Origin: an uncultured Monoglobus sp.
GTDB lineage: Bacteria > Bacillota > Clostridia > Monoglobales > Monoglobaceae
Direction of reading: 5' to 3'
DNA: 38,082 bases
Assembly: GCA_947624495.1 (NCBI GenBank)
Contig: CANQKP010000003.1
Coordinates: forward strand, 1 to 38,082
The notes beneath the pieces are model-generated. The model worked only from the letters and a program-made list of their open reading frames with translations, did no database searches and was not told the DNA's origin. A program made the position numbers and the translations under genes. Of this stretch, positions 1 to 38,082 are shown piece after piece. How positions within the stretch are numbered: the first letter of the stretch is position 1; each line of letters begins with the position of its first letter.

Positions 1-1027
1 CCGTCTTTCCGGTCTGGCGGTCGCCGATTATAAGCTCTCTCTGACCGCGTCCTATCGGAAACATACTGTCGATCGTCAGTATTCCGGTCTCCATAGGCAC
101 GGTTACCGGCTGTCTGTCTATGACCCGCGGCGCGGGACTCTCTATCGGATAAAAGTCATCCCGCACGACCTCGCCTTTGCCGTCTATCGGCTCGCCTATG
201 GCGTTTAACACTCTGCCGATAAGTCCGTTTCCTACCGGAACGCCCGCCTGCCTGCCGGAGCGTTTCACTTTGGAACCCTCGTGCAGACCGTGGTCGCTGC
301 CCAGAAGCACACAGCTTACGGTAAACTCGTCTATGCCCTGGACCATTCCCTTAACGCCGGTTTCAAAAATCACCATCTCGCCGTACATGGCGTTGCTCAG
401 TCCGTAAACGATAACGATCCCGTCGCCTATATTCGAGATCGTACCCACATCCTCGACCGACATTTTGGTGTCAAAGTTTTCAATTTCGCTTTTAAGCGCC
501 GACACAACATCCGTGTTCTGCGCTTCGCTGCTCTTAAGGCTTTTTCGCATTTTTTCGATGGCGGACAGGGCGCTGTTGTCAAACACCTTGTCGCCGACCG
601 TCATTTTAAATCCCTTTATCAGGCTCTTGTTTTCCACAAGATTGAGCTTGACGCTCTTGGCGTTGTACTTGCGCAGCAGTGTGCGCTTGACCTCCTCGAT
701 ATCCCGCTCCGAAAGCGGAGTCGCATACTCCAATGTGCCTTCAACGACCGAGTGGCGCCGGTTGCGCACCGACGCATAGGCTATACGCAGTGAATTAAAG
801 ACCGAAAGATCTCCGTTTTCGCAAATCTCGCGGACTATGTCCTCAAACCCGTTTTTAAACAGTCTGTCAATAACCGCGTTCTTTTCCTCGCGGCTTATTT
901 CTGGGTTTTTAAGCGCATCTTTAAGCTCGTCCGCCTCAAGCGGAGCAAAATCACTGTCCTCAAGATGCGGGCAGATGTCAAACAGCGCCTCGCCGTAATG
1001 CATTGCGGCTTTTGTGACCTTAGTCAT
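1..1027 (-). CDS. atpH-atpA: ATP synthase F1 delta-alpha fusion protein (3' end outside window)
   Basis: This minus-strand frame has no stop from the ATG at 1027 to the window edge, giving 342 visible residues. It is missing from the ORF track only because its stop lies outside. Residues 1-165 read as the delta (OSCP) subunit: an N-terminal helical domain with KNPEIS, then ATPLSERD and the C-terminal signature IKGFKMTVGDKVFDNS. Residues 172-342 read as alpha from its N-terminal helix (SALKSEIENF), through the beta-barrel (VGTISNIGDGIVIVYGL) and IGRGQRELIIGDRQTGKT, the Walker A loop at the window edge. Delta joins F1 to the b stalk, and alpha forms the F1 hexamer with beta. The delta part is about 15 residues shorter than usual near its N-terminus. 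The start overlaps atpF by 8 nt. The fusion is seen directly; whether it stays uncleaved in the cell is unknown. Confidence 0.9.
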   Translation of the reverse strand, partial: MTKVTKAAMHYGEALFDICPHLEDSDFAPLEADELKDALKNPEISREEKNAVIDRLFKNGFEDIVREICENGDLSVFNSLRIAYASVRNRRHSVVEGTLEYATPLSERDIEEVKRTLLRKYNAKSVKLNLVENKSLIKGFKMTVGDKVFDNSALSAIEKMRKSLKSSEAQNTDVVSALKSEIENFDTKMSVEDVGTISNIGDGIVIVYGLSNAMYGEMVIFETGVKGMVQGIDEFTVSCVLLGSDHGLHEGSKVKRSGRQAGVPVGNGLIGRVLNAIGEPIDGKGEVVRDDFYPIESPAPRVIDRQPVTVPMETGILTIDSMFPIGRGQRELIIGDRQTGKT

Positions 1028-1499
1028 CGCTCTCACCTACCTGTCTTAAGAAACTGCTGATCGAGCTTTCGGAAACGTCGTCGTTCTCCATAGCCTTCTG
1101 CGCAGCGCGGAGCGCCACGTCCGCTATCTGCGAACGCATCTCTTTCATTGTCTGCTGCCTGTCAAGCTCTATCTGCTTCTCGGCGGTTTTGATCAAGTTG
1201 TCGGCGTCCTTTTTCGCCTTGTCAATTATCTTTTCGCGCTGGACCTTTGCGTTGTCCGTGGCTTCCTTCAAAATGGCGTCGGCACGTGTTCCGGCAGCCT
1301 TCAGCTCCTCGGCATACTGCGCCTTAAGCTCCGCCGCCTCATTCTTCTTCGTTTCGGCGTCATCCAGGGTTTTCTTAATCTCGCCGGCGCGCTTGTCAAG
1401 AATTTTCATCACCGGCTTAAACAGAAATATCCTCAAAAGAAGGAACAGGACGATAATATTTACAAAGGTCCAAATTATGGACCAGTTTAAGTTAAGCAT
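1020..1499 (-). CDS. atpF: ATP synthase Fo subunit b
   Basis: 159 residues, a normal length for a b subunit. One N-terminal membrane helix (about residues 7-27, IIWTFVNIIVLFLLLRIFLF) is followed by the basic turn KPVMKILDKRAGEI and a long charged Ala/Glu/Lys helix, the peripheral stalk that dimerises and binds delta. The gene sits between atpE and the delta-alpha gene in the standard B-E-F-H-A order. A GGAGG site lies 9 nt before the ATG. Its last 8 nt overlap the start of the fused delta-alpha gene, which suggests translational coupling. b is not fused to delta here, unlike the mycobacterial b-delta protein. Confidence 0.96.
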   Translation of the reverse strand: MLNLNWSIIWTFVNIIVLFLLLRIFLFKPVMKILDKRAGEIKKTLDDAETKKNEAAELKAQYAEELKAAGTRADAILKEATDNAKVQREKIIDKAKKDADNLIKTAEKQIELDRQQTMKEMRSQIADVALRAAQKAMENDDVSESSISSFLRQVGESDD

Positions 1500-1532
1500 C
1501 TGTATCGACCTCCGTCAAAACTTACTCTGTGA

Positions 1533-1757
1533 TTATCCAAGGAACAGAATAATCATAATAGCGATAACAAAACCGTATATCGCGGTTGCCTCCGCCAGAG
1601 CGCAGCCGAGCAGCAATGTCTTGTTGATCTCGCCTTTCGCTTCGGGCTGTCTCGCTATAGCCTCGGCAGCCTTTGAGGTCGCTATGCCTATTCCTATGCC
1701 GGCGCCAATGCCGGTAAGCGCCGCTATACCCGCGCCAACTGCTATTAATGCTCCCAT
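1533..1757 (-). CDS. atpE: ATP synthase Fo subunit c (rotor ring)
   Basis: 74 residues forming a two-helix hairpin. The polar loop [10 protein letters not shown] is the conserved c-subunit loop that contacts gamma and epsilon. The ion-binding carboxylate is the Glu in [11 protein letters not shown] in helix 2. In the well-studied Na+ ring of Ilyobacter, helix 1 carries a Gln ligand and helix 2 has Glu-Ser-Thr. Here helix 1 reads [15 protein letters not shown] with Ile at the Gln position, and helix 2 has Glu-Ala-Thr. That makes proton coupling more likely than sodium, which is an inference from ligand residues only. A GGAG site lies 8 nt before the ATG. Confidence 0.96.
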
Positions 1758-1810
1758 AATAACATCTCCTTTTTGCCTTGCTTTATCTTTATAGTAGTAA
1801 AATAATTAAT

Positions 1811-2503
1811 TTAATCCTCGTCCATTGCTTCGCTGATGTAAAGCGAGGTCAGGAACACGAACACGTACGCCTGAAGCAATCCGTCGAATATATCAAAGTA
1901 AAAGCTGAACGGCAGCGGCACAATTGCCGGCACGACCGCCTTTATAAGCTCCATGATAACAAACGCGCCCAATACGTTTCCGAATAATCGCATACAAAGT
2001 GACAGCGGTTTTATCACTATCTCCAATATGTTGAACGGGACCATGACCGCCATAGGCTTTTTAAAGCTCCTGAGCCAGCCGCGGGTCCCTTTGGAGCGTA
2101 TGCCCGCCGCTTCCACCAACACTATGCTCATTATCGCCAGTCCCGCGGTAACGTTAAGGTCCTTGGTGGGCGGGATCAGTCCGAACAGTCCCACAATATT
2201 GGCGCAGCCGATGTAAATCAGCACGGTGCCTAAATACGGAATATACTTTCTGCCCTTCTCGCCAAGTATACCTGTAAAGAAATCATATATCCAGCCCACG
2301 AACATCTCGATTGCGGTCTGCATACGTCCCGGCATCAGCTTAAATCCGCGGACGAATATAATGCAGAACAGGACTATCACCGCCATGATCCCCCACGTCA
2401 CCGCTACCGACGACGGTATCGGAATACCGCCGAATATCGGCACCGTGAACGCTATCTTGGTCTCGTTGAGCATCGCGTACATTTCAGCCGCTATATCCTT
2501 CAC
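1811..2503 (-). CDS. atpB: ATP synthase Fo subunit a
   Basis: 230 residues with about five or six membrane helices. The signature SLCMRLFGNVLGAFVIMEL contains the essential Arg that faces the c-ring carboxylate, and the C-terminal helix AYVFVFLTSLYISEA is typical of the family. The start is GTG at 2503, supported by an AGAGGTG site 7-8 nt upstream. It is the first ATP synthase gene of the cluster. No atpI lies upstream; the preceding gene, 33 bp away and in the same direction, is a CE12-type esterase. No clear promoter is seen in that short gap, so transcription may enter from upstream. Confidence 0.96.
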   Translation of the reverse strand: MKDIAAEMYAMLNETKIAFTVPIFGGIPIPSSVAVTWGIMAVIVLFCIIFVRGFKLMPGRMQTAIEMFVGWIYDFFTGILGEKGRKYIPYLGTVLIYIGCANIVGLFGLIPPTKDLNVTAGLAIMSIVLVEAAGIRSKGTRGWLRSFKKPMAVMVPFNILEIVIKPLSLCMRLFGNVLGAFVIMELIKAVVPAIVPLPFSFYFDIFDGLLQAYVFVFLTSLYISEAMDED

Positions 2504-2536
2504 TCAAAATCACCTCTCATGCATCCGCTGCAAAGT

Positions 2537-3625
2537 CTATTTCAAATAAACGGCAAGTTCGGGTACGTTAGCCTTGATCTCCTCGGCGACCCAGCCTGCG
2601 ATTTTGTCCGCCCCGAATATGTTCAGGTGGGTATCGTCATTGTCGCCGCACTCGTAAAACTGTGAGTTTAAAAACTCCGGCTCATACATGAACCGCGGGT
2701 CGCGAGGCTTTATTATCTTGTAGAGCGACTTTGCCTCCTCAAGACCCACCTCGCCTATCCAGTCGTTCACACGTTTGTAAACATTAAGCACCGGAACGCC
2801 GAGTTCGCGTCCCAAATCTATCGCCGCGTTCACGTATTCCTCAAGACTCTCGTCCGAAAGCTTTCTGCGGCTGACCGAGGTGGCGATTATCGGCACCGCG
2901 CCCGCGCCGCGAGCAATGCTTATGTACTTGTTCATAAGATTTTTGTAAGAACCCTCATCGTCGATACCGCCTTTTGCCGGAGCATATCGGTTCGGATCCT
3001 GCTCCTTTGAGTCGTTGTGACCGAACTGGACTATCAGGAAGTCGCCGGGTCGGATCTCCGACTTAAACAGCTTAAAATTATCCTCGTTCATATAGCTCTT
3101 GGCGCTTCTGCCGCTCATGGCAATGTCAAGAGCCAACGCCTTGTCATGGTCAAAGTACTTGTCAAAATACTGCGCCCAGCCTGTCTGCGGGAAACGGTTG
3201 TTCTCTCCGGAATGAGGATACGGGCTGGCGGTCGAATCGCCGATAACGAACACGACCCGTCTGCCTCTGCGGTCTATTGTCTTTTCGGCGGCTTTTTCGC
3301 GCTTGCCGCTGCCCTTAAGCACGATTAAGTCAAACGACTTGTCGATCTCTATGTCCGGATAGTCCTGATATGAAAAATGCGCGGTTATCCTTACGTTTTT
3401 CTGCTCCGGCATACAGACTACCGCTCCGGACGTTGAAACCGAGTCCGGAGCGGAACTGGACCAGCTCACGTCGGCATAGCCTAAAACGGTGTTTCTGCCG
3501 TCCCACAAATTCAAATCTCCGCAGACCCTCTCCTCGCACTCGTTCTCAAGCTTGACCTCCGCAAAGTCAATGCCCTCGATCTCGCGCACCAAAGCCTCGT
3601 ATTGTTCGGCTGTGTAGGTTTTCAT
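2537..3625 (-). CDS. CE12-like SGNH esterase (rhamnogalacturonan acetylesterase-like) with N-terminal Ig-like domain
   Basis: 362 residues. Residues about 125-350 are an SGNH/GDSL hydrolase: the nucleophile Ser is in FVIGDSTAS (Ser131), block III is FGHND, and the C-terminal Asp-His pair is in DDTHLN. RFPQTGWAQ and GRSAKSY are typical of the rhamnogalacturonan acetylesterase/RhgT group, which removes acetyl groups from pectin. Residues about 1-105 (ISWSS-like block VSWSSSAPDSVSTSG) resemble an atrophied bacterial Ig domain. No signal peptide or membrane anchor is visible, so a cytoplasmic location is inferred, as for imported oligosaccharides. AAGGAGG precedes the ATG. It lies between the radical SAM gene (12 bp) and atpB (33 bp). 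Confidence 0.82.
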   Translation of the reverse strand: MKTYTAEQYEALVREIEGIDFAEVKLENECEERVCGDLNLWDGRNTVLGYADVSWSSSAPDSVSTSGAVVCMPEQKNVRITAHFSYQDYPDIEIDKSFDLIVLKGSGKREKAAEKTIDRRGRRVVFVIGDSTASPYPHSGENNRFPQTGWAQYFDKYFDHDKALALDIAMSGRSAKSYMNEDNFKLFKSEIRPGDFLIVQFGHNDSKEQDPNRYAPAKGGIDDEGSYKNLMNKYISIARGAGAVPIIATSVSRRKLSDESLEEYVNAAIDLGRELGVPVLNVYKRVNDWIGEVGLEEAKSLYKIIKPRDPRFMYEPEFLNSQFYECGDNDDTHLNIFGADKIAGWVAEEIKANVPELAVYLK

Positions 3626-3637
3626 ATCGTCTCCTCC

Positions 3638-4555
3638 TTATTCTCCGTAAAATTCCGGTATGTAGCGGCTGCCTACCGCTCCCGGCTCCTGTATATACAT
3701 ATTCTCGATACCCATATCTGCGCAGTACCCCACAAGCGCCTCGTACTGCGCACGATTAAGCTCCCGGTCAAGCTCCGGAAACGACTTTCCGATTGCGGGC
3801 ATCCTTGTGTACTGGCTCATCAGACTGATGTATATATCATTCCCGTAAGCCATGTACAGATGATCTATCACCTTTTTGCTCTCAAAAAGCAGTCCCGGCA
3901 GCATAAGATGCCGCACAATGACTCCCTTTTGCATTATTCCGTTTATATCAAACACGCACGTTCCGACCTGCCGCACCATTTCGTCTATTGCCGCAAACGC
4001 TTTTTCAAAATAATCATCCGCCATGGAATACCGCTTTGCATATTCTTTTGATATGTACTTCATATCGGGCAGATATACATCCACATATCCCTTAAGCTGT
4101 CTGATAGTCTCCGCTTTTTCGTATCCGCCGCAGTTATAGACCACCGGCAGGCTGAGTCCGCGGCTTTTGGCTATGTCAAGCGCCGTTATTATCCCCGGAA
4201 GATGCTGGGTCGGCGTTACCAGATTTATGTTGTGAACGCCTCTGTCTTTCAGTTCAAGCATTTTTTCGGCAAGCTCTTCGGGCGTTATGTCAAATCCCTT
4301 TCCGCCGTGGCTGATCTCGCTGTTCTGACAGTAAACGCAGCCTAAGGTGCAGCCCGAAAAGAACACCGCGCCCGAACCGTTTGTTCCGGATATGCACGGC
4401 TCCTCCCAATAATGCGGCTCGCACCTGGCTATGCGGACTCTGTCGGTCATGCCGCAGTATCCCCGCTGACCCGCGGCGCGGTTTACACCGCATTCCCTTG
4501 GGCAGAGGCGGCAGTCCGCGTATGCCTTATCTGAGTTTATACATTCTGATAACAT
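3638..4555 (-). CDS. Radical SAM protein, PflX/PflA-related
   Basis: 305 residues. The radical SAM cluster motif CX3CX2C is seen as CTLGCVYC around residue 73, preceded by FFSGC. The N-terminus has a further Cys set, CRLCPRECGVNR and RGYCG, typical of the COG1313 (PflX) group related to pyruvate formate-lyase activating enzyme. These proteins use a [4Fe-4S] cluster and S-adenosylmethionine to make a radical; the substrate of this subgroup is not established. The ATG overlaps the end of the upstream membrane-protein gene by 29 nt, which suggests coupling. No formate lyase gene is nearby, so a PFL-activating role should not be assumed. Confidence 0.88.
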   Translation of the reverse strand: MLSECINSDKAYADCRLCPRECGVNRAAGQRGYCGMTDRVRIARCEPHYWEEPCISGTNGSGAVFFSGCTLGCVYCQNSEISHGGKGFDITPEELAEKMLELKDRGVHNINLVTPTQHLPGIITALDIAKSRGLSLPVVYNCGGYEKAETIRQLKGYVDVYLPDMKYISKEYAKRYSMADDYFEKAFAAIDEMVRQVGTCVFDINGIMQKGVIVRHLMLPGLLFESKKVIDHLYMAYGNDIYISLMSQYTRMPAIGKSFPELDRELNRAQYEALVGYCADMGIENMYIQEPGAVGSRYIPEFYGE

Positions 4556-5030
4556 AATATATAAAAGCTATCACAAGATAGGCTGCAACGCCGATGATAA
4601 GCAGATTAACATTCCAGTACGACGACACCGCCAGACCCGGATTGCCGGTTATCGCGTGGACCGCTCTCTCGGCGTAAATTCTTATCTTGTTATAAAGCGA
4701 CAGCCATAAAAATCCGAGCGCGCACACCAGCATAAATATCGAATAGTTTCGTGCGCGGCTGTAATTTTTGATTTTTCCGGTCTTTCCCAGCACAAACAGC
4801 AGCACCGCCGCCAGAGCGAACACTCCGGTCGCGATCCAAGTCACAGTCTGCATATATACCAATGTGGACGGCGTGCGGTAAAGCTGTCTTAAAATGAGTA
4901 TTACGATTATCGCCAAAATGCCGTAACACAGGTTTATCATGTACCAGTTGGTAAGCTTTTCGGCTTTTTTCGCCTTATTCATGAGACGCTCGTTTTTCTG
5001 CGCGTTCTTTTTTTTCGTCTTGTTCGCCAT
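4527..5030 (-). CDS. Small membrane protein of unknown function
   Basis: 167 residues, not recognised as a named family. The first 25 residues are very Lys/Asn-rich (MANKTKKKNAQKNE) and probably cytoplasmic. Four hydrophobic helices follow, at roughly residues 31-49, 60-82, 93-112 and 139-163, ending in the basic tail IRMYKLR. It sits between rsmE (18 bp) and the radical SAM gene (29-nt overlap), so it is almost certainly co-transcribed with them. Codon use resembles the neighbours. Position, a good ORF and the overlap support a real gene; no function can be given. Confidence 0.8.
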   Translation of the reverse strand: MANKTKKKNAQKNERLMNKAKKAEKLTNWYMINLCYGILAIIVILILRQLYRTPSTLVYMQTVTWIATGVFALAAVLLFVLGKTGKIKNYSRARNYSIFMLVCALGFLWLSLYNKIRIYAERAVHAITGNPGLAVSSYWNVNLLIIGVAAYLVIAFIYYVIRMYKLR

Positions 5031-5048
5031 TTCGTTTTCTCCTTTTGC

Positions 5049-5792
5049 TTATATTTCGTTCTTTTCGTACATTATAATCGAGAGCGCCGCTATTCCGGCA
5101 GTTTCGGTCCTTAGTATCCGCGGTCCCAATCCCGCCGCGTACACATTCTGAAGCTCGGTCAAAAGCTTGACCTCATTTGCGGAAAACCCGCCCTCCGGAC
5201 CGATTATAACGCCTATGCTATCCGCCGGACGGCTTAATATCCGCCTGAGATTTTTTTCACCCGAATGTCCAAGCTCCTCGTAAAGCATAACCGCCATATC
5301 AAGCCCGGCGATCATTTCGGACATTCCGCCGAGCGATACCGGATCCGCGACCTCAGGCACCAGCCCTCTGCCGCACTGCTTTGCCGCTTCTCTTGCGACC
5401 TTGTTCAGGCGCGCGATCTTTTGAGCGCCCTTCTCTCCATTCGGGATCTTCGCCACCGAGCGGTCGGCGCGGAATGGCACGATCTTATAAGCGCCCAGTT
5501 CCACCGCCTTCTGCACTATCGTTTCAAGCTTGCCGGACTTCGGTATGCCCTGAAACAGCACCACGCGTGTCTTTGGCTCATACCCGCTCTTTTTCTCGCT
5601 GACGGCGCGGGCGAGTATCCTGCCGCCGCTGATTTCCTCAATATCCGCCTCATACTCTGAGCCACTGCCGTCAAACACCAATATCCTGTCACCCGGCTCC
5701 ATGCGCAGCACTCTTGAGATATGTGCGGCGTCCTCGGTTATTTCTATCAGCCCGTCATGAATATTCTGAGGCTCGGTAAAAAATCTTCGCAT
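5049..5792 (-). CDS. rsmE: 16S rRNA (uracil1498-N3)-methyltransferase
   Basis: 247 residues, the usual length for RsmE, a SPOUT-class methyltransferase that methylates U1498 of 16S rRNA with S-adenosylmethionine. An N-terminal PUA-like domain (ISRVLRMEPGDRILVFDGSG) is followed by the SPOUT knot domain. Signature motifs are GIPKSGKLETIVQKAVELG, VIIGPEGGFSANE and the C-terminal LGPRILRTETAGIAAL. It is 12 bp from ricT upstream and 18 bp from the membrane-protein gene downstream, within the same co-directional run. Confidence 0.95.
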   Translation of the reverse strand: MRRFFTEPQNIHDGLIEITEDAAHISRVLRMEPGDRILVFDGSGSEYEADIEEISGGRILARAVSEKKSGYEPKTRVVLFQGIPKSGKLETIVQKAVELGAYKIVPFRADRSVAKIPNGEKGAQKIARLNKVAREAAKQCGRGLVPEVADPVSLGGMSEMIAGLDMAVMLYEELGHSGEKNLRRILSRPADSIGVIIGPEGGFSANEVKLLTELQNVYAAGLGPRILRTETAGIAALSIIMYEKNEI

Positions 5793-5804
5793 ATCAAGTC
5801 TCCG

Positions 5805-6890
5805 CTATTGGTTGTCGTAACCGCCCTTTGACGGCTTTTTCTTTTCGCTCTTGGCGGAGTTTTGCGGACGCTTGCCGCCGTTGTTTTTCTGGGCGCCGTT
5901 CTGAGTCTTGCCGCCGCGCTTTGAACGTCTGCGCTTGTTTTTTGGCGGGCGGTTGCGCTCGACCTCGCGTATCTCCTCCTCGGTTATCGGCTCCGGAACG
6001 AACTCATACTCGTTCTCCTGCTTCTCCGCCGCCTCCTGCTCGCGTCTCAGCTTGACCTCTTCCAGCGAGACTGTGGGCGGTTTTCCCACAATATTGAACT
6101 CGCCGGGTTTATATATCTCATACTTGTGTCCCTCGACTCCGTCCATCTTGACGTACACCAGCTGCTTCAGGGTGTTGGTGTCCGCCACAATTCCGGTACC
6201 GTCCGGCGTCTCGACAGCCACGCCCTTCTGGGGCATGGTCTTAAGCGCGTCCTCATACGCCGCCTGCTCGTATTGCAGGCAGCACATAAGCCTGCCGCAC
6301 ACGCCGGATATCTTTGTCGGGTTCAAGGACAAGCCCTGCTCCTTCGCCATTTTTATCGACACCGGACGAAAGTCGTCAAGAAATGTGCTGCAGCACAAAA
6401 ACCTGCCGCAGATACCGATGCTTCCAAGCTGGCGCGCCTCGTCGCGCACGCCGATCTGGCGCAGCTCTATCCTGGTCCTGAACACGCTTGCCAGCGACTT
6501 TACCAGCTCGCGGAAGTCCACTCTGCCGTCCGCCGTGAAGTAAAACAGGATCTTGCTCCGGTCAAATGTATACTCAACGTCAATCAGCTTCATCTCAAGC
6601 CCGTGACGGCGGATAAGGTCGGCAGCGATGCCGAACGCCTCTTTTTCCTTTATTTTGTTTTCCTCCGCCTGACGCTTGTCCTCGTCATTGGCGGTCCTGA
6701 TTATCTTTTTAAGCGGCGCTTTGATGTCCTCATCGGGAACCTGACGGTTAGGGATCGAGACCTTGCCCATTTCCACGCCCCGCGCCGTTTCGACCACGAC
6801 CATGGTTCCCACTGACAGCTTCATGCCGCAAGGGTCAAAATAATACGCCTTGCCTGAGCTGTTAAATCGTACTCCTATAATTTCTACCAT
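5805..6890 (-). CDS. ricT: PSP1-domain protein RicT (YaaT family)
   Basis: 361 residues. The PSP1 domain has the family's Cys-rich core GICGRFLCCSTFLDDFRPV and GVCGRLMCCLQYEQ. In Bacillus subtilis these Cys residues bind [4Fe-4S] clusters in the RicAFT complex, which affects RNase Y activity, biofilm formation and sporulation. The N-terminus MVEIIGVRFNSSGKAYYFDP is typical. About 60 C-terminal residues are an added Lys/Arg/Asn-rich tail (NRPPKNKRRRSKRGGK onward) that may bind RNA, which is an inference. The start overlaps the holB end by 29 nt. The holB-ricT pairing is conserved in Firmicutes. Confidence 0.93.
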   Translation of the reverse strand: MVEIIGVRFNSSGKAYYFDPCGMKLSVGTMVVVETARGVEMGKVSIPNRQVPDEDIKAPLKKIIRTANDEDKRQAEENKIKEKEAFGIAADLIRRHGLEMKLIDVEYTFDRSKILFYFTADGRVDFRELVKSLASVFRTRIELRQIGVRDEARQLGSIGICGRFLCCSTFLDDFRPVSIKMAKEQGLSLNPTKISGVCGRLMCCLQYEQAAYEDALKTMPQKGVAVETPDGTGIVADTNTLKQLVYVKMDGVEGHKYEIYKPGEFNIVGKPPTVSLEEVKLRREQEAAEKQENEYEFVPEPITEEEIREVERNRPPKNKRRRSKRGGKTQNGAQKNNGGKRPQNSAKSEKKKPSKGGYDNQ

Positions 6891-7848
6891 GCAGTTCCTC
6901 CCATAACTCGCACGCCATGCAGAACATGGTCATGCGGAAATTCGCGTTTGTTTTATATACCCGCTCATATTTCACGGCTATGTCAAGCATCTGCACCGCC
7001 GTTTTTTCCGAAGATGCCGATGCCAGCCGATCAAGCTGAGCCGATTTGTCCTTATTTACAATATTGTCCTCAAGCCCCAGCTTTATATGCACCAAGTCAT
7101 TCAAAAAGCTCCTGATGAGCGAGAACACAAAGTCCATATTATCCTTTTGAGTCTTGAGGTAGTTTGAAAACTCTATCATGTTTCTGCCGCCGCTTTCCGA
7201 AAGCGATACCAGACCGTCGATTATCCGGCTGCGTATCTGCTCCGGCTCCGGGTTGTTCAGCAGCGTCAAAGCCTCGCCTATACTGCCTCCGCTGATTGCC
7301 GCCTTGAGTTCGGCGTCTGCCTCGTCCATACCCCGACGCTCGACCAAATACTTCTTGACCGCGCTCTCCGGCAGCGGCGAGAACCTGACGACCGACGCCC
7401 TCGACAGAACCGTGGGCAGAAACCTGCTCAGATTTTCCGCGATAAGTATTATAGTGCAGTAGCCCGGCGGCTCCTCGAATACCTTAAGCAGCTTGTTCTG
7501 CGACGCGGCGTTCATCGTGTCGCCCTTCGGCACGATATACACCTTGCGGCTGCCGCTGTAGGGCTTGATATATATATCCTTGCGCATCTCGGAGACCGTG
7601 TCCGCCAAAATTGTGTCGGACTTGCTCTCAAGCCCGCACCACTCGTTAGAGACTGTGATTATGTCCGGATGCACCCTCTTTGAGGTCCCGACGGCGCTTT
7701 TGGCAAACTCCGCCGCGGCGGTGTACCTGCCGACGCCTTTCGGACCGCAAAAAATATAGGCGTGCCCTATTTTCCCGCTGTCCAAAGCCGAGGACAGCAA
7801 ATATTTCACATGGTCGTGTCCGACAAGCCCGGCAAAATACTCCGGCAT
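6862..7848 (-). CDS. holB: DNA polymerase III delta' subunit (clamp loader)
   Basis: 328 residues, the usual length. It has an AAA+ ATPase fold with the Walker A-like loop CGPKGVGRYTA, a Walker B-region equivalent in KVYIVPKGDTMNAASQNKLLKVFEEPP, and the sensor region LPTVLSRASVVRF. Delta' is part of the clamp loader that puts the beta clamp on DNA. The four-Cys zinc module usually found after Walker A is absent: the chain passes from EFAKSAVGTSKR straight to VHPDI with no Cys. It is 17 bp downstream of the YaaO-like gene and overlaps ricT. Confidence 0.92.
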   Translation of the reverse strand: MPEYFAGLVGHDHVKYLLSSALDSGKIGHAYIFCGPKGVGRYTAAAEFAKSAVGTSKRVHPDIITVSNEWCGLESKSDTILADTVSEMRKDIYIKPYSGSRKVYIVPKGDTMNAASQNKLLKVFEEPPGYCTIILIAENLSRFLPTVLSRASVVRFSPLPESAVKKYLVERRGMDEADAELKAAISGGSIGEALTLLNNPEPEQIRSRIIDGLVSLSESGGRNMIEFSNYLKTQKDNMDFVFSLIRSFLNDLVHIKLGLEDNIVNKDKSAQLDRLASASSEKTAVQMLDIAVKYERVYKTNANFRMTMFCMACELWEELHGRNYRSTI

Positions 7849-7865
7849 TCCCAGCTCACCTCTTT

Positions 7866-9248
7866 TTACGCTGTTACCTCTATTGTTTCTATCTCGGTAT
7901 AATTGTTTATATATTCAACGACCGCGTTTGTGATCAGCTGCCCCGGAACAACTATCGGCACACAAGGCGGACAGCAGTTCACGATCTCGGCGCAAACCCT
8001 GCCTATCGCGGCGCTGACGTCAATCACTTCGGTTTCGGCATAGAACGCCGAGCCGAGCCTTTTCGCCATCTTTATCTGCGGCAGAGGCGGCGTCTTTTTA
8101 AGCGGCTGCGGCTTAAATTCCGTTTTTGATATGTCGGTTATCGCGCGGTCGACCTTATCAAGATCTTTAAGTGTGGTGCCGGCGGTAAAGTAAAACAGCA
8201 CGTTCCGCTCGTCTGCCATTTCGGGATATATCCCGTAGTCGTGCCGAAGAAGCTCCGCGGCTCCGTAGCCGGTTATGCCAAGGCTTGAAAAATCGACCAC
8301 CATTTTCATAACGTCATAGTCGTTTTCAAGATTGCTCTTCACGACGCATGACACATTATCCAAAACGCCGATTTTTGATTTTATCTCGACTATTTTATCT
8401 ATAAGCTTGTTAAGACCGACCGACTTGTCGCTCCGCATACTGTGGACCGCCTCGTCCAGCGACGCCAGCAGCATATACGACGGACTGGACGTCTGGAGCA
8501 TATTCACGAATTTGCCCACGCGCTCGCCGGACACAAGCTCGGTATCTCCTATATGAAGCATAGCGGTCTGTCCCAAAGCCGGAAGCATCTTGTGCGCGCT
8601 CTGGACCGCCATATCCGCGCCCTGCTTAAGGGCGGGCTTTGGCAGAGCATCGCTGAACGCAAAATGAGCGCCGTGCGCCTCGTCCACCAACAGGAACATT
8701 CCGGCGCTGTGGATATGCTGCGCCAATTTTTCTATGTCCGCGCACACGCCGTAATAATTTGGCGAAGTTATAACAACGCCTGCGGCGTCCGGATTATCAT
8801 GCATGGCGTCCATAACGCTGAGCGGTCGGACCGCTCCGTAAATCCCGAACGCCGGCGCAAACTCCGGCTCAATAAACACCGGCTCAACACCCGCAAGTAT
8901 CATTGCGGCGATCACCGACTTATGGCAGCAGCGGTCAACGATCAGCTTGCTGCCCGGCGTGGTTGCCGCTAAAACGGCAGCCTGTATACCGACCGTGGAA
9001 CCATTCACCAGGAAAAACGTCCGCTTTGCGCCAAACGCCTTTGCCGCCCGCTCCTGAGCCGCTTTGAGAATTCCCTGAGGACTTTGGAGATTATCGGTAT
9101 CGTCAAATTCCGTCACGTCTATTCTGAAGGCGTTATGCCTGAACTTTGAGCTGAGTCCCTCTCCGCCGTTATGACCCGGCATATGAGCGCGGACCGCATC
9201 CTTTTTTGAAAATTTCAGCAGCTCGTCCAACAAACTTTTTTCAAACAT
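7866..9248 (-). CDS. Orn/Lys/Arg decarboxylase-family PLP enzyme (YaaO/SpeA-like)
   Basis: 460 residues from the ATG at 9248. The track start at 9290 is 14 codons earlier, but GGAGG lies 7 nt before 9248, so I prefer that. It is a fold-type I PLP enzyme: the PLP lysine is in QSAHKMLPALGQ (Lys220), the Asp contacting the pyridine nitrogen is in LVDEAHGAHF, and MPGHNGG, VTEFDDTDNL and FLVNGSTVG are family motifs. Members decarboxylate lysine, arginine or ornithine to polyamines, or act as aminotransferases; the substrate is not decided by sequence. Position next to holB matches the Bacillus yaaO neighbourhood. It appears to be the first gene of the long minus-strand run. Confidence 0.9.
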   Translation of the reverse strand: MFEKSLLDELLKFSKKDAVRAHMPGHNGGEGLSSKFRHNAFRIDVTEFDDTDNLQSPQGILKAAQERAAKAFGAKRTFFLVNGSTVGIQAAVLAATTPGSKLIVDRCCHKSVIAAMILAGVEPVFIEPEFAPAFGIYGAVRPLSVMDAMHDNPDAAGVVITSPNYYGVCADIEKLAQHIHSAGMFLLVDEAHGAHFAFSDALPKPALKQGADMAVQSAHKMLPALGQTAMLHIGDTELVSGERVGKFVNMLQTSSPSYMLLASLDEAVHSMRSDKSVGLNKLIDKIVEIKSKIGVLDNVSCVVKSNLENDYDVMKMVVDFSSLGITGYGAAELLRHDYGIYPEMADERNVLFYFTAGTTLKDLDKVDRAITDISKTEFKPQPLKKTPPLPQIKMAKRLGSAFYAETEVIDVSAAIGRVCAEIVNCCPPCVPIVVPGQLITNAVVEYINNYTEIETIEVTA

Positions 9249-9290
9249 AACATAACCTCCCTTGAAATCATTTTTCCTCTCCGCCTCCAT

Positions 9291-9362
9291 TTCCCTTAGG
9301 AAGGGGAGGTGCCTGCAAAGCAGGCGGTGGGGGCAGCCCTTCGGGCGGATAATATCCGCCCC
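9291..9362. repeat. Hairpin-rich intergenic element
   Basis: About 70 bp between glyQS and the YaaO-like gene. It holds consecutive short inverted repeats: CCCTT/AAGGG, GCCTGC/GCAGGC with loop AAA, GCCCTTCGGGC, and GGGCGGATAATATCCGCCC. It is more GC-rich than its surroundings. On the minus strand it follows glyQS and could end its transcript, but no clear U-tract follows the last stem. Its mosaic of small palindromes looks like the dispersed intergenic repeats common in Clostridia. Only one copy of this exact form was found in the window. Confidence 0.55.
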
Positions 9363-9388
9363 AACAGTATAAGGCGCGCATTTATATA

Positions 9389-10771
9389 TCAGAACTTTAA
9401 TCTTTCGTTTATATATTCCTTCAAATCCTCTATTTTAATTCGCTCCTGCTCCATACTGTCGCGGTGGCGGACAGTCACACAGCCGTCGTCCTTTGAGTCA
9501 AAGTCGTACGTAATGCAGAAGGGCGTTCCGATCTCGTCCTGACGGCGGTACCTCTTGCCTATCGAGCCTGCCTCGTCATACTCGCACATAAAATCCGCGC
9601 ACAGATCGGCGTAAACCGCTTTCGCTTCATCCGAAAGCTTTTTAGAAAGCGGAAGAACAGCCGCCTTTATCGGCGCGATCGCCGGGTGGAAGTGCATAAC
9701 AACACGTGTGTCGTTCTTTTCGGGGTCAACGACCTCCTCGTCATACGCCTCGACCAGGAATGCAAGCGCAACTCTGTCAGCGCCCAGCGACGGCTCTATG
9801 CAGTAAGGAATGTACTTTTCACCCGTCTCCGGATCGGTGTACTCCATCTTCTCACCGCTGTGCTCGCTGTGGCTCTTTAAGTCAAAGTCGGTCCTGTCGG
9901 CAATGCCCCAAAGCTCGCCCCATCCAAACGGGAACAGGTATTCTATGTCAGTTGTGGCGTTCGAGTAGTGGGAAAGCTCCTCCGGTCTGTGGTCGCGGAG
10001 GCGGATGTTCTCCTTCTTAATTCCAAGCGACAGCAGGAAGTTCTCGCAATAATCCTTCCAATACTTAAACCATTCAAGGTCTGTGCCGGGCTTGCAGAAG
10101 AACTCAAGCTCCATTTGCTCAAACTCTCTTGTTCTGAATATAAAGTTACCGGGAGTGATCTCGTTCCTGAACGACTTGCCCACCTGCGCGATACCGAACG
10201 GTACCTTCTTGCGCGATGTTCTCTGGACCGCCTTGAAGTTTACGAATATGCCCTGTGCCGTTTCGGGACGAAGATATATTTCGCTTGAGCTGTCCTCGGT
10301 AACTCCTTGATATGTCTTAAACATCAGATTGAATTTTCTTATATCGGTAAAGTTGTGTTTGCCGCACTCCGGACACGGTATGTCGTGCTCGTTGATGTAC
10401 TCGACCATTTGCTCATCCGACCAGCCGTCGGCATTCTCGCCAGAAAAATCCTCGATCAGTTTGTCCGCACGGAAGCGAGCCTTGCACTCCTTGCAGTCCA
10501 TAAGCGGATCCGAAAAGCCGCCCACATGACCCGACGCGACCCAAACCTTGGGGTTCATGAGTATCGCCGCGTCAAGCCCCACATTGTAGGGACTCTCCTG
10601 AACAAACTTCTTTCTCCACGCATTTTTCACGTTGTTCTTGAACTCAACGCCAAGCGGACCGTAATCCCAGGAGTTCGCCAACCCCCCGTATATATCGGAG
10701 CCGGGATACACAAAGCCCCTGCCCTTGCACAATGCCACAATTTTTTCCATAGTTTTCTCTTGGTTTTGCAA
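9389..10771 (-). CDS. glyQS: Glycyl-tRNA synthetase, single-chain (alpha2) type
   Basis: 460 residues, the usual length. It is a class II synthetase that charges tRNA-Gly. The N-terminus [21 protein letters not shown] and the motif-1 region [15 protein letters not shown] are diagnostic. Motif 2 is in [25 protein letters not shown], and motif 3 is in [16 protein letters not shown]. The C-terminal anticodon-binding domain includes [14 protein letters not shown]. The track start is TTG at 10771 with GAAAGG 9 nt upstream; the ATG at 10750 is possible but has a poorer site. No T-box is visible in the short leader. Confidence 0.96.
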
Positions 10772-10926
10772 TTTGATCAGCCTTTCTGTTCTAAATTCGG
10801 GTCAGGACATACCAAAACCCTATAATTCACCAAAATATCAATCATTATAAATTATAATATAAACATATCCATTTTTCAAGTATTTTTTTCATTTGTTATA
10901 TAATTGATATAATTTAAATTAAAAGA

Positions 10927-10973
10927 AGAGGCTGACGCAAAACGGTTTCTTGAACCGTTTTGCGTCAGCCTCT
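10927..10973 (-). terminator. Intrinsic terminator with a 21-bp perfect stem after rpmE
   Basis: Arms 10927-10947 and 10953-10973 are perfect complements around a 5-nt loop. On the minus strand the stem is followed by TCTTTTAATTT and lies just after the rpmE stop. The plus strand also has a T-tract (TGTTTTTT), so it could work both ways. The AGAGGCTGACGCAAAA arm resembles palindromes that recur in Firmicutes genomes. Confidence 0.85.
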
Positions 10974-10985
10974 GTTTTTTCAACA

Positions 10986-11189
10986 TTATTTGTCGAGACC
11001 GTAACGCTTTCTGAACTTATCAACTCTACCGCCGGTATCAACCAGCTTCTGCTTACCTGTGTAGAACGGGTGGCAAGCGGAACAAATTTCTATACGGATA
11101 TCCTTCTTTGTGGAACCGGTGTCAATAACGTTGCCGCAAGCGCACTTTATCTGCGTCTGCTGATAATTGGGATGAATTCCTTCCTTCAT
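10986..11189 (-). CDS. rpmE: 50S ribosomal protein L31
   Basis: 67 residues, a normal length for L31. [10 protein letters not shown] is the standard N-terminus, and [24 protein letters not shown] is the conserved core. Cys residues in KCACGN and ICSACHPF form the zinc site of the zinc-containing (C+) form, as opposed to the zinc-free paralogue made under zinc starvation. GAGGTG precedes the ATG. It is a single-gene unit with its own promoter upstream and a strong terminator downstream. The roughly 80-nt leader could hold an autoregulatory structure. Confidence 0.97.
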
Positions 11190-11269
11190 TATGTTTCACC
11201 TCTTTCGATTTTATTATGGACAAGAGCTTTTACGCTCCATTATTTACGTTCCTAAATTGCAACCAAGAC

Positions 11270-11298
11270 ATTATAACACATTATTTTGTGAATTGCAA
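11270..11298 (-). promoter_or_regulatory. Sigma-A promoter of rpmE
   Basis: On the minus strand, TTGCAA (-35, 11293-11298), a 17-bp spacer and a perfect TATAAT (-10, 11270-11275) lie about 80 nt before the rpmE ATG. The leader contains a small GAGC/GCTC hairpin near 11229-11243. Confidence 0.8.
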
Positions 11299-11375
11299 TA
11301 GTTTTTTTAAATTTTTTTAATAATCGCACAAACTGCGCATTTTCAATTTTAATATTTTATAAAAATATTAATATC

Positions 11376-11462
11376 GAGGGGTTTTAGGGGACAAGTCCCC
11401 TAATTCGTTCCACCCGAGAGGTGGAGCAAACCCGCCCGGGCTAGGCGGGCGGAACCGGGTCC
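11376..11462. repeat. GC-rich palindrome cluster downstream of pfkA
   Basis: This GC-rich block lies in a very AT-rich intergenic region. It has AGGGGAC/GTCCCCT (loop AA), then an outer GTTCC/GGAAC pair enclosing two hairpins, CCACC/GGTGG and CCCGCC/GGCGGG. The predicted fold is a small three-way junction. No coding potential is seen. The rest of 11190-11601 holds the rpmE leader and promoter, AT-rich sequence, and the duplicated pfkA end. Confidence 0.55.
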
Positions 11463-11504
11463 GGCATTAAAAAGTTTGAAAAACGAAGTTTTCCACACGC
11501 CGAA

Positions 11505-11634
11505 ATTTCAATATTTTTGTATAAAAAATATTAATATCAATCATCACACATATGCGCCGCGTACCGCAGACTTTAATATTTTTGTATAAAAAATATTAAA
11601 GTTAATCCCCAAGACACATATGCACCGCGCGGGC
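11505..11634 (-). repeat. Tandem partial duplication of the pfkA 3' end and its AT-rich palindrome
   Basis: Two adjacent units about 65 bp apart share an identical 25-bp palindrome, AATATTTTTGTATAAAAAATATTAA, at 11509-11533 and 11574-11598. This is followed on the plus strand by AATC and a similar ACACATATGC(G/A)CCGCG segment. In the second unit that segment encodes the last residues of PfkA (AVHMCLGD). The first unit is a diverged copy outside the gene. A third, weaker version of the palindrome lies near 11348-11370. Confidence 0.75.
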
Positions 11635-12702
11635 AGCCTTGACCCAATGACTGGTTTCCTCGACCGCCTTATTCTTGCCGATAACATTCTCAAGCGAGTC
11701 GTAGCCGAGCTTTGCGCCGTCCAGAATAACCATGTTTCCGAACTTGCCCTCCATAAGCAGCTCCACGGCGTATGCACCGTAGCGCGTTGACAAAATTCTG
11801 TCGTTGGCTGTGGGCGAACCTCCGCGCTGGGTATGACCCAAGATCGTGGCGCGGCACTCAAGACCCGCGAGGTGTTCAAGCTGTCCCGCAATCACTTCGC
11901 CTATTCCGCCGAGACGAATAGGATCGGGGCTGTTCTCGACGATCTTTGATATTACTATGTCGCCGTCCAGCGGCTTCGCGCCCTCGGCGACAACAACGAT
12001 TGCAAAGTTCTTGCCTCTTGCTCTGTTCTCCTTGATCGCTTCCGCGACCTTGTTGATATCATAAGGTATCTCCGGTATCAATGCCGCGTCCGCGCCGCCG
12101 GCAAGAGCCGATGCGATAGCGATAAATCCCGCGTATCTTCCCATAACCTCAACCACTATAGTCCTGCTGTGCGACTCCGCGGTGGTCCTCAGCTTATCTA
12201 TAGCCTCTGTGGCGGTCGCAACGGCAGTGTCAAATCCGAATGTCGTGTCGGTTGACGCCAAATCATTATCGATCGTCTTGGGTACGCCTATCACCTTAAC
12301 GCCCTTGCGCGCAAAATCGCGTCCGGATGTGAGTGTTCCGTCGCCGCCTATTACAATAAGCGCGTCTATGCCCGCCTTATTCAGGTTCTCAACGCCAACA
12401 TCCGAAACGTCGCCGCGGCGCTGATGACCGTACTCATCAATATATGTGTAGTTAAACAGGTTGTCTTTATTGGAGCTGTAGAGTATTGTGCCGCCTTTTG
12501 AAATTATTCCGGACACGTCGTGCAGCCCAAGCGGAACAAACTCCTGCTCGCCCAAATAAAGACCGCGGTATCCGTGCTTAATGCCTACAACCTCAAGATT
12601 GTACTTCTGGATGGCAGTCTTTACGACCGCTCTTATAACCGCATTCAGTCCGGGACAGTCCCCTCCGGCTGTCATAACTCCGATTTTTTTGATCTCGCTC
12701 AT
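11602..12702 (-). CDS. pfkA: 6-phosphofructokinase (group III, probably ATP-dependent)
   Basis: 366 residues, longer than the 320 of the Bacillus enzyme and typical of group III PFK. It phosphorylates fructose 6-phosphate in glycolysis. Motifs are GVMTAGGDCPGLNAVIR, VIGGDGTLTSGRDFA, GVPKTIDNDLASTDTTFGFDTA with the catalytic Asp, and VEVMGRYAGFIA. Phosphoryl-donor choice depends on the GGDGT glycine (Gly122), which favours ATP; PPi enzymes carry Asp there. Lys142 in PKTIDND is shared by group III ATP and PPi enzymes. Donor specificity is therefore inferred. AGGAGG lies 7 nt before the ATG. It is divergent from apgM. Confidence 0.93.
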   Translation of the reverse strand: MSEIKKIGVMTAGGDCPGLNAVIRAVVKTAIQKYNLEVVGIKHGYRGLYLGEQEFVPLGLHDVSGIISKGGTILYSSNKDNLFNYTYIDEYGHQRRGDVSDVGVENLNKAGIDALIVIGGDGTLTSGRDFARKGVKVIGVPKTIDNDLASTDTTFGFDTAVATATEAIDKLRTTAESHSRTIVVEVMGRYAGFIAIASALAGGADAALIPEIPYDINKVAEAIKENRARGKNFAIVVVAEGAKPLDGDIVISKIVENSPDPIRLGGIGEVIAGQLEHLAGLECRATILGHTQRGGSPTANDRILSTRYGAYAVELLMEGKFGNMVILDGAKLGYDSLENVIGKNKAVEETSHWVKAARAVHMCLGD

Positions 12703-12926
12703 ACAAAAACCTCCTATATAAGCCGTAAATTCAACATTAAATATTATTGCGAAAAATTAACACACTATAACAGTTTACTCCAAGCAGGGGTAAAAAGCAA
12801 GATAAAAAGCAGTATCGGCGCTATTTTTGTATACTGTAACAAAAACCAAATTAATAAGGAATGTTTTTTTCAATATTTTTCCGCATTAAAAATTGTTAAA
12901 AATTAAACAAAATCCAAATATCAGCG

Positions 12927-12955
12927 TTGACAACAGCCCCTAACAGTTGTATAAT
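12927..12955 (+). promoter_or_regulatory. Consensus sigma-A promoter of apgM
   Basis: Perfect TTGACA (12927-12932) and perfect TATAAT (12950-12955) with a 17-bp spacer lie 40 bp before the apgM ATG. No mismatch to consensus suggests strong constitutive transcription. The rest of the 290-bp pfkA-apgM gap is AT-rich; no clear pfkA promoter could be fixed, with only a weak TTGCTT-17-TAAACT candidate on the minus strand. Confidence 0.88.
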
Positions 12956-12995
12956 TATTTTATTGTGACCAAAATCAAACACGAGGTGAAATATT

Positions 12996-14198
12996 ATGAA
13001 ATATGTAGTTATTTTAACCGACGGAGCCGCCGACACACCGGTGGCGGAGCTTGGCGGAAAGACCCCGTTTGAAGCGGCAAACAAGCCGCATATTGACGCG
13101 CTCGCAAAGCTTTCGGAAGTCGGAATGGTAAAAACTGTCCCTGACGATCTGCCGCCCGGCAGCGACGTTGCGAACTTAGCCGTGTTCGGATATGATCCGC
13201 AGCGGTACTACACCGGACGCTCGCCCCTTGAGGCGGTCTCAATGAACGTGCCTCTGGAGCTTACCGACACAACGTTCAGAACGAACGTTGTAACCCTTTC
13301 CGACGAGCCGAATTACGAGGACAAAACAATGGTTGATTACAGCTCGGACGAGATTTCGACCGATGAGGCGCGTGAGCTTATAAAATACGTGAATGAAAAC
13401 TTAGGCTGTGATGAATACGAGTTCTTCGGCGGCTTCAGCTACAGGCACCTTATGGTGTGGCACAACAAGAAAAACGAGTTTAAGCTGACACCTCCCCATG
13501 ATATATCCGACCGCGTTATCGGTCCGTACCTGCCAAAGGACGAGACGCTCAAAAGCCTTATGAAGCAAAGCTATGAGCTGCTCAAGGATCATCCGGTAAA
13601 CAAGTCGCGCATTGAGCGCGGACTTAATCCCGCAAACTCAATATGGATCTGGGGCAACGGCACCAAGCCCGACCTGCCAACGTACGCCGAGCATTTCGGC
13701 GTAAAGGGAACTGTTGTCTCGGCTGTTGATCTGATAAAGGGCATAGGACGCTGCGCCGGACTCAATGTGCCTGAAATAGAGGGCGCGACCGGCAATGTCA
13801 ATACCAACTTTGACGGCAAGGCAGCAGCGGCAATAAACGCACTCAAAAACGACGGCGACTTTGTATATATCCACCTTGAGGCTCCGGACGAGGCGGGACA
13901 CAGACATGAGATCGACAACAAGGTAAAATCGATAGAGCTGATCGACCAAAAGATAGTGGCTCCGGTGCTTGACTATTTAAAGGGCTGCGGCGAGGATTTC
14001 AGAATTCTGCTTATGCCCGACCATCCCACGCCTCTTGCAACAAGAACTCATTCCTCGGCGCCTATCCCGTATATGCTGTACCAAAGCGCGGACGAAAAGG
14101 ACAGCGGAGTTGAGTCCTACACCGAGGCTGAAGCCGCAAAGACCGGAATATTCGTGCCGGACGGCTACACATTGGCAGGCAAGCTGCTCAAAAAATAG
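12996..14198 (+). CDS. apgM: Cofactor-independent phosphoglycerate mutase, archaeal type
   Basis: 400 residues, matching the ApgM/COG3635 family rather than the 510-residue GpmI. It interconverts 3- and 2-phosphoglycerate. It belongs to the alkaline phosphatase superfamily: metal ligands are in ILTDGAAD (Asp8), the phosphorylated Ser is Ser56 in PPGSDVANLAVFGYDP, and later metal ligands are in EAPDEAGHRHE, LLMPDHPTP and TRTHSSAPIP. GAGGTG lies 7 nt before the ATG, behind a consensus promoter. Divergence from pfkA groups two glycolytic steps. Some family members near homoserine genes act as phosphoserine-type enzymes, but that context is absent here. Confidence 0.92.
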   Translation: MKYVVILTDGAADTPVAELGGKTPFEAANKPHIDALAKLSEVGMVKTVPDDLPPGSDVANLAVFGYDPQRYYTGRSPLEAVSMNVPLELTDTTFRTNVVTLSDEPNYEDKTMVDYSSDEISTDEARELIKYVNENLGCDEYEFFGGFSYRHLMVWHNKKNEFKLTPPHDISDRVIGPYLPKDETLKSLMKQSYELLKDHPVNKSRIERGLNPANSIWIWGNGTKPDLPTYAEHFGVKGTVVSAVDLIKGIGRCAGLNVPEIEGATGNVNTNFDGKAAAAINALKNDGDFVYIHLEAPDEAGHRHEIDNKVKSIELIDQKIVAPVLDYLKGCGEDFRILLMPDHPTPLATRTHSSAPIPYMLYQSADEKDSGVESYTEAEAAKTGIFVPDGYTLAGKLLKK

Positions 14199-14237
14199 TA
14201 TACACATATCAAGTATTAAAAGATTTTAACAAATAGC

Positions 14238-14277
14238 GGCAAATGCGGAAATAATTCTTGCATTTGCCCTTTTTTTG
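14238..14277 (+). terminator. Candidate terminator of apgM overlapping the purA promoter
   Basis: A 9-bp stem, GGCAAATGC (14238-14246) and GCATTTGCC (14260-14268), has a 13-nt loop and is followed by TTTTTTT. Its right arm covers the -35 box of the purA promoter, so termination and initiation signals share the same bases. Confidence 0.6.
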
Positions 14278-14286
14278 TGTTATTAT
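14258..14286 (+). promoter_or_regulatory. Sigma-A promoter of purA
   Basis: TTGCAT (14258-14263), a 17-bp T-rich spacer and TATTAT (14281-14286) lie 33 bp before the purA ATG. The -35 box lies in the stem of the preceding hairpin. Confidence 0.7.
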
Positions 14287-14319
14287 ATATGGGTGTGTTT
14301 AAAAAGGAGTGAAATATAA

Positions 14320-15591
<1,272 letters not shown>

Positions 15592-15599
15592 GTTTTAAT

Positions 15600-15968
15600 A
15601 TGGCTGAGAACACCAAGAAGGACGCCAAGACCGAGGGTGCAAAACCCAGAAAAAAATCAGCGTCCAAAAGCAAAATCAGCATGACCGGCAATGAATATCT
15701 TGACTATAAGGGCAAAAAACTGGTAAGGGTCGGCAACGAGATCCGCTACGGCAACGCCGAGGATCCGTATATCTGCTGCTTCCGCCTTGAGGACAATCAG
15801 GAGCTTGACGACCTCACTGTTTCAAAGCGGGTCATAATCGAGCTTAAGACCAACGAGGGCAAAGCGTCAAAGCTAATGCGCCAGGCTGAGCGCGACGGGC
15901 TTTACAAAGCGTTCGATATAGGTATGTTCTGGCTTGACCAGGCGCTGGACGCAGCAAAAAATATGTAA
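15600..15968 (+). CDS. Small basic protein of unknown function
   Basis: 122 residues, family not recognised. The first 25 residues are Lys/Ala/Ser-rich and probably disordered. The rest looks folded: NEYLDYKGKKLVRVGNEIRYG and PYICCFRLEDNQELDDL suggest beta strands, and SKLMRQAERDGLYKAFDIGMFWLDQAL suggests two amphipathic helices. No signal peptide or membrane helix. A GGTAGG site overlaps the purA end 8-10 nt before the ATG. It shares transcription with purA and is followed by a bidirectional hairpin. Confidence 0.8.
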   Translation: MAENTKKDAKTEGAKPRKKSASKSKISMTGNEYLDYKGKKLVRVGNEIRYGNAEDPYICCFRLEDNQELDDLTVSKRVIIELKTNEGKASKLMRQAERDGLYKAFDIGMFWLDQALDAAKNM

Positions 15969-15974
15969 ATATTA

Positions 15975-16003
15975 AACTGAGTGTCTCACCGAGACACTCA
16001 GTT
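15975..16003. terminator. Bidirectional hairpin between convergent genes
   Basis: A 13-bp perfect stem, AACTGAGTGTCTC and its complement, surrounds a 3-nt loop. It lies between the plus-strand unknown gene and the minus-strand GH3 gene and touches the latter's stop codon. The flanks are AT-rich on both sides but without a long U-tract. Confidence 0.65.
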
Positions 16004-18293
16004 AATATTTTAAATCAATTATCAGCTTCAAAATATTTTTTGCGGCGCGCTGAAGTTCGCCCAAAGACAGACTTCCGTCCTTGAGGCTGACCAAGGTGTT
16101 GTCGCCGCCGCTGTTGTTCGCAGCGGATGAATGAACCATATATATATCGCCGCCGGCACGCAGCATGGCGGCGGTATTTTTTGTCGAGGCTCCGCCGCAT
16201 TTTCCGAGATATGCCCACCAGTCGGTCATAACCATACCGTCAAACCCAAGCTCATCTCTGATAATACCGGTAATAATATCATAGTTCGAGCCGCTTTGAA
16301 CGCCGTTGACCGGATTGTAAGCGGTCATCAGAGCCTTGACCTCGGACAGCTCTAATGCATACTCTATCGGCTTTAAATATATTTCCCTCAGCGCCCTTTC
16401 GGACACCACGGAATTAAGCCGCTTGCGGTTATGCTCTCTGTTGTTTGCGGCGATGTGTTTAAGCACGCCGCGAACGCCTTTAGAGTTGAGTCCGCTCATC
16501 GCGGCTGCCGCCATAGCCCCGCTCATGTAAGGGTCCTCGGAAAAATACTCAAAGTTCCTGCCGCACAGCGGATTTCTGTGAATATTGACACCGGGTCCCA
16601 GCAGCAGCTCCACATGATTTTCAAGCATTTCACCGCCGATACGGGAGTATATCTCCTGCACAAGCCGCTTGTTCCAAGTACAGGCAAGCATAGTTCCGAT
16701 TGGGACCAGCGCCGCCTTGTCGCCGTTATCAAACCGAAGTCCGGACGGACCGTCAGTTCCCGCAACCGCAGGAACACCAAAGTCCAGGAGCCGATCCGAC
16801 ACACCGCCGAAGGCTGTTCCGGTACCGGGGCGCACACGACTGCTTCCCATACCCTCGCCTCGGCACAGGCAAGCCAGATCTTCGCTTGCGAGCTGCGCTA
16901 AAAAGTCATCAAGCGCGGCTTTGCCGAGCTTAACGTCGTTAAGCTTTATGCCTCTGTCGCCGGTAAACTCAATTTCCGGAGCGGGCTTTCTTCGTTCCGC
17001 CGGCTCGGACGCGCGTACGGGAACAGGCTCATAAACCGGCTCTCCGTTTTTAAAGCCCCGGAGCCGCTCAAAAGGCTCCGTCGGCGCGCCGAAAGACTTA
17101 CACTTCCTTATGACCTCGTCCTTATAAAGCTCAAGACTTATTGCGCAGCTCCTGTCACGGACGTTTTTCCCTATCACGAATTTATATAATCCCTTATCGA
17201 CCCGCAGGCAAAAGTTTTTGTCGTCATAATACGAAAGCCTCGACAGCGGAAATTTTATGACAAGCTCCTCGCTGCCGCCCGGACCCAGCGTCTCGGTCTT
17301 GGCAAACTCCACCAAAGCTATTTCTGGGCGTGGAAGTCTGCTTTTCGGCGGTACCGCATATACCTGTACCACCTCTTTGCCCGAAGTTCCGCCTATGTTT
17401 TTTACATTGACCCTGAGGCTGACGGAGCCGCCCGACATCGAAACCGAATTGCAGCTTATCTCAAACTCGGTATACGACAGCCCGAACCCGAACGGGTACA
17501 TGACCTTTTCGGGACAGAATGTCTCGAAGTACCTGTAGCCGACAAAAATGTCCTCGCGGTAAAAGTTCCGGTCATCGCCGCCAAAATCAGCGGATGACGG
17601 ATAGTCGGCGTATCTTACCGCTATCGTGTCGGTCAGCCTGCCGCAGGGCGAAATGCCGGTCAGCACATCCGCGACCGCCTCGCCGCCCTCCTGACCGCCC
17701 TGCCAAATATAAAGAACGGCGTCAATATCAAATTCACCGACCCAGCCCATGTCTATAACGCCGGGTACATTCAGGATCGCAATAACCTTTTTAAAATACT
17801 TACGCGCCGCTTTAAGCGTTGCACGCTCGGCTTCGGTCAGCAGCCAGCCGCCCGGTCCGAAATAGCTGTCCTGCTCCTCGCCTGAGGAGCGCCCGATAAC
17901 AACGACCGCCGTGTCGGCGTTTTTCGCCGCGCGTCTCAAAGGAAGCTTTAAAATTTCAGGCTCCCGCTGAAACAGCGGACGGGACGCCCACATACCCCCT
18001 CCGGTCTCTATCGGGTGGCGGCGCGTCCAGCGGGTATAAAATTTTTCAAGTTTTTCGTCCGTTTCCACTCCGTTTCTCTTAAGTGACGACAGAATGTCGG
18101 TTTTGTACTCGGTATTAACGCTGCCGCCGGAACCGGTCCCGCCCGCATTATAGTCTATCTGGCACCTGCCCAGCAGCGCGATTTTTTCGCCGCGCTTAAG
18201 GGGCAGTGCGTTGTTTTTATTTTCAAGCATAACTATGCCCTCAGCTGCCGCCTGGCGGGCAGCGGCAAGAGTCATTTTCATAGCACCAGTCAA
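16002..18293 (-). CDS. GH3 beta-glycosidase with permuted domain order
   Basis: About 763 residues. The track start is GTG at 18329, but AAGGTG lies 7 nt before a TTG at 18293, which I prefer; an ATG at 18281 is also possible. Numbering here follows the track. Residues 20-285 are the GH3 alpha/beta sandwich domain (AAEGIVMLENKNNALPL; VMYPFGFGLSYTEFE), and 286-400 is the fibronectin III-like domain. Residues 470-775 are the TIM-barrel (GTDGPSGLRF; FEYFSEDPYMSG; VLKHIAANNREHN), with the nucleophile Asp703 in GMVMTDWWAY. This order is the reverse of usual GH3 enzymes but is known from Ruminococcus albus and Butyrivibrio enzymes. No signal peptide, so likely intracellular cleavage of imported oligosaccharides. 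Confidence 0.92.
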   Translation of the reverse strand: MTGAMKMTLAAARQAAAEGIVMLENKNNALPLKRGEKIALLGRCQIDYNAGGTGSGGSVNTEYKTDILSSLKRNGVETDEKLEKFYTRWTRRHPIETGGGMWASRPLFQREPEILKLPLRRAAKNADTAVVVIGRSSGEEQDSYFGPGGWLLTEAERATLKAARKYFKKVIAILNVPGVIDMGWVGEFDIDAVLYIWQGGQEGGEAVADVLTGISPCGRLTDTIAVRYADYPSSADFGGDDRNFYREDIFVGYRYFETFCPEKVMYPFGFGLSYTEFEISCNSVSMSGGSVSLRVNVKNIGGTSGKEVVQVYAVPPKSRLPRPEIALVEFAKTETLGPGGSEELVIKFPLSRLSYYDDKNFCLRVDKGLYKFVIGKNVRDRSCAISLELYKDEVIRKCKSFGAPTEPFERLRGFKNGEPVYEPVPVRASEPAERRKPAPEIEFTGDRGIKLNDVKLGKAALDDFLAQLASEDLACLCRGEGMGSSRVRPGTGTAFGGVSDRLLDFGVPAVAGTDGPSGLRFDNGDKAALVPIGTMLACTWNKRLVQEIYSRIGGEMLENHVELLLGPGVNIHRNPLCGRNFEYFSEDPYMSGAMAAAAMSGLNSKGVRGVLKHIAANNREHNRKRLNSVVSERALREIYLKPIEYALELSEVKALMTAYNPVNGVQSGSNYDIITGIIRDELGFDGMVMTDWWAYLGKCGGASTKNTAAMLRAGGDIYMVHSSAANNSGGDNTLVSLKDGSLSLGELQRAAKNILKLIIDLKY

Positions 18294-18397
18294 AAAATCA
18301 CACCTTTTTATGATATATTCGATATTCACTTAATCGGTAGTGTCGGTTTTATTTTAAACTTATAATATATAATATACCACATACCCATATAAATTGC

Positions 18398-18428
18398 AAG
18401 GATCCGCGGGGTATTGCCGCGGATCCTT
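18398..18428 (-). terminator. Hairpin after the large GH3 gene
   Basis: A 12-bp perfect stem, AAGGATCCGCGG (18398-18409) and its complement (18417-18428), has a 7-nt loop. It is 32 bp after the stop on the minus strand, followed by GCAATTTATAT, a weak U-rich tract. Confidence 0.7.
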
Positions 18429-18460
18429 AACTGCTTGATATTGGGAAGAATAATTTTTTG

Positions 18461-21400
18461 CTATTTAAGCTTTGAATATGCGCCCAAGTTATACACGTTG
18501 GCAAAGCCCATTGCCTTTGCTGTCTCGACCGCTTTTGCCGCTCTGCCTCCGCTTGCGCAGCAGAAGATAATAACAGCGTCCTTGCCGTAGTCACTAAGAC
18601 CCGCCTCGATCTCATCTAACGGAATGTTTATCGAGCCTTCCGCAGACTCCACGGCGTACTCATCGGCGGTACGCACATCGATCAGCACCGCGCCGTTTGA
18701 TAACATAACGCTCGCCTCGTCAGCCTCTATCGAGTCGCCGCCCAGATCGCTCATAGGGATTTGGAGCTCTGTCGTTCCGTCGCCGGCGGTCATTACGCCG
18801 CCCTCGATAGTCATTGTCTTAAGGTCAATATCCGCAGCCTTCCTGAGCTGATAGCATTTTGCGCAGTCGGTGAACATAATTACCAGTCCGCCGTCGCACG
18901 CCGCGTACAGCCTTCCCTTATACTCGGCTATGGCATTGATATTATACTTGTCGCCATAGCTGTAGGGTATGTCGGATGAGTAGAAGTAATCGGTTGAGAG
19001 CTGATTGAGCGCTCCGCCGAAACCGACCGTAAACACCTTGCTCTCTCCGGTCAGGTCGTTCTTGGTCAGAACAGCCTCTGTGCCGTTCCAGCTTACATTC
19101 TGGACCGGTCTGTCATAGTCCTCCGCCGCATCGGCAGCATCGCTGTCAAGTCTGCCGGCGGACATAGCTTCCGCCGAACCGTAATACTCAACAACAATTG
19201 CATAGAGCTGCTTGTTGGAGCTTCCGCCATACACGTATACCGGAGCCTTTTTCGTGATCTCAAGACTTGCCATCGCAACTCCGTTTCCGCCAGGCGTCTC
19301 GGTCTGGACCGTATCGCTCTGGTAAATCTTCATGCTGCGTTTTTCCTCGCTGCCTAAGAATATAGCCGAAACCCTGCATGGAACCTTTTTGGGCGTAAAG
19401 TAGAAGTTCCTGGTGCTTGTAGAGCCGCCGCCCGCCTGCCAAGCCTTGGTAAAATCATAGTTATACTCGTTTTCGTTGATATCTTTATACGTATATTTCG
19501 CCGCGGAGTCAACGATTTTCCATGAGCCGAAACCTGTCACTCCGTTTACGTTAACGCCCAGAGCGGTGCCGTCGGCATTATCGCCGGAAGTGAGCTTACT
19601 GTAGTCGTTGCCGTCCGTGTATTTGCTGTCCAGCGAGATAACCTCAATATCGCTGGGTACCGGCTCCGAATAGGTGTGTTCGACCGTATTGGACAGCACT
19701 TTCTTTTCGGAAGTATTATTGATCACATAGAGCTTGATACTGTCGCCCTCTGACGCGTTAAGTCCTGTTACTTCATAGTCGCCGCCGCCGTTTATTTTGT
19801 TGCTTGTAACGGTTCTGCCCGAAACCTCAGCAGCAAGTATAACGTCTCTGGGCGCCGCACTGCCGCGATATGTGACCGAAACCTTAAGGCTTCCGTTGGC
19901 TCTGTTGAGCACTTTGTCTATGGTGTAGGGCTGGTCATCGTTTGGAACATAGTGGTCGATCTTGAAGTAGTCAAGGTTTACGCCGTTGGTCTGGATATAG
20001 ATGTCGGCGCATCCGTACCGGTCAAGCTTTCCGGAAGTCCTCGCCTTTTCAAGAACATTCGAGTTTACATCAAGCTCGATCTCGGTCCATGCGTTCCATG
20101 CGCCCGTGGGGTCTGCCTGCTTTGACGCGATCACGTTTTCCGCTTTGTTGTCGGCAGCGAGGCTTACGTTGATCATACCGGCGTTTCTGCCTGCCACTCT
20201 GGCTGTGAACCTGTCTATGAACTCAATGTTTACCGACTTGAACAAGATCCATGACGTTCCTGTGCTGCCGGCGTCAAAACCGCCGCTGGAGCCTGACTGA
20301 TTGTCTCTCAGGTTCGCAGTTCCTCCGTCATCGCCGGTTTCCGCCTCGATCTGGGTGTCAATTCTGATAACCTGTCTCGCGCAGGTTCCGGCTTCAATGT
20401 TCGCTGCCGTCACCTGAATTACACCGTTGCCGTATACTGTAAGCTCACCTGTCTCGCTGTTTATTTCCGCAACCTTACGTCCGGACGAGTCAAGCTTGGT
20501 CGCCTGCCACATGAGCTTTGAGTTGTCAACCGGGTTTCCGGACGCATCAACCGCGCGCAGCTGACCGACATAGGGTGTTGTTTCGGTTACAGTGCCGATA
20601 GCTCCGTTATACATCGGAATTCCGCCGTCGCGGTAATCTATCACTCCGTCCTCCAGGAACTTGGTGCTGCCCGAATCAATAGTATAGCTTACGCTGAGAG
20701 CGTCCATGGGAACCGACTTAAGCTCAGCGCTAATTGACTCAACCAGAGCTTCAACATCGTCCTTGGTTACCGCATTGTTTACCGCCTTGACACCGTTATC
20801 GTAAACGCTCTTAAGCTTCGCCCGGCTCTCGGCTGTGTATGCCGTCTTGGGAAGCGCGTCATATACAGCCTTGATCTGCTCTTCCGCCGCAGCCTTGTCG
20901 CTGCTGCTTGCCTTTGACTTAAGCTTGTTCACAACCGGGAACGTTGTGCTCATCGAGTCCCCGCCGTATGTAACAGTCGCTGTGATCATCGCAACGCCCT
21001 GAGTTTTTCCGGACGAGACCCTGCCGTTTGCGTCAACGGCGGCAACATCATTGTTCGAGCTTGTGTAGCTTACCTGCGCCTGACTTAAATCCAACTTAAC
21101 CTCGTCGGTCATAACCGCGGAAAGGTTTGCATCAACGGGTTCTACAGTCTCAAGACCGGTACCGTCGTCCGCGATAAGACCGTTCACCGAAATACCGCTT
21201 GGAACAGCTTTGACGGTCTTAAGCTTTGAGTCAAGCGTTCCCGTGACCTCAAACTGAGCCGAATTCTTGGTATCAGCCGCGCTTGACGCCATATAGGCTG
21301 TGTATGTTCCGTCTAAAACTATATCCTTCTGAGCATCCTCATCAAAGAGGTACATATCTCTGACATTAAGCTCAATTGAAACCGTCTTGGTCTCGCCGGG

Positions 21401-24400
21401 TCGAAGCTCAACCTTTTCAAATCCCTTAAGCTGCTTCGCGGGAATAGTGCCCTGACCGGCGTTGGGGTGGGAAACGTAGAGCTGCACGACCTCTTTGCCT
21501 GCGGTCGAACCGGTATTCTTAACGTCAACCGAGAAGGTCAGCTTTCCGTTTGCATCAGCGCCCGATGCGGGAGCGCCTGTGCCTGCCTCGCCCACTGTCT
21601 TGGCGTAGCTGAGAGGCTTGATCGAATCGGTGTTCTCCCAGATATAAACCTTGGTCTTGCCGCCCTGAGGCTCGGTGATCTCTATGCTTTGGCTGCCGCT
21701 GCCGTCAACCTTAACGCTCTTGGTCTCGACCATGGTTGACTCTGAAAAATCAGAGTATGCCGCGGCTATAAGCGTTGCATCGGGAGCGCCGTCCTTCTTG
21801 GTGTATGTAACATTCAGCTTGCCGCCTGCGTATTCAGCGCCTGTTATCGTATAGGGATTGGGGTCCTCAACCGCATGACCGCCGCTCACCTTCATGTTCG
21901 AGTACTCAAAGCTTGTGTAGCTCAGACCATAGCCGAAGGGATAGACAGGCGTTCCGGTGTAGTACTGATATGTGTGACCGGGGTTTGTTCCGTCAGCCTG
22001 AATGTCATAGTTTGTATATCTGCCGTTGATAGCGCCGACCGTTTTGGTTCCGCCGGCAAGCTCCATTTTCTTAACATCGTCATTCTTATACCATGTTGTC
22101 GTCAGTCTGCCCGAAGGGTTGACCTGACCTGTCAGGACCTTGCCAAGTGCTGTGCCCTGTGTCTGACCGTTATACGAGGTCCACAGAATGGCTTTGCACT
22201 TATCCTTAAAGGGTTCAACATTGATCTGACCGACTGTTGACATAGCAACGATAGTCTTTTCGGGGTACGCGTTGCAAAGCGCCTGAACGTGCGCCTGTGT
22301 TGCCGGAAGGTCGATATTGCTTCTGTCCTTAGACTCGGACGAGTCCGCATCGCCCAAACCGGTCGAGTTCTTGGGAACCGTCGCCGCATACGCGATGATA
22401 ACGTCCGCCGCGTCAAGCTGCGACTTATAATTGTCAACCGAGAAGTCTGCAACCGTTCCCGTCGCTGTTATTATCATATCCGAAACTCCGTCATAACCGC
22501 CCGTGTCGGTTATATCCGCCGGGAGCTTGCAGGTCGCGTATGTGTCAAGGTCGGCTGTCGGCGAGGAGTTGACCGTCGCAAAGGAACCGACGCTGCCGTA
22601 AGCGATGTTGAACGAACCGCCTACGCGGCTGCCGGTCGACATCTCGACCTCAACATTTACCACGTCTTTAAAGTCAACATCCTTGATCACGGCGTACGCC
22701 GCGGGTGTTACGTCCTTAAGCTGACCGTCGCTTGTCAGGGTCATGCCCTTTACGTCGGCAGCCTTTGTAAGATCAACAGCTTTCCTGCTGCCGTTCTTTA
22801 ATACGAAATTAACACTCTTTACATTATAGAGCAGCGTCGAGTCGGAGAGAACTCCCAGATGATTTACTTCGGCATTCGCATTGACCTTTTTAACCTCCTC
22901 GGTTATACCCTGAACCGGAGTCTTGGTCTTTGTAGGCTCGCCTGTGTAGTCGCCGAGAACAAGCTTGTCGGCAAGATTGCCCACGATTGCGACATTGGAA
23001 ACGCTGCCGGTCAAGGGCAGAGCGTTGTCGTTCTTAAGCAGTACCCAGCTTTCCTCGGCAACATCCTCCGCCGCCTGAACGTTTGAGTCAGACTCGATGT
23101 CGCTTGATGTGTAGTCCCTGTAGGGTGCGTCCGCGTCGAACTCACCGGTCTTGAACCTCTGGAGGAACAGCTCGTATACAACGCGCTCCAGCTCCTGCTC
23201 GGAGAGGTATCCGTTCTCGACCGCCGCAACGCCGAGGTTCTGCGACTTGTTTCCGCCGCTCAGGTTACACTCAACATTAAGACCATTTTTGAATATTTCG
23301 GCTATGTACGCCTCATCAGGCAGACTTGCGTCGTCTGTCATGCCCTGCTTGAACTGGGCGCTGTTCAGCAAATATTCGCCGGCGCCGCAGTCGGAGGTGA
23401 CATATCCCGAAAATCCCCAGTTGCGTCTGAGCAGATCCTGAAGCAGATAGCTGTTGCCCAGCGAAGGGATGAAGTTGTAAACCAGCTGATCGCCTCTGTG
23501 AATGGTCGTCGCGTTGTATGAGGACATAACGGACGCCGGCATGGCGATCTCGGTAATGTTCTGGAACACTCTTGTATAGTAGTTCCTGAAGTTAAACTCG
23601 GTCATTTCCGAGGAGCCGCTGCTGCGGGCAGTCTCGTTGTTGTTTGCGGCAAAATGCTTAAGCGTCGCTATGGTCTTTAAATATTTCTCATCATCGCCCT
23701 GCATTCCCTTTACAAACGCGGCGCCCAGCTGACCGGTCAGATACGGATCCTCTCCGTAGGTCTCCTCGTTTCTGCCCCAGCGCGGGTCGCGCGCCATATT
23801 GACGGTCGGACTCCAGTACGAAAGGTTCAGTCTGCTGTTCTTGGCTCTCGCCTCGCCTGATGTAACGTCCGCCATTTTGAGGATAAGGTCCCTGTTCCAT
23901 GTATTGGACATTGAAAGAGCCGTGGGGAAGGATGTCGCCTTGCCCTGACGCGCAACGCCGTGCAGCGCTTCCTTCCAGTAATCATAAGCCGCAACGCCGA
24001 GTCTGTCTATAGCCTCTGCCTTGTATCCGATCTGGCTCACCTTTTCCTCAAGCGTCATTCTTGATACCAGATCCGCCGCTCTCTCCTCAAAAGACAGGCT
24101 TTCGTCCTGATAGGGAAGCACGACCGGCTTGGCATTACTGTCAAAAAACCTTATTGTGTGGTAGTTTCCGGCATAATCGTTCTTCACCTGTGTGGTAACG
24201 TTAAACTCAAGAGTCACCGGACCGGAAGCCGCGGTTGTTGACAAATCGGCTGTAAAGAGCTGATATGACGCCCACGCGCCTGTTGTAACTCCCTCCAAAG
24301 ACGCCACCTGAGTGCCGCCCACCTTGATCGTCACGGTTGTTGTGTTTTCGTTTCCGGCATAGAACTCAACCTTGTCATAACCCGAATTGTTAAGGTCCAG

Positions 24401-24676
24401 ATCGGGAAGGGTGATCTTCGCGCCGTTTTTCAGCCTGTCGGTAACGGGTGTGCCGTTTGCCACTCCGTCAACGCCGCTTGTCTTGACCGAGCCTCCGCCC
24501 GAAACCGAATCGGAGCCGAGAGCCAGCGTCGTCGAGCCGTCGTCATTTTTTGTCACTGTACCGTAATTCGCGGCAGCCGCCGAGGCATCGTCCACAGCCG
24601 CGAAAGCCGGAACGCAAAAGCTTGACAGCACCATCATAACGGACAGCACGAGCGCAGTAATTCTGCCTGATTTCAT
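18461..24676 (-). CDS. Secreted multidomain GH3 glycosidase (beta-xylosidase-like) with CBM modules and C-terminal rhodanese domain
   Basis: 2071 residues with a signal peptide at 1-27 (ending VPAFA). Approximate domains: 40-180 CBM6-like beta-sandwich; 195-515 GH3 barrel with GRNEETYGEDPYL, LKHFAANN and the nucleophile Asp429 in YVTSDCGAGEYL; 535-910 sandwich domain with a CBM-like insert near 600-750; 915-1145 fibronectin III-like region; 1160-1250 Big_2-like Ig; 1252-1325 helical; 1325-1440 Ig-like; 1440-1577 CBM6-like; 1580-1670 Ig-like; 1675-1835 further beta-sandwich; 1855-1985 unassigned with a CX2C; 1985-2071 rhodanese (LIDVRTADEY; CASGGRA). SDCG is typical of beta-xylosidases, so xylan oligomers are a reasonable substrate guess. 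No dockerin, LPXTG or S-layer anchor. AAAGGAGG lies 8 nt before the ATG. Confidence 0.92.
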   Translation of the reverse strand: MKSGRITALVLSVMMVLSSFCVPAFAAVDDASAAAANYGTVTKNDDGSTTLALGSDSVSGGGSVKTSGVDGVANGTPVTDRLKNGAKITLPDLDLNNSGYDKVEFYAGNENTTTVTIKVGGTQVASLEGVTTGAWASYQLFTADLSTTAASGPVTLEFNVTTQVKNDYAGNYHTIRFFDSNAKPVVLPYQDESLSFEERAADLVSRMTLEEKVSQIGYKAEAIDRLGVAAYDYWKEALHGVARQGKATSFPTALSMSNTWNRDLILKMADVTSGEARAKNSRLNLSYWSPTVNMARDPRWGRNEETYGEDPYLTGQLGAAFVKGMQGDDEKYLKTIATLKHFAANNNETARSSGSSEMTEFNFRNYYTRVFQNITEIAMPASVMSSYNATTIHRGDQLVYNFIPSLGNSYLLQDLLRRNWGFSGYVTSDCGAGEYLLNSAQFKQGMTDDASLPDEAYIAEIFKNGLNVECNLSGGNKSQNLGVAAVENGYLSEQELERVVYELFLQRFKTGEFDADAPYRDYTSSDIESDSNVQAAEDVAEESWVLLKNDNALPLTGSVSNVAIVGNLADKLVLGDYTGEPTKTKTPVQGITEEVKKVNANAEVNHLGVLSDSTLLYNVKSVNFVLKNGSRKAVDLTKAADVKGMTLTSDGQLKDVTPAAYAVIKDVDFKDVVNVEVEMSTGSRVGGSFNIAYGSVGSFATVNSSPTADLDTYATCKLPADITDTGGYDGVSDMIITATGTVADFSVDNYKSQLDAADVIIAYAATVPKNSTGLGDADSSESKDRSNIDLPATQAHVQALCNAYPEKTIVAMSTVGQINVEPFKDKCKAILWTSYNGQTQGTALGKVLTGQVNPSGRLTTTWYKNDDVKKMELAGGTKTVGAINGRYTNYDIQADGTNPGHTYQYYTGTPVYPFGYGLSYTSFEYSNMKVSGGHAVEDPNPYTITGAEYAGGKLNVTYTKKDGAPDATLIAAAYSDFSESTMVETKSVKVDGSGSQSIEITEPQGGKTKVYIWENTDSIKPLSYAKTVGEAGTGAPASGADANGKLTFSVDVKNTGSTAGKEVVQLYVSHPNAGQGTIPAKQLKGFEKVELRPGETKTVSIELNVRDMYLFDEDAQKDIVLDGTYTAYMASSAADTKNSAQFEVTGTLDSKLKTVKAVPSGISVNGLIADDGTGLETVEPVDANLSAVMTDEVKLDLSQAQVSYTSSNNDVAAVDANGRVSSGKTQGVAMITATVTYGGDSMSTTFPVVNKLKSKASSSDKAAAEEQIKAVYDALPKTAYTAESRAKLKSVYDNGVKAVNNAVTKDDVEALVESISAELKSVPMDALSVSYTIDSGSTKFLEDGVIDYRDGGIPMYNGAIGTVTETTPYVGQLRAVDASGNPVDNSKLMWQATKLDSSGRKVAEINSETGELTVYGNGVIQVTAANIEAGTCARQVIRIDTQIEAETGDDGGTANLRDNQSGSSGGFDAGSTGTSWILFKSVNIEFIDRFTARVAGRNAGMINVSLAADNKAENVIASKQADPTGAWNAWTEIELDVNSNVLEKARTSGKLDRYGCADIYIQTNGVNLDYFKIDHYVPNDDQPYTIDKVLNRANGSLKVSVTYRGSAAPRDVILAAEVSGRTVTSNKINGGGDYEVTGLNASEGDSIKLYVINNTSEKKVLSNTVEHTYSEPVPSDIEVISLDSKYTDGNDYSKLTSGDNADGTALGVNVNGVTGFGSWKIVDSAAKYTYKDINENEYNYDFTKAWQAGGGSTSTRNFYFTPKKVPCRVSAIFLGSEEKRSMKIYQSDTVQTETPGGNGVAMASLEITKKAPVYVYGGSSNKQLYAIVVEYYGSAEAMSAGRLDSDAADAAEDYDRPVQNVSWNGTEAVLTKNDLTGESKVFTVGFGGALNQLSTDYFYSSDIPYSYGDKYNINAIAEYKGRLYAACDGGLVIMFTDCAKCYQLRKAADIDLKTMTIEGGVMTAGDGTTELQIPMSDLGGDSIEADEASVMLSNGAVLIDVRTADEYAVESAEGSINIPLDEIEAGLSDYGKDAVIIFCCASGGRAAKAVETAKAMGFANVYNLGAYSKLK

Positions 24677-24729
24677 AATTTTTCCTCCTTTAAGTTTGTG
24701 TATAATATTATAATTTTCGAGCTTTATAT

Positions 24730-24759
24730 ATTATAATTTTAACACCTTACACAAAACAA
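24730..24759 (-). promoter_or_regulatory. Candidate promoter of the large GH3 gene
   Basis: On the minus strand, TTGTTT (24754-24759), an 18-bp spacer and TATAAT (24730-24735) lie about 55 bp before the ATG. The region is extremely AT-rich and holds other TATAAT-like words, so the assignment is tentative. Confidence 0.4.
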
Positions 24760-24806
24760 TTAAAGTCATATATATTATAAAACAAGACAAAAATTGCACA
24801 AAAAAA

Positions 24807-24833
24807 TCCGCAGCAGTATTGATCTGCCGCGGA
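24807..24833 (-). terminator. Intrinsic terminator of the amino-acid ABC operon
   Basis: A 10-bp stem with one G-U pair, TCCGCGGCAG and CTGCTGCGGA on the minus strand, has a 7-nt loop and is followed by TTTTTTTG. It starts 14 bp after the binding-protein stop. Confidence 0.87.
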
Positions 24834-24846
24834 GCTTTTTGTTATG

Positions 24847-25731
24847 TTATTCTGTAACGCCGCCCTCGACTACCAGACTGTCCTCATACTCGGCGCCATA
24901 GGTGTCGACCAGAGTTTCTTCATAGTCGGTATGGAAGAAGTTCTCGGCGCCCAGAGCGACGATCTCATCATTCAGCCAATCGAGCAGTGTGTCGTTGCCC
25001 TTGGTAACCGCGGGAGCGATAGTGTCATTGCTGCCCAGAGTCGGGATACCCACGGTGTAGCCGGGATTTTGGAGCGCATAGGCTATAACCTCGGTGTTGT
25101 CGTTCGCCCATGCCGCCGCGTTGCCGTTTTCAAGCGCGTTCTTGGCGTTGGCATATGTATCGTATTTCTGGAGCTTGATCTCCGGATTGTTCTCGGTAAG
25201 GTATGTCTCGGCGGTTGTACCGGAGATAACGATGACCTGATCATCCGCCGTAAGCTCGTCAAGGCTTGTGATGATACGGCTGTCCGGAGAAACAACGCCC
25301 AGCGCCACGTTCATGTAAGGCAGCGCGAAGTCAACCTCTTCCGCTCTTTCGGGCGTAACGGTGAAGTTCGCCAGAATTAAGTCGACCTTTCCGGTCTGGA
25401 GATATTCTATGCGGTTAGCCGCCTCGGTCGAAACAAAGTTTACTTTGACTCCCAGGTCCTCGCCGATACGGTTGGCAAAATACACGTCATAACCCTGATA
25501 CTCGCCGTTCTCGTCAACATATCCGAAGGGGTTCTTGTCGGAGAACACGCCGATATTGATTGTGCCGTCCTCCTTGATCTCGTCAAGCGTGCGGTATGCC
25601 GCATTTGTTGATGTCTCATTGGCTGAACCGTTTCCGCCTGTTGTACCCGCGCTCTGTGAACTGCAGGCAGCCAGCGCGAATACCAGTGACAACGCCAGTA
25701 AAATTCCGATTACACGTTTAAGATTTCTCAT
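24847..25731 (-). CDS. Polar amino-acid ABC transporter substrate-binding lipoprotein
   Basis: 294 residues from the ATG at 25731. The track begins at a TTG 7 codons earlier, but GAGGAG sits before the ATG. The lipoprotein signal ends LVFALAAC with the lipidated Cys at residue 23, followed by a Ser/Gly/Asn-rich linker. The fold is SBP_bac_3 (family 3): GTINIGVFSDKNPFGYVDENGEYQGYDV, LANFTVTPERAEEVDFALPYM and the late AAWANDNTEVIAY are typical of glutamate/glutamine/cystine-type binders. Exact ligand unknown. It is the last gene of the operon, 4 bp after the ATPase. Confidence 0.93.
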   Translation of the reverse strand: MRNLKRVIGILLALSLVFALAACSSQSAGTTGGNGSANETSTNAAYRTLDEIKEDGTINIGVFSDKNPFGYVDENGEYQGYDVYFANRIGEDLGVKVNFVSTEAANRIEYLQTGKVDLILANFTVTPERAEEVDFALPYMNVALGVVSPDSRIITSLDELTADDQVIVISGTTAETYLTENNPEIKLQKYDTYANAKNALENGNAAAWANDNTEVIAYALQNPGYTVGIPTLGSNDTIAPAVTKGNDTLLDWLNDEIVALGAENFFHTDYEETLVDTYGAEYEDSLVVEGGVTE

Positions 25732-25735
25732 AATT

Positions 25736-26485
25736 TTATTTACTCCTCTCAAAATTAAAAATATTTAAAAATTGTTTAGCTCTGTCAGACGCCGGATGCT
25801 CAAAAAAGGTGTCGGGGTCCGTGTCCTCGACGATCTTTCCTTTGTCGATAAACAGTATTCTGTCCGCTATCGCACGCGCAAACTGCATCTCGTGGGTCAC
25901 TATTATCATTGTCCGCCCTTGCTTAGCCAGAGAAAGCATAACGTCCAGCACTTCACGAACCATTTCCGGGTCAAGCGCCGCCGTGACCTCGTCAAACAGC
26001 AGCATTACCGGGTGCATACAAAGCGCCCGGACGATTGCGACCCTCTGTTTCTGTCCGCCCGAAAGCTGCCTCGGATAGCTTTCCGCCTTATCGTCAAGAC
26101 CGACTCTGCGGAGCAGCTCCATCGCCTCCTCCCTGACCTCGCTCTTTTTGCGCTTCTGCACCTTCATCGGAGCAAGCAGGATGTTGTCGATAACATTCTT
26201 GTGGGGGAACAGGTCATAGCTCTGGAAAACCATGCCGATCTGCTGCCGCATTTTAGCCAGGTTTTTGCTGCCGTACACGATCTCCTCGCCGTGCAGCTTT
26301 ATGCTTCCTCCCTGGATCGGCTCAAGGGCGTTAATACATCGGAGCAGCGTGCTTTTGCCGCAGCCGCTGGCGCCCACAACAACGATGACCTCGCCCTGAG
26401 CCACATCAAAGCTTATGTCATCAAGCACAATGTTATTCTCAAACTTCTTTGTAAGATGTTCAATTTTAAGCAGTGGTTCAGCCAT
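25736..26485 (-). CDS. Polar amino-acid ABC transporter ATP-binding protein
   Basis: 249 residues from the ATG at 26485, chosen because GGAGG lies 7 nt upstream; the track's TTG start at 26509 has no site. Walker A is GASGCGKST, the Q-loop is in GMVFQSYDLFPH, the signature is LSGGQKQR, Walker B is MLLFDEVTAALDPE and the H-loop His is in VTHEMQFA. It closely matches the GlnQ/HisP class that powers uptake of polar amino acids. It follows the second permease by 4 bp. Confidence 0.95.
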   Translation of the reverse strand: MAEPLLKIEHLTKKFENNIVLDDISFDVAQGEVIVVVGASGCGKSTLLRCINALEPIQGGSIKLHGEEIVYGSKNLAKMRQQIGMVFQSYDLFPHKNVIDNILLAPMKVQKRKKSEVREEAMELLRRVGLDDKAESYPRQLSGGQKQRVAIVRALCMHPVMLLFDEVTAALDPEMVREVLDVMLSLAKQGRTMIIVTHEMQFARAIADRILFIDKGKIVEDTDPDTFFEHPASDRAKQFLNIFNFERSK

Positions 26486-26489
26486 GCCG

Positions 26490-27164
26490 TCACCTCCATT
26501 TCTTTTCAAGATACCTTGCCAGCATACTTATCGGCCAGCAAATCAGGAAATACATTATAAGCACCACCAGATAAACGCCAAACGCCGCGTTGGGACTGGT
26601 CATACGGTTCGCCTCAATTATCTGCTGCGCGACCTTAAGCACCTCGACCACGCCGATCATAAGTATAAGACTTGTGGTCTTGACCATTCTTGTTATAAGG
26701 TTTATCGAAAGCGGGATAAGCCTCCGCACCGTCTGCGGTATTATAATGTAAAAGTATGTCTGCGCCGGACTGAGCGCCAGCGCGGCGCTGCTTTCGTACT
26801 GATGTTTCGGAATGCTTATCAGCGCACCGCGAACAAGGTCGCCCATCTCGGCGGTTCCCCAGGCGGTAAACACGATCACCGAGGCAAGCTCGCCGGAAAC
26901 GTCCCAGCCCAAAGTCCTGGTCGTGCCGAAGAACACTATGAACAACAGTACCAGCTGCGGCATTATCCTGATAAATTCCAAGTATACGCGGGTCACCGCC
27001 TTAATGATCGGATTTTTCCATGTCATGACAATGCCGAGCAGTATTCCGAGCGGTATGCTTAATGCAACCGATATAATACTTATCTTCACCGCGACCCACA
27101 ATCCGCCCAAAAGACGGAGCATATTCTTGCCTTTAAACAGGACGTCAAGACCCAAATCCGGCAT
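26490..27164 (-). CDS. Polar amino-acid ABC transporter permease (second)
   Basis: 224 residues with about five membrane helices. The BPD_transp_1 EAA loop is seen as SSAALALSPAQTYFYIIIPQTVRRLIP, where the permease contacts the ATPase. AAAGGAGG lies 7 nt before the ATG, and its start overlaps the first permease by 20 nt. The two permeases probably form a heterodimer in the membrane. Confidence 0.93.
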   Translation of the reverse strand: MPDLGLDVLFKGKNMLRLLGGLWVAVKISIISVALSIPLGILLGIVMTWKNPIIKAVTRVYLEFIRIMPQLVLLFIVFFGTTRTLGWDVSGELASVIVFTAWGTAEMGDLVRGALISIPKHQYESSAALALSPAQTYFYIIIPQTVRRLIPLSINLITRMVKTTSLILMIGVVEVLKVAQQIIEANRMTSPNAAFGVYLVVLIMYFLICWPISMLARYLEKKWR

Positions 27165-27804
27165 AGCGCAGCCTCCTTTCGATAAAGCTGCCCAGAAGCG
27201 ATACCGGCAGAAGTATTATCAAATAAAACACAACCAGCAAAAACAGGCTTTCGGTGGTCTTGTAATACTGACCGATCAGATCCTTTGCGGTAAACATCAG
27301 GTCCATAAGGCTTATGGCGCTGAAAACGCTGGTCTCCTTAAGCAAAAATATAATATTTGCCACAAATGCGGGAACGCTGATAGAGACCGCCTGAGGCAGC
27401 ACCACATATCTCAGAGCTTGAGACTTTTCCATTCCGAGGCTCAGAGCGCTTTCCATCTGGATAGGTTCAATCGCCTCAAGTCCGCTTCTGAACGCCTCCG
27501 CCATATAGCTGCCGCCCAGAAAAGCAAGACCCACCATTCCGCAGACCTCCGGATTTATTTTTATTCCGATTTTAGGCAGAGCGTAATATATAAAAAAGAG
27601 CTGGATAAGCAGCGGCGTGTTGCGGCTGATCTCAATATAGACCGACACCGCTTGGCGAAGCACGGGTATTTTAAAAAACAAAACGACCGCGCACAAAAAT
27701 CCGATAACTATCGACAGCGCTATTCCGGCTACACCAATTTTAACAGTAAGCAGTGCTGCGCTTTCATACAACGGGAGATATTCCTGAATAAAATCCCAGT
27801 TCAT
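27145..27804 (-). CDS. Polar amino-acid ABC transporter permease (first)
   Basis: 219 residues from the ATG at 27804, which has AGGTG about 6 nt upstream; the track start at 27819 is a TTG five codons earlier. It has about five membrane helices and the EAA loop ESALSLGMEKSQALRYVVLPQAVSISVP. SVYIEISRNTPLLIQLFFIYY is a motif typical of HisM/GlnP-type permeases. It is the first gene of the operon, behind two tandem promoters. Confidence 0.93.
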   Translation of the reverse strand: MNWDFIQEYLPLYESAALLTVKIGVAGIALSIVIGFLCAVVLFFKIPVLRQAVSVYIEISRNTPLLIQLFFIYYALPKIGIKINPEVCGMVGLAFLGGSYMAEAFRSGLEAIEPIQMESALSLGMEKSQALRYVVLPQAVSISVPAFVANIIFLLKETSVFSAISLMDLMFTAKDLIGQYYKTTESLFLLVVFYLIILLPVSLLGSFIERRLRYAGFGS

Positions 27805-27844
27805 TAAATCACCTGCCAATAATCTCCATTACTATTGTATGATA

Positions 27845-27873
27845 ATTATAAACGTATTTTCCTGCTTTGTCAA
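27845..27873 (-). promoter_or_regulatory. Proximal sigma-A promoter of the ABC operon
   Basis: On the minus strand, perfect TTGACA (27868-27873), a 17-bp spacer and perfect TATAAT (27845-27850) lie about 40 bp before the first permease ATG. The -35 box and the first part of the spacer repeat the distal promoter. Confidence 0.87.
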
Positions 27874-27877
27874 GATT

Positions 27878-27906
27878 ATTCTAACATCTTTTTCCTACTT
27901 TGTCAA
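27878..27906 (-). promoter_or_regulatory. Distal sigma-A promoter of the ABC operon
   Basis: On the minus strand, TTGACA (27901-27906), a 17-bp spacer and TAGAAT (27878-27883) lie exactly 33 bp upstream of the proximal promoter. Both carry TTGACAAAG(T/C)AGGAAAA, so they appear to come from a small tandem duplication. Confidence 0.82.
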
Positions 27907-27934
27907 TAGGTTTTATATGTTTTATTGAAAAATA

Positions 27935-27959
27935 ATTGGTCGGATAAAATCCGACCAAT
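27935..27959 (-). terminator. Intrinsic terminator of the LysM-CAP gene
   Basis: An 11-bp perfect stem, ATTGGTCGGAT and its complement, has a 3-nt loop and is followed on the minus strand by TATTTTTC. It touches the stop codon and separates this gene from the ABC operon promoters. Confidence 0.8.
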
Positions 27960-28561
27960 CACTTCCCTATAAACATCTGTGTCCAGTAATGTCCGCTCGC
28001 GACATATCCCACGCCTATTTCGGTATATGACGAGTTTAGGATATTGGCGCGGTGTCCGGACGAGTTCATCCATGCGTTGACCACTGCCTGCGGGGTTGAC
28101 TGTCCCCTTGCAATGTTTTCGCCGGCGCTGCGGTATGACAGTCCGAAGTTTTTCATCATCTCAAACGGCGAACCGTAGGTGGGACTGTTGTGCGCAAAAT
28201 AGCCTTTGTCCTTCATGTCCTGAGACTTGTACCGCGCAACGCGGCTTAATTCCCAGTTTTCTTTAAGCTGCGAAAGCCCGTTCTGTGCGCGTATATTGTT
28301 TACCAGCCGCACAACCTCGCTTTCATAGCTGAGCGCTCCCGTGTCAACATCCGGAATGTTTATTATCTGTCCCGGATATATCATGTTTGGGTTCGCTATC
28401 TGCGGATTTGCGCCGATGATCTCGCTGAGACCGATCTGGTACCTTACCGAGATTTTCCAAAGGGTGTCGCCTTTTGACACCTTGTAGGTCCCCGCAGCAA
28501 GCGTATCGACCGGAATAACGATCAATACCGCCGCGAGGACGGATATAAAAAATTTTTTCAT
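27959..28561 (-). CDS. Secreted LysM and CAP (SCP/YkwD) domain protein
   Basis: 200 residues from the ATG at 28561, which has AGGAGG 8 nt upstream; the track start nine codons earlier is less likely. A signal peptide spans about 1-22 (MKKFFISVLAAVLIVIPVDTLAA). The LysM domain (YKVSKGDTLWKISVRYQIG to PGQIINIP) binds peptidoglycan. The CAP domain (about 75-199) keeps its usual residues: the His in GYFAHNSP, the Glu in AGENIARG and the His in GHRANILN. Bacterial CAP proteins of the YkwD type are common in spore formers, and their activity is poorly known. It has its own terminator. Confidence 0.93.
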   Translation of the reverse strand: MKKFFISVLAAVLIVIPVDTLAAGTYKVSKGDTLWKISVRYQIGLSEIIGANPQIANPNMIYPGQIINIPDVDTGALSYESEVVRLVNNIRAQNGLSQLKENWELSRVARYKSQDMKDKGYFAHNSPTYGSPFEMMKNFGLSYRSAGENIARGQSTPQAVVNAWMNSSGHRANILNSSYTEIGVGYVASGHYWTQMFIGK

Positions 28562-28661
28562 AAGTTTGTCCTCCTGAAGCGTTTTCATCGTTATTATTTC
28601 TCGGAAAATAAATATAATACAACGCCTTGAACAAACATTTAATTATGATAAAAAATTTTCA

Positions 28662-28698
28662 CGCTGCGGCAGGCGCATTTATAAATGCGAATTCAGCG
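28662..28698 (-). terminator. Candidate terminator after the histidine kinase
   Basis: An inner palindrome CGCATTTATAAATGCG sits within a CGCTG/CAGCG outer pair, followed on the minus strand by TGAAAATTTTTTATC. The fold is imperfect, so this is a modest call. Confidence 0.45.
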
Positions 28699-30126
28699 CT
28701 ATACTTTTTTTAACTCAAACCAAAATACGCTGCCTTCTCCTTCCTTGCTGTCCACGCCGAAGCGCGCGTTATGGGCAGTCAGTATCTCCTTTACAATTGA
28801 CAGTCCGAGTCCGTTCGAGCCGCGCTTTTTCGATGTAAAGTACCTGTCCCATATGTGAGCAAGTTCATCATCGCTTATACCGCTGCCGTTGTCGCGGATC
28901 TCCGTTCGGATAAAACCGCCGTTTTCGGTGACGGCAGCATAAACGCGCCTATCCTCACCGACATGAGCGACCGCGTTTGAGATAAGATTATAAAACACCT
29001 GCTCTATCCTGCGCGCGTCTGCTGCGACATATTTTTGCGGTGCGATATCCGTGACTATTTCAACGCCTTCGGACCTGCATACCGCCGAAAACTGCTCCGC
29101 TGTTTTTTTCGCGAGAGCGCTTATATCAATACGCTCGAATTTAAACGATACCGCGCCCGACCGGAGCTTTGAATAATCAAGAATATCGTTTACCAAAAGC
29201 GACAGCCTGTTTGATTCGCGAATAATAATTTCCGCGTCTTTCCCCGCGTCCGCGCTTCCGTCAAGATCGCGTATAAGCTCTGCGTAGCCTTTGATCATAG
29301 TAAGCGGCGTGCGTAAATCGTGCGACACGTTTGCGAGCAGATCGCGGCGCAGCCGATCCGTTTCGGCAATTTTGGCTGCGGCATATTCAAGAGATGAGGC
29401 AAGTTCGTCTGTCTCGGAGCAAAAGCCTTTATTGAATTCCAAATCAAAGTCGCCGTTCGCCATTTTGAGCGACTGCTCCGAAAGCTCGGCAACGGGTTTT
29501 GAAAATCTTTTCGCTATCCATACCGCAATAAAAAGCCCTATCAAAAGCGCCAGGAACGTAACGGCGCAAAGCTGTACCCTCAGTATCGCTACAGCCGAAC
29601 CGACCGCTCCGAGAGCTGTGTTCATATACAAAATATTTCCGTCCGAAAGACGCCGCCCGTAAACAAGCGTGCCGCCGTCCTCGCGGTCGATCGTATAGCA
29701 CACGCTGCTGTCCGCGCCAAGCTTTTCCAAAAAATCGTTATAATGTTCAGGAAGGCGGCGGTACGTCTGCTCCTGCCAATTTTGCGTTTCACCCGCACGA
29801 TACGGATTTTGTCCGCCGCCGTGTCCGTGCGCGTCGGACCTGTATGACGGACTGTATTCATCCGCACTGTATATGATGTTTCCGTCCTCGTCGGTAAGCA
29901 ATATTAATATGGAATTGTCCGCCGCAAGCGCGTCGATCTCGGCTCCAATATTCTCTGCACGGCAGATCTCATCCGCAATTTTGCTTATTTGGTACTTCTG
30001 CATGGAATTATATAAATTCTGCAAAAATACCGTTTGCAGCAGCCAAAGAACGGCAAGTATAACCGCCGCAAACAAAGTGAAATATATCCACAGTTTAAAA
30101 CCGATAGATTTAGTTTTGTGCTTCAA
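28699..30126 (-). CDS. Two-component sensor histidine kinase
   Basis: 475 residues. Membrane helices lie at about 10-32 and 181-205 and flank an extracellular sensor region that contains a His/Gly-rich patch (DAHGHGGGQ, near 98-105). A HAMP domain spans about 205-255, the HisKA site is His269 in ANVSHDLRTPLTMI, and the HATPase has NLISNAVAHV (N box), IRDNGSGISDDEL and RGSNGLGLSIVKEI. The start is TTG at 30126, overlapping the response regulator by 17 nt. It is paired with that regulator. The signal is unknown. Confidence 0.93.
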   Translation of the reverse strand: MKHKTKSIGFKLWIYFTLFAAVILAVLWLLQTVFLQNLYNSMQKYQISKIADEICRAENIGAEIDALAADNSILILLTDEDGNIIYSADEYSPSYRSDAHGHGGGQNPYRAGETQNWQEQTYRRLPEHYNDFLEKLGADSSVCYTIDREDGGTLVYGRRLSDGNILYMNTALGAVGSAVAILRVQLCAVTFLALLIGLFIAVWIAKRFSKPVAELSEQSLKMANGDFDLEFNKGFCSETDELASSLEYAAAKIAETDRLRRDLLANVSHDLRTPLTMIKGYAELIRDLDGSADAGKDAEIIIRESNRLSLLVNDILDYSKLRSGAVSFKFERIDISALAKKTAEQFSAVCRSEGVEIVTDIAPQKYVAADARRIEQVFYNLISNAVAHVGEDRRVYAAVTENGGFIRTEIRDNGSGISDDELAHIWDRYFTSKKRGSNGLGLSIVKEILTAHNARFGVDSKEGEGSVFWFELKKV

Positions 30127-30772
30127 ATTTATATCCCACCCCTCTTACGGTAACAATATAATCCCGACAGTCTCCCAAATGCGCACGAAGCTGTTTTATT
30201 TGCCAGTCAACCGTTCTGTCCGCCGAATAATATTCATAATCCCAGACCGCGTCCATTATCTGCTCGCGCGTAAGGACAATGCCCGCGTTTTTCACAAGAT
30301 ACAAAAGCAGATCGTATTCCTTCGCGGTGAGTTCAGTTTTACCGCCGTTTATATAAACATTTCTGCCGAGCGTGTCGATTTCGATATTTCCCGCCTTGAT
30401 TTTCGGCATACCTCCGCGGCGCCCTGTTACAACCTTAATGCGCGCCATCAATTCACGAGGAGAAAACGGCTTCACAACATAATCATCCGCTCCGGTCTCA
30501 AAACCGAACAACCTGTCATATTCCTCGCCGCGCGCGGAAAGCATTATAACCGGAATATCCTTTATTGCACGGATCTCCCTGCACGCGGAAAAGCCGTCAA
30601 GCTCAGGCATCATCGCATCCATGATTATAACATCAAAATCAGTTTCGCGGCACATTGATACGGCAGCCATACCGTTTTCGGCTTCGGCTGTTTCATAACC
30701 CTCGCGCTCGGCATATCGCCGCACAAGAGCGCGTATATCCGGCTCATCGTCAACTATCAGTATTCTTGTCAT
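30110..30772 (-). CDS. OmpR-family response regulator
   Basis: 220 residues from the ATG at 30772, with AGGAG 8 nt upstream; the track's GTG two codons earlier lies too close to that site. The receiver domain has the acidic pair in ILIVDDEPD, phospho-acceptor Asp52 in VIIMDAMMPELDG, and the conserved Lys in DDYVVKPFSPREL. A winged-helix DNA-binding domain follows (LTAKEYDLLLYLVKNAG; DRTVDWQIKQLRAHL; IVTVRGVGYKF). OmpR-type regulators bind direct repeats about 11 bp apart, and such repeats occur upstream of the neighbouring secreted-protein gene. Confidence 0.95.
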   Translation of the reverse strand: MTRILIVDDEPDIRALVRRYAEREGYETAEAENGMAAVSMCRETDFDVIIMDAMMPELDGFSACREIRAIKDIPVIMLSARGEEYDRLFGFETGADDYVVKPFSPRELMARIKVVTGRRGGMPKIKAGNIEIDTLGRNVYINGGKTELTAKEYDLLLYLVKNAGIVLTREQIMDAVWDYEYYSADRTVDWQIKQLRAHLGDCRDYIVTVRGVGYKFEAQN

Positions 30773-30795
30773 TGTCACCGCTCCTTCCGAAAAAT

Positions 30796-30824
30796 ATTAT
30801 ATCATGACCCGATGATTTTTTCAA
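30796..30824 (-). promoter_or_regulatory. Sigma-A promoter of the two-component operon
   Basis: On the minus strand, TTGAAA (30819-30824), a 17-bp spacer and perfect TATAAT (30796-30801) lie 23 bp before the regulator ATG, just after the terminator of the upstream secreted-protein gene. Confidence 0.82.
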
Positions 30825-30839
30825 TCAAAATTAAAAAGA

Positions 30840-30861
30840 AGGCGCGCCTTTTAGCGCGCCT
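30840..30861 (-). terminator. Intrinsic terminator of the YckD-like gene
   Basis: An 8-bp stem, AGGCGCGC and GCGCGCCT, has a 6-nt loop and is followed on the minus strand by TCTTTTTAATTTT. It separates the secreted-protein gene from the two-component genes. Confidence 0.83.
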
Positions 30862-30866
30862 GTGAC

Positions 30867-31388
30867 TTATGCTTCCGGTGTGTAATTTTTAATCGCATCC
30901 GCTTGCTCCGCCGTTATAATCCCGGCTTCGACAAGTTCGTCAACTCCGTCCGCGCGCGACGCTTTTCTTTCCGCAAACGCAGTATGGCGCTCCGCCGGAG
31001 TCAAGTTATCCATATTCTCGTACACAGCACTTATTTCCTCATGCTTTTTCGATGCGTATTCGGATATGGCGTCAGCTGTCGCTTGGTCAATTATACCTGC
31101 CTCGACAAGAGTCTCGCTGTCAAAATGAGAATATTCGGTGCCGCCTCTGTGCGCCTTGCCCTGTTTGTAACTGTAGCCGTCCGTATTTGCCGCTTCGTCT
31201 TCCGTGTCGGTTTGCTGCGAATAAACAAACGTCTGCTCGCCGCCTGTACCGTAATGATTTAATTTTCCTTTTCTGAAACCGTAATCCGCCGTCGGGTCCT
31301 CAGCGGCAAAAGCCGTGCATACACTCAACGCCGCAATCATTGCGGCTGCCGATAAGACCGCGCATATTCTTTTAACTTTGCTGTTCAC
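30867..31388 (-). CDS. Small secreted protein with two YckD-like (DUF2680-type) motifs
   Basis: 173 residues. A signal peptide spans about 1-28 (ending CTAFA). The middle is Gly/Thr/Tyr-rich. Two similar helical motifs follow: ETLVEAGIIDQATADAISEYA near 93-113 and DELVEAGIITAEQADAIKNY near 150-169. This LVEAGII.....ADAI pattern resembles DUF2680/YckD proteins of unknown function. The start is GTG at 31388 after AAAGGAG, and the GTG overlaps an ATG-TGA start-stop. It lies directly upstream of the two-component genes but has its own terminator, so it may be a target or signal partner of that system. Confidence 0.82.
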   Translation of the reverse strand: MNSKVKRICAVLSAAAMIAALSVCTAFAAEDPTADYGFRKGKLNHYGTGGEQTFVYSQQTDTEDEAANTDGYSYKQGKAHRGGTEYSHFDSETLVEAGIIDQATADAISEYASKKHEEISAVYENMDNLTPAERHTAFAERKASRADGVDELVEAGIITAEQADAIKNYTPEA

Positions 31389-31439
31389 ATTTAACAGCTC
31401 CTTTCAATAATATTTTGCAATCTTTTTGATTACGGCTTC

Positions 31440-31495
31440 ATTATACGCTGCGATTGTGTGCGGAATATGTTGTGTATGTGGAATGTTTGTGGAAT
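31440..31495 (-). promoter_or_regulatory. Promoter region of the YckD-like gene with ATTCCACA direct repeats
   Basis: On the minus strand a perfect TATAAT (31440-31445) has no good -35 box, which suggests activation. Upstream are ATTCCACA (31488-31495), ATTCCACA (31477-31484), exactly 11 bp apart, and a variant ATTCCGCACA (31457-31466) covering the -35 position. This layout suits an OmpR-family activator, plausibly the adjacent regulator. Confidence 0.5.
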
Positions 31496-31587
31496 TTGTA
31501 TAAATCATCGGCTCCGTATCCGGCAATCCTGTTTTTGGAGTTATTCGGCGCGCGGTCATACGCCCAAAGCGCAAGAGCCTCGTCCGG

Positions 31588-32466
31588 TCACCTCTTTTCA
31601 CAGCTGCCGCAGCTGCTGCAGCCGTTGCAGCTTATTTTCATGCCGCACGTCTGACAGCGTTCCCGAAAATGCGGAATGTATAATTTGTTTTCGGAAAGCG
31701 GCTCTCCCCAATCGTCATACAGCTTAAAATCTATCGGCTTTCCGCGATAGCTCAGACCGGACTTGTACGCCTGCTGACTTTGGAGCGCGTTTCCCTCGAT
31801 TTTATATAACCGACCGTCCTTAATAAACCTGCGTCCCGTCCCGCAGAAAACAAATGTCACATCATAATCGACACATTCTTGTCGCAGCGATTTTACCCAT
31901 TCATAATTGCAAGGGCGCGCTCCGTCGTAATTTTCGCCGTCGCACAGCACCTGCTCTATCTGACCGTATTCGAGATATTTTCTTATGCTGACCGGTCCGA
32001 TAAACGGCGCGCACATTATGCCCTTGTGTTTGAACGGCAGTTTAAGAAGTATGGGTATCCGCTCGTCGGCGCGCTTTTGGTTTTCGCAGGTAACGTTAAA
32101 AAACACGTTTTCCCAACCGTCTCCCCAATTGTACGGAAGATGCTCGGCAACGCGTTCCGGTCGCTTCGTCAGCAAAAAGAATTTCACGTCGGGACGGTGC
32201 GATATTATCTCCCACGCCTCGCCGCGCCACTTGTCCGCCTCCTCCAAAAAGAAGTCCGACGTCATACAAACGCGCAGCATCTCGCCGCTTTTCACCTTGT
32301 AATTCCCCTGCCTGTCCTTTTGCAGCGGATATTTAAAACCGGTTTTTGTTTTGTAAATATCCGCGCCGTTCCTGTCGCGCATACGGTCAAGAAAAAACAT
32401 ATAGCAGTTTTCGCAGCCCTCGCTTTTTTTGCGGCACCCGTGCCACGGATTCCAAATATCGTGCAT
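31588..32466 (-). CDS. DUF5131 (phage Gp37/Gp68-like) protein with Cys-rich tail
   Basis: 292 residues. The N-terminus WNPWHGCRKKSEGCENCYM is the family signature, with Cys11, Cys18 and Cys21 suggesting a metal or iron-sulfur site. MTSDFFLEEADKWRGEAW and FFLLTKRPERV are also typical. The family occurs in phages and bacterial genomes; its reaction is not established, though it is often compared with radical SAM enzymes. The last 22 residues carry six Cys in a CX2CX5CX2CX2CX2C pattern not usual for the family core. It is a single gene with its own promoter. No phage genes are nearby. Confidence 0.85.
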   Translation of the reverse strand: MHDIWNPWHGCRKKSEGCENCYMFFLDRMRDRNGADIYKTKTGFKYPLQKDRQGNYKVKSGEMLRVCMTSDFFLEEADKWRGEAWEIISHRPDVKFFLLTKRPERVAEHLPYNWGDGWENVFFNVTCENQKRADERIPILLKLPFKHKGIMCAPFIGPVSIRKYLEYGQIEQVLCDGENYDGARPCNYEWVKSLRQECVDYDVTFVFCGTGRRFIKDGRLYKIEGNALQSQQAYKSGLSYRGKPIDFKLYDDWGEPLSENKLYIPHFRERCQTCGMKISCNGCSSCGSCEKR

Positions 32467-32523
32467 GATATATCCTTTCAGTTTTGTGTATTACATGACC
32501 TTATCTGATTTTATTATAATATT

Positions 32524-32552
32524 ATTTTAACACTTTTTTTGATTTAGTTCAA
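32524..32552 (-). promoter_or_regulatory. Sigma-A promoter of the DUF5131 gene
   Basis: On the minus strand, TTGAAC (32547-32552), a 17-bp spacer and TAAAAT (32524-32529) lie about 58 bp before the ATG. Confidence 0.65.
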
Positions 32553-32589
32553 TAGCGGCTTATAATAATGCATAAAAATTCCAAACAAT

Positions 32590-32988
32590 GATGTTTACGC
32601 AGCTAACGTTGTGTTTAAGTCAAGTGTCAGGTTGTGGCAGGTCCCGCGGAGCGTGTACCGCATGATGCCCGTGTCGTTCGCGGAGCTTTACGATAAAGTA
32701 TACCCTTGCGGTGAAACAGGAAAATATCTTGCCGAGAATGTTGTCAGCTTCAACAACGCCGCTGCCTCGCGCCCTGCGGAATACCGCATACTCGGCGACT
32801 CACCCGCGGTCGGGCTTATGCTGTTTGACGGCTGCGGAGAGTGGTCGGAAACTCCCGCGCCGGAGTTTGACAATGAAATGAAATATGTCCACAACAAAAA
32901 CCACAGGGCGATACGGGTATACAAAAATATTAATTCCCGCTTTATTTTTGAGGACTTATATGCAAAGCTTAAATCGGCATATATGTGA
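32590..32988 (+). pseudogene. C-terminal remnant of a nucleoside hydrolase
   Basis: The frame reads NDVYAANVVFKSSVRLWQVP and ends YKNINSRFIFEDLYAKL, which resembles the last third of inosine-uridine-type nucleoside hydrolases. The calcium-binding and catalytic N-terminal Asp cluster is missing. In-frame stops lie just upstream, after which the sequence is AT-rich and noncoding. No good ribosome-binding site precedes the GTG at 32611 used by the track. I read it as a 5'-truncated relic; a short translated protein cannot be excluded. It is not in the same direction as either neighbour on its left or right. Confidence 0.65.
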
Positions 32989-33005
32989 TACATAACAATA
33001 ACTTT

Positions 33006-33965
33006 TTATATCATCGAAATAAATATCCATGCGGCGGTCAGCACTGCGCATCCGGCATACAGCAGCCCTTTTGGGCTGTTGTTCCATTCTCCGGTTTTAA
33101 GCCCCCACACGGCGGATATTATCAGCGCAAGCGCGTTGAACAATATCCAGCCCGCGCTTTTTCCTATGTCGCCAAGCATGGACACGGACAATCCGTAAAG
33201 CAAAAGAGCCGAGTACCATACAATACTTGTGCCGAACAGTTTGACCGTTCTCGCTTTGCTCCCCTTTGCTGTGAGCGTTTTCCATTCGCGCTTCGCGCAC
33301 AGTTCGCATATGCACCAAATAAGTCCGGAAAGACAGCCGCCAACCAAAACCGGCATCCATCTTGCGCTTGACGCCGCCGCCTGCGAATAACCGAGAAGAG
33401 CAAATTGCCCGGTTATGCTTTCGGAATGAGCAAAGCCAACGTTCATGGCGCCCGATCCGAGTCCGGACACGACTGCGAGCAAAATGCCTGATGCGGAGCT
33501 TTTCAAGCCGCCGTCACGTCTTACTCCGGCTATTGTCACAATTATCACACCCAAGACGGTCAAAACAAGACCCGCCGCAAACACCGCGGAGGAAGCGCCG
33601 GCAGGAAATGAGCGGTTTATGACCATAGGCATCAGCGAACCGACAATTGTGGAAACGCCCATGGAAATTCCGTAAACCATTGACATTCCTATTTTGTCAA
33701 TACCCTTCGAAAAGCCTATCGCCGAAAGTCCCCACAGCGAGCCGCACAATAAGGGAACGATCCAATAACCAAAACCGTTCACTAAACAGAGCTGCCATAG
33801 CTTCGGAGCCGCCGCCCAAGCGAAGCCTACGGATGTTACTATGCACAAAACATTATATATTCCCCAAAACGCAGCCCATGAGAACGGCGCGTATTTTTTA
33901 TATCCCAATCCAAAGCTGCCCTGACAAACACCTGCAGCCAGCAGCATCGCAAATCCTGTTATCAT
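33006..33965 (-). CDS. RhaT-like sugar/proton symporter
   Basis: 319 residues with about ten hydrophobic helices, the length and layout of the RhaT family within the drug/metabolite transporter superfamily. The N-terminal block AAGVCQGSFGLGYKKYAPFSWAAFWGIYN matches the family's conserved start, where polar residues face the sugar path. E. coli RhaT imports L-rhamnose with protons. Substrate here is not proven; rhamnose would fit the CE12 rhamnogalacturonan esterase elsewhere in the window, though no rhamnose catabolic genes are adjacent. GAGGG precedes the ATG. Confidence 0.8.
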   Translation of the reverse strand: MITGFAMLLAAGVCQGSFGLGYKKYAPFSWAAFWGIYNVLCIVTSVGFAWAAAPKLWQLCLVNGFGYWIVPLLCGSLWGLSAIGFSKGIDKIGMSMVYGISMGVSTIVGSLMPMVINRSFPAGASSAVFAAGLVLTVLGVIIVTIAGVRRDGGLKSSASGILLAVVSGLGSGAMNVGFAHSESITGQFALLGYSQAAASSARWMPVLVGGCLSGLIWCICELCAKREWKTLTAKGSKARTVKLFGTSIVWYSALLLYGLSVSMLGDIGKSAGWILFNALALIISAVWGLKTGEWNNSPKGLLYAGCAVLTAAWIFISMI

Positions 33966-34007
33966 TTTATCCCTCGCAAAAATGTTAAATATTCAAATTA
34001 TGAAATG

Positions 34008-34036
34008 ATTATACCATACTCGATATGAAAAATCAA
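34008..34036 (-). promoter_or_regulatory. Sigma-A promoter of the RhaT-like gene
   Basis: On the minus strand, TTGATT (34031-34036), a 17-bp spacer with a TATGG end and perfect TATAAT (34008-34013) lie about 42 bp before the ATG. Confidence 0.78.
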
Positions 34037-34235
34037 TTGCGCAGTTAGCTTCGCATAATATAACAGGGTTACTACAAATTTCCCGACTTTTGAAGTTGAC
34101 AATTTCGTTAAGACGTTGGACGCTGCAAAAAGTCAGGTTCACCTTATATCGGGGTTATTATAAACTTGTAAATTTTACGGGGTTCCGGCAGTTCTAAAGG
34201 TTCAGAAAATTAAGCAAATAAGGCATTTGCAGAGT

Positions 34236-34264
34236 TTGACAATCCAAGTCTTTTATGATAAAAT
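34236..34264 (+). promoter_or_regulatory. Sigma-A promoter of the C1 protease gene
   Basis: Perfect TTGACA (34236-34241), a 17-bp spacer ending TATGA and TAAAAT (34259-34264) lie 36 bp before the GTG start. Confidence 0.82.
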
Positions 34265-34300
34265 ATCTGCAACAAATTTTCACTTGGGGAGGCGATCAAT

Positions 34301-36907
34301 GTGAATATCCGCATCAAATTACGGCGTTTCGCGGCGCTTATTTTATGCGCGGCTTTATTGTTATGCCCTATGTCCCCCGCGCACGCGGCAATCGACGTTC
34401 AGTGGAGCGATACAAAGCTTTGCGACGGCGCGCTGTCCGCATCCGTATCGGGCGCGGTGGACGGACAATCGCTCATTTTAGCTGTATATTCCTGCGAAAG
34501 ACTCCTCAGTGTAAGCATTGTCGACGCGCAAAACGGCTCGGCTTTTGCAGAAACGACAATCGAAGCTGCGGCGGACACGGCAAAGCTGTTCCTGTGGGAT
34601 ATGGGGACCATAACGCCCGTATGTGATGTGCTGTCAACGCTTACGCGCGAGGACACGCCTACGCCCACGACTGTACCGACACCTACTCCAACGGCTGCGC
34701 CGACACCTACTCCAACGGTCGCGCCTACGCCTACACCAACGGCTGCGCCTACTCCTACACCCACGGCTTTACCAACACCTACTCCAACGGCTGTGCCGAC
34801 ACCTACTCCAACGGTCGCGCCTACTCCGACGCCCACGGCTGCGCCAACACCAACACCCACGGCTGCGCCCACTCCTACACCCACGGCTGTGCCGACACCT
34901 ACACCCACAGCTGTACCAACTCCTACGCCCACGGCTGTGCCAACACCTACACCAACGGTCGCGCCTACTCCGACACCCACAGCTGCGCCGGCACCTACAC
35001 CAACGGCTTTACCAACACCTACACCAACGGCTGCGTCTACTCCGACGCCCACGGCTGCGCCAACACCAACACCAACGGCTGCGCCCACTCCGACACCCAC
35101 GGCTGTTCCTACGCCGAATATCGACACATCGCGTGCGCCCGAAAGCTTAAGTGAGCTTCGATCCGCAAACGACGCGGCTGTTGACGAGCTTGCGAAGCTT
35201 CCGAAATTTGACGGTCGCGATTATAATATTGTAACGCCCGTCAGAAGTCAGATCGGCAATGTATGCTGGGCATACGCAGTTACGGGCGCGGCGGAAACAA
35301 GCGTCCTGCGCGAGGGAATTGACCCGAACGTGTCAGCCGCGTCGCTCGACCTGAACGATCGGCATCTCGCCTGCGCCTGCTTAAATCCCGCCCTTGATCC
35401 TTTGGGCAACAATCTGCCAGACTATCATGAATACTTCGACAATTGGTCAACCGGCGGCGAAACGTACGACGGCGTCTACGCGATGCTTCGCTGGAACGCG
35501 CCCGCGCTTCAGTCTGTTCCTATCACCGAGCCGATAAACAATCCCGCGTATCTGCTTGAAAACGCGATCAATCTCCCCGGCGGTGACATAGACGCTCTAA
35601 AACGCGCGATTGTCAAATACGGCGGCGTGGCGGCGGCATGGTACTGCAATTCCGCGCTGACCCAAAAGGGCTGCTATAACAACAATCTGTCCGCCGGTTT
35701 ATACGGGTTCGGACACGCGAGCGTTATAGTCGGCTGGGATGACAGCGTGGATAAAGACAGATTTTACTATGATGACAGGACCCCGTGTCCCGCTTCTCGC
35801 GACGGCGCGTGGATTTTGAAAAACAGTTGGGGCGCAGGTTTCGGCTTTAGCGGCTACTACTACGTATCCTATGACGTTCTGCTGTCCAAGTGCTTCGCTC
35901 TCGATATGTGTTCCCCCGATGAGTACGATAACAACTACCACTATGATACCACCGTGACAAGAAGCTCAAGCTGGACGCTTGATCCGGGCGAACGCGCCGC
36001 AGCGATGTTTGAAGCGAGAACGGCGTTTGCCGATAGGCACGAGTTTATTACCGGAGTAAACGTGGCTGTGGGAGAAGGCGGCAATTACAAAATAAAAGTG
36101 AAAATTTACAAAAATCCCGCCGCAGACTTTACCGACATATACAGTCCGGAAAACGACCCCGAATCCGGTGAACTTGCCGCAGAGGCGGAATCGGACTTAT
36201 TGATGTACCCCGGAGCGTACACGGTGAAGCTCGCGGAACCGGTGGAATTGGAGCAAAACCAGACATTCAGCGCGGTTGCGGAATTGACCGGCGGAGCAAA
36301 AATACGCGTTGTGACCGAATATGAAAAAACCTCCGGCATTTATCTTTCCAACGATATGACATTCTCCAATTCCGGCGAGGGCTGGACGAATACGCGTTTG
36401 GGCGCATCGCAAGTCGCTCAGATCAAGGTACTAACGAAAAACCTTCCTGTTTCGCAGCATAAGGATAATTCCCTTGATTACGCGGATATTCGCTTTGACT
36501 GGCGTGCCGTGACATATAACCAAACGGCTCAGCATCCCGAACTCACCGTATATTTTGACGGCGAACTGCTTACCGAGGGACAGGATTATACCGTTAGCTA
36601 CCCTGACTCCGTACGCATAGGACGGTTCTGGGCAGCCGTTACGGGCATAGGCGATTACAGCGGAAGCCGCTATATAGACTACTCCGTGAAGCAAGCGCCG
36701 GCTCCGCTTAATAAACCGCCGCGGATAATGGAGGTCACGGGCAATTACGAAACCTACGCGGAAGTGCCGCTGCCCGACGGTTGGGTCTGGGGCGATCCGA
36801 ATATGCCGGTCGCTTCGGAATGGTCCAATTACGCCATATACAAAGGCGACGACGCGGACTGCTATATGAACAATATGGCGGACGTCCGTGTCGTACTCAA
36901 ATTGTGA
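34301..36907 (+). CDS. Secreted papain-like (C1A) cysteine protease with Pro/Thr repeat linker
   Basis: 868 residues. The start is GTG at 34301 with GGGGAGG 8 nt upstream; an ATG two bases earlier is followed at once by TGA. A signal peptide spans about 1-30 (ending SPAHAA), and 31-115 is a small beta domain. Residues 120-274 are a Pro/Thr linker of about 19 eight-residue units. The protease domain (about 290-545) has the catalytic Cys322 in [13 protein letters not shown], His472 in [11 protein letters not shown] and Asn508 in [18 protein letters not shown] lectin-like beta domain (about 548-715) follows, then a C-terminal Ig-like repeat (about 730-805) and a short tail. No anchor motif is seen, so it is probably released or held by its sandwich domains. 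Confidence 0.92.
34658..35120 (+). repeat. In-frame 24-bp minisatellite encoding PTPTPTxx
   Basis: About 19 tandem 24-bp units encode Pro-Thr-Pro-Thr-Pro-Thr with a variable pair (TV, AA, VA, AL or AV). The order VA-AA-AL recurs at units 3-5 and 13-15, which suggests a larger block duplication. Every unit is a multiple of 3, so copy changes would alter linker length and not the frame. Confidence 0.9.
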
Positions 36908-36982
36908 GCGCTCCATATGAGCGGCGAAACGGATGAACCATCGGAAAAATGAAGAGGATTATAACAATAATGGAGGTATATT

Positions 36983-38082
36983 ATGGAAAAATACAAGATA
37001 CGCATGGTTGGTGACAATCTTATTCACCGGCAGGTTTACCGGGCGGCTTGGGACGAAACGAGCGGAAAATACGATTTCAATATAATGTTTGATCAAATAT
37101 GTAACAGCATTAAAGAAGCGGATTTATCCATTATAAATCAGGAGACGATTTTTATTAATGACCCGAAAAAATACAGTTCCTTTCCGACTTTCGGCTCACC
37201 AGCCGATTTGGGACACGCGATAGCCGCCGCCGGATTTGATGTTGTTCTTCATGCATCCAATCATTCTTTGGATAAAGGCATTGAGGGGATTTCCGATACA
37301 ATCGGTTTCTGGAAAAAGAATTACCCCGAAATCACATTTTTGGGTATTCATGAATCGGCGGATACCGAGAAGCGGATATGTGTAAAAAGGCTTGGAAATA
37401 TCAAAATTGCTCTTTTGAATTTTACGGAGAAAATGAATTACCGTATGATGCCGCCGGGCAAGCCTTATGTCGTGGACAGAATGCGAAAAAAGGATAAAAA
37501 GAGAATTCGCGCCAAAATCATGCGGGCGCGGGAACAGGCAGATCTGGTAATCGTTCTTCCGCATTGGGGTATCGAGTATATGTATGAGCCGGTAAGCTCG
37601 CAAAAGGAGTGGGCGCGGTTTTTTGCCGAATGCGGGGCGGATCTCATTATCGGAACGCATCCTCATGTGCTGGAATGTACTGAAACAATAATAACATCGG
37701 ACGAACGGCGCGTGCCTTGCTTATATTCCCTCGGGAATTTTATATCCTGTCAGATAATTCCGGGAACGACTCTCGGAGGCATGGCGGATATAACGATAAG
37801 CGTTGAAAACGGAAAGGCCGTCATTTCAAATGTCGAAATCATCCCACTGATCACTCATACAGATGAGAATTATTCCTATTTCACAACATATTTTTTATCA
37901 GACTACACGGAGGATATGGCGTGTCATAACCGACTGCTTTCCGTTATGCAAAAACGGTTTGGCGTCGAACGAATGACCGCGGAAAAATTCCGCGCTCTGT
38001 TTGAGAATATAATGAACCGCAGCGCTTCTGCCGACGCATATTTTAAAACTCCGGCGGATGTGAATAAATATAATATTCACGG
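36983..38082 (+). CDS. CapA-family protein (PGA_cap metallophosphatase fold), 3' end outside window
   Basis: 366 visible residues with no stop before the window end, so it is absent from the track. GGAGG lies 7-8 nt before the ATG. It is a calcineurin-like phosphoesterase fold of the CapA/PGA_cap family: GDNLIHRQV, INQETIF, HASNHSLDKG, VLPHWGIEY, IIGTHPHVLE and YSLGNF are the metal-ligand motifs in order. CapA takes part in poly-gamma-glutamate capsule making in Bacillus, but many family members lie outside capsule operons and their role is unknown. No signal peptide or membrane helix appears at the N-terminus, unlike CapA itself. No other capsule genes are visible. Confidence 0.9.
   Translation, partial: MEKYKIRMVGDNLIHRQVYRAAWDETSGKYDFNIMFDQICNSIKEADLSIINQETIFINDPKKYSSFPTFGSPADLGHAIAAAGFDVVLHASNHSLDKGIEGISDTIGFWKKNYPEITFLGIHESADTEKRICVKRLGNIKIALLNFTEKMNYRMMPPGKPYVVDRMRKKDKKRIRAKIMRAREQADLVIVLPHWGIEYMYEPVSSQKEWARFFAECGADLIIGTHPHVLECTETIITSDERRVPCLYSLGNFISCQIIPGTTLGGMADITISVENGKAVISNVEIIPLITHTDENYSYFTTYFLSDYTEDMACHNRLLSVMQKRFGVERMTAEKFRALFENIMNRSASADAYFKTPADVNKYNIH

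Follow-up and report, generated by a model that had tools for sequence, protein, structure and literature searches.

Rhodaneses are known both outside the cytoplasm and fused to other enzymes. PspE of E. coli is a periplasmic rhodanese made of a single, free-standing domain of ~85 aa, without a glycosidase and without a cysteine-bearing propeller module. ExtH of Geobacter and a rhodanese exported by Acidithiobacillus also act outside the cytoplasm, but their links are with electron conduits or the oxidation of sulfide and not with carbohydrate hydrolysis (PMC6148476). In CoADR-RHD and in persulfide dioxygenase-rhodanese proteins the domain is joined to an unrelated enzyme, and both kinds of fusion belong to cytoplasmic sulfur metabolism. 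Closest in wording are the families NF045521 (rhoda_near_glyco, a rhodanese near a glycosylhydrolase) and NF045728 (F510_1955 family glycosylhydrolase, a BNR-type lipoprotein glycosylhydrolase; PMC3948429). From these names we infer a pairing between the two families, in a system that, again judged by names, does not involve GH3. Among glycosidases, the GH3 beta-xylosidases XlnD and TrXyl3A have an active-site disulfide, which in TrXyl3A (nucleophile Asp291) lines subsite -1 (PMC8913315), but neither carries a rhodanese or a propeller module.

Here we analyse a window of 38,082 nucleotides from an uncultured Monoglobus sp., in which a giant GH3 protein ends in a rhodanese. Its tail resembles PspE in having a single rhodanese domain and may also share with PspE, ExtH and the Acidithiobacillus protein a location outside the cytoplasm; its GH3 part shares catalytic domain type and nucleophile-Cys with XlnD and TrXyl3A. 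The whole is a rhodanese joined to an unrelated enzyme, as in the fusions above, although here the partner is an exported glycosidase. An earlier note called rhodaneses normally cytoplasmic or free-standing, but exported ones do have precedents in PspE, ExtH and the Acidithiobacillus protein; the rhodanese-near-glycosylhydrolase family name was likewise already in use. However, our literature searches, at the level of abstracts, returned no paper describing a rhodanese fused to GH3 or to GH27, and the rhodanese-tailed GH3 is not covered above cut-off by any NCBIfam model. The fusion and the operon pairing described below thus appear undescribed in the abstracts searched, while domain-architecture databases may show the fusion.

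Domain layout of the GH3-rhodanese protein

The protein of 2071 aa is encoded in a single unbroken frame on the minus strand (18461..24676 with the stop, 18464-24676 without), and all coordinates of its parts refer to that strand. Its ATG is preceded by AAAGGAGG, judged a good ribosome-binding site (region 24677..24691, aaaggaggaaaaatt), and residues 1-27 (MKSGRITALVLSVMMVLSSFCVPAFA; 24596..24676) form a probable Sec signal peptide, recognised by eye. Pfam profiles then place the GH3 N-terminal catalytic domain (PF00933, residues 236-432, 23381..23971), the GH3 C-terminal domain with an insertion (PF01915, residues 545-920, 21917..23044), an Fn3-like domain (residues 1062-1132, 21281..21493), a bacterial Ig-like Big_2 domain (residues 1199-1245, 20942..21082) and a CBM6 carbohydrate-binding module (CBM_6, residues 1444-1573, 19958..20347). 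After these comes an unnamed domain ending in ...YGGSSNKQLYAIVVEYYG (residues 1678-1833, 19178..19645). No SLH, LPXTG or dockerin element was found on the fused protein in the Pfam scan.

Just downstream (16002-18329, minus strand) lies a second GH3 without an apparent signal peptide and with permuted order, GH3_C ahead of GH3_N; related genomes also have its homologue 3' of the corresponding gene. Elsewhere in the window, the plus strand (34301-36907) encodes a peptidase of the papain family (C1) that is probably exported and matches Lectin_like weakly.

The solved structures closest to the GH3 core are exo-beta-xylosidases. Because its score against the NCBIfam Xyl3A xylosidase equivalog (459.9 vs a cut-off of 1250) is far under the cut-offs of the NCBIfam xylosidase models, we call the GH3 xylosidase-like, without a substrate assignment. 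By comparison with Asp291 of TrXyl3A, the catalytic nucleophile is predicted to be Asp429, directly followed by Cys430 (23387..23392), and Cys470 (23267..23269), 40 residues on, would pair with Cys430 in an active-site disulfide of the xylosidase type. Such a cysteine pair, at the nucleophile and ~40 residues beyond, occurs in all rhodanese-partnered GH3s whose catalytic domain was read. It is not an exclusive mark of them, as it is also present in four GH3s without an adjacent rhodanese (L188, L189, L190, L192).

The C-terminal domain (residues 1985-2064, 18485..18724) is by profile and predicted fold a bona fide rhodanese. It matches PF00581 with 51.3 bits (E 1.7e-13; Pfam cut-off 22.2), and in an AlphaFold model of residues 1849-2071 (mean pLDDT 92.5, pTM 0.83) the rhodanese part lies ~2 A from the solved rhodaneses 3mzz, 3iwh and GlpE (1gmx) over ~94 columns. 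The six-residue loop CxxGxR is present as CASGGR (residues 2040-2045, 18542..18559) with a catalytic-type cysteine; the rhodanese is presumably catalytically active. The earlier description of a rhodanese in frame with a signal-peptide protein and with an intact CX4R loop is therefore confirmed by the single frame, the Pfam match and the model (the signal peptide by eye), and all the motifs that it quoted were found. It had overlooked a cysteine-bearing, propeller-like module of ~130 aa directly before the rhodanese, which is part of the feature (residues 1856-1984, 18725..19111; about three sheet units in the model). This module holds an invariant Cys1927 (18896..18898) and an invariant C-A-K-C motif with Cys1938 and Cys1941 (18854..18865).

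Conservation and ancestry of the tail

Named records with the fusion belong to uncultured Monoglobus and to related Clostridia, most of them sampled from the gut of rabbits, and to Candidatus Monoglobus merdigallinarum. The window's own genome has exactly three rhodanese matches, every one the tail of a giant GH3 frame, and across 12 genomes of the genus 32 of 34 matches are GH3 tails, the exceptions being a 145-aa protein (G008) and a 393-aa protein (G005). These tails sort into three paralogous clades, A, B (the window protein) and C, that are retained across several genera and families, which rules out a one-off architecture. By eye, the N-termini of clades A and B are signal-peptide-like, as a PspE-like location would need, whereas clade C proteins have no apparent signal peptide, start directly at the GH3 and are richer in cysteine, features consistent with a cytoplasmic location. 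In several of the Cys-rich clade C loci (L047, L060-L067, L074) the loop reads CSRGIW and not CxxGxR.

The rhodanese cysteine and the upstream C...C-x-K-C motif (Y..C..G...C.KC) are kept in 38/38 tails examined. The loop ends in R or K in 32 of the 38 and in W in the remainder, all of clade C. Median dN/dS is alike for the rhodanese (0.16-0.21, about 0.2) and the GH3 domain (0.13-0.17), and the tail is under purifying selection. An AraC-type regulator (MVPFYE.QPSD...) stands divergently beside many of the tailed GH3 genes (L082, L083, L088, L092-L097, L102, L104, L105, L142, L143), and at one family f16 locus (L143, ~4408-4410 of G394:C1) a single in-frame TAG cuts the rhodanese-tailed GH3 into two frames.

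A profile built on the ~130-aa region before the rhodanese found matches in 18 of 391 genomes of the class. Besides further GH3 fusions, including those of family f16, these were proteins of 445-531 aa in which propeller-like repeats are followed by the same cysteine motif and then by a rhodanese, with a secreted or lipoprotein-like N-terminus. One match (G329/L125) looks like a false positive, and in another protein (L141/L122, G070:C4:21430-22680, minus strand) one in-frame TGA interrupts the frame in the linker before the rhodanese, through pseudogenization, sequence error or something else. The separate proteins show sub-threshold similarity to NF045521 (25.7 vs a cut-off of 145) and NF045728, with all scores far under the curated cut-offs. 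In a rhodanese tree of 93 columns, and hence of little resolution, tails and separate proteins group together (88/83), apart from free-standing rhodaneses. The pre-rhodanese module resembles the end of a beta-propeller protein and may be the remnant of one, an assignment drawn from the repeats, a sub-threshold Pfam propeller match and the strand pattern. The likely order of events is separate proteins first and fusion later.

Pairing of rhodaneses with glycosidase genes

All six separate propeller-rhodanese genes found (L087, L138, L139, L140, L141, L184) lie directly upstream of a gene for a secreted xylosidase-type GH3 on the same strand. The first five loci come from four genomes (two from G256, one each from G203 and G070, and L087); the sixth, separated from its GH3 by a 3-base gap, belongs to another class of the same phylum (G557). 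As the four genomes have 2-6 GH3 genes each, we estimate the chance of 5/5 adjacency at ~2e-14 if the loci are independent. L087 corresponds to the fusion divided exactly in two: its first gene encodes an exported tail protein of 267 aa, and the GH3 that follows ends in the unnamed domain of residues 1678-1833 (...YGGSSNK...), the one from which the window protein continues into the tail. At L138 and L139 the GH3s end in dockerin-like repeats (by eye).

Since the two parts are fused in some lineages and adjacent in others, they probably cooperate, and the arrangement suggests that propeller-rhodanese and GH3 probably work together outside the cell. The paralogues, the split operon form and the invariant cysteines together make a functional partnership with the GH3 likely, without singling out any of the roles guessed at in the earlier note (redox sensing, sulfide handling or a protein-protein tag). 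Neighbouring genes, assigned by eye from sequence, include AraC-type regulators, two-component systems and sugar transport genes and indicate a carbohydrate context, and no sulfur or cyanide genes are among the annotated neighbours in the window. A mobile C-terminal tag carried by many enzyme types was considered and rejected, as in the loci inspected the tail was seen only fused to or beside a GH3.

The search for further glycosidase-rhodanese fusions that the earlier note had proposed recovered the same GH3 fusion in related genomes, and it also yielded a second kind. Full-length GH27 alpha-galactosidases with a C-terminal rhodanese occur in three families, in 10 of the 391 class genomes (L174-L179, L185, L186; e.g., L177:4549-6105, plus strand). 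They are ~500 aa long, have no obvious signal peptide and look intracellular, and their loop reads CATGKR or similar; a further, more divergent copy was seen at G149/L179. Because their tails form a clade of their own in the rhodanese tree (98/89), a rhodanese probably joined glycosidases at least twice.

Candidate roles of the tail

We hold with moderate confidence that the tail is functional, a true and conserved module that is homologous to the separate exported propeller-rhodanese and fused to the C-terminus of its operon partner, a secreted xylosidase-type GH3. For its mechanism, the likeliest candidate, put forward tentatively and by analogy, is thiol/persulfide exchange acting on the GH3 cysteine pair. 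The rhodanese cysteine, aided by the nearby C...C-x-K-C cysteines, would perform the exchange and so fix the redox state of the two cysteines next to the GH3 nucleophile, with other surface thiols as further possible targets. The setting would be cells without recognisable DsbA or VKOR: profile searches of 8 genomes, with positive controls, found no DsbA, Thioredoxin_4 or VKOR. The analogy is to exported PspE standing in for DsbA in E. coli, where overproduced PspE reportedly rescues a dsbA mutant, a result ascribed to Chng et al. from 2012. With the tail profile, PspE (2jtq) ranks among the top PDB entries, and of the single-domain matches that have a known name it is the best. Several points count against this mechanism. 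The cysteine pair is a trait of the GH3 subclass and not of the rhodanese partnership, and fungal GH3 enzymes with the pair carry no rhodanese. Clade C keeps the tail without an apparent signal peptide, several of its members having a degenerate loop that ends in W. Anaerobic Clostridia commonly do without Dsb proteins in any case, and in the reducing gut disulfides may not form. A more specific version of thiol/persulfide exchange is rather unlikely. In it the rhodanese with its C...CxKC relay, whether built in or supplied by the operon partner, would be dedicated to the exported GH3 as a persulfide-based catalyst, forming its active-site disulfide or controlling it; this would amount to substrate-dedicated oxidative folding or a redox switch in anaerobes without Dsb.

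The invariant cysteines could instead be structural, as a metal site or a disulfide, in a propeller-rhodanese that serves mainly as a binding fold, holding the GH3 at the cell surface or joining it to other proteins. This is a possible though doubtful account, which would fit the missing anchoring elements on the fused protein, the dockerin-like repeats at L138 and L139, the lipoprotein-like or secreted N-terminus of the separate partner and the degenerate loop in part of clade C. However, if binding were the only function, one would not expect the catalytic cysteine to be preserved in every tail and R or K at the loop end in most. Classical rhodanese chemistry would be at work if the domain converted cyanide or reactive sulfur species freed by the cleavage of plant glycosides at the cell surface; the host bacterium lives in a herbivore (rabbit) gut, and gut microbiota are known from the literature to release cyanide from amygdalin. 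Such detoxification or sulfur handling is nevertheless improbable, as the GH3 core is xylosidase-like and not beta-glucosidase-like, the annotated neighbours lack sulfur and cyanide genes, and the GH27-rhodanese fusions are not expected to free cyanide.

That the tail is a near-neutral leftover of fusion, kept because it is harmless, could draw on the loop variation of clade C but is highly improbable in view of purifying selection as strong as on the catalytic domain, the tail's retention in all three paralogous clades, which extend over several genera and families, and a split pairing that is itself conserved. The earlier note had named a frameshift that joins two genes as fatal to its reading. 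Neither this nor a chimaeric assembly or a missed stop found any support, and all three can be dismissed: many independent genomes, including one that is a single 2.76-Mb contig, have the same in-frame architecture, which is the product of neither chance nor frameshift, and the high-confidence AlphaFold model spans the junction.

The favoured reading, a functional module fused to its operon partner, links extracellular sulfur or thiol chemistry to plant-fibre degradation in gut bacteria. The genetic pairing is strong: one set of lineages has the fusion, and others have the two genes side by side. Should the rhodanese service the glycosidase, this would hint at the way in which anaerobes that lack recognisable Dsb enzymes handle cysteines in the enzymes they secrete.
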